This document shows positions 1 to 44,636 of a stretch of 44,636 nucleotides of DNA, piece after piece (position 1 is the stretch's first letter; each line of letters opens with the position of its first letter). Origin of the DNA: Tateyamaria sp. ANG-S1. Its GTDB lineage: Bacteria > Pseudomonadota > Alphaproteobacteria > Rhodobacterales > Rhodobacteraceae. A program made the position numbers and the translations under genes. Where the stretch lies: assembly GCF_000814025.1 (NCBI RefSeq), contig NZ_JWLL01000003.1:829639-874274 (forward strand), read 5' to 3'. The notes under the pieces were generated by a model. It was not told where the DNA came from. It saw only the letters and a list, made by a program, of their open reading frames with translations, and did not search any database.

Positions 1-112
1 TAGCATAACGTGACCATTCTGTCATTCCGGGGCACTGATTTCATTGGACAATTTTGACCTACAGGCGTCCAAAATGGCCTTTAGCACAGATCAATTGGCC
101 ATCGAAAGTTCG

Positions 113-135
113 AAAAAAAGCCGCCCGCAGGCGGC
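113..135 (-). terminator. Rho-independent terminator after the TniQ-like gene
   Basis: A 6-bp GC stem (GCCGCC at 120-125 and GGCGGC at 130-135, loop CGCA) is followed on the minus strand by seven T residues (the A run at 113-119). It lies about 40 bases beyond the stop codon of the minus-strand gene ending at 177, which suits an intrinsic terminator for that gene. Confidence 0.8.
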
Positions 136-176
136 AATTTGGCAAATCGTTGGGCATTCACCCCGCTGTGGCCACT

Positions 177-794
177 TCACCCCATCCAGAACCGAATCTC
201 ATCGGACGCATCGGGCGGCGGATCTGCGATGCATGCCGTGATCTCATCCGGTGAGACCAAGACCGCTTCGAGCCCGTGGCAACCCTGTAGCCGAAACACC
301 GTTGGCAGGAATTGGCCAAATAGCATTTCGAGAATGGCCCGTAATGTGACCCGGGTTTTCTCCGCAGCTTTGGCAAGGTGGACGTGCGTTTCGGGAGGCT
401 CCTCCACAAGCGGGCCGACACCTTCGATGAACTTGAGCGTCCGTTGAACCGACCGTCCGTCGATCGACTTTCCCAGCTTGCTTTGCAGCTGACCGTGGTC
501 CTGTATTCTCGTCAGCTGTCCTAGCGAAATCAACTCAGCCACGATTGGACGTGATGCAGAGAGCATATCCGGCACCTGTGTCACCGGTACCGCGTGCTTT
601 GCCCTGTCGATTAAAACCTTTGCCTCGGCGTAGTCCGCGACCACATTCCGAGCGCTCTTCTGCTCTTCTCCATCCCCTATCACACCGGCGACACGTAGGA
701 CATTTTCCAGTGTCTTCGAATGCAATCCCTCGGCCTTTGCGATTGAGGCGATGCTTGACAACCGTGGATGTTCAACCGGTTTACCGTGAGGCAT
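177..794 (-). pseudogene. Probable 3' fragment of a TniQ-like transposition protein
   Basis: The 205-residue frame contains repeated helix-turn-helix-like stretches (about residues 10-40, and 70-115 with the pattern 'SRPIVAELISLGQL') resembling the C-terminal half of TniQ-family proteins of Tn7/Tn5053-type elements. I judge this by eye, so the family is tentative. TniQ proteins are usually 400-600 residues and carry an N-terminal zinc-finger domain, which is absent. The frame is closed by a stop two codons upstream of the ATG, and there is no properly spaced ribosome site: GAGG almost touches the ATG. Only 39 bases separate it from the next gene. I read it as a remnant cut off by recombination. 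A short intact gene of unknown function remains possible. Confidence 0.45.
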
Positions 795-833
795 TCCTCA
801 GAGGCGGACCCTTAAAGGTGTATTGTTCATCGT

Positions 834-1316
834 TCACCAGTGTCGCGTTCCAGGCCCGCCCTTTACGATCCCGGTCAGGTTACTCGTCTGCCATCCGCCG
901 TAGAAGTCGCCGGGCTGCGGTCGAACCACCTCTGCACCAACTGTGCAGACATCCATTCTATTTGCGTAGAATGCGACATAGCCCGCAAGACGTGAGAAAG
1001 CCGACGACGGTTTGTCGTAGGACCAGGCCGCAAGCTCTGCGACACGACCATCCGCGATGACATCGAAGTATCGAGCAATGCCTTTCCATTCACAGTAACT
1101 GCTGCCCTCCACCGGGACCAGCTGCGCCGAGATGTCATCCGGCGGTATGTAGTAAGTGGGAGCGTGGTGCGTTTCGAGCACCCGAAGAGCATTGCATGTG
1201 TCAACAATGACCTTGCTGTTGAGCACGACGGTTATGCCCTGCGGCACGGCTTCCAATGCCGGAGGGCGCGGGTAATCCTGTACATTTTCAAAGACCAGCG
1301 GGGGTGATTGCGTCAT
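834..1316 (-). CDS. DUF427 domain-containing protein
   Basis: The 160-residue protein has the hallmark of the DUF427 (NTP_transf_9-like) fold: the core 'YCEWKGIARYFDV' in the middle of the protein, followed by 'AAWSYDKPSS' and the C-terminal 'GDFYGGWQTSNLTG'. The function of the family is unknown. It is a soluble, single-domain protein with no signal peptide. I start at the ATG at 1316, because the upstream in-frame residues do not look conserved. It lies between a transposition-gene remnant and a DnaB-like ATPase, so its neighbours say little about its role. Confidence 0.8.
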   Translation of the reverse strand: MTQSPPLVFENVQDYPRPPALEAVPQGITVVLNSKVIVDTCNALRVLETHHAPTYYIPPDDISAQLVPVEGSSYCEWKGIARYFDVIADGRVAELAAWSYDKPSSAFSRLAGYVAFYANRMDVCTVGAEVVRPQPGDFYGGWQTSNLTGIVKGGPGTRHW

Positions 1317-1572
1317 GCTAAGCTTCCAACCCCAAACACCTTTGTGGCAACTAGTGCGTGGCAATCATGTTGCGAGGTGACCATGTCTGAGACGTGCAGT
1401 GTCAGCCGGTCTAACTGCCCAAACCAGCCATTCATTGGCTTGCCCCGAGCCGCAGTGCAGCTTCATCGAACCGGCCATTCGCCGCGCCTGGAAAATCTGG
1501 ACACGGTCGAAATGACAGATCGCTGACTTTGCGGACGTTCTTGAAAGGTCCGCAAAGCAGGTTCGACTATCG

Positions 1573-2286
1573 TTATGCCGCCGACTCTATCTGTGTTTTG
1601 CCGTCATGCAGGAAGCACCTTTTGTCGAACAACGACAGGTCGACAGGATTTGGCAGTCGAATGTCCTCAAGGGTCGGCATGGTACTAGACGATAGCTCAA
1701 AAGGGCGGTCGATCTGCGAAATCAGAACTACTACCGCTCCGCGTTCGATGGCACATTTCTTCAGCGCCCGGACCTGTTCTTCAAGCGGTGGATTGTTGCG
1801 CCTTTGATCCAAAAGCTGCAAGTAGTCAACAACCACGAACGCATGAGCCGGCATATTGCCGAGGCGTTCAATGATATGAGCCGCGCAGATATCATCTGAG
1901 GTATCAACGACGATTGGCTCGTCATGCTCCTTAGGATCCAAACCAAGTTTTTCATACCGATCCCACACATCCGCGTCATTGTAGTCCAGCGAGAAAACGT
2001 AGCCTTTGCGACTGTTTTTCTTAGCTAACGCAGCCAACTCTAACCCAAGAAGGGTCTTGCCGTGACCCGGACGCGCACCGATCAGCACCATGTCGCTTGA
2101 ATTGAGTTGGCTCATGATTTCCTTGGCGGGTGTCGCCTTGGAGTAGCTGGACGCCAAGTGGCTCCAGTCGCTGAAGCCTTCTTTGGCGGCAATTCGGTTG
2201 AGTGCTTGGTTGAGCTTTATGCCCTTATCACGTGCCAGCAATTTTGCTTGACGTTTCAGTGTGTAAATCGGCGATGAGAGTCTCAT
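1573..2286 (-). CDS. Orphan DnaB/RecA-like ATPase (putative helicase)
   Basis: The 237-residue protein carries a Walker A motif 'GARPGHGKT' (about residues 70-78), a Walker B-like 'VVVDYLQLLD' (about 150-160) and 'VVLISQID', as in the RecA-like C-terminal domain of DnaB replicative helicases. It lacks the DnaB N-terminal domain. Instead, residues 1-50 form a small helical module (KRQAKLLARDKG...AAKEGFSDWSHL) of a kind seen in small phage- or toxin-associated proteins. The start is well supported by AGGAGG six bases before the ATG. It is about half the usual DnaB length. It could be a helicase-like ATPase of an integrated element or a stand-alone regulator; no neighbour decides which. Confidence 0.75.
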   Translation of the reverse strand: MRLSSPIYTLKRQAKLLARDKGIKLNQALNRIAAKEGFSDWSHLASSYSKATPAKEIMSQLNSSDMVLIGARPGHGKTLLGLELAALAKKNSRKGYVFSLDYNDADVWDRYEKLGLDPKEHDEPIVVDTSDDICAAHIIERLGNMPAHAFVVVDYLQLLDQRRNNPPLEEQVRALKKCAIERGAVVVLISQIDRPFELSSSTMPTLEDIRLPNPVDLSLFDKRCFLHDGKTQIESAA

Positions 2287-2812
2287 CTTGAACCTCCTCT
2301 TACGAACGATAGCCGCAATCCCTCCTTATGCGCGTGCTCGAACAGGTTGGGTCCGAAATGGTATCGTTCCGCATGTAAAATGCTGCCCCAGTGGAGGGGG
2401 GAGGCCCGAGCAAAGCCGTAAAGCGAAGCTACCCCGAGCAACTAGAATACTCAATCCGATTTCAGTCGTTCGCTGCACCCCGACGAGTGCTCAAGTTGGG
2501 CTCGCTGCTGACCTTCGCCGCGTCTAGCACTCATGCCGCCTCGCAGCCCACTCATACCATTCTTCTTCGGAGGGCCATGCAACAGCGCGATTCATTAAAG
2601 GTGCCGTTGCTGTGGTGACAAGGGTGAACAGAACAATTTACACGTAGAATGACCACAGGTGTTTCTGGCGCTTAATGCGGCGCTACAGCAACTGTACAGC
2701 TTACCGCAGACGATTGATTTTATCGATTTTTGAAAGACAGCTCACGATAATACACCTAGTTGGAGCTTCAAAAATCCAGTTAGTATTGTACCAATACGAA
2801 GGATGGCTGCGG
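2287..2812. other. Intergenic stretch without a recognisable gene
   Basis: This 526-base stretch separates the divergent ATPase and DUF2218 genes. Short open frames occur on the plus strand but show no known motif, ribosome site or codon bias. I see no tRNA, repeat or clear terminator. It must contain the promoters of both flanking genes. Confidence 0.5.
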
Positions 2813-3103
2813 TTGCAAAGCGAAACGCTAATTCTCACGAAGCGGGCGGTACGTTACATGACCCAGATGAACGCGCATTTTGGGTCTCGTGTTCACGTCG
2901 TCATTCAAAACAACGCAAGCGAGATAAAGCTGCCTTTCGGCACCGCTTTGTTGACTGCATCTGACGATCAGCTTGAGGTGTGCGTTTCCGGAGATGTCGC
3001 CGAGATCGGGCGACTAGAAAGGGTAATCGGCAGTCATCTGGAGCGCTTCGCCTTTCGTGACAATCCAAAGATCCTTTGGCGACGCACTTACGACACTGAC
3101 TGA
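2813..3103 (+). CDS. DUF2218 domain-containing protein, TTG start
   Basis: The protein of about 96 residues matches the compact DUF2218 pattern: 'YMTQMNAHFGSRV', then 'EIKLPFGTALLTA', and a C-terminal 'VIGSHLERFAFRDNPKILW'. The function is unknown; the family is common in proteobacteria. The frame is open back to an ATG at 2675, but the extra N-terminus is basic, unlike DUF2218 members and probably untranslated. I therefore chose the TTG at 2813, which has GAAGGA nine bases upstream and gives the family's normal length of 90-100 residues. A hairpin terminator lies about 120 bases downstream. Confidence 0.7.
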   Translation: MQSETLILTKRAVRYMTQMNAHFGSRVHVVIQNNASEIKLPFGTALLTASDDQLEVCVSGDVAEIGRLERVIGSHLERFAFRDNPKILWRRTYDTD

Positions 3104-3223
3104 CCAAAGGAACATGCCACCCAACTGGTCAACTGGCGCAGCGAGCAGGCTATCCCTGGGCTGAGGCCGATTTTTAAGAGCGCAATTTCGAGCAACTCAG
3201 CCTGCCACAAGACATATGAAAAG

Positions 3224-3253
3224 AGGCGCACGTCTGGCGCGCGCGCCTTTTTT
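3224..3253 (+). terminator. Hairpin terminator with T6 tract
   Basis: AGGCGC (3224-3229) pairs with GCGCCT (3243-3248) and is followed directly by six T residues. It lies between the convergent DUF2218 gene and the exported-protein gene, and would best end transcription of the former. Read on the minus strand it also ends in a shorter T run, so it may act in both directions. Confidence 0.65.
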
Positions 3254-3274
3254 ATGTGAGTGGTGGACGGCGGT

Positions 3275-4153
3275 TCACTCTTCGGTGATAGGGCGAAGGA
3301 TTGTGAAGACTTCACCCCGTTCGAGTAAGCCTGACATGGTGAATGCAAATTGGCCGATGTCCTGGCCTGACAAAGCTGTCATCACATCACCGGTGGGAGC
3401 ATATCTGATGGCCAATGGCTGGTAGGTTGTCGGATCGGCATTGAACAACAGCCGTTGAGAATTCGGCACGGATGTGTCCGACATCGCCATTCCGAAGGGC
3501 CCATCGGTATACCAAACCGCGCGTTCTGAGGTCGTTATGTCGTTCTCACCAAATTCGCAGCCATCCGTGGTTGACGTGCCAGGGTCACGCACAGCCCCCG
3601 TAAAGCTGAACGCCAAATCTTCAGGCTGCGTCACGCTGCCAGCAACAGTGATCATCTCGCACGTCTCGGGATTTGGATCCTCATAGGTGAAGGCAATGTC
3701 TTCGACATAGTGAACTCCGTCGATCCCCGCCTTAGTCATCGCCTCCGCCAGGGGCTCAAAACTGGTCAAGGTGTTGTACGCATAGGCATGGTATTCGGTA
3801 ACATTCTCGGAGCCTTCGAGATAGGGGTTTGCATCCAGCTGCACAGGGGGAAGGACAGCCGCCCCAAGTTGATAGACAACGTGGCGACCGCCTTCGGCGG
3901 TTGTGCCATCCTCGGAGGTGATTGAGATGCTTTCGCAGGTGATCGCACGCACCTGAGCGGTCACGCCATTGTCTTGGACATCAAGTTGGTAATCGGCCGG
4001 AACGACCTGCCGGGCGGTTTCTTCAGTGATGAAATAGGCACCGATAAACTCATGACAGGGGCCGAATTCGATGGTGCTTTGCACGGGCGCATCTTGCGCT
4101 TGGGATGCCCCTGCGATGAGAACGGGTGAAATCAGAAGTAGCCGGCGAAGCAT
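3275..4153 (-). CDS. Exported protein of unknown function
   Basis: The 292-residue protein begins with a signal peptide (basic start, hydrophobic core 'LLLISPVLIAGAS', cleavage near 'AQA/QDA'), so it should be periplasmic or secreted. The mature part starts 'FGPCHEFIGAYFITEETARQVVPADYQL' in two overlapping runs, and contains several acidic stretches and a few cysteines. The 'VPADYQL' region faintly recalls acetoacetate-decarboxylase-like folds, but I would not assign that. I preferred the ATG at 4153 over the one at 4159, because AGAGG lies eight bases before the former and only two before the latter. It has no obvious operon partner. Confidence 0.65.
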   Translation of the reverse strand: MLRRLLLISPVLIAGASQAQDAPVQSTIEFGPCHEFIGAYFITEETARQVVPADYQLDVQDNGVTAQVRAITCESISITSEDGTTAEGGRHVVYQLGAAVLPPVQLDANPYLEGSENVTEYHAYAYNTLTSFEPLAEAMTKAGIDGVHYVEDIAFTYEDPNPETCEMITVAGSVTQPEDLAFSFTGAVRDPGTSTTDGCEFGENDITTSERAVWYTDGPFGMAMSDTSVPNSQRLLFNADPTTYQPLAIRYAPTGDVMTALSGQDIGQFAFTMSGLLERGEVFTILRPITEE

Positions 4154-4359
4154 GGTCATGTCCTCTCGATTTGATGGATGCTGGCGTGTGGGCCGCCAGT
4201 ATGCTTCCCCAAACGTAAAGTCGTTGCCACGTCGATTTGAGCGCCAAAACATCGAAGGGTAGGTTCGAAAAACTTCAGGTTCGGCGCGCCCATTCCTTGA
4301 CTAGTCTCCCTGTCAGCTTGGCTCTGACTGGGCACCGGCAAGTTTGGGACAACGCGCGA

Positions 4360-4941
4360 ATGAAGACATCACGCCTCGAAGCGCTAAGCGACGGCGTGAT
4401 CGCCATCATCATCACGATCATGGTGCTGCAGTTCGAGGTTCCAGACGCGCCGACGCTGGGCGCGCTCTTTGGATTGATGCCCACCTTTCTGAGCTATGCG
4501 ATCAGCTGTGTTTTTGTCGGCATCTATTGGCACAACCATCATGTCCTGTTGCACAGTGTCGAACGGGTCTCGGCGTCGCAGCTGTGGCTCAACCTTAACT
4601 TCCTGTTTTGGCTGTCGCTTCTACCGTTCGCGACGGCCTGGATGGACAAACATGTTTTTTCTTCGGTGCCCGTGGCACTTTATGGATCTGTGATGTCGCT
4701 CTGTTCCGTCGCCTACGTTCTGCTGCGCCAAGCCGTTTTCCGGAATGCCGCAGGAAGGAAATCGCCGCACTTGGACCGCTCCAAGACAAAAGCCTTGGTT
4801 GGTTCGATGAGCTTGCAGTCACTTGGGGTTCTACTTGCGGTCGTCGCCCCTGTTCCCGCGATCGTCGTCTATGTCGCTTCGCTAGGGCCATGGCTTTTCC
4901 CTGACCGCGCCGCACCCGGCGTGTATCGCGGTCAGGGATAG
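4360..4941 (+). CDS. TMEM175-family (DUF1211) potassium-channel-like membrane protein
   Basis: The N-terminus 'RLEALSDGVIAIIITIMVL' corresponds to the first pore helix of TMEM175/DUF1211 proteins (consensus R-F-S-D-G). The 193 residues hold about five to six membrane segments, including 'LPTFLSYAISCVFVGIYWHNHH' read in two overlapping parts and 'LWLNLNFLFWLSLLPFATAW', again as in the family. Known bacterial members form potassium-permeable channels. The start at 4360 is set by the family N-terminus; upstream in-frame residues are unlike it. The gene converges on iorB with 13 bases between stop codons. Confidence 0.85.
   Translation: MKTSRLEALSDGVIAIIITIMVLQFEVPDAPTLGALFGLMPTFLSYAISCVFVGIYWHNHHVLLHSVERVSASQLWLNLNFLFWLSLLPFATAWMDKHVFSSVPVALYGSVMSLCSVAYVLLRQAVFRNAAGRKSPHLDRSKTKALVGSMSLQSLGVLLAVVAPVPAIVVYVASLGPWLFPDRAAPGVYRGQG
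4899..4937. repeat. Long inverted repeat between convergent genes
   Basis: CCCTGACCGCG (4899-4909) is perfectly repeated in inverse at 4927-4937 (CGCGGTCAGGG) with a 17-base loop. It overlaps the 3' end of the TMEM175 gene and precedes the iorB stop at 4955, so it sits where a bidirectional terminator would be. Neither side has a clean T run, so the termination role is inferred from position. Confidence 0.5.
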
Positions 4942-4954
4942 GACAGATGCGGGC

Positions 4955-7150
4955 TCAGGCCTTTAGCGCTTCGAGGATCCGGTCCTGTGTCATTGGGGCA
5001 TGGCGAAGCCGTTTGCCCGTGGCGCTATAGATCGCATTCGCCAAGGCTGCGGCGACGGCTTCTGTTCCAAAATCACCCACCCCTTCTGGGGCTTCGGTCG
5101 AGGGCATGAACACCACATCAATCGGCGGAATATCCGCCATCTTCAACACATTGTAGTTGTAGAAGTTCTGCTGATCGACCTGGCCGTTCGTGAAAGTGAT
5201 CCTTTCGGACAGCGAATTGCTGAGATGGAAGATCAACCCGCCGACAACCTGGTTTTCAGCATTATCGGGATGCACGACCACGCCCACATCTGTGGCGCAC
5301 CAAATATGTTTGAGATTTACGGCGCCGCTGCCCTCATCCAAATCAAGCTCGACGGCGATGGCCATCCGACCTTCGGTGAAACAGAGGCCAAGGCCCGGCC
5401 GTCCATCCCAGTTCGACATCTCTGCGATCTTGTCGAGCACGGCGAGGCCACGTTCATTGCCTTGGGTCAGACCGCGCCGAAACTCCAGCGGGTCGGTTCC
5501 AGTCTCCGCTGCGACCTCGTCAAAAAACGACTCCATTGCGAAGACATTGGCAAAGGCCCCGACCCCGCGCATGGGCGAGACTCGCACGTCGGATTCCACC
5601 CGAAGGATCTCCGCCTTGTACTTGGCGTAGGTGTAGCTCGGAAACAGCCCCGGCGTGGTGATTACTGGGAACCCGTTGCCCGAGCGAAGCCGGTATTGGT
5701 CGGCCATCCGGAGCGGTGTGTCGCTGGCCACCCGGTGGTAGAACGACGCAACTGTGCCATCTGCGTCTTCCACCGCCTGAATGTGATGCGCGGTGATGGG
5801 GCGGAAGCGCCCGGCATGGACATCACTTTCCCGGCTCCAGATCGACTTGACCGGCGCACCGTGGATCTGCGACAGGCGCACCGCATCAAGCGCCCAATCG
5901 TGATCCATGGCCGCACGTCTGCCAAAAGCGCCGCCGAGATAGCTGCGGTGCAACGTGATGTCCTCAGGCGCGATGCTTAACGCATCCCCTATGGCGCGCG
6001 TGAGATGACTGGGGGTCTGTGTGCCTGCCCAGAGCTCGACCTTAGCACCGCCTTCCGTTACGTTGGCAACAGCGTTCAAGGGCTCGATCTGGGCGTGGTA
6101 CATAAAATCGGTTTTGTAGGTGCGCGCGTGAACCTTTACCGCATCTGCAATGATAGGCGCGAAATCCGTGGCTGGCGCGCCGACCATGGCCATCACGTCC
6201 ATGCCTTCTATCGCCATATCTTCGGCGGTTTCGGCCAGCGCGTCCAGCGCGCCGTCGCTACTATACTCAGCGTCCGTTTCTGCCCGGCTCCATTCGACCT
6301 CGAGCAAGTCTTCCCCCGCCAGAGCGGCTTCATAGGTCGAGGCGACGATTGCAACGGCGTCGGGCAAGCGGGTGACCGCAACGACATTGGGCAGCGCCAG
6401 CACTTCAGCCTCGTTAGGGACATTGAGTGGAACGCGGTTGATGAAACAGGTGCGTTTGACCGTCGCGTACAGCATGCCGGGCAGCGCCACATCGATGCTG
6501 TAAAGCGTATCTTCGCCATGGACCTTTGCGGGTGTGTCGCGCCGCTGAAGATCGGGATTGCCGATCAGGCGGAACGTCGCGGGGTCCTTCAAATCGTCTT
6601 CCGTGACCTCGGGCAATTCCTCAGGCGTGCCGATGCTGGCCGCAACCTCGCCAAAGCCGAGCGACTGACCGGACGCCGCATGGACCACCATCCCGGGCTC
6701 AGTGGTCAGTTCACCAACCGGCACTGACAACATATCCGCCGCACCCGCCAATAAGACCTTTCGGATTTGTGCACCAGTCTGACGCAATTGGTCGTAAAAC
6801 CCACTCACGGCAGAACTGCCCGCCGTGAGCATGATACCGTAGTGCCAGAAGGTTGGGTTTGCATAGGTCTGGTCATCGACGGGCGAGAAATCCACCGCCA
6901 CCTTGTCCCAATCCGCATCCATTTCTTCGGCCACGATGATCGGGATTGCGGTCAATGAGCCGTTGCCCATCTCCGAGGCGGGAGAGACGATCTTGACCGT
7001 TCCATCAGAAAGGATTTCGACAAAGGCGGTGCTTAGGCGTTTCTCTGCCTCGGATTGCGCGAGCCCCGGTTTCGCGACGCTGAACGTAAAGAGCAGACCG
7101 GCTCCAGCCTGCAAGAACCCGCGACGTGACAGTTTTGCTGCATTGTTCAT
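4955..7150 (-). CDS. Molybdenum hydroxylase large subunit (isoquinoline 1-oxidoreductase beta type)
   Basis: The 731-residue protein binds the molybdenum cytosine dinucleotide cofactor and is the catalytic subunit of a two-subunit, FAD-free hydroxylase of the IorAB/aldehyde-dehydrogenase type. It begins with a twin-arginine signal ('SRRGFLQAGAGLLFTFSVA'), so the enzyme should be exported folded to the periplasm. Typical motifs are visible: 'YLGGAFGRR' for cofactor binding and 'SPMRGVGAF'. In the C-terminal active-site loop, where most relatives read GVGE-P-G, this protein reads 'GVGDFGTEAV' (Asp near residue 693). The ATG at 7150 is preceded by AAGGAGG at seven bases and overlaps the iorA stop by one base, indicating translational coupling. 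The physiological substrate (an N-heterocycle or an aldehyde) cannot be read from the sequence. Confidence 0.85.
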   Translation of the reverse strand: MNNAAKLSRRGFLQAGAGLLFTFSVAKPGLAQSEAEKRLSTAFVEILSDGTVKIVSPASEMGNGSLTAIPIIVAEEMDADWDKVAVDFSPVDDQTYANPTFWHYGIMLTAGSSAVSGFYDQLRQTGAQIRKVLLAGAADMLSVPVGELTTEPGMVVHAASGQSLGFGEVAASIGTPEELPEVTEDDLKDPATFRLIGNPDLQRRDTPAKVHGEDTLYSIDVALPGMLYATVKRTCFINRVPLNVPNEAEVLALPNVVAVTRLPDAVAIVASTYEAALAGEDLLEVEWSRAETDAEYSSDGALDALAETAEDMAIEGMDVMAMVGAPATDFAPIIADAVKVHARTYKTDFMYHAQIEPLNAVANVTEGGAKVELWAGTQTPSHLTRAIGDALSIAPEDITLHRSYLGGAFGRRAAMDHDWALDAVRLSQIHGAPVKSIWSRESDVHAGRFRPITAHHIQAVEDADGTVASFYHRVASDTPLRMADQYRLRSGNGFPVITTPGLFPSYTYAKYKAEILRVESDVRVSPMRGVGAFANVFAMESFFDEVAAETGTDPLEFRRGLTQGNERGLAVLDKIAEMSNWDGRPGLGLCFTEGRMAIAVELDLDEGSGAVNLKHIWCATDVGVVVHPDNAENQVVGGLIFHLSNSLSERITFTNGQVDQQNFYNYNVLKMADIPPIDVVFMPSTEAPEGVGDFGTEAVAAALANAIYSATGKRLRHAPMTQDRILEALKA

Positions 7151-7605
7151 CAAATCACCTCCTTCGCAGCGCGTTGAATGGCTTTGATGATCCGCGGATA
7201 GGTGCCGCAGCGGCAGATATTGGTCATGTGCTCCGCAATCTCTTCCTCACTCGGTTCAGGATTGCTGGCCAAAAGACTGGCCGCATTCATGATCATGCCC
7301 GGCTGGCAATAGCCACATTGCGGCACCTGCTCCGCAGTCCAAGCTGCCTTCAAGGCAGCGCCGAGCTTATCTGTCATCCCTTCAATTGTTTCGACATTCG
7401 TGCCTTCGAGCGCGTCTGCCGGAACCTGACAGGCATGCACAGCCTTGCCATTGAGATGCACGATACACGCACCACACTGGGCCACGCCGCAACCGAATTT
7501 AGTGCCTTTCAGGCCCAGATGATCTCGGACAATCCAGAGCAAGGGCGTATCCGGTTCGACATCAATCGATACCGGCTGCTCGTTGATTACAAAGTTTGCC
7601 TTCAT
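7150..7605 (-). CDS. Molybdenum hydroxylase [2Fe-2S] subunit (isoquinoline 1-oxidoreductase alpha type)
   Basis: The 151-residue electron-transfer subunit has the two cluster motifs of the xanthine oxidase family: the plant-ferredoxin set 'GCGVAQCGAC' with the later 'HAC' (N-terminal half), and 'CGYCQPG' with 'CRCGTYPRI' (C-terminal half). It passes electrons from the molybdenum subunit encoded immediately downstream. It has no signal of its own and is presumably carried to the periplasm with the Tat-signal-bearing partner. The start at 7605 agrees with the family N-terminus (M-K-A-N-F-V-I-N). A separate cytochrome or quinone acceptor is not encoded next to it. Confidence 0.9.
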   Translation of the reverse strand: MKANFVINEQPVSIDVEPDTPLLWIVRDHLGLKGTKFGCGVAQCGACIVHLNGKAVHACQVPADALEGTNVETIEGMTDKLGAALKAAWTAEQVPQCGYCQPGMIMNAASLLASNPEPSEEEIAEHMTNICRCGTYPRIIKAIQRAAKEVI

Positions 7606-7672
7606 TCTGCTTTGCCTTTCTATTGTGGGGTCAACAGATATCGCCAACCCATGGGTGACCGTGGATCGACCT

Positions 7673-8860
7673 TCAAAAGGTGACTTGCAGCCCAACTTCA
7701 TAGGAGACCGCATCGCGCGGCGGCGCACCGTTTGCCCCGCGCCCAGCTGTCACTGAGTCAAATCCGGTAAATTGGTCTGAGAAGCCGCTATCGACCCCGA
7801 CCAGAAGCTGCAGACGCTCGTTCAGGTCGAAGCTGCTTTCGACGGCCCAATCCGCATCTTGGTCCGTTGCGATGGAAGTCGACCAGCCAGAGCCGCCAAA
7901 GTTAATTTGGATGACGTAGCGGTCAAAATCTGAAAACGGAAACCGCTCACCGGCTGGGTCTAAGCCTTGATAAGACAGCCCAATACCTTTGAAACTACCG
8001 AGGTTTGGTGGTGACCAGTTTGCCGATAGAAGTGTTCTAGAAGATCCTTTGACGCCGTCTCCTCCGGCGCCCTGAACCTCATGACTTGCAACCAGCATCA
8101 AGTTGTATGTGCGCCATGGGACAACTGCGCGATACAGCATGTCGTTGAGGTCATTTAGGCTTAGCGAGAACTGTCCGAGATCTGTTTTTGCCGTGCCGCC
8201 AAGCTCCCACGTTGCGCCCTGGATGCTATTAAAAGGTGGCGTATCCGGCAGCGATCTGCCCTGCCAAGTGGTGTATTTTCCGCCCGGGTTCCAGAAAGCG
8301 TCGAACGTGAAGAAGCTGCTGTCCAGAGTGTATCGCAGATAGTTTGCGGTCGGGGTATTGAACGAACCGGCGTCGCCCACACAGCGCATACGTGATGGCA
8401 GGCCATCATGAACCGCGTCGTCGCCCCCTTGGTAAAAGTTGTTTTGCCCATCATCCAAGATGTCGCCATCGATGAACGTCACATCGAGCGGGGTGCATCG
8501 GTTTTCGGATGTGAATGAGAGACGACCGTAGGCCCCTGTATCAAGGTAGAGCGTGAAGTCGTCTAAGATGGATGCGCGTGGTAAGTGCAGATCACTGACA
8601 CCAAAATCCAGATCCAGGTCCAGACCGATCGTTGATGCGGCGACTGGCTGCGACCACTTCAGCGATAGATCAACGATCCCAAAGGCCCCTTGCACTGGCT
8701 GGTCTTCAAATCCACGTTGTTGATATCCCGATGAAAATCCAAACGTTGCGGAACCCGACACCTCTATATCTGCCGAGGCTGGCGAGGACACAACGCAAAG
8801 CATCGCGACCAACCCGGAAAGACTGGTACGTCTTGCGCTGTACGGAGGCCAGTTAGTCAC
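7673..8860 (-). CDS. Outer-membrane porin-like protein (TorF-type)
   Basis: The protein of about 395 residues has a signal peptide ('RRTSLSGLVAMLCVVSSPASA', cleaved before 'DIEVSG') and a mature part of alternating polar and aromatic beta strands ending in phenylalanine ('YEVGLQVTF'). That ending is typical of outer-membrane barrels. The first strands, 'SGSATFGFSSGYQQRGF', resemble TorF-family putative porins. I chose the GTG at 8860, which overlaps the stop of the upstream SDR gene and gives a normal signal peptide; an ATG at 8884 is the alternative, and neither has a strong ribosome site. Lying between the SDR and iorA genes, it may let the cluster's substrate into the periplasm where the Tat-exported hydroxylase would act. 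Confidence 0.7.
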   Translation of the reverse strand: MTNWPPYSARRTSLSGLVAMLCVVSSPASADIEVSGSATFGFSSGYQQRGFEDQPVQGAFGIVDLSLKWSQPVAASTIGLDLDLDFGVSDLHLPRASILDDFTLYLDTGAYGRLSFTSENRCTPLDVTFIDGDILDDGQNNFYQGGDDAVHDGLPSRMRCVGDAGSFNTPTANYLRYTLDSSFFTFDAFWNPGGKYTTWQGRSLPDTPPFNSIQGATWELGGTAKTDLGQFSLSLNDLNDMLYRAVVPWRTYNLMLVASHEVQGAGGDGVKGSSRTLLSANWSPPNLGSFKGIGLSYQGLDPAGERFPFSDFDRYVIQINFGGSGWSTSIATDQDADWAVESSFDLNERLQLLVGVDSGFSDQFTGFDSVTAGRGANGAPPRDAVSYEVGLQVTF

Positions 8861-9446
8861 GCTGAAACTCAAAGACGTGACCATTCTTGTTTTCGAGAAG
8901 GGACAGCAGATAGAGTTGGGCCACTTCAGAGGCTGGAACCCCACCATCGCCCCAACCCATCTTTTGCGCGGTTTCACGCACCATCGGCGTGCGCACAGCA
9001 TTGATCCGCTGGCCATTCTCTAGGTTCAGAGCGGCGGCAGAAACGAACCCCTCGACTGCGATGTTGAACGTCGTCAAAGCAACAGATTTTGGGTTCGGAT
9101 GAGTCGACAACATGCCACTCGTCAACGTAACTGATCCCCCAGGCTTGATGTAGCCTTGGCCAAGCCTGATCAGGTTGATCTGACCCATGAGTTTGTTGCG
9201 AAAGCCTGCCTCCCAGTCGTCTTCGCTGATACTGTTGAGGGGGCCAAACTTCGCGCCGCCGGCTACACAAATCACGCCATCAACGGGACCCGTTTCAGAA
9301 TACATAGCCGCAATAGAGCTGGGTGAATTCAAATCCACAGAGACGTCACCGGAGCGGGACGCTTTGATCATTTCCCAATCGCTGGGCAGAGCCTTCTGAA
9401 TAGCAGTTCCAACAGTTCCGCTGGCCCCAATGACGATGACCTTCAT
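8853..9446 (-). CDS. Short-chain dehydrogenase/reductase family protein lacking the Tyr-x-x-x-Lys pair
   Basis: The 197-residue Rossmann protein starts with the nucleotide-binding 'VIVIGASGTVGTAI', and has 'VICVAGGAKFG' (the NAG-like region) and the serine region 'TLTSGMLS'. The usual catalytic Tyr-x-x-x-Lys is replaced by 'ALTTFNIAVEGFV', as in a known subgroup of short SDR proteins that keep the fold and the serine only. Its catalytic activity is therefore uncertain. The start is at 9446 (M-K-V-I-V-I-G). It lies downstream of the LysR gene and overlaps the porin gene by eight bases, so it probably belongs to the same transcript. Confidence 0.85.
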   Translation of the reverse strand: MKVIVIGASGTVGTAIQKALPSDWEMIKASRSGDVSVDLNSPSSIAAMYSETGPVDGVICVAGGAKFGPLNSISEDDWEAGFRNKLMGQINLIRLGQGYIKPGGSVTLTSGMLSTHPNPKSVALTTFNIAVEGFVSAAALNLENGQRINAVRTPMVRETAQKMGWGDGGVPASEVAQLYLLSLLENKNGHVFEFQRD

Positions 9447-9616
9447 ATACAGTACTCCCACAGCGACAGACGGCATACGAGAGGCGCGTCATGTTTCTTA
9501 TTGGCGGGAAGCTATGCGCTGGCGCAGCATCAAGGGAGGTCAGTTTTTGGAATACAGGTTTTCATAATGTGGAAGGGCCAGCGCCCAATCAACAGGCACG
9601 GCAGAGTTGTCCTGAC

Positions 9617-10489
9617 CTAGTGGGCGAGATGATCAATCAAGCGCCGGGTCAGCTTCTTCTGCGGCCCATTTTCCGGCCAGACGACATAGATGCCCAGAAC
9701 CGGCAATTGCCAAGACGGCAAGACCTCTACAAGCGACCCAGACGAGAGTTCGTCCACAACCTCACGGTCCGGCAGATGCTGGATGCCGAGCCCTGCGATT
9801 ACAGCAGATTTTGCGGCTGTGATGGTATCAACTTCAGTGGAAACATTGTCAGGTTCAAAGGTAAACACCTGTTCGTCTTGCAGCAGCGTGATCTCATCCG
9901 GGAGCATTGAAAGCGATACAAAATCGCAGCTCCGAAGATCCTCAGGTGCATGGATGGCTGGCCGCGACTTCAGATAGTCAGGGGAAGCAACCAGCGTGCG
10001 ATGGAAAGGGCAGATGCGCTTTGTCATCAGGCTGCTGTCGGGCATGTTTCCAATGCGAATGGCGAGGTCAAACCCACCTTCTACGAGGTCTACCTGCTTA
10101 TCGCTGCTGCCCACGAAGATCGACACCATCGGATTGTCAGATGAAAACTGCCAAATGGCGCGATAAAGGTTTGTGTGCTGACCAAAGGCGGGCATGGCGA
10201 TCCTGAGAGCGCCAACGGGCTGATCCGATGTATCGCTGAGCGCGTCCAGCGCCTCATTGCCCGCATCCACCATACGGCGCGCGGCATCAAGGATCCTATG
10301 ACCTTCTGGAGTGAGAGACAGTTTGCGCGATGACCTGAAAAACAAGCTCACTCCCAACCGGTTTTCCAGGTTCGCAATGTGATGACTGACCACTGAAGTC
10401 GACAACTTCATCCGCCGTCCCGCAGCTGAGAAACTGCCCGCATCAGCAACTGAGACGAAGATAGCGAGGGCGTGATAATCTTTTCTCAT
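9617..10489 (-). CDS. LysR-family transcriptional regulator
   Basis: The 290-residue protein has the LysR winged helix at residues 1-60 ('ALAIFVSVADAGSFSAAGRR', then 'VVSHHIANLENRLGVSLFF') and a type 2 periplasmic-binding-like sensor domain after it. It is transcribed in the same direction as the genes on both sides. The palindrome TTTCG-N5-CGAAA at 10523-10537, 34 bases before its start, is a good autoregulatory site. A close variant precedes the ABM/SnoaL pair at 12005. It probably controls the molybdenum-hydroxylase cluster. The inducer is unknown. Confidence 0.9.
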   Translation of the reverse strand: MRKDYHALAIFVSVADAGSFSAAGRRMKLSTSVVSHHIANLENRLGVSLFFRSSRKLSLTPEGHRILDAARRMVDAGNEALDALSDTSDQPVGALRIAMPAFGQHTNLYRAIWQFSSDNPMVSIFVGSSDKQVDLVEGGFDLAIRIGNMPDSSLMTKRICPFHRTLVASPDYLKSRPAIHAPEDLRSCDFVSLSMLPDEITLLQDEQVFTFEPDNVSTEVDTITAAKSAVIAGLGIQHLPDREVVDELSSGSLVEVLPSWQLPVLGIYVVWPENGPQKKLTRRLIDHLAH

Positions 10490-10522
10490 CGTTCGAAAAT
10501 CTCAAAAGTAATCAGTTGCTAC

Positions 10523-10543
10523 TTTCGTAAATCGAAACGATGG
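10523..10543 (-). promoter_or_regulatory. Candidate LysR operator upstream of the LysR gene
   Basis: A perfect inverted repeat TTTCG-TAAAT-CGAAA (10523-10537) is followed by CGATGGA. It fits the T-N11-A form of LysR sites and lies just before the LysR gene at 10489. Nearly the same string, with one extra base in the centre, occurs at 12005-12027 before the next promoter upstream. Confidence 0.5.
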
Positions 10544-10662
10544 AATTGTCGAATGAGCCGCGAGGCCAGCGCGGCGGAATACCGCTGCCTTCACCCTAAT
10601 TCGCGCAATTCCACGCCACTTTGTGCGCGATCAGGGTGTAAAGTGCCTTGGTTGAAGCGGCA

Positions 10663-11436
10663 TCAAAACTTGCCAGAGTTAGCCCACTGTTCTTTTGGTG
10701 GCACGGGTTCTGAATTGTCCCAATGCTCAACGATCTTACCCGCCTCAACGCGGAAGAGATCGACCTGACACAGATCCTGCCCGTCCCATGTCGCACGGTT
10801 CAACGTGGCCACGAAATTCCCCTCAGCCACCGCGAGAAAGCACTCTTGATAGGCCAAAGGGCAGTCCGCCGCGCCGTAGAGGTTGAGGAAGGCCTCCAAC
10901 CCGTCACCGACATCTGGATTATGCTGGATATAGGTTTCTGCATTGATGAACTCAGCCGCGCGGGACAGATCGCGATTGACTAGACATGTGGTGATGAAAT
11001 CGATGACCAGCGCTTTGTTCGCCGCGGTCTTGTCATGATCGATGATCTCTGTTGCACCATCAATCTGCGTACGTCCCGAGGGGTTTGCAGACTTGATTGG
11101 GGCGATGACATCCCAATGCTCGATGATTTTACCGTCCGCATCAGAGTCGAAGAAATCCGTGGTCAACCATTCGGCTTCGGCATCATTGATGTTCTGGTAG
11201 CATTGCACGAAGACGTGTCGACCGTCTTGCAGCGCACGGACGATCTTGAAGTCGCGCTTTGGATTGCGCGCAATGAAGGGCTCGAAGAAGGCGATAAACC
11301 CCTCCGCACCATCTGCCACACCTGTGGAATGCTGGGTGTAGCGCTCGCCGGTATAGGCTGCGACGGCTTCGCGCGGGTGCCCTTTCTGAATGCCCTCAAG
11401 ATAAAGAGCGATGGCGTTTTCCTTAGCGCTAGCCAT
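10663..11436 (-). CDS. Protein with two tandem SnoaL-like domains
   Basis: The 257 residues divide into two homologous halves of the NTF2/SnoaL polyketide-cyclase-like fold. Each half contains a 'Y-x-Q-H' element ('ERYTQHSTGVADG' about residues 31-43; 'ETYIQHNPDVGDG' about 166-178) and a late 'KIIEHWD' / 'KIVEHWD'. Single-domain relatives of about 130 residues are common; the fused duplication is less usual. They bind small hydrophobic substrates, but the reaction is unknown. The ATG at 11436 has AAGGA about eight bases upstream. It follows the ABM-type gene by 12 bases, so the two are co-transcribed. Confidence 0.8.
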   Translation of the reverse strand: MASAKENAIALYLEGIQKGHPREAVAAYTGERYTQHSTGVADGAEGFIAFFEPFIARNPKRDFKIVRALQDGRHVFVQCYQNINDAEAEWLTTDFFDSDADGKIIEHWDVIAPIKSANPSGRTQIDGATEIIDHDKTAANKALVIDFITTCLVNRDLSRAAEFINAETYIQHNPDVGDGLEAFLNLYGAADCPLAYQECFLAVAEGNFVATLNRATWDGQDLCQVDLFRVEAGKIVEHWDNSEPVPPKEQWANSGKF

Positions 11437-11448
11437 GACGGTGATCCT

Positions 11449-11805
11449 TTAATTAGCGGAGGTATAGCGGGTCATGACGATGCTCTCGGCATCAACCCCG
11501 CCCATGAACTCCGCCGCGGCGGGGGCGGTCACAAAACTGTCCATCGACGCCTGTGCCGCTTCGTGACTCTCCCATTCAACAATTGCCACCCAGGCATCGC
11601 CCTCGTAGCCCGACTGGCGAGAGATGAAGCCCGGTTGTTGTGATACGTGTTCCGCATCAACCCGGGCGTCGATTTCTGCAAAGTCTTCCGGCGTCATGCC
11701 CTCTGCCAAGGTCATGGTGGCAACCTCGATCACAATGGTGTCGGCCTGGGCTATCGCCATGCCTGACAAAGTCAGAGCGGACGCCAAAAAGAGCGATCTA
11801 AACAT
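11449..11805 (-). CDS. Secreted antibiotic-biosynthesis-monooxygenase-like (ABM) protein
   Basis: The 118-residue protein has a signal peptide ('MFRSLFLASALTLSGMAIAQA') followed by a single dimeric alpha/beta-barrel domain of the ABM type, recognisable from 'QQPGFISRQSGYEGDAWVAI' and 'VEWESHEAAQASM'. Cytoplasmic ABM proteins are oxygenases or cyclases. An exported member next to a Tat-exported molybdenum hydroxylase suggests a periplasmic step, but the chemistry is unknown. AGGAG lies six bases before the ATG. It is the first gene of the minus-strand cluster, and the promoter should lie within 11806-12162. Confidence 0.7.
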   Translation of the reverse strand: MFRSLFLASALTLSGMAIAQADTIVIEVATMTLAEGMTPEDFAEIDARVDAEHVSQQPGFISRQSGYEGDAWVAIVEWESHEAAQASMDSFVTAPAAAEFMGGVDAESIVMTRYTSAN

Positions 11806-12162
11806 ACACTTCTCCTATTTTGCAGGAAACCAAAACTGGCTGGCCCCAAAGCGTTCATTCGTACAGCTCTCGGAACTCGACATTGGACTTGCCCAACGCA
11901 ACGCGAAACGCGCACTACCAGCAGCAATGGTGTAACTTTCTCATCTCAGCGCGAAGGTAGTCGCAACCCTTCTTCAAAGGCACCTAGGATAAATCGTCGT
12001 CAGCTTTCGATAAATTGGAACGATAGATCTCTGTTGATACCGCAAGTTGCCTTGACATGACTGTCCGAGATTGCGCCCTGACCGCGGTTGCCCGCAGATG
12101 CGTACATCGGGACAATCCGACGATCCGCCCCAACTAAAATCACAACATGTGCCGGACTGCGT
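11806..12162. other. Intergenic region, promoter of the catabolic cluster
   Basis: The 357 bases between the alpha/beta hydrolase and the ABM gene hold no convincing gene. They carry the LysR-type motif at 12005-12027 and must contain the promoter of the minus-strand cluster. No tRNA or strong hairpin was seen. Confidence 0.5.
12005..12027 (-). promoter_or_regulatory. Second copy of the candidate LysR operator
   Basis: TTTCGATAAATTGGAACGAT with the following AGA matches the motif at 10523-10543 apart from one inserted A and three substitutions (T for C, G for A, A for G). It lies 200 bases before the ABM gene start, which is distant for a LysR site but inside the only promoter region available. 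Confidence 0.4.
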
Positions 12163-12915
12163 CTAGTTTGCCGTCACCTCTGCACGCGTGGCTTCTTCCG
12201 TTGTCAAAAAACGGGTCAGCACCTTTGCGAATAGGTCTGGTTCTTCTATGTGCACCAAATGTGCACAGTTTGGGATCACGCACAGAGATGTTTGGTCTAT
12301 CCCTCGCCACAACGCTTCAGTCTGCGACCACGGATATGTTCTGTCGCGATCTCCCCAAATTAAGAGCGTGTCGCAGACAATATGATCCAAGGCCTCCACT
12401 CCGGACCATTTCTCCATTGCTTCAAGACCAGCGAGAATTGTCGAAAGGGTCGCTTTCTCGGCAAGCCGCGCAATGTCATGGAAGGCGCAAGACCTCTCTA
12501 GCTCTAAGAGCCATGTTGATGCAATCCCCCGCGCTGTCTCACACGCTCCATCTGCATGTGCACGACGTTTGCTTTCGCTAATGGGCTCGAACCGTCCCGG
12601 CAAAACACCAACCGGACCAGTCCCATAGAGTACGAGTTTGTCAATCAACACAGAATCGCGACGCGCCACCTCCTGCGCGATCATCCCACCCATAGAGTGG
12701 CCCAACAGATTGCAGTCGCTCACGCCTTGCTCTCGGAGTGTCTCAATCACCCAATCTGCATATGATCCAATGGACGGCAGCGGTGCGTCAGCCGCGGCCG
12801 CGCCGAAGCCGGGCAGATCCAACGCAATGACGTCATGGTCGTTCAATGATGAGGCAAGATTTGCCCATTGTTCCGAGCCGCCAAGGAAGCCATGCACAAG
12901 GACGAGTGGCTTCAA
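12163..12915 (-). CDS. Alpha/beta hydrolase
   Basis: The 250-residue protein shows the alpha/beta-hydrolase signature: oxyanion region 'LVHGFLGGSEQW' (about residues 5-16), nucleophile elbow 'GHSMGG' (serine near residue 73), acid 'LIWGDRDRTYPW' and the terminal histidine in 'NCAHLVHIEEP'. It resembles esterases and C-C-bond hydrolases of the BioH/MenH kind. It overlaps the ProW-type permease gene by four bases (ATGA), so it is the last gene of the importer operon and probably acts on the imported compound or a derivative. There is no signal peptide, so it is cytoplasmic. Confidence 0.85.
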   Translation of the reverse strand: MKPLVLVHGFLGGSEQWANLASSLNDHDVIALDLPGFGAAAADAPLPSIGSYADWVIETLREQGVSDCNLLGHSMGGMIAQEVARRDSVLIDKLVLYGTGPVGVLPGRFEPISESKRRAHADGACETARGIASTWLLELERSCAFHDIARLAEKATLSTILAGLEAMEKWSGVEALDHIVCDTLLIWGDRDRTYPWSQTEALWRGIDQTSLCVIPNCAHLVHIEEPDLFAKVLTRFLTTEEATRAEVTAN

Positions 12916-14453
12916 TTCTTTTGGCCTTGCACGATGCGATCAAGGATCATGGCGCAGAAAAGAATGGAGAAGCCAGCAAGAATACCTTGGCCGACATTGG
13001 CGTATTGCAACGCTTCCAGCACATCTTCACCAAGACCTTTGGCTCCGATCAAGGACGCAACAACGACCATCGCGAGAGAGAGCATGATGGTCTGATTGAT
13101 GCCAGCGCGGATCGACGGGCTTGCAAGCGGCAAATCGACCTTGGTGAGCAGATACCACTTATTCGCACCAAAACTAATCGCAGCTTCGCGCACACTGTCC
13201 GGGACCCCACGAAGTCCGAGCACTGTGAGGCGCACAACAGGCGTGCCGCCAAAGATCATGGTCGTCACTACCGCGGCAGGTTTTCCTGTCCCAAAGAAAG
13301 CTATGACCGGGATCATGAAGACAAAAGCGGGCATGGTCTGCATAAAGTCCATGATTGGTTGGATGAACCTGTAAAAGCGCGGGCGGCGGGCTGCGAACAT
13401 TCCCAGCGGAATACCAATAACAATCGAAAGGCAGGCAGCCGTCCCAAGGAGCGCGAGGGTCGTCATGGCTTTTTCCCAGAAACCCAACAGGCCCATATAG
13501 GCGAGGAACGCACCCGAGTAGATTGCAATGCGAACGCCAGCCGTAAGCCATGTGAGCAGGATGATAAGCGACGCGATGACGATCCATGGCGTGCTCACAA
13601 AGATCAGCTCCAGCGCATCAAGTATGAGCCGGATTCCATAGGTGATCCCATCAAAGAAAGCATCGCCATTCACGACCGCCCAGTTAAAGAATGCCTCGAC
13701 GCCATCGATACTGACCAGTCGGATATCCGGCTCTGTAGGAAAGGCGCTGAGAAGGTCGAAACGACCTGGGAAGCTGTAATGCACCATCGCGACCGCAACC
13801 ATCACGACCATGAAAACCGAACTGAATACGATTTGTGAAACGGGCAGCCCTGACCGGATGCTCTTGTTGGACAGCCAGTCTGAAAACCGCGCCTCAAGTG
13901 CCCAGTTCGCCACCGTTGACTGAACCGCTTTGACAATCACCAAGATGATAAAGCCGGTGAGAGCAATGGTAGGTCCTTCTGCTGCAAGAGCCTCTGCTTC
14001 CGCACGAATTCCACCGATATTTGCCTCCAGCCCGTCAACAGCACGTTGAAAGGCATCAACCCGATCCGAGCCACTTTCGATTGCGGCAGCAAGCTGCTGA
14101 CGTCGGAGTTCCAAGGTCCCTTCAATCGATGAGATGCGCGCCATAGCGTCAGCGGCAAGGTCACCGAACAAGCCGCGCGCGATCTGGACAAACGCAAGGG
14201 CCTCAATAATCAGAAAAGACAGCGCCCACGACCAGAGGCCCCGCGCACCAAACCAGATAGGTCCGAAAAGGCCAGCCATCGCGTTGAATGTGGGGGTAAA
14301 CCGGGCCGACGCACCCACACGGTCAAAATTCGAGATGTAGTAATCTGGGCTTGTCCGGACGAAGGTCCGGATGTTTGCGCGCCGCTCTTCTGCATATGCA
14401 ATGGCAGCCGCGCTTTCGGTATCTTCGAGCGGATTGATCGTCTCGTCTTTCAT
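12912..14453 (-). CDS. ABC transporter permease, quaternary-amine type (ProW-like)
   Basis: The 513-residue membrane protein has the BPD_transp_1 permease domain in its C-terminal 210 residues, with the EAA loop 'REAAISFGANKWYLLTKVDLP' (given in part), as in glycine betaine/proline permeases. The N-terminal 300 residues add a cytosolic start, several membrane helices and a stretch rich in E, R, A and Q (about 95-150) that could form a periplasmic coiled coil. Such long ProW proteins are common in marine alphaproteobacteria. Four-base overlaps with the ATPase gene upstream and the hydrolase gene downstream show tight coupling. The substrate is probably a zwitterionic osmolyte-like molecule. 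Confidence 0.9.
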   Translation of the reverse strand: MKDETINPLEDTESAAAIAYAEERRANIRTFVRTSPDYYISNFDRVGASARFTPTFNAMAGLFGPIWFGARGLWSWALSFLIIEALAFVQIARGLFGDLAADAMARISSIEGTLELRRQQLAAAIESGSDRVDAFQRAVDGLEANIGGIRAEAEALAAEGPTIALTGFIILVIVKAVQSTVANWALEARFSDWLSNKSIRSGLPVSQIVFSSVFMVVMVAVAMVHYSFPGRFDLLSAFPTEPDIRLVSIDGVEAFFNWAVVNGDAFFDGITYGIRLILDALELIFVSTPWIVIASLIILLTWLTAGVRIAIYSGAFLAYMGLLGFWEKAMTTLALLGTAACLSIVIGIPLGMFAARRPRFYRFIQPIMDFMQTMPAFVFMIPVIAFFGTGKPAAVVTTMIFGGTPVVRLTVLGLRGVPDSVREAAISFGANKWYLLTKVDLPLASPSIRAGINQTIMLSLAMVVVASLIGAKGLGEDVLEALQYANVGQGILAGFSILFCAMILDRIVQGQKN

Positions 14454-15505
14454 GACACTTCTGTCCCTTCGATAACCGTGCGCAACAGATCCGCCCGGGT
14501 AATGACGCCAACGTCGGAACCGCCATGCTCAACGAGGATCGGCTTGCTGTCGTCTATCGCCAGATTGATCAGGTTGCTGAGCGTTTCTTGATCGCCGACA
14601 CGTACGACATCTGCGGGGAGTGGACCCTCCTTCGCCACGAAGCTCTGCACAGGTTGCATAACCGCGCGGGCGTGCACGACTTTAAGCCTTGAGATACCCG
14701 CGACAAAATCGGCGACATAGTCATCTGCGGGGTTCATCACGATATCTTCCGCGGTGCCGATCTGCACCATGGCACCGTCACGCATGATCGCAATACGGTC
14801 ACCGATGCGCACAGCTTCATCCAGATCGTGCGTGATGAAGATCGTGGTTTTCTTCAGGATTTTGGACAGGCGGATGAACTCATCCTGCAACTGCCTCCGA
14901 ATGAGCGGGTCGAGTGCTGAAAATGGTTCATCCATCAAAAGCACATCGGGGTTTGCCGCCAACGCGCGTGCAAGGCCCACGCGCTGTTGCATCCCACCCG
15001 ACAGCTCATGAGCGAATTTTGAGCCCCATGCACCAAGCTCAACAATGTCCAGGATCGCCGCCGCTTGGCGCATCCGCTCATTCTTGGGGACCTGCCGGAT
15101 TTCGAGCGGCATGGCCACGTTGTCCATCACAGACCGGTGAGGCATCAGCGCGAAGTTCTGGAACACCATGCCGATCTTGCGGTTCCTGAAATGCTGAAGT
15201 GGGGTCGGCGCGAGAGCCATCACGTCAGTGCCTTCAATCTCGATCTTTCCGTCTGTGGGCTCAAGAAGTCGATTGAAATGGCGGACCAAGGTGGATTTAC
15301 CGCTTCCCGACAAACCCATGATGCAGAAGATCTCGCCCCGGTTCACGGAAAGGCTGACATCGGCAACACCAACAACGGCGTTGTGTTGGCTCAGAACCTC
15401 GGCCTTGGTGAGCCCGTGTTCACGGATCGCCTGAAGCGCCGCTTCGGGTTTGTGGCCGAAGATTTTCCAGACGTTAGAAATCTCGATTACAGTCTCGTTT
15501 GACAT
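14450..15505 (-). CDS. ABC transporter ATPase, quaternary-amine type with C-terminal CBS region (ProV-like)
   Basis: The 351-residue ATPase has Walker A 'GLSGSGKST' (about residues 64-72), signature 'LSGGMQQRVGLARALA', Walker B 'VLLMDEPFSALDP' and switch histidine 'THDLDEAV'. Like ProV and OpuAA, it has an N-terminal extension and a C-terminal CBS-type part ('VEHGGSDVGVITRADLLRTV'). This part senses ionic strength or nucleotides in relatives; only one CBS repeat is clear here. It couples to the ProW-type permease, which overlaps its stop. A strong hairpin separates it from the binding-protein gene upstream. Confidence 0.92.
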   Translation of the reverse strand: MSNETVIEISNVWKIFGHKPEAALQAIREHGLTKAEVLSQHNAVVGVADVSLSVNRGEIFCIMGLSGSGKSTLVRHFNRLLEPTDGKIEIEGTDVMALAPTPLQHFRNRKIGMVFQNFALMPHRSVMDNVAMPLEIRQVPKNERMRQAAAILDIVELGAWGSKFAHELSGGMQQRVGLARALAANPDVLLMDEPFSALDPLIRRQLQDEFIRLSKILKKTTIFITHDLDEAVRIGDRIAIMRDGAMVQIGTAEDIVMNPADDYVADFVAGISRLKVVHARAVMQPVQSFVAKEGPLPADVVRVGDQETLSNLINLAIDDSKPILVEHGGSDVGVITRADLLRTVIEGTEVS

Positions 15506-15524
15506 GGCGGTCCTCTATGGACAG

Positions 15525-15551
15525 AGCGGCACCGACATGATCGGTGCCGCT
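15525..15551 (-). terminator. Intra-operon hairpin between binding-protein and ATPase genes
   Basis: AGCGGCACCGA (15525-15535) pairs perfectly with TCGGTGCCGCT (15541-15551) over a five-base loop. There is no T run. Hairpins at this place usually stabilise the upstream mRNA or partly terminate, so that the binding protein is made in excess of the membrane parts. Confidence 0.65.
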
Positions 15552-15562
15552 GGTTTGTCATC

Positions 15563-16519
15563 TTACAGGCCAAGCATGGCGTCGACGCGATCAGAGTTGG
15601 CCTCAACCCAGGCTTTGGCCGCATCTGCAGCGTCCATTCCGTTGCTGATCTCGAAAGCCAGCCCGCTCACGTCATCCGCCGTCAGCGCAAAGTTTGCGAA
15701 AAACTCTGCGATGGCGGGGGAGCGGTCAGGAAGCGAGTTCGACCACGCAATCTGGACCTCTTTCAGCGCGTCCTTGGTCGCAACCATGGAGTTTTCATAC
15801 CAATCTGCATCGTCAGATGGCTGCACCATGACGTATTTCGCCGGGTCATAGGTCGGTTCCGTCAGCATACGCACGTCAAATTGGAACCAGACCGCATGGG
15901 GCGTGTAGCAATAGAATGCGTAACCTTCGCCCTTCGCGATTGAGTCTTTGATGCGCGCTGTCTTCACGCTTTCCTCGGCCCGGATGGGTTCAACGAAGTC
16001 AAGAAGGCCGTAGTCACGTGTTTTGACTTCGTTCACGTTGGCAGAGGCCCAGCCGGGCGCACCGATCCACATTTCACCAAGGCCGTTGCCGTCGCTGTCC
16101 ATCAACGCTGCCACATCTGGCCGACCAAGATCAGCGATATCGGTGATGTCATTGGCAGAGCCAAAATCTTCAGTGACGCAGAAACCTTGATTGCCTTCAT
16201 AGGGATTGGAGGACAGCGTGACAGTGCCTTCATCTTCCACATATTTCTTTGTGAAGCTTTCCTGGTTGGGCAGCCATACATCGGGGTGGACGTCGATATC
16301 GCCGTTTCCTTGCCCCATTGCCTGGAAGATCGTGGCATTGTTGCCAGGCACATACTCGACCGTGCCGCCAATCCGTGACATCACAACTTCACCCAACACG
16401 TGGGCGATGGCCTGTGCGCCCGTCCACGATGGTACGCCGATCGCCACCTCCTCAGCGAAGGCCGGGGCGCACATTGCGCTGACAACTGCCGCGCCAAAGA
16501 GCATCTTGGTCTTGTTCAT
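15563..16519 (-). CDS. Substrate-binding protein of the quaternary-amine ABC importer (ProX/OpuAC type)
   Basis: The 318-residue protein has a Sec signal peptide ('MLFGAAVVSAMCAPAFA', cleaved before 'EEVAIG') and the OpuAC/ProX fold: 'GVPSWTGAQAIAHVLGEVV', 'DIDVHPDVWLPNQ', and late tryptophans ('HAVWFQFD', 'DADWYEN') that could form the aromatic cage for a methylated onium group. The ATG at 16519 is preceded by AAGGAG at eight bases. It lies 32 bases after the lyase gene. Candidate ligands are glycine betaine, choline, DMSP, S-methylmethionine or a sulfonated amino acid. The adjoining lyase argues for an amino acid containing sulfur. Confidence 0.88.
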   Translation of the reverse strand: MNKTKMLFGAAVVSAMCAPAFAEEVAIGVPSWTGAQAIAHVLGEVVMSRIGGTVEYVPGNNATIFQAMGQGNGDIDVHPDVWLPNQESFTKKYVEDEGTVTLSSNPYEGNQGFCVTEDFGSANDITDIADLGRPDVAALMDSDGNGLGEMWIGAPGWASANVNEVKTRDYGLLDFVEPIRAEESVKTARIKDSIAKGEGYAFYCYTPHAVWFQFDVRMLTEPTYDPAKYVMVQPSDDADWYENSMVATKDALKEVQIAWSNSLPDRSPAIAEFFANFALTADDVSGLAFEISNGMDAADAAKAWVEANSDRVDAMLGL

Positions 16520-16551
16520 GGGATTGTTCTCCTTGTTGGTCGTGAATTTCA

Positions 16552-17646
16552 TCAGGTTTGGTATCCGGGCAGTCCAAAGATTTCCGGGTAGCCGAAGAGT
16601 GCGGCACTGCCACCCGTGTGGAGGAAGACGACGTTATCCATGCCGTCGAAATATCCTTTGCGGATCAGGGTGATGAGCCCATCGAGCCCCTTGCCTGAAT
16701 AGACCGGGTCAAAGAGTAGGCCCTCGGTTTGGGCCAACAGCTTGATGGCCTCAACCATGCCGGGCGTGGGCTTGCCATAACCTGGGCCGACATAGGCACA
16801 ATCTGCGCGTACCGCACTACGCGCGATCGTTAACCTTGTTCCCAAATGCTCGGCTGTTCTTACTGCTAAGTCATGCACCATGGCCTCTTGCTTCTCTTGC
16901 GGCGCGCGCACGCCAATACCGAGAAGATGAATGTCGCTGTTGAGTGCGCTCAGGCCCGTCACCAGGCCAGCTTGGGTTCCGGAACTGCCTGTCGCATGTA
17001 CCAGGGCGTCAATGCCCAATCCCATATCCGCCGCTTGCTCGGTCAGTTCGCGGGCACAATTGACATATCCAAGGGCACCAATTGCGTTGGATCCACCGCC
17101 GGGAATGATGTACGGCTTCTTTCCATCCGCCAGGAGCGTGTCGGCAACCTCTTCCATCTCTGAATTCATATCCGCACCGCCAGGGCGCTTCGATACAGGC
17201 GCGCCGTGCAGTCTGTTGAGGAGGACATTCCCGCTAAGCACGTACGGGTCATCATTTGCTCCAGTGCGATCCTCCAGCAAAATGGTGCAGCCCATGCCCA
17301 GTTTTGCAGCCGCTGCCGCGGTTTGGCGCGCATGGTTGGATTGTGTTGCGCCTTGGGTGATGATCGTGTCGGCACCACAGCGTTGCGCATCTGCCATCAG
17401 ATATTCCAGCTTGCGGGTCTTGTTGCCTCCGGTGGACAGCCCGGTGCAATCGTCACGCTTCACCCACAACCGCGGCCCACCCAAGTGCTCACTCAGACGG
17501 TCCATGGGTTCGAGCGGCGTTGGCAGATGGCCCAGTTTAACGCGCGGAAAACGAGCGAGCGCGATTGACAATTCTTTGCACAGGCTCATTGAAATATCCG
17601 CCGATGGGGCTGCATTTTGCTCTGCCATGTTGTCGATATGCGCCAT
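16552..17646 (-). CDS. PLP-dependent lyase of the CuyA / D-cysteine desulfhydrase type
   Basis: The 364-residue protein belongs to the ACC-deaminase family (fold type II PLP). The PLP lysine is K76 in '[13 protein letters not shown]', and '[11 protein letters not shown]' binds the cofactor and substrate carboxylate. At the two positions that separate functions, it has 'DPVYSGKG' (S317, where ACC deaminase has Glu) and 'LHTGG' (T344, where ACC deaminase has Leu). It should therefore not be an ACC deaminase but a desulfhydrase or L-cysteate sulfo-lyase, and overall it looks very like Ruegeria CuyA. CuyA makes pyruvate, ammonium and sulfite; no sulfite exporter or CuyR is seen nearby, so the substrate is open. 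The ATG at 17646 has AGAGG six bases before it. It is first in the importer operon and divergent from a LysR gene. Confidence 0.8.
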
Positions 17647-17697
17647 GCTCCGCCTCTCTGATTGCTAGACGAGCCAAAACAAAGCCTACGCTGATGT

Positions 17698-17716
17698 GAA
17701 AAAGAAATGCTTTTTC
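17698..17716. promoter_or_regulatory. Candidate LysR operator in the divergent promoter region
   Basis: A perfect 7-bp inverted repeat GAAAAAG-AAATG-CTTTTTC lies nearly in the middle of the 113-base gap between the lyase gene (minus) and the LysR gene (plus). Its place and spacing fit a LysR binding site controlling both directions. Confidence 0.5.
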
Positions 17717-17759
17717 TCTTGCCTAGCCATACTGTTGCTTTGCCTGGAAGGAGAACGGC

Positions 17760-18647
17760 ATGGATTTAGCGTGGCTCGACGACATTCTCGTGCTCCTCGA
17801 AGAGCGCAATATGACCCGCGCGGCAGAGCGTCGAAACATAACCCAGCCAGCGTTTTCACGACGCATCCGCAGTTTTGAAGACTGGCTTGGCGCGCCAATC
17901 ATCGACCGCCAAGCGAATAGGATCGAACTCAGTGACGCCCTTGCATCCAGGGAAAACGAAATTCGCGCACTTGTGGACCGATTGCGTGGACTGCGTACAA
18001 ATATAGCAAATTACGACGCGCGTCAGCAGCGCCTTACGATTGCAGCGCAACACGCCCAGGTTTGCTCCAGCTTTCCAGACATGGCGCTCCGGGCACGCAC
18101 GGCGTTCCCTGGCCTGCACATTCGCCTTCGAGCTGCCAATGTGGATGATTGCATCAGCGCATTATTGCGCGGCGATGCAGACATGTTTCTGTGTTACGAG
18201 GCGGAGCATGCACGTTCACTAGACTTTGGTGAGGGAATACTGCGTGGCAACTGGGGCTCTGATTTCCTGGTGCCCGTTGTCGGAGGGTCTTTGCGCTACA
18301 GTGTGCGCGCTAGTGGCCATATTGATGAGGCATCACCTGCAATTGTTTATCCCGAAGATAGCTACTTCGGCCGCATCCTCGCGCGTGGACAAAGAGAGTT
18401 CGGAACGGCACAGTATGCTGCAAATCCAGTGTGCGTAACAGCTTTCTCGAGTGGCGTGGTCGAGCTTGTCCTATCTGGCCTAGGCGTTGGCTGGCTGCCC
18501 TACAGTATGGTTCACCGACATGTGGCAAGCGGAACAATGATTTCCTTGGCCAACACACTTGGGCAGGAGCCGCTTAGGGTGGCGATGTTTGCGAATTGCG
18601 ATGTGCCCATCGCTCGGGACTTGATGGCGTTTTGGCAAAACACCTGA
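17760..18647 (+). CDS. LysR-family transcriptional regulator, divergent from the lyase/importer operon
   Basis: The 295-residue protein has a LysR DNA-binding domain ('WLDDILVLLEERNMTRAAER', 'ITQPAFSRRIRSFEDWLG') and a LysR substrate-binding domain over the rest ('GDADMFLCYEAEH', 'VELVLSGLGVGWLP'). A good ribosome site (AAGGAG) precedes the ATG. Divergent placement with 113 bases of shared promoter region is the classical arrangement for a LysR regulator of the adjacent catabolic operon. The effector is probably the importer substrate or a breakdown product. Its 3' end converges on the Lrp gene with a gap of 12 bases. Confidence 0.9.
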   Translation: MDLAWLDDILVLLEERNMTRAAERRNITQPAFSRRIRSFEDWLGAPIIDRQANRIELSDALASRENEIRALVDRLRGLRTNIANYDARQQRLTIAAQHAQVCSSFPDMALRARTAFPGLHIRLRAANVDDCISALLRGDADMFLCYEAEHARSLDFGEGILRGNWGSDFLVPVVGGSLRYSVRASGHIDEASPAIVYPEDSYFGRILARGQREFGTAQYAANPVCVTAFSSGVVELVLSGLGVGWLPYSMVHRHVASGTMISLANTLGQEPLRVAMFANCDVPIARDLMAFWQNT

Positions 18648-18659
18648 TGGCCTTTCCGC

Positions 18660-19124
18660 CTAACCCGACTGTATGTCGGGAAAGACCGAAGTCTCTTTTA
18701 CTGTGCCATAGGCGAACCGCGTATCGATTGACGCAAGCCCCCCAATCCGCTGCAACCGGTTCCGAACGAAGGTCTCGTAGCTCTCAAGGTTTTGCACGAC
18801 AACGCGAAGCTGATAGTCGGCTTGACCCGCCATTACGTAGCAATCAAGGACCTCGCTCATTTGTGCAACTGCGCGTTCAAAGGTCGCTACCGTCTCATCA
18901 TCGTGACGCTCAAGACGGATCGCAGCGAATGCCATCACAGACAAACCGTAAGCTTTGGCGTTTATCTGCGCGCCATAGCCTTGGATAATGCCCGCCTTTT
19001 CAAGCAGCTTCACGCGTCGAAGACATGGAGACGGGGACAGGTTCACCCGTTCAGCCAAATCCTGGTTGGTGATGCGCCCGTTTTGCTGAAGCACGCGTAT
19101 GATCTGGCGATCTTTTTCATCCAT
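18660..19124 (-). CDS. mdeR: Lrp/AsnC-family regulator of methionine degradation (MdeR-like)
   Basis: The 154-residue protein has the Lrp helix-turn-helix ('DRQIIRVLQQNGRITNQDLA', 'VNLSPSPCLRRVKLLEKAG', residues 4-47) and a C-terminal RAM effector domain ('DCYVMAGQADYQLRVVV'). It is divergent from methionine gamma-lyase, exactly as mdeR is from mdeA in Pseudomonas putida, where MdeR is an Lrp-type regulator of the operon. The intergenic region has paired TTGGCA half-sites. The effector is presumably L-methionine or a related amino acid. The symbol is by position and family; no test of function is available. Confidence 0.8.
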   Translation of the reverse strand: MDEKDRQIIRVLQQNGRITNQDLAERVNLSPSPCLRRVKLLEKAGIIQGYGAQINAKAYGLSVMAFAAIRLERHDDETVATFERAVAQMSEVLDCYVMAGQADYQLRVVVQNLESYETFVRNRLQRIGGLASIDTRFAYGTVKETSVFPDIQSG

Positions 19125-19135
19125 TGGGCCCTCGA

Positions 19136-19197
19136 TTGGCAGATTCTGCCAAAATGATGCGTATTTGTGGCCACATTGGCAATCCGTAGCTGCCGAA
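19136..19197. promoter_or_regulatory. Paired Lrp-type sites in the mdeR-mdeA promoter region
   Basis: A perfect palindrome TTGGCAG-ATT-CTGCCAA (19136-19152) lies next to the regulator start. A second, looser one with half-sites TTGGCA (19176-19181) and TGCCGAA (19191-19197) begins 40 bases further on, about four helical turns away. Two sites on the same face of the DNA fit cooperative binding by an Lrp octamer. Confidence 0.55.
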
Positions 19198-19233
19198 TTT
19201 GTTTAGGCTTTCCTCAAACGACGGAGGTCAGAC

Positions 19234-20436
19234 ATGCCGGAAATCCAGGGCTTTGCAACACGTGCCATCCACCTTGGATACAACCCCGCGGAGCATCACG
19301 GCGCTTTGACACCTCCATTGCACATGTCGTCCACGTTCTCTTTTGAAACGGCAGAGGCGGGAGGCGAGGTCTTTGCAGGTGATCGGGAAGGCTACTTCTA
19401 CTCCCGCATATCCAACCCAACCCTCGACCTGCTGGAGAAACGGGTTGCATCTCTGGAAGGTGCCGAGGCTGGGCTGGCGCTCGCCTCGGGCATGGGCGCC
19501 ATCACATCGACGCTTTGGACGCTTCTCAGCCCGGGCGATGAGCTTCTTGTCGATCAAACGCTTTACGGCTGCACATTTGCATTCATGAACCATGGGCTTG
19601 CCAAGTTTGGCGTTCAAGTCACGCATGTGGATATGACCCAGCTAGAACTGGTTGCGGCGGCGATCTCTAACAAGACCAAGGTGGTCTATTTTGAAACACC
19701 GGCCAACCCGAATATGCGTCTCGTCGATATCGCGGCAATTTCGGAGATCGCCCACACACAACGGGCAACCGTCGTTGTTGATAACACCTATGCCACACCC
19801 TACCTGACGCGGCCCATCGAGTTTGGGGCGGACCTCGTCGTGCATTCGGCGACGAAGTATCTGGGCGGACATGGCGATCTTGTCGCTGGGCTTGTTGCCG
19901 GACGCGCCGAGGCCATCGCCGAGATCCGACTTAAGGGCATGAAAGACATGACCGGTGCTGTGATGGCACCAATGAACGCGCTCCTCGTGCAGCGTGGCTT
20001 GAAGACTCTGGCTCTTCGGATGGAACGGCACTCGGAAACGGCGCAACACGTCGCCGAATGGCTCTCCATGCAGCCGCGCGTTGCCTCGATCAGCTACCCA
20101 GGCTTGCCGGAGTTTTCGCAGTTTGAACTTGCGCAACGCCAAATGGCGCGCCCGGGCGGGATGATTGCATTTGAGATGGCGGGGGGCATCTCAGCAGGCA
20201 GGGCATTGATGAACCGGCTCAAAATGATCCAGCGAGCCGTTTCACTCGGGGACGCGGAGACGTTGATCCAGCATCCGGCCTCGATGACCCACTCGACCTA
20301 CAGCCCAGAGGAGCGCGCGGCGCATGGCATCAGCGATGGGCTGGTTCGTCTCTCCATTGGGCTTGAGGACGCGGAAGACATTCTGGCCGACTTGGAGCAA
20401 GCGATGGCTGACACCCATATGGCTGTGGCAGTCTGA
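19234..20436 (+). CDS. mdeA: L-methionine gamma-lyase
   Basis: The 400-residue PLP enzyme of the Cys/Met-metabolism family cleaves L-methionine to methanethiol, 2-oxobutyrate and ammonia. The PLP lysine is K208 in 'SATKYLGGHGD'. 'LYGCTFAF' holds C113, the active-site cysteine that distinguishes methionine gamma-lyase from cystathionine enzymes. The C-terminal 'LIQHPASMTHSTYSPEERA' is also close to the Pseudomonas enzyme. GGAGG lies about six bases before the ATG. It is first in a plus-strand operon with the DmdA-type gene, which begins at or just after its stop, and mdeB. Confidence 0.92.
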   Translation: MPEIQGFATRAIHLGYNPAEHHGALTPPLHMSSTFSFETAEAGGEVFAGDREGYFYSRISNPTLDLLEKRVASLEGAEAGLALASGMGAITSTLWTLLSPGDELLVDQTLYGCTFAFMNHGLAKFGVQVTHVDMTQLELVAAAISNKTKVVYFETPANPNMRLVDIAAISEIAHTQRATVVVDNTYATPYLTRPIEFGADLVVHSATKYLGGHGDLVAGLVAGRAEAIAEIRLKGMKDMTGAVMAPMNALLVQRGLKTLALRMERHSETAQHVAEWLSMQPRVASISYPGLPEFSQFELAQRQMARPGGMIAFEMAGGISAGRALMNRLKMIQRAVSLGDAETLIQHPASMTHSTYSPEERAAHGISDGLVRLSIGLEDAEDILADLEQAMADTHMAVAV

Positions 20437-20471
20437 TGCTTGATTCAACATCTCTTCCTCCAAAGGCCGCC

Positions 20472-21584
20472 ATGTCGCTTTCCATTAGTATCGGACCAAA
20501 CATCCGAAAATCTGCCTACTTCGATGCCACCATTCGGGATGGTGTGCAAAGTTTCTCAGTTTACAATCACATGCTTATTCCGAGCCATTATGGCGATCCT
20601 GACGCGGAGTATGATCGTTTGCTCAACGGCGTTGCGCAGTGGGATGTTGCCGCACAGCGGCAAGTTCAACTACAAGGGCCCGACGCTGGGAAACTGGCGC
20701 AGTATCTGACACCAAGAAACCTTGCAAAGACGCGCGTTGGTCAAGGCCGTTATGTGCCGCTTTGCGACTACGATGGTTGGCTGATCAACGATCCAGTTCT
20801 CTTGAAATTGTCAGATCAGACGTATTGGCTCTCTGTCGCCGACAGTGACGTTCACTTGTGGGCCGCGGCAATCGCAAACGAAAAAGGCTGGGATGCCACT
20901 GTCAGCGAACCAGACGTGTCTCCGATGGCAATACAAGGACCAAAGGCTGTCCATGTTGCCGAGGCGCTGTTTGGAGCTGCCGCAGTAAATCTCAAGTTCT
21001 TCGGATTTATCGAGACGTCGGTTGACGGCATTCCTGTTGTACTGGCGCGGTCTGGATGGTCGAAACAAGGCGGGTACGAGCTTTATCTAAGGGATCGTAG
21101 CAAAGGCACAGCGCTTTGGGACATTGTGAACGAGGCCGGTCAGCCCTTTGGCATCGGTCCCGGTGCACCCAATGATGTTGAGCGACTTGAAAGTGGGCTT
21201 GTCTCCTATGGTGCGGACATTCGTTGGCAGGACTGGCGTGCCACTCCATTTGAAATAGGACTTGGATCACTCGTCGACCTTAAATCTGAGCACGAGTTTG
21301 TTGGGCGCGCCGCCCTCGAAGCGATGGCTGCAAGAGGGCCACAAAGGAAGCGGGTCGGATTTGTTCTGGATGGATCCCCCGCGTTTCCTGGTCATCCCTG
21401 CCCGGTCACAGGCAATGGCAAAGACATTGGCTATGTCAGCGAATTCGCGTTCTCGAAGCGTTTGGGGAAAACAATCGGCGTGGGTTTGGTCGATGCTTCC
21501 GTATCGGAAAAAGAGACCAAGTTGACCGTTGCAACCGATAGCGGACCAGTTGCTGCCCGTTTCCACAGAATTCCATTTGTGTGA
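20472..21584 (+). CDS. DmdA-type tetrahydrofolate-dependent sulfonium demethylase homologue
   Basis: The 370-residue protein belongs to the GcvT/aminomethyltransferase superfamily and is closest by eye to DMSP demethylase DmdA. It shares 'VYNHMLIP' at the N-terminus, 'WDVAAQRQVQLQGPDA', 'LINDPVLLKLSDQTYWLSVA' , 'SPMAIQGPKA', 'RSGWSKQGGYELYLRD' and 'GAPNDVERLESGLVSYGADI'. DmdA moves a methyl group from DMSP to tetrahydrofolate. The start at 20472 gives the family's N-terminal length; an ATG at 20436 overlapping the mdeA stop is the alternative and would imply tighter coupling. Standing between mdeA and mdeB, it may demethylate a sulfonium compound to methionine rather than act on DMSP. Substrate assignment is inference. 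Confidence 0.8.
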   Translation: MSLSISIGPNIRKSAYFDATIRDGVQSFSVYNHMLIPSHYGDPDAEYDRLLNGVAQWDVAAQRQVQLQGPDAGKLAQYLTPRNLAKTRVGQGRYVPLCDYDGWLINDPVLLKLSDQTYWLSVADSDVHLWAAAIANEKGWDATVSEPDVSPMAIQGPKAVHVAEALFGAAAVNLKFFGFIETSVDGIPVVLARSGWSKQGGYELYLRDRSKGTALWDIVNEAGQPFGIGPGAPNDVERLESGLVSYGADIRWQDWRATPFEIGLGSLVDLKSEHEFVGRAALEAMAARGPQRKRVGFVLDGSPAFPGHPCPVTGNGKDIGYVSEFAFSKRLGKTIGVGLVDASVSEKETKLTVATDSGPVAARFHRIPFV

Positions 21585-21595
21585 GGCGCTGGCGT

Positions 21596-23974
21596 ATGGA
21601 CCTTGATCCACATCTCAAGACGGTCGAGCAGCGGCTCCTCTGGCTCAGCCACTGGATGATCCACAACGCCAACCATATCCGTCCAAAAGCGGATGGCATC
21701 AAAGTCGGCGGACATCAGGCAAGCTCCGCCTCCATGGTTTCGATTATGACGGCGCTATACTTCTCGGTACTGCGGCCGGAGGATCGTGTCGCCGTCAAAC
21801 CCCATGCCAGCCCGGTCTTCCATGCCATGCAGTATCTGATGGGCAATCTTGACCGCGCCCGCATGGAGAATTTTCGCGGGCTTGGCGGCGTGCAAAGCTA
21901 TCCGTCGCGGACCAAGGATGTGGACGACGTTGATTTCTCGACCGGCTCGGTTGGACTGGGGGTCGCGATCACGTCCATGGCGTCGCTGGTGCAGGATTTC
22001 ATACAGGCCAAAGACTGGGGGGCTGATCTGGACACCGGGCGCATGGTTGCGCTGGTCGGGGATGCCGAACTTGATGAGGGCAACATTTATGAGGCGCTTC
22101 AGGAAGGTTGGAAGAACGACCTTCGGAATTGCTGGTGGATCATTGATTACAACCGCCAATCTCTGGACGGGATCGTCCGCGAGGGTTTGTTCGAGCGGGT
22201 CGAGAAAACCTTCCACGCCTTTGGCTGGGACGTCATTCGCGTGAAACACGGTGCCTTGCAGAAGGCAGCGTTCAAAGAACCCGGCGGTGAGACCCTGCGC
22301 GACTGGATCGATGCTTGTCCCAATCAGGAATACAGCGCCCTGACATATCAGGGCGGAGCGGTATGGCGAAAACGGCTTCTTGATGATTTGGGTGACCAAG
22401 GTCCCGTCAGCGCTCTTATCGAAAAGCGCAGCGACACTGCGCTTGCCGACCTGATGGAGAACCTCGGCGGCAATTGTGTGGAGACCATGGCCGAGACCTT
22501 CGCAGGCATAGACCATGACCTCCCTGTTTGCGTCCTCGCCTATACGATCAAGGGCTGGGGAACGCCCATTGCCGGTCACAAAGACAACCACGGCGGGCTG
22601 ATGACGAAAGCCCAGATGTCGGACTGGCAGGCGGCGATGGGTGTGAAGCAGGGAGAGGAATGGGAGCCACTGGCAACAGTTGAGGACAAGACCACATTCC
22701 AGCGCTTTTTGGATGAGGTGCCGTTCTTCGCCAAAGGCCCCCGCCGCTACGAGGACGATGTACTGCCGGTCCCCAAGATCGAAGTCGCGGTCGATAAAGA
22801 CATCTCGACGCAAACAGCGTTCGGCAAGATCCTTGATGATCTGGCCAAGGGTGACAGCGCGCTGGCAAAACGGATTATGACCACGTCGCCCGATGTGACC
22901 GGCACAACAAGCCTTGGCCCCTGGGTCAACCGGCGCAAGCTTTTTGCCCGCACCGAAATGGCCGATGCGTTTATCGAGCAGCGCATCCCCTCGACCGCGA
23001 AGTGGAACTTCGCCCCCGAGGGCCAGCACCTCGAACTCGGCATCGCCGAGATGAACCTCTTCCTGTTGTTGGGTGCTGGGGGCCTGTCTCATGCGCTGTT
23101 TGGAAAGCGTCTGATCCCGATTGGAACGGTCTATGACCCGTTTGTGCATCGCGGCCTCGATGCGCTGAACTACGCCTGCTATCAGGATGCGCGGTTTATC
23201 ATTGTGGGCACACCATCGGGTGTGACGCTGGCCCCTGAAGGCGGCGCGCACCAGTCTATTGGCACGCCGCTGACAGGCATGTCACAGGACGGTCTTGCCA
23301 GTTTCGAGCCTGCCTTTGCCGATGAGCTTGCTGTCATCATGGCATGGGCTTTTGACTACCTGCAGCGGGACGGTGGCGCTGATCCGGATGAACGCACCTG
23401 GCTGAGAGACGAAACCGGCGGCTCAGTCTATTTGCGTTTGACCACTGCACCGTTGGAACAGCCCGGCAAACGCGCGGATGACGCTTTCCGCCAAGGCGCA
23501 ATTGACGGGGCCTATTGGCTGAGAAAGCCGGGCCCGAATTGTGACGTGGTCATCGCGTATCAGGGCGCGGTCGCTCAAGAGGCCATCGCGGCCGCCGGAC
23601 AATTGTCGGAAGCGCGGCGCGACGTCGGCGTTCTTGCGGTGACATCGTCCGACCGTCTGAACGCAGGCTGGACCGCCGCCCAACGGGCACGGGCCCGCGG
23701 CAACGCGGCAGCCACATCGCATGTCGAACGTTTGTTTGCCGACCTGCCTGCCCATTGCGCCATCGCGACGGTTCTTGACGGGCATCCCGCAACGCTCGCC
23801 TGGCTTGGGTCGGTGTCTGGCCATCGTGCGATTTCGCTTGGCGTCGAACATTTTGGGCAGACAGGCAGCATTCAAGACCTTTACCGCCATTACGGCATCG
23901 ACCGGACTGGCATTCTTACCGCAGTGAGCGGGCTTACCCGTGGACGGAGTGTCCCGATCAGGCGCGTGATCTAG
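21596..23974 (+). CDS. mdeB: Homodimeric 2-oxoacid dehydrogenase E1 (MdeB-like, 2-oxobutyrate)
   Basis: The 792-residue thiamine-diphosphate enzyme resembles AceE, the single-chain pyruvate dehydrogenase E1, and the transketolase fold. The N-terminal part has 'GGHQASSASM' and the cofactor motif 'GDAELDEGNIYEAL...DYNRQSLDG'. The central pyrimidine-binding part has 'HLELGIAEMNLFLLLGA', and a C-terminal domain follows. It is about 90 residues shorter than AceE. In Pseudomonas putida, mdeB lies next to mdeA and its product oxidises 2-oxobutyrate from methionine to propionyl-CoA, with E2 and E3 partners. The same role fits here; no E2/E3 genes are adjacent. The ATG at 21596 has GAGG nine bases upstream, just behind the demethylase stop. 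Confidence 0.8.
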   Translation: MDLDPHLKTVEQRLLWLSHWMIHNANHIRPKADGIKVGGHQASSASMVSIMTALYFSVLRPEDRVAVKPHASPVFHAMQYLMGNLDRARMENFRGLGGVQSYPSRTKDVDDVDFSTGSVGLGVAITSMASLVQDFIQAKDWGADLDTGRMVALVGDAELDEGNIYEALQEGWKNDLRNCWWIIDYNRQSLDGIVREGLFERVEKTFHAFGWDVIRVKHGALQKAAFKEPGGETLRDWIDACPNQEYSALTYQGGAVWRKRLLDDLGDQGPVSALIEKRSDTALADLMENLGGNCVETMAETFAGIDHDLPVCVLAYTIKGWGTPIAGHKDNHGGLMTKAQMSDWQAAMGVKQGEEWEPLATVEDKTTFQRFLDEVPFFAKGPRRYEDDVLPVPKIEVAVDKDISTQTAFGKILDDLAKGDSALAKRIMTTSPDVTGTTSLGPWVNRRKLFARTEMADAFIEQRIPSTAKWNFAPEGQHLELGIAEMNLFLLLGAGGLSHALFGKRLIPIGTVYDPFVHRGLDALNYACYQDARFIIVGTPSGVTLAPEGGAHQSIGTPLTGMSQDGLASFEPAFADELAVIMAWAFDYLQRDGGADPDERTWLRDETGGSVYLRLTTAPLEQPGKRADDAFRQGAIDGAYWLRKPGPNCDVVIAYQGAVAQEAIAAAGQLSEARRDVGVLAVTSSDRLNAGWTAAQRARARGNAAATSHVERLFADLPAHCAIATVLDGHPATLAWLGSVSGHRAISLGVEHFGQTGSIQDLYRHYGIDRTGILTAVSGLTRGRSVPIRRVI

Positions 23975-23992
23975 CGCCGCCCCAAGGTCAAA

Positions 23993-24014
23993 GGCGGGCC
24001 CCTTTCCACCCGCC
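23993..24014 (+). terminator. Hairpin after mdeB
   Basis: GGCGGG (23993-23998) pairs with CCCGCC (24009-24014) across a ten-base loop, 19 bases after the mdeB stop and with no T run. It could limit read-through into the NhaC-type gene, which starts 211 bases after mdeB and has its own ribosome site. Confidence 0.4.
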
Positions 24015-24185
24015 AGACCCTGGGCCCAAAAGCAAACCGCAGTCGGCGTGCCGGTCTGCAATGTCCAGCCCGCGCTGGCTGAACGCACGTGCGATGTCGC
24101 AGGGCGCGAACGGAGGCGCTTTGCACATCGCCCCATCTCAAGGAGCCACAGAAGCTCTGCCTTATCCGCCAACAAGGAGACAGTG

Positions 24186-25637
24186 ATGAAAACAACAATA
24201 CCTGAGGGTGCGAGAGCGCCCACAATTCTAGAGGCAACGATATCCCTGGTTGCCTTGATCATCGGGATCACGACGTCGATCCTGATCTACGGGCTTGATC
24301 CACACATTCCGATGGTGCTTGGCGTGATTGTCGCGTCGATCGTCGGGCTGCGCTGTGGCTTTTCCTGGACGAACATCCAGAACGGGATGGTGCGCGGGAT
24401 CACCAACGCGATCCCCGCGGTCATCATCCTGCTTGTCGTTGGCATGTTGATCGGCATCTGGATCCTTGCCGGCGTTGTGCCAACGCTCATCTATTATGGC
24501 TTGCTGATCCTCTCACCTGCCATTTTCCTGCCGGCGACCCTTTTGATCTGTGCGGTGATTTCTTTGGCCACCGGGACCAGTTGGGGCACGACCGGGACAA
24601 TCGGTGTTGCGCTTATGGGTGTCGGCGCTGGCCTGGGCATTCCGTTGCCGCTGGTGGCGGGCGCTGTCCTGTCCGGCGCGTATTTCGGGGACAAGATTTC
24701 GCCGCTTTCGGATACCACGAACATGGCGCCCGCAATGGCCGGGACGGACCTGTTCACTCACATTCGGCATATGAGTTACACAACCGGTGTCAGCTTCGCT
24801 ATCACGCTGGTCATCGAAAGTGTCTTGTCATTCCGTTATGCCGCCGCAGAGGGCAATGTCGAGCGGGTCGAGACAATGCTCGCGACACTCGATGCAAACT
24901 ACACAATCAATCCAGTTCTGTTTGTTGCGCCTTTGGTTGTTCTGGTGGTGTCGATCAAGAAAATCCCAGCAATACCGGGCATCACAGTCGGTGCTGTCGT
25001 CGGCGCGATCTTCGCTGCAGGCCTGCAGGGTGCCAGCTGGCCGGACATTCTTAACTCGGCGATGTATGGCGTTTCGTCTGAGACAGGCGGTAACGACGTC
25101 GACAACCTGCTAAGCCGAGGCGGGATGGACTCGATGACTTATACGATCAGCCTGACAATGATCGCATTGATGTTTGGTGGCGTGATGGAGCGTACCAACC
25201 AGCTCAAAGTTCTGGCAGATGCGATACTGGCCAGGGCGCAATCCTCCGGCAGCCTCATCACTGCAACCGCGCTGACGGGCGTTGGTTCCAACCTGGTTCT
25301 CTGCGATCAATACATGTCTATCGTGATGACCGGGCGGACATACGCAGAAGCCTATCGTGATCGGGGCCTGGCTCCAGAGAACTTATCTCGCGCAGTCGAA
25401 GACTCGGCGACCGTCACGGCAAACCTCGTTCCGTGGAACTCCGGTGGGGCCTATCAGGCCGCAACCCTTGGCGTGGCAACCATTGCCTATATGCCGTTCG
25501 CATTCTTCTGCTGGCTGTCTCCGATTGTGACGATCCTGTTTGGAGTCTTCGGCATCACAATCAAGCCGCTCAACGAAGAAGAGCGGGAAAAGAGCGAAGC
25601 ACTCTCACGCGCCACGATCAGGGACGTGGCTGGATAG
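24186..25637 (+). CDS. NhaC-family Na+/H+ antiporter-like transporter
   Basis: The 483-residue polytopic membrane protein has about eleven to twelve helices and the NhaC-family core 'ATGTSWGTTGTIGVALMGVG' followed by 'GAYFGDKISPLSDTTNMAPA'. In the second half it has 'GVGSNLVLCDQYMSIVM' and 'WNSGGAYQAATLGV'. Characterised relatives exchange sodium for protons, or malate for lactate (MleN). The ATG at 24186 is preceded by AAGGAG at six bases. Its place directly behind mdeB suggests a part in methionine catabolism, such as uptake of an amino acid or export of a product. This is inference from position only. Confidence 0.85.
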   Translation: MKTTIPEGARAPTILEATISLVALIIGITTSILIYGLDPHIPMVLGVIVASIVGLRCGFSWTNIQNGMVRGITNAIPAVIILLVVGMLIGIWILAGVVPTLIYYGLLILSPAIFLPATLLICAVISLATGTSWGTTGTIGVALMGVGAGLGIPLPLVAGAVLSGAYFGDKISPLSDTTNMAPAMAGTDLFTHIRHMSYTTGVSFAITLVIESVLSFRYAAAEGNVERVETMLATLDANYTINPVLFVAPLVVLVVSIKKIPAIPGITVGAVVGAIFAAGLQGASWPDILNSAMYGVSSETGGNDVDNLLSRGGMDSMTYTISLTMIALMFGGVMERTNQLKVLADAILARAQSSGSLITATALTGVGSNLVLCDQYMSIVMTGRTYAEAYRDRGLAPENLSRAVEDSATVTANLVPWNSGGAYQAATLGVATIAYMPFAFFCWLSPIVTILFGVFGITIKPLNEEEREKSEALSRATIRDVAG

Positions 25638-25654
25638 GCGAAATCGGCGCGTCG

Positions 25655-25676
25655 CAGGGGCCAAAGGTGGCCCCTG
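25655..25676 (+). terminator. Hairpin at the end of the mde locus
   Basis: CAGGGGCCA (25655-25663) and TGGCCCCTG (25668-25676) form a perfect nine-base-pair stem with an AAGG loop, 18 bases after the NhaC-type stop codon. There is no T run, but the stem strength and position suit a terminator. Confidence 0.65.
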
Positions 25677-26161
25677 CTCCAAATTGTATGTGCCTCTATG
25701 TGCGCTTGGCACCAAGGACACAGGCTAGGCCTCTGAGCCAACCTCCTGAGCAATGCAGCATACTTGCTATGGAATTCGTTGAGGGCGGTGCATATCGGCC
25801 CAATCCTGCCATTCACTGATGGGCCAGGCTGTCGCGATAGCAACCAAGAAAGCCGACCTTCGCTGCAACTGCTCGATGTCAACATGCTAAAAGTCTGAAA
25901 CGCGGTGCTTTGCCGCAGTTAAGCTCCGCTTACGGAATGACGGAAACTCGCCTTCGAGCGCCTCTTGGAGCAGACAAGGTGTATCGTGAACAGGTATGAT
26001 TGCGGGCGGTTTTTGGGACTTACACCTGCCTGCCTGAACCATCACAGGTATCAGACTGCCTACGCTCAGGTAGATGTTTGTAGGAATTCGCTTTGTGTTT
26101 GGCGAGGGCGCGACATACCAACGGAGCACTCCAATAATGACGTCTAGGTAGAGGACTGAAT
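25677..26161. other. Intergenic stretch, no recognisable gene
   Basis: The 485 bases between the NhaC-type gene and the GNAT gene contain only short frames without motifs or ribosome sites. A minus-strand frame runs into the GNAT gene but looks like chance. Around 25915-25940 there is a short string related to degenerate repeats near 27156 and 27652. The GNAT promoter must lie at the right end. Confidence 0.45.
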
Positions 26162-27004
26162 ATGTATTCCAATGCCGTAACCCGGACAATGGACCGTTCT
26201 GAACTAAAGACTGTGTTGTCTTGGGCATCCGACGAGGGTTGGAACCCGGGCGTATCCGATGCAGACGTTTTCCATGCAGCTGACGCGGGCGGTTTCTTTC
26301 TTACCTGCGTTGACGGCGCCCCGGTTGCTTCGGTGTCAGTGGTAAACCATGACTCAGAAAATTCGTTTCTGGGGCTCTACATCTGTCGCCCCGAATGGCG
26401 GGGCAAAGGGTTGGGCTTCGCGACCTGGCAATTCGGGATCAAGCACGCGGGATCGCGCTCTGTAGGTCTGGATGGTGTTCCGGAGCAAGAAAGCAACTAC
26501 AGCAAATCTGGCTTTGTAAAGACCGGATCAAGTCTTAGGCACGAAGGTCGCCTGGGAGCGCGGAAGTCGCACAAGGTTCGATCGTTCGAGCGGAAAGACT
26601 TTTCCGCTCTTATGACTTTGGACGGTCGCGCCAACGGCTTCAAAAGATACAGGTTCCTGGAAGCATGGCTAACGGAAGAACTCGGCAAACGCGAAACGCG
26701 CGTTCTTGTGCAAGACGGAACTATCCGTGGCTTCGCAACCTGGCGTGCCTGCCGGGATGGAACCAAAATCGGTCCGATCATTGCCCCTGACCTTTCGGCT
26801 TCAGTTGAACTGATTTCGGACATTGCAGTGGTTCGATCAGATGGCCCGCTCATTATCGATGTCCCCGAGGAAAACGGCGAACTGCGACGTGAGCTGGAGA
26901 GCGCCGGATTCACCGTACCGTTTGTTACAGCAAGAATGTACCGAGGCAATGTCCCCGAAACGCGCCACACTCTACAGGCAATCGCAACTATGGAGCTTGG
27001 CTAA
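26162..27004 (+). CDS. GNAT-family N-acetyltransferase (two-domain)
   Basis: The 280-residue protein has a GNAT domain in residues 1-125: 'VSVVNHDSENSFLGLYICRP' leads to the acetyl-CoA loop 'EWRGKGLGFATW', then 'YSKSGFVKTG'. A second, degenerate GNAT-like domain follows (about 140-270; 'RGFATWRACRDGTKIGPIIA'). This architecture is common in bacterial GNAT proteins of unknown substrate. AGAGGA precedes the ATG at a normal distance. It stands alone with long spacers on either side, so its role cannot be inferred. Confidence 0.88.
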   Translation: MYSNAVTRTMDRSELKTVLSWASDEGWNPGVSDADVFHAADAGGFFLTCVDGAPVASVSVVNHDSENSFLGLYICRPEWRGKGLGFATWQFGIKHAGSRSVGLDGVPEQESNYSKSGFVKTGSSLRHEGRLGARKSHKVRSFERKDFSALMTLDGRANGFKRYRFLEAWLTEELGKRETRVLVQDGTIRGFATWRACRDGTKIGPIIAPDLSASVELISDIAVVRSDGPLIIDVPEENGELRRELESAGFTVPFVTARMYRGNVPETRHTLQAIATMELG

Positions 27005-27219
27005 GCGCGGAGACTGATGATCCGCTTACTAAACGCAGGTGAGGTCGATAAGGGGCCGATGTTGTGACGACGCTTCGACGGGCGAGATTTGTACGTCTAC
27101 TACGCCGATAAAGGTGGCCGTCCGCTGCGCTTCTGATCGATGTCTCCTGGCAGCCCGAAGCGGACCTTGGCTCTTGGCTCGCGGCGGCTTACCATCGCGC
27201 CAGACAAATGGGAGCAATA

Positions 27220-27510
27220 ATGGAAATCGAGACTGTCCACTCCATCGCGTTCTTAATTGCAGGACTGGTGGCAGCGTCATCAGTCGATAGAATTCAGGAG
27301 AAATATGAAGGCGTTCGACCAGAGAGCGGAGCATTTTTTAAGGTGTTACAGTTTGTCTTTCTCACGTTACTGTGGCCTGCATTTCTAATCATGGGATTTC
27401 TCTACGGTAAGTCGGCGCACGATTCAAAGCGTGAACAAGTGATCGAACTTACGGGACGATGCGCGCTCGCATACGGGCTTCCGTTCATGGTGCTTTGGTT
27501 TGTGTTTTAG
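27220..27510 (+). CDS. Small membrane protein of unknown function
   Basis: The 96-residue protein has three hydrophobic segments: near the N-terminus ('SIAFLIAGLVAAS'), in the middle ('VFLTLLWPAFLIMGFLYG') and at the extreme C-terminus ('ALAYGLPFMVLWFVF'). A GGAG site lies five bases before the ATG at 27220. A strong hairpin starts ten bases after the stop. I do not recognise a family. The clean start, end and hydrophobic pattern support a real gene. Confidence 0.6.
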   Translation: MEIETVHSIAFLIAGLVAASSVDRIQEKYEGVRPESGAFFKVLQFVFLTLLWPAFLIMGFLYGKSAHDSKREQVIELTGRCALAYGLPFMVLWFVF

Positions 27511-27519
27511 AGGAGCCGG

Positions 27520-27541
27520 CTCTGGGGATCCTTCCCCAGAG
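27520..27541 (+). terminator. Hairpin after the small membrane protein gene
   Basis: CTCTGGGG (27520-27527) pairs perfectly with CCCCAGAG (27534-27541) over a six-base loop, just behind the stop codon at 27510. No T run follows, so it is a likely but not certain terminator. Confidence 0.55.
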
Positions 27542-27804
27542 GGAGCCAATCTGACGGCGATAGACGGCAGGCAGCCCAATGCGGACATTCATCTTGGGCG
27601 CTCTGGCGACCGCTCCGCGCGACCATAGCCTTACTTCGCTGCGGCTGCGCTAAGGTCCGCTTCGACAATGCTTTCGGAATTGTTTTCAACAAATGCAAAT
27701 ATAGCACTTCCTCAGGTGCTATGAGGCTCATGCGCCCGCTGGCTTGTAGTAGGGCGACGCCTCAACTTAACATCAAGCATTCTCAACCACTGGAAACCAT
27801 CGCA

Positions 27805-28230
27805 ATGAACTACTTCCCAAAAAGGCGTAGGATAAAACTGGCCTGGATCACTTTTTTCGCTTTATTTTTTTCGTCGCCCGTTGTGGCACAAACAACTTGC
27901 GGTGCTTGCGATGCCGTCCCAACTTCTCTTGAAGACGACGCACGTATTTTCCGACAAAATATCGAAGCGGCGGATGTCGCACCAGCCGAGATTTTGCAAC
28001 GCCAGTTTTCGGGCACCCTATGTGAACATTTTAGTTGCGGTCAGCTTGCCGAGGAACAAGCTAGCCGGTTCATAGATCGGCTGAACACGTCAAAACAGCA
28101 GGAACGGGATTCAAAACGTGCAGACATCAACACTTGGTTGGCAGCCGGTGCGTTCTTGGTGGGTTTGTTTGGCTTGCTAATTTCGTTGTTTGCTCTTTTT
28201 CGAGTTTCAAACAAAGGCGTAAGTACATGA
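27805..28230 (+). CDS. Exported/membrane-anchored cysteine-containing protein (first of a paralogous pair)
   Basis: The 141-residue protein has a signal peptide or first membrane anchor ('LAWITFFALFFSSPVVAQ'), a mature region starting with 'TTCGACD', a second cysteine motif 'LCEHFSCGQLAEEQASRFI', and a C-terminal membrane helix ('WLAAGAFLVGLFGLLISLFALF'). The same order of parts recurs in the next gene, which overlaps it by four bases (ATGA). The middle domain would lie in the periplasm, where the cysteines could form disulfides or bind a metal. I do not recognise the family. Confidence 0.65.
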   Translation: MNYFPKRRRIKLAWITFFALFFSSPVVAQTTCGACDAVPTSLEDDARIFRQNIEAADVAPAEILQRQFSGTLCEHFSCGQLAEEQASRFIDRLNTSKQQERDSKRADINTWLAAGAFLVGLFGLLISLFALFRVSNKGVST

Positions 28231-28595
28231 AAGTATTCGCTTTAGCTCTGTCCCTCTTGGTTTTTTCGCCAAATATTGGCGAGGCACAAGCGCCTGGTGG
28301 AAGAGATGGGGGATGCTGTGGAGTTTCTGATGAAAACATTCTGGATGCGCGTAGGCTACTTCAGCAAATACCAAGAATATCAAAAGAGGAATTGAGTCTT
28401 CGAATGACTCTGGGCGAGGTATGCACTGCTTATGATTGTGGCTCGCTCAATGAAGAAGAAGCGAAGCGGGTTATCGCGGACAGCTTTGATCGTTCAAATG
28501 CAACATGGGATCGTTGGCAGAAAATTGGCCTTGCGCTCGTTGCTTTCGCGGGTCTTGGTCTGGGCATTCTCAACCGCTGGCGACCGGTTGCTTGA
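28227..28595 (+). CDS. Exported/membrane-anchored cysteine-containing protein (second of the pair)
   Basis: The 122-residue protein has a signal peptide ('VFALALSLLVFSPNIGEAQA'), a cysteine pair 'GGCCGVSDENILDARRLLQ', the motif 'VCTAYDCGSLNEEEAKRVI' and a C-terminal helix ('IGLALVAFAGLGLGILNRW'). It matches its upstream neighbour in layout: C-x4-C-G-x-L-x-E-E-x-A occurs in both. The four-base overlap indicates co-translation, and a hetero-oligomer is plausible. The function is unknown. Its last 166 bases are overlapped by a minus-strand frame. Confidence 0.65.
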   Translation: MKVFALALSLLVFSPNIGEAQAPGGRDGGCCGVSDENILDARRLLQQIPRISKEELSLRMTLGEVCTAYDCGSLNEEEAKRVIADSFDRSNATWDRWQKIGLALVAFAGLGLGILNRWRPVA

Positions 28596-28888
28596 ATGAT
28601 CGCAGCAACGTCAACCAAATCTACTCCGTGACGAAAAAGGCGCTCATCCATTGATTGCGCACCACCGCTGAGAAGGCTTGCATTTTGCGGAGGATAGTCG
28701 GCATTGTCCGGGTGAAAATCTATCCCGGAGCACTTCGATAACACTGATGGCAACACTTCCATCAAGGCGTCCCAGTTTCGCTGCCTATCTTGTGATTTCA
28801 GTGGCTTCGCTTCGGGTGAAATGGACCCGGCAGCCGCCTTCAGCGCAAACACTGGGGCAAACCTGACCTCGAAATCGCTCTGATTCAT
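28430..28888 (-). CDS. Possible hypothetical protein with a strong ribosome site, antisense to the preceding gene
   Basis: The frame encodes 152 residues. Its ATG at 28888 is preceded by GAGGAGGAG four to five bases away, one of the strongest ribosome sites in the window. The first hundred residues ('FEVRFAPVFALKAAAGSI', 'RNWDALMEVLPSVLSKC', 'ERLFRHGVDLVDVAAII') look like a normal soluble protein. The last fifty or so lie opposite the previous gene and are basic and odd, so the true end may have been lost by frameshift or truncation. I recognise no family. Confidence 0.4.
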   Translation of the reverse strand: MNQSDFEVRFAPVFALKAAAGSISPEAKPLKSQDRQRNWDALMEVLPSVLSKCSGIDFHPDNADYPPQNASLLSGGAQSMDERLFRHGVDLVDVAAIIQATGRQRLRMPRPRPAKATSARPIFCQRSHVAFERSKLSAITRFASSSLSEPQS

Positions 28889-29080
28889 CAAGCTCCTCCT
28901 CAAAAACTTGTGCTGAATACCCGCTTATATGTTTATCAGCTTTCGCTGCCTTCTGCTTCTCCACCTGGCACAGACAGCCCTTTCGCGGAGTTCCAACAGA
29001 AGACTTAGCTAGACAAACAATCCCTACAATTCACAGTATACTTCATAGACGAAATCGTAAAGACCCGAGAAGCCGATTGC

Positions 29081-29326
29081 ATGGAAGAGCAATCGGATAA
29101 GTTACTCAGTTCATTCGCATTTGTTGTGCGCAGACGCCGAACTGAGCTTGGGCTTACTCAAGAAGAACTGGCCTACAGGGCTGGCGTTTCGATGCGATAC
29201 ATCTCTCTTCTAGAGACGCAAAAGCACCAACCTACCCTTGATACGATAAAGGGCCTCAGCAAAGGCCTCGAGACCACGATGACCACGCTTGTATCTGAAA
29301 TCGAAGACCTGCTTCGCAAAGGCTAG
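29081..29326 (+). CDS. XRE-family HTH regulator
   Basis: The 81-residue protein is a single Cro/C1-type helix-turn-helix domain: 'VVRRRRTELGLTQEELAYRA', then 'SMRYISLLETQKHQPTLDTI'. It has no effector domain. Such short regulators often belong to mobile or defence elements, or act as stand-alone repressors. No toxin partner is adjacent; the gene is flanked by a 190-base gap on the left and by convergent nrdJ on the right. It is the last gene before the G+C-rich core region. Confidence 0.85.
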   Translation: MEEQSDKLLSSFAFVVRRRRTELGLTQEELAYRAGVSMRYISLLETQKHQPTLDTIKGLSKGLETTMTTLVSEIEDLLRKG

Positions 29327-29446
29327 CCTATTGAATTAAAGGCACTTTATTGATTCTCTGGGACAAATGGGCTTTGAGCTAGGGGCCGTTTCGTGACCCA
29401 AATAGCCATGTCGGGTGACGCGTTTCAACAACCAATGACCGGGGCC

Positions 29447-31735
29447 TTACCCGCACTTAGAAAACCCGCATGATGCGCAAGTCATGCACCCTTCGATCAT
29501 TCGCATGTCGTAGCTGCCGCAGCTTGAACAGGCTTTGCCGCGCGGGGTGTCTAGCCCCACGACCTCGGCTTGCGGATCGGACTTCAGGCCCATGCCTTCA
29601 CCTTCGATAAATCCGATTTGGATCATGTGCTGTTCGATCACGCCGCCGATGGCCGCGAGGATTGAGGGGATGTATTTGCCCTGCATCCAGGCCCCGCCGC
29701 GCGGGTCGAACACGGCCTTGAGTTCTTCGACCACAAACGACACGTCCCCGCCCCGCCGGAACACGGCGGAGATCATGCGGGTCAGCGCGACTGTCCAGGC
29801 AAAATGCTCCATGTTCTTGGAATTTATGAACACTTCGAACGGGCGGCGGTGGCCACCGATCACCAGGTCGTTGATCGTGATATAGAGCGCGTGCTCGCTG
29901 TCGGGCCACTTGACCTTGTAGGTGTTCCCCTCAAGCGAGCTTGGACGGTCGAGCGGTTCCGCCATGTAGATGACGTCGCCATGGGGCTGCATGGGTTCGG
30001 CGTCGTCGTTGGCCATGACGGGCGCTTCGGCGGGCTTCTCCTCAGCCACGGTCAGGACGGAACCTGTGACCGCGTTCGGGCGGTAGGTCGTACACCCTTT
30101 GCAGCCTGTGTCCCAGGCTTGCATATACACGTCCTTGAAGGCGTCGAAGCAGATGTCTTCGGGGCAGTTGATGGTCTTGGAGATCGACGAGTCGACCCAC
30201 TTTTGGGCCGCGGCCTGCATTTTGACGTGGTCGCTGGGGGCGAGGGTTTGAGCGTTCACAAAGTAGTCGGGCAGCTCTGCATCGCCGAACTTGTCGCGCC
30301 ACATTTGTACTGCGTAATCAACGACCTCCTCCTCCGTCCGGCTGCCATCTTTTTGGAGAACCTTGCGGGTGTAGGCATAGGCGAAGACGGGTTCGATCCC
30401 GGATGAGACGTTGCCTGCGTAGAGGCTAATCGTCCCGGTGGGCGCGATGGAAGTGAGGAGCGCGTTGCGGATGCCGTGTTCTGCGATGGCGTCACGCACG
30501 TCTTCGTCCATCACCTGCATCGTGCCACTGGCGAGGTAGCCTTCGGCATCGAACAGCGGGAAGGCGCCCTTTTCTTTCGCTAGCTCGACGGACGCGAGGT
30601 AGGAGGCGCGTGCGATGGCCTTGAGCCACGCTTCGGTCTGAGCCGCAGCTTCGTCTGAGCCATAGCGCAGACCCAGCATCAAAAGGGCGTCGGCCAGGCC
30701 GGTAACGCCGAGGCCGATGCGGCGTTTGGCGGCCGCTTCGCGCGCCTGTGCTTCGAGGGGGAAGCGTGAGGCGTCGACCACGTTGTCCATCATGCGGACG
30801 GCTGTGGCGACGAGGTCTGACAACGCCGCTTCATCCAATTCCGCTGCTTCTTCAAAGGGTTGCGTAACCAGCCGGGCGAGGTTGATGGAGCCGAGGAGGC
30901 ACGCGCCATAGGGCGGCAGGGGCTGTTCTCCGCAGGGGTTCGTGGCGGCGATGGTCTCGCAATAGTTCAGGTTGTTGGCAGCGTTGATGCGGTCGATGAA
31001 GATCACGCCGGGCTCGGCATAGTCGTAGGTTGAGCGCATGATGCCATTCCACAAGTCGCGGGCCTGAACGGTCTTGTAGACTGTCCCATCAAAGACCAGA
31101 TCCCAAGACCCATCGGCCTTCACCGCTTCCATGAAGGCGTCGGTCACGAGGACGGAGACATTGAACATGCGCAGGCGGGCGGCGTCGGACTTTGCGGTGA
31201 TGAAATCCTCGATGTCCGGGTGGTCGCAGCGCATGGTGGCCATCATCGCGCCGCGGCGGCTGCCTGCGGACATGATGGTACGGCACATCGCGTCCCAAAC
31301 GTCCATAAAACTAAGGGGTCCGGAGGCGTCGGCGGCCACGCCTTTGACCCCTGCCCCCTTGGGCCGGATGGTCGAGAAATCGTAGCCGATGCCGCCGCCC
31401 TGCTGCATGGTCAGCGCCGCCTCTTTCAGCATCTCGAAGATGCCGCCCATGCTATCGGGGATCGTGCCCATGACGAAGCAGTTGAAGAGGGTGACGGAGC
31501 GTGCTGTCCCTGCCCCGGCGGTGATGCGGCCAGCGGGCAAAAACTTGAAATCTTCCAATGCTTTATAGAAGGTCTGCTCCCACTCAGCGGGGTCTTTTTC
31601 GACCGACGCGAGGTCGCGTGCGATGCGCCGCCAGCTGTCTTCGACCGTGACGTCGATGGGCGTGCCGTCGGCCTCCTTGAAGCGGTACTTCATGTCCCAG
31701 ATCTGTTCGGCTATCGGCGCACTGAATGCAGACAT
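29447..31735 (-). CDS. nrdJ: Adenosylcobalamin-dependent (class II) ribonucleoside-diphosphate reductase
   Basis: The 762-residue enzyme reduces ribonucleotides to deoxyribonucleotides using coenzyme B12. Visible features are the N-terminal catalytic start 'FKFLPAGRITAGAGT', 'TLFNCFVMG' (redox cysteine), 'MQQGGGIGYDFSTIRPKG', the radical-site motif 'NPCGEQPLPPYGACLLGSIN', and a C-terminal zinc-like or redox tail 'CSSCGSYDMRMIEGCMTCAS' with a last cysteine. This is the dimeric class II type common in alphaproteobacteria. A perfect DnaA box lies 19 bases upstream of the start. No class I genes are nearby. Confidence 0.95.
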   Translation of the reverse strand: MSAFSAPIAEQIWDMKYRFKEADGTPIDVTVEDSWRRIARDLASVEKDPAEWEQTFYKALEDFKFLPAGRITAGAGTARSVTLFNCFVMGTIPDSMGGIFEMLKEAALTMQQGGGIGYDFSTIRPKGAGVKGVAADASGPLSFMDVWDAMCRTIMSAGSRRGAMMATMRCDHPDIEDFITAKSDAARLRMFNVSVLVTDAFMEAVKADGSWDLVFDGTVYKTVQARDLWNGIMRSTYDYAEPGVIFIDRINAANNLNYCETIAATNPCGEQPLPPYGACLLGSINLARLVTQPFEEAAELDEAALSDLVATAVRMMDNVVDASRFPLEAQAREAAAKRRIGLGVTGLADALLMLGLRYGSDEAAAQTEAWLKAIARASYLASVELAKEKGAFPLFDAEGYLASGTMQVMDEDVRDAIAEHGIRNALLTSIAPTGTISLYAGNVSSGIEPVFAYAYTRKVLQKDGSRTEEEVVDYAVQMWRDKFGDAELPDYFVNAQTLAPSDHVKMQAAAQKWVDSSISKTINCPEDICFDAFKDVYMQAWDTGCKGCTTYRPNAVTGSVLTVAEEKPAEAPVMANDDAEPMQPHGDVIYMAEPLDRPSSLEGNTYKVKWPDSEHALYITINDLVIGGHRRPFEVFINSKNMEHFAWTVALTRMISAVFRRGGDVSFVVEELKAVFDPRGGAWMQGKYIPSILAAIGGVIEQHMIQIGFIEGEGMGLKSDPQAEVVGLDTPRGKACSSCGSYDMRMIEGCMTCASCGFSKCG

Positions 31736-31753
31736 CTCTTGGACCTTTCCCAG

Positions 31754-31762
31754 TTATCCACA
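31754..31762 (+). promoter_or_regulatory. DnaA box upstream of nrdJ
   Basis: TTATCCACA is a perfect match to the strong DnaA-box consensus, located 19 bases upstream of the nrdJ start codon. DnaA control of ribonucleotide reductase is known from E. coli nrdAB. Nearby, TACAATAT at 31812-31819 could also be half of an NrdR-type site, but the other half is poor. Confidence 0.6.
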
Positions 31763-31789
31763 GGCAGATGTGGAGAAAAACACAAAGCG

Positions 31790-31817
31790 TTGAGGCTTTC
31801 GCAAAGAGGACTACAAT
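31790..31817 (+). promoter_or_regulatory. Candidate promoter of the DUF1489 gene
   Basis: TTGAGG (31790-31795) and TACAAT (31812-31817) are spaced by 16 bases and resemble sigma-70 -35 and -10 boxes. They would start transcription about 30 bases before the DUF1489 ATG at 31852. Confidence 0.45.
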
Positions 31818-31851
31818 ATACGCTACACTTTGGGTGTGGCAAGGATTCGAG

Positions 31852-32286
31852 ATGGGTGGAAATACAGTAAATCTCATTAAGCTGTCCGTGGGCAGCGACA
31901 GCTATGAGGATCTGGTCGCGTGGCAGTCCACGAAACGGGCCCAGACCGCTGACGGCTATCCCCGCCATGTGACCCGTATGTGGCCCAAACGCGAGGCCGA
32001 GATACTAAATGGTGGGTCGATCTTCTGGGTTGTGAAGGGGGTGCTGACCTGTCGGCAGCGCATTCTGCGGCTGGATGAGGTGATTGGCAGCGACGGTATT
32101 CGGCGCTGTGCCATTGTGTCTGATCCGGAGTTGATCCGGGTGCAGTCGGCGCTCAAGCGGCCGTTTCAGGGATGGCGGTATCTGAAGCCCGAAGACAGCC
32201 CGCCGGACCTGCCGAAAGGGCGGGAGCGGGAGGAGCCGCTGCCGGTCGAACTGAACCGGGCGCTGGCCGAGATCGGGGTTCTTTGA
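31852..32286 (+). CDS. DUF1489 family protein
   Basis: The 144-residue soluble protein matches the alphaproteobacterial DUF1489 family: 'NLIKLSVGSDSYEDLVAWQ', 'TRMWPKREAEILNGGSIFWV', 'ILRLDEVIG' and the late 'RPFQGWRYL'. Its function is unknown; it is widespread and conserved in Rhodobacterales and Rhizobiales. AAGGA lies six bases before the ATG at 31852. It is divergent from nrdJ with a shared 116-base promoter region. Confidence 0.88.
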   Translation: MGGNTVNLIKLSVGSDSYEDLVAWQSTKRAQTADGYPRHVTRMWPKREAEILNGGSIFWVVKGVLTCRQRILRLDEVIGSDGIRRCAIVSDPELIRVQSALKRPFQGWRYLKPEDSPPDLPKGREREEPLPVELNRALAEIGVL

Positions 32287-32336
32287 GGCGAAAGGTTAAC
32301 GCACCGTGCTGTGCATGTTTCGCGCCAGATTTTGCG

Positions 32337-32447
32337 AAACTGCATATTTTCGCTCTGAAACTGCGCGTTTTGGCCCCTTCCAAAACACCCGTTTTCAGCC
32401 GGTTTTGGGCAAACTGCACATTTTGAAGCGCAAATTGCGTGTTTTCG
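32337..32447. repeat. Four iteron-like 16-bp direct repeats
   Basis: Four copies of AAAYTGCRYRTTTTSR occur at 32337-32352 (AAACTGCATATTTTCG), 32358-32373 (AAACTGCGCGTTTTGG), 32411-32426 (AAACTGCACATTTTGA) and 32432-32447 (AAATTGCGTGTTTTCG). They form two pairs, each with a period of 21 bases, or two helical turns. They sit in the 248-base gap between the convergent DUF1489 and hisG genes. The rest of the gap has no gene. Confidence 0.7.
32367..32386. terminator. Small inverted repeat within the repeat region
   Basis: GTTTTGG (32367-32373) pairs with CCAAAAC (32380-32386) over a CCCCTT loop. It overlaps the second direct repeat and lies between two convergent genes, so it could serve as a terminator for DUF1489. 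The stem is A/T-rich and without a T run, so this is weak. Confidence 0.3.
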
Positions 32448-32534
32448 TCTACGGGCACCCGTTCAGACATCGTTAACACGCGCCCGGCGTTCATGTTTGC
32501 GCGGGCGCGTTCACTCTTTGGCAAGACTTGGCCT

Positions 32535-33227
32535 TCAGTCGGCCCCGAGCCGATCCAGCAGCGTGGCCAGCACCGCGCGGTCCGCATCCGTGACCTCGGC
32601 CACGCGGCTACGCCACAGCGTCGCCTGACTGGCGAGGATCAGGCCGTCGCTCAGGATCTTGAGGTGGTTGGCGCGCAACGTATCGCCGGATGAGGTGATG
32701 TCGGCGATGGCCTCTGCCGTCTCGTTCGCCACCGTGCCTTCGGTTGCGCCCTGACTGTCGACAAGGGCGTAGTCGGCCACGCCTGCGTCCCGCAGGAAGT
32801 CACGCACAAGCCGGTGGTACTTGGTGGCGATGCGCAGGCGGAAGCCGTGGGCCGCGCGAAAGGCGGCAGCGGCGGCGTCCAGATCATCGGTCAGGTCCAC
32901 GTCGATCCACGCCTTGGGCACGGCCAGCACGAGGTCAGCGTGACCAAAGCCCATTTCAGCCATCGGTTCGACCTGTTGTTCCCAGAGCGGCAGTTTGTCG
33001 TGGATCAGGTCGGTGCCGGTGACGCCAAGGTGGATGCGCCCGGCGGCGAGTTCGCGCGGCACTTCCCCGGCAGAGAGCAGCACGAGCGCGACACCGTCGA
33101 TGCCCTCCACTGCGCCCGCATATTCACGGTCTGATCCGGTGCGCATCAGTGTAACGCCGCGCTTTTCGAACCACTGGAACGTCTTGTCCATGAGCCGCCC
33201 CTTGGACGGCACGCCGAGCTTGATCAT
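32535..33227 (-). CDS. hisG: ATP phosphoribosyltransferase (short form)
   Basis: The 230-residue enzyme catalyses the first step of histidine synthesis, joining ATP and PRPP. It is the short HisG type, which lacks the C-terminal regulatory domain and needs HisZ. The N-terminus '[20 protein letters not shown]', the 'GVTGTDLIHD' segment and the PRPP loop region 'VDSQGATEGTVANETAEAIA' are typical. The matching hisZ lies directly upstream, overlapping by four bases. The last gene of the hisS-hisZ-hisG run. Confidence 0.94.
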   Translation of the reverse strand: MIKLGVPSKGRLMDKTFQWFEKRGVTLMRTGSDREYAGAVEGIDGVALVLLSAGEVPRELAAGRIHLGVTGTDLIHDKLPLWEQQVEPMAEMGFGHADLVLAVPKAWIDVDLTDDLDAAAAAFRAAHGFRLRIATKYHRLVRDFLRDAGVADYALVDSQGATEGTVANETAEAIADITSSGDTLRANHLKILSDGLILASQATLWRSRVAEVTDADRAVLATLLDRLGAD

Positions 33228-34294
33228 GCTGTGCCCTCCAACTCGTCCATCAGGCCGGGGCGGATGACGGCCCCTACGGCTGGGATTTCCTGGCCTTGGC
33301 CAAGACGGCGGGTGAGCGCGTCGTAGCGCCCGCCGGAGGCGACGGGGGGCAGGTCGGGGCGCTGTTCGGCGTAAAAGCCGAAGACGAAGCCGTCGTAGTA
33401 CTCCATCGAGGTGCGGCCAAAGCTCGCCTCGAATTCGAGATTGTCGACGTCGATGCCGCGAGCGGAAAGGGCTTCGGCCCGTGCGTCGATCCGTTTGACG
33501 GCGGGGCGTAGGGCGGGAAGGTCGGCGCAGAGCGTGTGCATCTGGGCCAGCGCGAAGGGCAGCGTTTCGCGGACGTTGAGCAGTGCGTCGAGGCTGTCCA
33601 TTTGCGCGCCCGAGAGCGGCGGTTCGGCGGCGTCCGCTTGAAGCGCTGCGATACGCGCGTCGATTTCGGACTGGCGGCGCAGGCCGGTCAGGGGCGCGTC
33701 GGTTGCGGCCTTGCCTGCGAGCAGGGCAGCGCGGGTTTCCGGCACGGGGCTGCGGCCCGAGAAGCGGTCGAGCAGCGCGCGGAAGCGGCGGGGGCGCCAG
33801 ATGTGGCGGCGGAGCGCGGCCTTGCGCCTTTCCGATGTGTCGAGGCCATCAACGGCGGCCATGAGGATGCCGATGTCGCCCGTGGCGGCGCGCAGGTTCA
33901 GCGGGCTGACGGCGTCGGCGATCAGGGCGAAGACCTCGGCATCCGCTGCCGCAGGGTCGGTGCCGTCAAAGAGCTCGTAGCCCACTTGCAGGTATTCGTT
34001 GGCGCGGTCAGGGTCGTCCTCCTGCCTCCGAAACACCTTGCCCGCATAGGTGTAGCGGGCGGGGTCGGCGCCGTTTGCCATGTGCATCTGCACGACCGGC
34101 ACGGTGAAGTCCGGGCGCAGCATTTGCTCGCCGCGCAGGGCGTCGGAGGTGACGTAGGCGCGGGCGCGAATATCCTCGCCATAAAGGTCGAGCAGCAGGT
34201 CCGCCGGTTGCAGGATCGGCGGTTTGACCAGCTGCGCGCCCGCCGCGATGAAGCGGTCGCGCAGGGCGTGAGCCCGCTCGCGTGCTTGGGTCAT
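33224..34294 (-). CDS. hisZ: ATP phosphoribosyltransferase regulatory subunit
   Basis: The 356-residue protein is a catalytically inactive relative of histidyl-tRNA synthetase that activates short HisG and gives it histidine feedback control. It keeps class II synthetase features such as '[13 protein letters not shown]' and '[12 protein letters not shown]', and ends with the '[12 protein letters not shown]' motif near the C-terminus. It lacks the anticodon-binding domain. The start at 34294 overlaps the hisS stop by four bases (ATGA), and its own stop overlaps hisG by four. This confirms one coupled operon. Confidence 0.92.
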
Positions 34295-35862
34295 TGGTTC
34301 AGGATCTCCTGCACCTTGGCGAGCATCTGATCGCGCGGCACTTCGAACTGGCTTGGGTTTTCGGCCCATTCTTCGTGCGTTGCCGTCTCGGCGATCTTGG
34401 CGCCGAGGTAGAGGTCCTTGATCTGGACGACGCCGCGGTCCTTTTCGTCGCCGCCTTCGATGATGGCGATGGGGGCGTTGCGCTTGTCAGCGTATTTGAG
34501 CTGGTTGCCGAAGTTTTTCGGGTTGCCGAGGTAGACCTCGGCCCGGATGCCTGCGCTGCGCAGTTCGGCGACCATGGCCTGGTAGTCGGCCATGCGGTCG
34601 CGGTCCATGACGGTGACGACCACGGGGCCTTGTTCGGTGGTGCCGATGCGGTTGGTGGCGCGCAGGGCGGCCAGCAGCCGGTCGACGCCGATGGAGACGC
34701 CTGTGGCGGGGACTTCCTGCCCGGTGAAGCGCTTGACCAGATCGTCGTAGCGTCCCCCGCCCGCGACGGAGCCGAACTGGACCGTCTGGCCCTTTTCGTT
34801 CTGGACGTCGAAGGTGAGTTCGGCTTCGTAGACGGGGCCGGTGTAGTAGCCGAGGCCGCGCACGACGGAGGGGTCAACCAAGATTCGATCAGCCCGGTAC
34901 CCTTGTGAAAACAAAAGCTTACATATCTGGTGTAGCTCAGAGACACCTTGCATTCCGATTTCAGACCGATCCACAAGCGCAGAAAGCAGATTTAAGGTAT
35001 CATAGTTGGGGTTTTGCCCGCCCTTGGTGGGCAAGTAGTCCCTTGCCCCTTCAATCTTATCGCTTTCATTCAAGTTCTCTCGAATTCGTTCGTTGGCTTC
35101 CAGTGTCACAATACCAATTTCAAGGAAATCGATTATTGGTGTGATTTGCCGTTCGCTTAGGCCAGCACCTTTCGTGAAGTCTCCACTTTCATCCTTGCGT
35201 CCCCCACCGAGCAGTGCCCTCACACCATCAAGCCCAAGCCTGTCGAGCTTGTCGATGGCGCGCAAAACGATGCCGCGTTCGGCTTCCTTGTCGTCACCGG
35301 CGAGGCCTGCGACCTCCATCACACCGTTCAGCACTTTGCGGTTGTTGATACGGATCACGTAGTCGCCGCGCTGGATGCCTACCGCTTCGAGCGTGTCGGA
35401 CAGCATCGCGCAAATCTCGGCATCCGCGGCCATGGAAGCCGTGCCCACCGTGTCCGCATCACATTGATAGAACTGCCGAAACCGCCCCGGCCCCGGCTTT
35501 TCATTGCGCCAGACCGGCCCCATCGTGTAGCGGCGATAGGGGTTGGGCAGGTCGTTGCGGTGCTGGGCGTAGACGCGGGCCAGCGGCGCCGTCATGTCAT
35601 AGCGCAGGGCAAGCCAGTCGCCGTCTTCCTCCTGCCAAGCGAAGACCCCTTCGTTCGGGCGGTCCACGTCGGGCAGGAACTTGCCCAGCGCCTCGACCGT
35701 TTCCACGGCACTGGATTCGAGTGCGTCAAACCCGTAGCGATGATACACCCCGGCGATCTTTTGCAGCATCTCGGCCCGGTCGGTGACGTCGGTGCCGAAA
35801 TAGTCGCGGAACCCCTTGGGCGTTTGCGCCTTGGGGCGGGAGGTTTTCTTGGGCTTGGCCAT
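34291..35862 (-). CDS. hisS: Histidyl-tRNA synthetase, with a low-G+C internal segment
   Basis: The 523-residue class II synthetase charges tRNA-His. It has motif 1 around '[10 protein letters not shown]' and following, motif 2 '[20 protein letters not shown]', the histidine-binding '[15 protein letters not shown]' and motif 3 '[13 protein letters not shown]', then an anticodon-binding domain. The histidine-A motif reads R-G-L-G-Y-Y-T-G, where most bacteria have Asp or Glu for the second Gly. Between about 34880 and 35240, covering the insertion domain up to that motif, base composition drops clearly below the flanks, suggesting replacement by recombination. Start chosen at the ATG 35862 (M-A-K-P-K-K-T), because upstream frame residues are unlike the family. 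Confidence 0.92.
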
Positions 35863-35948
35863 GGTGGCGCTCCGGGTTTGCGTTCGGGCGCGGGATACCG
35901 CAGGCATGGGGGCTGGGCAAGCGGGGCTTGAGGTGGCAGGAGGGGGAT

Positions 35949-36143
35949 ATGGAAAAGCTGGAAGAAGAGATCGCGCATTTGCAGCGGACCGTGGACGAGC
36001 TGTCGGACGTGGTGGCGCGGCAGGAGACCGAGATTGCCCTGCTGACCCGGCGCGTGCAGATGCTGATGGAGCGTGAAGCGCAGCGCGAGGCGGATGGCGG
36101 CGGTGGTGTCGTGATCGGGGATGAACGGCCACCGCACTATTGA
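35949..36143 (+). CDS. slyX: SlyX family protein
   Basis: The 64-residue protein is one long coiled coil: '[20 protein letters not shown]' followed by '[19 protein letters not shown]'. It ends 'ERPPHY', the conserved SlyX C-terminus (P-P-H-Y). The function is unknown; the name comes from phenotypic selections in enterobacteria. An AGGGGG-rich stretch just before the ATG at 35949 serves as ribosome site. It is divergent from hisS with 86 bases between. Confidence 0.88.
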
Positions 36144-36165
36144 GGTGGACGGCGTCTTGGCTGAG

Positions 36166-36403
36166 CGGCCCTTCGGGGAGGATTTTTTTGAAACAGGGAA
36201 GATGCGGACCGTGGCGCTCGCCCTGTCAACGTGGGGAAAGGCAGGGTGGTCCAGCCCTTGATCGCAATGGACCAAGGGCCTTCCCCGTTTACACCGGTTT
36301 GCATCCCTGCTCCCGGTGCGCCCTTACCAAAGGCGATTAACCTTAATGATTGTTGAACAGGGTCTGTCTTCCCTGTTTCAAAAAAATCCTCTCCGAAGGG
36401 TCG
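36166..36403. repeat. 36-bp inverted repeat flanking a structured spacer
   Basis: The string at 36166-36201 (beginning CGGCCCTTCGGGGAGG, then T7, then GAAACAGGGAAG) is repeated in inverse orientation at 36368-36403 with only two mismatches. The 166 bases between the arms hold a strong nested hairpin. Each arm starts about 20 bases after the stop of a gene (slyX on plus, the lipoprotein on minus) and reads in that gene's direction, with CCCTTCGGG followed by a T7 run. Each may therefore be a terminator module. The match continues 12 bases past the T run, which a simple terminator would not explain. Confidence 0.75.
36233..36286. other. Nested hairpin in the slyX-lipoprotein gap (possible structured RNA)
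   Basis: An outer stem (GGGGAA 36233-36238 with TTCCCC 36281-36286, continued by GGC 36240-36242 with GCC 36278-36280) encloses an inner stem (GGTCCA 36248-36253 with TGGACC 36268-36273). The total is 15 base pairs in 54 bases. It could be part of a small RNA or an intercalated mobile sequence. No open frame explains it. Confidence 0.4.
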
Positions 36404-36423
36404 GGATGCAAAAAGCGCAGACC

Positions 36424-37500
36424 TCAGGGTGTCTTGAGTGACGCCGCCAGAACCACCCCGTCATACAAGAGCATGTCCGCCCAGCGCCCGTTGTCGGTAA
36501 AGTTCTCGTAGGCGCTGATGAACGTCGTGTTCCGTGACAGGCGGTCGATGCGACCGCTGCAAGGCTTGTTGCGCCCCACATTGCACACCTTGCGCTTCAG
36601 CTTTTCATAAGCTTCGTCGGTGGTCGAGTAGGGATACTCCTCCGCGGGCAGGCCGTAGCGGAGTTGTTCGTGGAAGGCGGGTTCACCGAAGAGCGCGAGT
36701 GCTGCAGTGAACTGGCGGGGGCAATTGTCGGCAAAGCCCGTCACGTAGAAGGTACGTGGTGCAGTGCTGTCGGGGGCTGTGTCGTAGAGCACGTAGCCGC
36801 GGCCCTTGCCTGCGGCCTTGTCCACCACCGCGCCCGATCTTGCCGGTGTTGCGTCGCAATTGCGCGCGATTTGCCCGAAGGGCACCATCATGCCGGGTGC
36901 CACATCCATGGCGTCTGGACCATTGCGCGGCGTGTTTCGAGGGCCGCCGAAGAGGCGGCGGCGCTTTTCCGGCTCGACCAGCGCGTCGGGGGAGACGGCG
37001 GCTGTGACGACAGGTTCTGCGTCAGCTTCGGTGTCCGTTTGCGGGTCGGCCCCTGCGGTGATCGCATCTTGGCCTTTCAGTGGTTGTGGGTCCGCATCTG
37101 AATGCGATGCGCGGCGCAGCCAGCCGAAGAGACCGCGCGAGCCGGGCTCTGCCGGTTTTACCGCGGCGTCAGGCCCGGCGCTTGCAAGCCCTTCGGACGG
37201 GGCTGGTTCGGCAGGCGGCGCTCCGTCTGTGTCTGATACCGTGGCGTCAGCGTCGATCTGGTCAGGGTTGGGCGCAGGTGCTTGTGCGTTTTCGTCCGCG
37301 CCATTGGTCGGGTCACGGAAGAGGCCGGACAGAACGCTGTCCTCGCGCGCGAGCTCTTCTTCGGTTGGCAGGACGTTGGCACCCGGTTCAGGGGGCAGAA
37401 CAGCACCGGCTGACACGCGGTCGATGCCGCGGAGCGGATCGCCACAGGCCCCGAGGAGAACCAACAAGGCGCAGGCCGACAGCGTTCGCATCACGCGCAT
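36424..37500 (-). CDS. Putative lipoprotein of unknown function
   Basis: The 358-residue protein starts with a lipoprotein signal ('MRTLSACALLVLLGAC', lipobox L-L-G-A-C), so it should be anchored in the inner or outer membrane. Residues 30-180 are rich in Pro, Ala, Asp and Glu and probably disordered. The C-terminal 160 residues form the likely folded domain with five cysteines ('ARNCDATPA', 'FADNCPRQFTAALALFG', 'RKVCNVGRNKPCSGRIDRLS'). I do not recognise the family. ATG at 37500 or 37491 are both possible; a G-rich ribosome site fits the second slightly better. A DnaA box lies 14 bases upstream. Confidence 0.75.
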   Translation of the reverse strand: MRVMRTLSACALLVLLGACGDPLRGIDRVSAGAVLPPEPGANVLPTEEELAREDSVLSGLFRDPTNGADENAQAPAPNPDQIDADATVSDTDGAPPAEPAPSEGLASAGPDAAVKPAEPGSRGLFGWLRRASHSDADPQPLKGQDAITAGADPQTDTEADAEPVVTAAVSPDALVEPEKRRRLFGGPRNTPRNGPDAMDVAPGMMVPFGQIARNCDATPARSGAVVDKAAGKGRGYVLYDTAPDSTAPRTFYVTGFADNCPRQFTAALALFGEPAFHEQLRYGLPAEEYPYSTTDEAYEKLKRKVCNVGRNKPCSGRIDRLSRNTTFISAYENFTDNGRWADMLLYDGVVLAASLKTP

Positions 37501-37513
37501 ATCCCCCCTGAAC

Positions 37514-37545
37514 TTATCCACATCCCGGCGCCGGTTTTATCCCCA
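37514..37545 (+). promoter_or_regulatory. DnaA box and near-box upstream of the lipoprotein gene
   Basis: TTATCCACA (37514-37522) is a perfect DnaA box and is followed at 37537-37545 by TTATCCCCA, one base off consensus, 23 bases further. Both lie in the 80-base gap between the 3' end of dnaE and the start of the lipoprotein gene. Confidence 0.5.
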
Positions 37546-37580
37546 AGACGCCATGACGTCCAGTCGGGGGGCCGTTGGCG

Positions 37581-40500
37581 TCAGAGGTCCTGCACCTCGA
37601 CCACGCCAGAGAGGGATTTGATCGCGCCCTTGATCTGGGGCGTCACGGGGAATTCTGCGCCAAGGTCCATCTCGACCTCGCCCGGCAGGCTGTCGTCCAT
37701 CAGGCAGACCGTGATCGGGCCGCGCCCTGCGCCCTTGGCTGTGTTGGCCGCCCCTTCGAGGACCGTAGCGACCGAGGCGAGCGCGGTGGGCGCTTCGACA
37801 AAGATGCGCAGGCCCATGCCGCCGACATCGGCCACTGCCGTGTCCACCGGGGCGACGGAGCGACCCAGCAGCTTGAGCTGGTCGCTTTCCATCGTTGCCT
37901 CGACCGTGACGATGACCTTGGCACCGGTTTCTAGGTGATCCTGCGATTTTTCGAGGCTTTCGGAGAAGAGCGTGACCTCGTAGGCGCCTGTGGTATCGGA
38001 CATCTGGCAGAAGGCGAAGCGGTTGCCCTTGGCCGATTTACGCACCTGCAGCCCTGCCACCACGCCTGCGAGCTTGGCCACGAGCGGCTGGGTTTCGGCC
38101 TTGGCCGTGACCTCGTCCAGCGTGATCACGCCTTTGCGCTTAAGTGGGCCCATGTAGTCGTCGAGCGGGTGGCCGGAGAGGTAGAAGCCGACGGCCTTAT
38201 GCTCTTCGCCCAGACGTTCGGCGGGCAACCAGTCGTCAAGCGGCAGGAGGCGGGGTTCCGGCAGGTCGTCACCAGCCTCGCCGAAGAGCGAGACTTGATT
38301 GGAGTTTTTCTGGTCGTGCACCGCTGCCGAATAGGCGCTGAGCGCGTCCAAAGCGTCAAAGACGCGGCGGCGGTTGGGGTCGAGTTGGTCGAAGGCGCCT
38401 GCGCGAGCCAGCATTTCGAGTGGGCGTTTGCCGACCTTCTTCAGATCCACGCGGCGGGCGAAGTCGAAGAGGTTGACGAAGGGTTTGTCGGCCCGCGCCT
38501 CTTGCACCAGCCGCATGGCTTCGACGCCCACGTTTTTCAGCGCGCCCAGCGCATAGACCAGCGCGCCGTCGACCACTTTGAACGTTGCATCGGAGCGGTT
38601 CACGCAAGGCGGCACCCAGGGCAGGTCGAGGCCCTTGCGCACCTCTTCGAAATAAACGGCCAGCTTGTCCGTCAGGTGGATATCGCAGTTCATCACACCG
38701 GCCATGAACTCGACCGGGTGGTTCGCCTTGAGCCATGCCGTTTGGTAGCTAACCACGGCGTAGGCGGCGGCGTGGGACTTGTTGAAGCCGTAGTTCGCGA
38801 ACTTGTCGAGGAGGTGCCAGACTTCCAGCGCCTTGTCCTCGTCCACGCCGTTTTCCTTGGAGCCCGCAAGGAATTTGGGGCGTTCGGCGTCCATGGCTTC
38901 CTGGATTTTCTTACCCATGGCGCGGCGGAGAAGGTCGGCGCCGCCAAGGGAATAGCCCGCCATTTCCTGCGCGATCTGCATCACCTGTTCCTGGTAGACG
39001 ATGATGCCTTGGGTCTCGTCCAGGATATGGTCGATGGAGGGGTGTAGGGTGTCGCGTTCCGACAGCCCGTTTTTCACCTCGCAGAACTTCGGGATGTTCT
39101 CCATCGGGCCGGGGCGATAAAGCGCCACGAGGGCGATGATGTCCTCGATACAGTCGGGCTTCATCCGCTTAAGCGCATCGATCATGCCCGAGCTTTCCAC
39201 CTGGAACACGGCGACCGTTTTGCCTGCGGCGTAGAGTTTGTAGGACGCTTCGTCCGTCAGTGGGATGCCGCCGATGTCATTCTCCATTCCATCCGCAGGC
39301 GTATAGAGTTCCGTGCCGTCGGCGGCGATGTGTAACTTGCGGCCCGAGCCGAGGATTTGTTCGACGGCGTTTTGGATCACCGTCAGGGTTTTCAGGCCGA
39401 GGAAATCGAATTTGACGAGGCCCGCCTGTTCCACCCATTTCATGTTGAACTGGGTGGCGGGCATGTCGGAACGCGGGTCCTGGTAGAGCGGCACCAGCGC
39501 GTCGAGCGGACGGTCCCCGATCACCACACCCGCGGCGTGGGTTGAGGCATTTCTGAGCAGCCCCTCGACCTGTTGGCCGTAGGTCAGGAGGCGGTCCACC
39601 ACCTCTTCGTTCCGCGCCTCTTCGCGCAGGCGTGGTTCATCCTTCAGCGCCTTTTCGATGCTGACGGGTTTGACCCCCTCGACCGGGATGAGTTTCGACA
39701 GCCGGTCCACCTGGCCGTAGGGCATTTGCAGCACGCGCCCTATGTCGCGCACGGCGGCCTTGGACAAAAGCGCGCCGAAGGTGATGATCTGGCCCACCTT
39801 GTCACGCCCGTATTTCTCCTGCACGTAGCGGATCACTTCCTCGCGCCGGTCCATGCAGAAGTCGATGTCGAAGTCGGGCATGGAGACCCGTTCGGGGTTG
39901 AGGAACCGTTCAAAGAGGAGCGCGTAGCGGAGGGGGTCGAGGTCGGTGATCGTCAGCGCGTAGGCCACGAGGCTGCCCGCACCGGAGCCCCGTCCGGGCC
40001 CTACCGGGATGTCGTGATCCTTGGCCCATTTGATGAAGTCGGCCACGATCAGGAAGTAGCCGGGGAAGCCCATGCCCTCGATGATATCGAGTTCGAAATC
40101 GAGGCGCTTTTGGTATTCTTCGACCGATGTGGCGTGCGGGATGACCTTGAGCCGTTCCTGCAGGCCCTCGTTGGACTGGCGGCGCAGTTCTTCGACCTCG
40201 TCATCCGCGAATTTGGGCAGGATCGGGTCGCGGCGATACGCCATGAAGGCGCAACGCTGCGCAATCTCGACCGTGTTTTCAATGGCTTCCGGCAGATCGG
40301 CGAAGAGCGTCACCATCTCGGCCTGAGATTTGAAATAGTGCTGGGCCGTCAAGCGGCGGCGCGGTTCCTGTTGGTCGACATAGGCCCCCTCAGCGATGCA
40401 GATCAGCGCGTCGTGGCTTTCATACATGTCCGGTTTGGGGAAATAGACGTCGTTGGTGGCAACCAGCGGCAGGTCCATGGCATAGGCCATTTCGATCAGC

Positions 40501-41081
40501 GGGCGCTCTGTCAGACGTTCGGCCTCGGGCTGACCACCCTCGCCCGGATGGCGCTGCAACTCGACATAGAGGCGGTCAGCAAAGATGTCCTTGAGCCGTT
40601 CCATGAGGGTCTGGGCAGCCGGCACCTGCCCCGTCTGCAACAGCATCCCGACGGGGCCGTCTGGACCTCCGGTCAGGCAAATCACGTCCGCCGAATGGCC
40701 CGCCAGTTCCTCGACAGTGACATGTGGCAGTTCGGAACCGTCGCGCAGGTAGAGGCACGAGTTCAGCTTCATCAGGTTTTCGTACCCCGCCTCGGTCTGC
40801 GCCAGCAGCACCAATGACGCGGGATCGCGGGGCCGTTCGCCGGGGCGCGGGGTCACATATTGCAGATCGACCTGGCAGCCGATGATGGGCTGCACCCCTG
40901 CCCCAGCCATGCCGACCGAGAACTCCAAAGCGGCGAACATGTTGTTTGTGTCGGTCAGCGCGATGGCGGGCATGCCTGCATCCCGCACGACGCCGGGCAG
41001 CTTCTTCAGGCGCATCGCGCCCTCAAGCAGCGAGTATTCGGAGTGGGTGCGCAGGTGAATGAATCGGGGGGCGTTGGTCAT
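37581..41081 (-). CDS. dnaE: DNA polymerase III alpha subunit
   Basis: The 1166-residue replicative polymerase has an N-terminal PHP domain ('FIHLRTHSEYSLLEGAM'), the palm with the catalytic aspartates in 'MPDFDIDFCMDRREEVI', the 'GPGRGSGAGSLVAYAL' loop, 'YQEQVMQIAQEMAGYSLGGA' and a C-terminal OB-fold ('GVVAGLQVRKSAKGNRFAFC'). Its length is normal for DnaE1. The start was set at 41081 (M-T-N-A-P-R-F), because the upstream in-frame residues are not family-like. A perfect DnaA box lies 50 bases upstream. It is divergent from an ArsR-type regulator. Confidence 0.95.
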   Translation of the reverse strand: MTNAPRFIHLRTHSEYSLLEGAMRLKKLPGVVRDAGMPAIALTDTNNMFAALEFSVGMAGAGVQPIIGCQVDLQYVTPRPGERPRDPASLVLLAQTEAGYENLMKLNSCLYLRDGSELPHVTVEELAGHSADVICLTGGPDGPVGMLLQTGQVPAAQTLMERLKDIFADRLYVELQRHPGEGGQPEAERLTERPLIEMAYAMDLPLVATNDVYFPKPDMYESHDALICIAEGAYVDQQEPRRRLTAQHYFKSQAEMVTLFADLPEAIENTVEIAQRCAFMAYRRDPILPKFADDEVEELRRQSNEGLQERLKVIPHATSVEEYQKRLDFELDIIEGMGFPGYFLIVADFIKWAKDHDIPVGPGRGSGAGSLVAYALTITDLDPLRYALLFERFLNPERVSMPDFDIDFCMDRREEVIRYVQEKYGRDKVGQIITFGALLSKAAVRDIGRVLQMPYGQVDRLSKLIPVEGVKPVSIEKALKDEPRLREEARNEEVVDRLLTYGQQVEGLLRNASTHAAGVVIGDRPLDALVPLYQDPRSDMPATQFNMKWVEQAGLVKFDFLGLKTLTVIQNAVEQILGSGRKLHIAADGTELYTPADGMENDIGGIPLTDEASYKLYAAGKTVAVFQVESSGMIDALKRMKPDCIEDIIALVALYRPGPMENIPKFCEVKNGLSERDTLHPSIDHILDETQGIIVYQEQVMQIAQEMAGYSLGGADLLRRAMGKKIQEAMDAERPKFLAGSKENGVDEDKALEVWHLLDKFANYGFNKSHAAAYAVVSYQTAWLKANHPVEFMAGVMNCDIHLTDKLAVYFEEVRKGLDLPWVPPCVNRSDATFKVVDGALVYALGALKNVGVEAMRLVQEARADKPFVNLFDFARRVDLKKVGKRPLEMLARAGAFDQLDPNRRRVFDALDALSAYSAAVHDQKNSNQVSLFGEAGDDLPEPRLLPLDDWLPAERLGEEHKAVGFYLSGHPLDDYMGPLKRKGVITLDEVTAKAETQPLVAKLAGVVAGLQVRKSAKGNRFAFCQMSDTTGAYEVTLFSESLEKSQDHLETGAKVIVTVEATMESDQLKLLGRSVAPVDTAVADVGGMGLRIFVEAPTALASVATVLEGAANTAKGAGRGPITVCLMDDSLPGEVEMDLGAEFPVTPQIKGAIKSLSGVVEVQDL

Positions 41082-41130
41082 GGGGTCCACGATATGTCGT
41101 GGCGCGCCGCACGGAAAGCCCCACAAGATG

Positions 41131-41139
41131 TTATCCACA
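41131..41139 (+). promoter_or_regulatory. DnaA box upstream of dnaE
   Basis: TTATCCACA, a perfect DnaA box, lies 50 bases before the dnaE start in the dnaE-arsR divergent region. It has the same orientation relative to its gene as the boxes before nrdJ and the lipoprotein gene. Confidence 0.6.
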
Positions 41140-41148
41140 GGCTATAAG

Positions 41149-41212
41149 TTAGCTATTTAGCTAAGTGTCTTGACTCGAATCGCGCCACTCCAATACTTAG
41201 TCACATGACTAA
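41149..41212 (+). promoter_or_regulatory. ArsR-type operators and promoter of the ArsR/SRPBCC operon
   Basis: Two 16-bp palindromes of the form TTAG-N8-CTAA lie 48 bases apart: TTAGCTATTTAGCTAA (41149-41164) and TTAGTCACATGACTAA (41197-41212). The second includes the ATG at 41205. Between them are TTGACT (41170-41175) and AATACT (41192-41197), spaced 16 bases like a sigma-70 promoter. Binding by the encoded regulator would block both the promoter and the start codon. Confidence 0.6.
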
Positions 41213-41534
41213 CCAAATCGACAGGTTCTTCAGCGCACTCTCCGACCCCACCCGCCGGGCGGTGGTCGAACAGCTGATCGACGGCCCTGCTGCCGTCAGC
41301 GCGCTGCATGACGGGCACGCCATGGCGCTGCCGACATTCATGAAGCACCTCAAGGTGATGGAAGACAGCGGGTTGGTCACAAGCACCAAGAAAGGGCGCG
41401 TGCGCACCTATCAAATGCGCCAGGATGCTCTGCGCGCCGGGGCCGACTGGCTGAACGCGCACCGGACGATGTGGGAGGCGCGGATGGACCGCCTGTCCCG
41501 CCTTGCCGACCACATGGAAAGGACACGATCATGA
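41205..41534 (+). CDS. ArsR-family winged-helix regulator
   Basis: The 109-residue protein has the ArsR fold: 'RFFSALSDPTRRAVVEQLID', 'LPTFMKHLKVMEDSGLVTST' (recognition helix) and 'KKGRVRTYQM' (wing). It lacks the metal-binding cysteine motif of true ArsR/SmtB. It belongs to the group that pairs with SRPBCC/AHSA1 proteins, and such a gene follows with a four-base overlap. Palindromes covering its promoter and start codon suggest autorepression. The inducer is unknown. Confidence 0.9.
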   Translation: MTNQIDRFFSALSDPTRRAVVEQLIDGPAAVSALHDGHAMALPTFMKHLKVMEDSGLVTSTKKGRVRTYQMRQDALRAGADWLNAHRTMWEARMDRLSRLADHMERTRS

Positions 41535-41989
41535 GCACCGATACCGGACATTTCGACCTCAGCCGCACCATGCCGCTGACGCCGGACCGGCTGTGGCACC
41601 TGCTGACCGACGGCCAGATGCGCGAGGCCTGGGGCGCCCCTGAGGAAGGCATGGTGCTGATCATGGACAAATCCGATTTCCGCGTGGGCGGCCATGAAAC
41701 GCACCGCTGCGGGCCTGCGGACAACCCCGAATTCACGGTGGATACGCGCTGGTACAGGATCGACGGACCGCACGACGCGGCCTTTACCGAGACAGTCATT
41801 ACCGGCGGGGCCGCCATCGCGACAACTCTGGTCACCTACCGGGTGACGGCGGACGGGACGGGATCGCGCCTCGACGTTTCGGTCGCGGTGTCGTCCTTCA
41901 CCGGGCCGGACGCGGATGGCGAGTTCATGGCGGGCTGGGAGGCCGGGTTGGCCAACCTTGAGGCACTGGCCACCAAGATGGCGGCGTAA
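41531..41989 (+). CDS. SRPBCC/AHSA1-family protein
   Basis: The 152-residue protein has the START/Bet v1-like fold of the AHSA1 group: 'LSRTMPLTPDRLWHLLTDG', 'WGAPEEGMVLIMDKSDFRVG', and a C-terminal helix ending 'AGWEAGLANLEALATKMAA'. These proteins bind hydrophobic ligands; most have no known activity. The ATGA overlap with the ArsR-type gene is the usual two-gene arrangement, so it is probably the only target of that regulator. Confidence 0.88.
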   Translation: MSTDTGHFDLSRTMPLTPDRLWHLLTDGQMREAWGAPEEGMVLIMDKSDFRVGGHETHRCGPADNPEFTVDTRWYRIDGPHDAAFTETVITGGAAIATTLVTYRVTADGTGSRLDVSVAVSSFTGPDADGEFMAGWEAGLANLEALATKMAA

Positions 41990-42119
41990 CCGCCCGGCCC
42001 GCTTGCCTTTGCCTGCCCGCCTGCCCTACCTTACCCGCTGACAGCCCGCCCTTCGGTCTACGCCGCATCGACCGAGGGGCCGTATCAGGGGCGTTGGTAC
42101 CGCGGCAGGCACATATAAC

Positions 42120-43505
42120 ATGCGCACGACCTTTCTTCTGAACGGAAGCGAGATCACGGCGGACACTTCCCCGACTACGACACTTCTGGACTGGCTGCGA
42201 GACCGCCCCGGCCTGACCGGCACCAAGGAAGGCTGCAACGAGGGCGATTGCGGCGCCTGTTCGGTCATGGTGACGGATCAGGCTGGCGCACGGGCGCTGA
42301 ATGCCTGCATCCTGTTCATGCCGCAGCTTGAGGGCAAGGCGATCCGCACGGTCGAGGGGATCGCCGCGCCGGACGGCACGTTGCACCCTGTCCAGCAGGC
42401 GATGATCGAGCACCATGGCAGCCAATGCGGCTTCTGCACGCCGGGGTTCATCACGACGATGGCGACGGCGCACCTGAACGGCGAGACGGACCATGACACG
42501 GCCCTTGCGGGCAACCTTTGCCGTTGCACGGGCTACGCGCCCATTATACGCGCCGCCAAGGCCGCTGAAACAGCGCCGGTCCCCGATCATGTAAACGACA
42601 CTCCCCTTCTTCTGACTGAAAATACCACGGGGGAGGCTCCAACGGAGCCGGGGGCAGAGCCCCCAACAACGCCCGAGGCCCTCGCCACGTGGATGAATGA
42701 AAATCCCGGCGGCACGCTTATTGCAGGAGCCACGGATGTGGGCCTGTGGGTGACGAAGGATTTCCGCGACCTCGGGCCGGTGGCCTTTTTGAACCGCATT
42801 CCCGCGCTGAGTGGTGTTGAGGTCGGCGAAGACGAGATACGGATTGGTGCGGCGACGACGCTGACCGATCTGCATGATGTCATGGCCGAGCATCACCCCG
42901 CCTTTGCAGAGTTGATCCGCCGCTATGGCTCCGTCCAGGTGCGCAATGCGGCGACGATTGGCGGCAATATCGCCAACGGCTCGCCTATCGGAGATGGTTC
43001 GCCCGCGCTGATTGCGCTTGGGGCCACGCTGCATTTGCGGTCCGTCGATGGTGTGCGAGAGATGCCGATTGAGGACTTCTTCATCGACTATGGCAAGCAG
43101 GACCGTGCGGAGAACGAGTTTGTGGAAGCTATCACGATCCCGCGCGGGCCGGATCATCTGCGCTGCTACAAGCTGTCGAAACGGTTCGATCAGGATATCT
43201 CGGCCGTCTGCGGTTGCTTTTGGATCGACGTCGAGGACGGAGAAGTGCGCGAGGTGCGCCTCGCCTTTGGCGGGATGGCTGGCACGCCCAAGCGGGCGAA
43301 GCGAGCCGAGGCTGCGCTGCGCGGCATGCCTTGGACCGATGCGACCGTGGCAAGCGCCATGCAGGCGATGACACGGGATTTCACGCCGATGTCGGATATG
43401 CGGGCCTCTGCCCAGTACCGGATGGAGGCGGCGCAGAACATGCTGCTGCGTGCATGGCTTGAAGATCAGGGGCAGGCCACGAATGTGTTGGAGGTGCGGG
43501 CATGA
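42120..43505 (+). CDS. xdhA: Xanthine dehydrogenase small subunit
   Basis: The 461-residue subunit carries two [2Fe-2S] clusters and FAD. The first cluster has 'GCNEGDCGACSVMV' with a later 'NAC'; the second has 'QCGFCTPGF' with 'CRCTGY'. The FAD domain begins at about residue 200, with 'GATDVGLWVTKDFRDLG' and 'GNIANGSPIGDG', and a C-terminal CO_deh_flav_C domain follows. It passes electrons from the molybdenum subunit to NAD. Between the iron-sulfur and FAD domains (about residues 155-185) the linker contains two G/C-rich palindromes translated as Pro/Glu/Ala-rich sequence. The stop overlaps xdhB by four bases. Confidence 0.94.
   Translation: MRTTFLLNGSEITADTSPTTTLLDWLRDRPGLTGTKEGCNEGDCGACSVMVTDQAGARALNACILFMPQLEGKAIRTVEGIAAPDGTLHPVQQAMIEHHGSQCGFCTPGFITTMATAHLNGETDHDTALAGNLCRCTGYAPIIRAAKAAETAPVPDHVNDTPLLLTENTTGEAPTEPGAEPPTTPEALATWMNENPGGTLIAGATDVGLWVTKDFRDLGPVAFLNRIPALSGVEVGEDEIRIGAATTLTDLHDVMAEHHPAFAELIRRYGSVQVRNAATIGGNIANGSPIGDGSPALIALGATLHLRSVDGVREMPIEDFFIDYGKQDRAENEFVEAITIPRGPDHLRCYKLSKRFDQDISAVCGCFWIDVEDGEVREVRLAFGGMAGTPKRAKRAEAALRGMPWTDATVASAMQAMTRDFTPMSDMRASAQYRMEAAQNMLLRAWLEDQGQATNVLEVRA
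42635..42664. repeat. Two adjacent palindromes inside the xdhA linker
   Basis: GGCTCC-AAC-GGAGCC (42635-42649) is followed without gap by GGGGGC-AGA-GCCCCC (42650-42664). Double hairpins of this kind are familiar from intergenic regions of Rhodobacterales. Here they are in frame within a coding sequence. Confidence 0.65.
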
Positions 43506-44636
43506 CAGTCGCAAAACCTCTGCCCCACGATGCCGCTCATCTGCATGTGACCGGGGCCGCGCGTTATGTGGACGATATACCCAGCCCGACGGGTACTTTG
43601 CATCTGGCTTTTGGCATCAGTGACGTCGCCCGCGGGCAGATCACGGCGATGGATTTGGAGGCTGTGCGAGCTGCGGATGGCGTCGTCGCCGTTCTGGTTG
43701 CGGGCGATCTGCCTTTTGCCAATGACGTCTCGCCGTCGGCCCATGATGAGCCTTTGCTGTCCGACGGGTCGGTGCACTATCTGGGCCAGCCCCTGTTTCT
43801 GGTCGTCGCCCGCTCGCATCTGGCGGCGCGTCATGCTGCGCGGTTGGGTAAGGTCGAGATTGCTGAGGAGGATCCGATCCTGACCATTGATCAGGCCTTG
43901 GCCGCGGGCACCCGGTTCGAAGACGGCCCGCGCATCTATGCCCGCGGTGATGCGGCCGCGGCCATGGGCGGGGCAGAGCACCGCCTTACAGGGTCGTTCG
44001 AGATTGGCGGGCAGGAGCACTTTTATCTTGAGGGGCAGGCTGCGTTGGCATTGCCCGGTGAGGATGGCGACATGCACGTCATCTCCTCCACCCAGCATCC
44101 GACCGAGATTCAGCACAAGGTGGCCGATGCGCTTGGCGTGCCCATGCATGCGGTACGCTGCGAGACGCGGCGGATGGGCGGCGGCTTTGGCGGGAAGGAA
44201 AGCCAGGGCAATGCGCTGGCTGTCGCCTGCGCCGTGGCCGCCCGGCTGACCGGTGCCCCCTGCAAGATGCGCTATGACCGCGATGACGATATGGTCATCA
44301 CCGGCAAGCGGCATGATTTTCGGATCGATTATGACGTGGGCTTTGATGGCGAGGGCCGCATCACCGCGCTGGATGTGTGCCAGTATGTGCGCTGCGGCTG
44401 GGCCATGGATCTGTCCCTGCCAGTGGCCGACCGGGCGATGTTGCATGCCGACAATGCCTATTGGCTGCCGGATGTGCGGATCGAGAGCCATCGTCTGCGC
44501 ACCAACACGCAGTCTGCTACTGCGTTTCGCGGCTTTGGCGGGCCGCAGGGGATGCTGGGGATGGAGCGGATTGTCGATCATGTGGCGGGTCATCTGGGGC
44601 TTGATCCGCTGGCGGTGCGCGTTGCGAATTTCTATC
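43502..44636 (+). CDS. xdhB: Xanthine dehydrogenase molybdenum-binding subunit (5' part)
   Basis: The frame runs from the ATG at 43502, overlapping xdhA by four bases, to the end of the window without a stop. About 378 of the roughly 780 residues expected are visible. The N-terminal a/b hammerhead region ('HLHVTGAARYVDDIPSPTGT') and the first molybdopterin-binding part ('HFYLEGQAALALPGEDG', 'RRMGGGFGGKESQGNALAVA', 'TAFRGFGGPQGML') are typical of XdhB. The enzyme oxidises hypoxanthine and xanthine to urate in purine breakdown. The maturation gene xdhC, often next, would lie outside the window. Confidence 0.93.
   Translation, partial: MTVAKPLPHDAAHLHVTGAARYVDDIPSPTGTLHLAFGISDVARGQITAMDLEAVRAADGVVAVLVAGDLPFANDVSPSAHDEPLLSDGSVHYLGQPLFLVVARSHLAARHAARLGKVEIAEEDPILTIDQALAAGTRFEDGPRIYARGDAAAAMGGAEHRLTGSFEIGGQEHFYLEGQAALALPGEDGDMHVISSTQHPTEIQHKVADALGVPMHAVRCETRRMGGGFGGKESQGNALAVACAVAARLTGAPCKMRYDRDDDMVITGKRHDFRIDYDVGFDGEGRITALDVCQYVRCGWAMDLSLPVADRAMLHADNAYWLPDVRIESHRLRTNTQSATAFRGFGGPQGMLGMERIVDHVAGHLGLDPLAVRVANFY

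Follow-up and report, generated by a model that had tools for sequence, protein, structure and literature searches.

What does a DmdA-like protein demethylate when its gene stands beside a methionine gamma-lyase gene? The question is raised by a locus of Tateyamaria sp. ANG-S1, lying in a window (the whole stretch of DNA that was analysed) of 44,636 nucleotides, in which such a gene, here named dmdL, is placed between mdeA and an mdeB-like gene. The mdeR-mdeA-mdeB layout is known from Pseudomonas putida. A partial literature search yielded neither a paper on this precedent nor any account of an mdeA-dmdA pairing or of folate-dependent demethylation of S-methylmethionine. Our preferred answer, to which we give a probability of roughly 45% on sequence and gene context, is that DmdL may be a folate-dependent sulfonium demethylase with S-methylmethionine as its likely substrate, and that the methionine produced would feed MdeA.

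Organization of the mde-dmdL locus

The first-pass annotation had described a divergent Lrp gene followed head to tail by mdeA, a DmdA-like gene and an E1-type gene, and our analysis bore this order out, with the gene ends touching. The Lrp/AsnC-family, MdeR-like regulator (18660..19124, minus strand; Pfam PF13412 and PF01037) is divergent from mdeA, as it is in those linked loci that hold an Lrp gene; its top NCBIfam Lrp score in the profile search was 113.8 bits, below the cut-off of 233. On the plus strand, mdeA (19234..20436) encodes a protein that passed both methionine gamma-lyase equivalogs, NF005695 with 726.3 bits (cut-off 666) and TIGR01328 with 615 bits (cut-off 549.7). In the PDB this protein matched methionine gamma-lyases best, 1gc0 coming first at 572 bits. 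The following gene, dmdL (20475..21584, plus strand), encodes a DmdA-like folate-dependent methyltransferase with the domains PF01571 and PF08669, a predicted S-methylmethionine demethylase. Its reading frame is open from 20436, where the first possible ATG overlaps the mdeA stop; the second ATG, at 20475, lies 38 nt behind that stop and is the start common to the aligned relatives. The mdeB-like gene (21581..23974, plus strand) begins either at GTG 21581, overlapping the dmdL stop, or at ATG 21596. Its thiamine-diphosphate E1-type product (PF00456, PF17831, PF22613), a predicted 2-oxobutyrate dehydrogenase E1, scored 158.5 bits on TIGR00759, the homodimeric E1 (aceE) equivalog with a cut-off of 859.9. 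Scans for promoters (4 sites versus 2.7 in shuffles) and terminators (5 versus 7.5) gave nothing of note.

The annotated mde operon of Ruegeria pomeroyi DSS-3 shares the order of divergent Lrp gene, mdeA and mdeB, and its MdeB is 82% identical to that of the window; the R. pomeroyi operon lacks dmdL, whereas the window has it between mdeA and mdeB. An NhaC-family transporter gene (ATG 24186 to 25637, plus strand) follows 211 bp behind mdeB, and its product, scored as the longer reading frame, exceeded the TIGR00931 cut-off (489.9 against 370 bits). This gene had originally been included in the interval of the methionine genes. A search of up to 9 kb of DNA on each side in 80 related loci gave no match to NhaC above 60 bits, and the gene is not part of the recurrent mde-dmdL unit.

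DmdL and true DmdA

The description of DmdL as a close DmdA homologue proved too strong. The Tateyamaria genome holds a second, separate and true DmdA, which scores 699-700 bits on the NCBI DmdA equivalog NF009133; DmdL is 39% identical to it and scored 352.9 bits, below the cut-off of 410. This shortfall is weak evidence, because all seven other DmdA-like proteins tried, an outer relative from Marivivens among them, also score below 410. The phylogeny suggested in the first-pass annotation was run, and DmdL was not inside the proven DmdA clade: it was separated with an SH-aLRT of 100 from the clade of the solved P. ubique DmdA and the own-genome DmdA, in a tree where P. ubique was flagged as a long branch and 10 Roseobacter DmdA rows group with it. 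Rows L035, L042, L057, L061 and the outgroup row OWN_C15 were left out of the DmdL trees and alignment. In L043 and in L061 a single in-frame stop, written X, interrupts the matched stretch; L043 was kept in the trees. Identification of DmdL as DmdA by orthology was rejected on its position outside the DmdA clade and its score below the NF009133 cut-off. The domains PF01571 and PF08669 are also those of GcvT and the TMAO demethylase, but DmdL scores under the cut-offs of both families: it was rejected as glycine cleavage GcvT (TIGR00528, 124.7 bits against 235.85) and reached 162.6 bits on NF053776, the TMAO demethylase model with a cut-off of 1100.

Fold and conserved residues

The structure model of DmdL best matched 3tfh_A, the P. 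ubique DmdA, with a TM score of 0.90 and 36% identity. The folate-site residues S120, E202 and Y204, named after PMC7487153 and with numbers mapped in the present analysis, are kept in 46 of 46 core-clade rows of the alignment. Because the DmdA fold is combined with these retained residues, folate-dependent sulfonium demethylation is the predicted chemistry. DmdL thus shares the GcvT-type fold and folate site of the P. ubique enzyme (PDB 3tfh/3tfi/3tfj) but differs from it in its separate clade, its score below the DmdA model cut-off, its place beside mdeA, a 3-residue insertion and core-clade residues of its own. These residues, D234, R250, Q252 and an acidic residue at 323, are missing from the other 45 alignment rows and may fit a changed substrate. 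PMC7487153 describes a tryptophan, numbered W171 in its alignment, as a key residue for contact with DMSP; it was mapped here to P. ubique W197. DmdL has W195 at this position, but 10 of 10 Roseobacter DmdA rows have tyrosine there, so the tryptophan is not diagnostic.

Recurrence of the mdeA-dmdL pairing

A gene-neighbourhood search, likewise proposed at first pass, recovered the pairing in other genomes: dmdL adjoins mdeA and/or mdeB in 10 of 80 related loci, in several genera, and starts 15-57 nt behind mdeA in all nine linked loci that hold mdeA. Tabrizicola oligotrophica and Aquicoccus porphyridii are examples of isolates with mde-dmdL, and the nearest relatives in the database (P0002-P0010) show 71-80% identity. 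This recurrent order suggests more than chance neighbourhood, and the pairing with mdeA fits a substrate that yields methionine on demethylation; it is on this pairing that S-methylmethionine is proposed as the substrate of DmdL.

The arrangement is rare. Of the 149 genera sampled, 4 have a DmdL at 55% identity or more, and of the 41 genomes that encode MdeB, 2 carry dmdL between mdeA and mdeB. Two counts point away from S-methylmethionine: in 70 of the 80 loci the DmdL-type gene does not adjoin mde genes, and MdeB is absent at E 1e-200 from 20 of the 35 genomes with unlinked DmdL that were covered (35 of the 70 unlinked loci). Simple gene calling gave no usable genes near dmdL at 13 of the 80 loci; among 24 gene starts at 17 stand-alone loci, judged by their first residues, no common partner that might hint at the substrate was seen.

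Could dmdL have been inserted without functional meaning into a mobile mde operon? Its GC3 of 0.51, against 0.67 for mdeA and 0.69 for mdeB, and the detection of DmdL at E 1e-100 in a single genome out of 20 from the genus would agree with such an insertion. The pairing in 10 of 80 other loci across several genera argues against it, as do the changes of the mde label on the trees: four on the DmdL tree, at least three of them forced when counted against all other rows, and six on the MdeB tree, again with at least three forced. We consider a chance insertion improbable. One gain of the linkage followed by several losses is possible.

Substrate of DmdL and alternative readings

In the proposed route, DmdL would move one methyl group of S-methylmethionine to tetrahydrofolate, giving methionine, which MdeA would likely split. 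The methanethiol may pass to an SBP56-family protein, the 2-oxobutyrate would become propionyl-CoA via MdeB, and 5-methyl-THF would enter one-carbon metabolism. The genome does contain matches to methylmalonyl-CoA mutase and a gene of the SBP56 family, that of methanethiol oxidase. More tentatively, DmdL may be the first member of a new clade of enzymes, with mdeA-dmdL-mdeB covering every step that leads from S-methylmethionine to methanethiol, propionyl-CoA and 5-methyl-THF without passing through DMSP or homocysteine. The S-methylmethionine pathway as first proposed is supported in part: the position outside the DmdA clade, the separate true DmdA and the recurrent pairing speak in favour; the 70 unlinked loci and an outer relative in a DMSP-like cluster speak against.

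That relative, from Marivivens (52% identity), is followed by AMP-binding (ligase), acyl-CoA dehydrogenase and dmdD genes, a cluster like that of DMSP demethylation, which fits sulfonium chemistry and points to DMSP in its own branch. DMSP is the main rival substrate, since this protein precedes dmdB/C/D-type genes and also scores under the DmdA cut-off. DmdL would then be a second, divergent DMSP demethylase yielding methylmercaptopropionate, and its adjacency to mdeA would reflect shared control of methanethiol-yielding genes rather than a reaction chain; the DmdA-like fold and folate site and the many unlinked loci are compatible with this. However, the Marivivens protein belongs to an outer subclade without the core-clade residues, and near the core-clade loci no dmdB/C/D-type genes were found in a tight array with dmdL, only scattered weak matches. 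Since the genome already encodes a true DmdA, it would have no need of another enzyme for DMSP, and DMSP demethylation would not require MdeA. We regard DMSP as a rather unlikely substrate of DmdL.

Somewhat less likely again is another methylated sulfonium or ammonium compound (e.g. dimethylsulfonioacetate, gonyol or betaine), with the mdeA linkage serving general one-carbon and sulfur supply. Related GcvT-fold demethylases vary in substrate (the PDB search with DmdL also matched TMAO demethylase and dimethylglycine oxidase), stand-alone DmdL genes are common, and a distant relative in Lichenihabitans (38% identity) lies near metF, purU, folD and amino-acid ABC transporter genes; mdeA as a repeated partner would be left unexplained. 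Transfer of the methyl group of MdeA-released methanethiol by DmdL, giving sulfide and 5-methyl-THF, would suit the place of dmdL directly behind mdeA but is highly improbable, since known DmdA chemistry uses an activated sulfonium, a thiol methyl being a far poorer donor, and for methanethiol the genome already has an SBP56-family gene.

S-methylmethionine in DMSP metabolism

S-methylmethionine is described as a DMSP precursor in Spartina (PMC11464771) and in MmtN-type marine bacteria (PMC9135737). If S-methylmethionine is the substrate, a marine enzyme that channels it through methionine to methanethiol would add one more way out of the DMSP cycle and one more origin of methanethiol. Genes that loose similarity assigns to dmdA could then serve another substrate, which bears on surveys of DMSP-demethylation genes. 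Bacterial use of S-methylmethionine is known from the E. coli MmuM-type S-methylmethionine:homocysteine methyltransferase, which gives methionine (PMC12366255). MmuM, of the PF02574 family, transfers the methyl group to homocysteine, whereas DmdL, with its GcvT fold, is predicted to transfer it to folate. Two further observations weigh against S-methylmethionine as the substrate of DmdL. Within the mde-dmdL unit no PF02574 gene, S-methylmethionine transporter or other S-methylmethionine gene was recognised, and two PF02574 proteins encoded elsewhere in the genome could handle S-methylmethionine or betaine through the established homocysteine route.

Organization of the mde unit

Gene calls and family matches bore out the arrangement of mde genes around a DmdA-like gene reported in the first-pass annotation. 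A divergent Lrp gene (18660-19124, minus strand) stands in front of mdeA (19234-20436, plus strand), which passes two methionine gamma-lyase equivalogs and has 1gc0 as its best PDB match. The DmdA-like gene dmdL (20475-21584, plus strand; reading frame open from 20436) and the E1-type gene mdeB (21581-23974, plus strand), whose similarity to homodimeric pyruvate dehydrogenase E1 is distant only, complete the unit. The GC3 of dmdL is 0.51 versus 0.67 for mdeA and 0.69 for mdeB. Unlike the window, the unit of Ruegeria pomeroyi DSS-3 comprises Lrp, methionine gamma-lyase and E1-type genes without DmdL. An NhaC-family transporter gene begins at an ATG at 24186 (plus strand), 211 bp after mdeB; the 80 related loci, covered for up to 9 kb on each side, gave no NhaC match above 60 bits.

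Relationship of DmdL to DmdA

DmdL scored 352.9 bits against the DmdA model NF009133 (cut-off 410), and a second gene of the same genome scored 700 bits, with 95% identity to Tateyamaria omphalii DmdA. In an 88-row tree, a branch with SH-aLRT 100 places 11 DmdA rows, including P. ubique (a flagged long branch), on one side and DmdL on the other; DmdL again fell outside the DmdA side when the tree was repeated with three plasmid proteins added. The score below cut-off and this placement rule out DmdL as a DmdA ortholog, and the S-methylmethionine pathway proposed at first pass thus withstood a comparison with the proven DmdA clade. The predicted structure of DmdL (mean pLDDT 80.8) best matched 3tfh_A (TM 0.90).

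Like DmdA, DmdL would most likely move a sulfonium methyl onto tetrahydrofolate. We infer that its substrate is S-methylmethionine, because methionine is the product that would fit the pairing with mdeA. The resulting methanethiol could pass to an SBP56-family protein, whose gene lies about 3 kb from the genome's own true dmdA, while 2-oxobutyrate could go via MdeB to propionyl-CoA and then the methylmalonyl-CoA route, for which the genome has two mutase-family matches. Both PF00198 (E2-type) matches in the genome lie away from the mde unit. Two PF02574 genes are also present and could use S-methylmethionine or betaine via the known homocysteine route.

The strongest rival substrate for DmdL is DMSP. 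The NF009133 cut-off alone says little on DMSP use, since the seven further DmdA-like proteins scored, which represent several branches, all fell under it as well (359-394 bits). Folate-site residues named in PMC7487153, with numbering mapped onto DmdL, are retained as S120, E202 and Y204. A Trp to which the same paper assigns a key role in DMSP contact (P. ubique W197 by our mapping) corresponds to W195 in DmdL and is Trp in 46/46 core DmdL rows. The same position is Tyr in 10/10 Roseobacter DmdA rows, the genome's own DmdA included, so this residue settles nothing and does not mark these DmdA proteins. The 46 core rows are distinguished by D234 (46), R250 (46), Q252 (44, within a three-residue insertion) and an acidic position 323 (43 Glu, 3 Asp). 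These letters at those four places are absent from all remaining 45 rows (11 DmdA, 19 Phaeobacter-plasmid clade, 7 outer, 6 intermediate and 2 unplaced).

Recurrence of dmdL beside mde genes

The dmdL-mde arrangement is rare but recurrent. Among the best 80 of 593 relatives in named genomes, whose genera include Roseovarius, Aquicoccus, Thalassobium, Frigidibacter and Tabrizicola, dmdL adjoins mde genes in 10 loci. The neighbourhood search suggested at first pass recovered both mdeA and mdeB beside dmdL in seven of these 80 (L021, L025, L031, L034, L038, L040, L060); two loci hold mdeA only (L030, L039) and one mdeB only (L036). The distance from mdeA stop to dmdL start is 15-57 nt in all nine linked loci holding mdeA, and 38 nt in the window. 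The mdeA-dmdL pair is the more constant one, because dmdL and mdeB are separated in L031, L034 and L038 by a second, oppositely oriented Lrp-type gene. This second gene (about 40% identity to the window's Lrp) also stands divergently before mdeB in several other MdeB loci and is absent between dmdL and mdeB of the window. In a corrected 52-row tree, all 11 linked rows, window included, fall within one clade of 24 (96/92). On this tree the linkage label requires 4 changes, at least 3 of them forced; a single gain and multiple losses may explain it.

In a family sample of 149 genomes, one per genus, four hold a DmdL of at least 55% identity (the window genome, G123, G071 and G041; G123 and L031 are possibly conspecific) and 41 hold MdeB. 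Of these 41, 30 MdeB loci were read with flanks of at most 1.5 kb, and DmdL precedes MdeB in two of them, those of the window genome and G123; two of the 30 (L151, L160) start near a contig end. The remaining 11 MdeB genomes comprise four with DmdL-type matches of 38-44% on other contigs and seven without such a match at E 1e-70. Within the genus, DmdL was detected in 1/20 genomes (E 1e-100) and MdeA in 3/20 (E 1e-150). On a 39-row MdeB tree the DmdL label requires 6 changes, at least 3 forced. Among plasmids, at E 1e-60, MdeB occurs in 136 records and a DmdL-type match in 14, none above 60%. Hence dmdL was gained or lost by mde operons more than once.

Stand-alone and distant relatives

We compared 35 of 70 unlinked DmdL-type loci. 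Their genomes carry MdeB at E 1e-200 in 15 cases and lack it in 20; therefore DmdL does not need MdeB, and an enzyme yielding methionine and 5-methyl-THF would presumably be useful even without it. The 15/35 compares with 39/147 in the family sample once its two linked genomes are removed (p 0.047 in a one-sided Fisher test, uncorrected for kinship; the two samples were drawn differently).

A Marivivens plasmid relative (52%) in the outer subclade is followed by an AMP-binding protein gene, an acyl-CoA dehydrogenase gene and dmdD, neighbours pointing to demethylation of a sulfonium, with DMSP the indicated substrate for that branch. The Phaeobacter-plasmid clade has an Lrp-type gene in front, with OsmC, enoyl-CoA hydratase and acyl-CoA synthetase genes behind. 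A DmdA-like clade with these same neighbours and with Trp-Ser-Ser-Glu-Leu for Trp-Ser-Lys-Gln-Gly (L103, 6321-11052; L104, 5338-10078; L080, L082, L084, L085, L087-L089, L091-L093) is possibly another sulfonium route. In L065 (8024-10494), an intermediate relative has 50 bp behind it a gene of the O-acetylhomoserine sulfhydrylase type (TIGR01326, 565 bits; cut-off 495.1), a second link of DmdA-like genes to methionine metabolism. On a Lichenihabitans plasmid (L169, 4618-9185), a relative (38%) lies near metF, purU, folD and ABC transporter genes, which would make up a cluster for folate-linked demethylation in this lichen bacterium.

Upstream of the mde unit, a CuyA-type D-cysteate sulfo-lyase gene (NF052482, 528.7 bits; cut-off 450) and ProX/ProV/ProW-like ABC transporter genes (12912-17646, minus strand), with a divergent LysR gene (17760-18647, plus strand), likely form a cysteate uptake and desulfonation unit.
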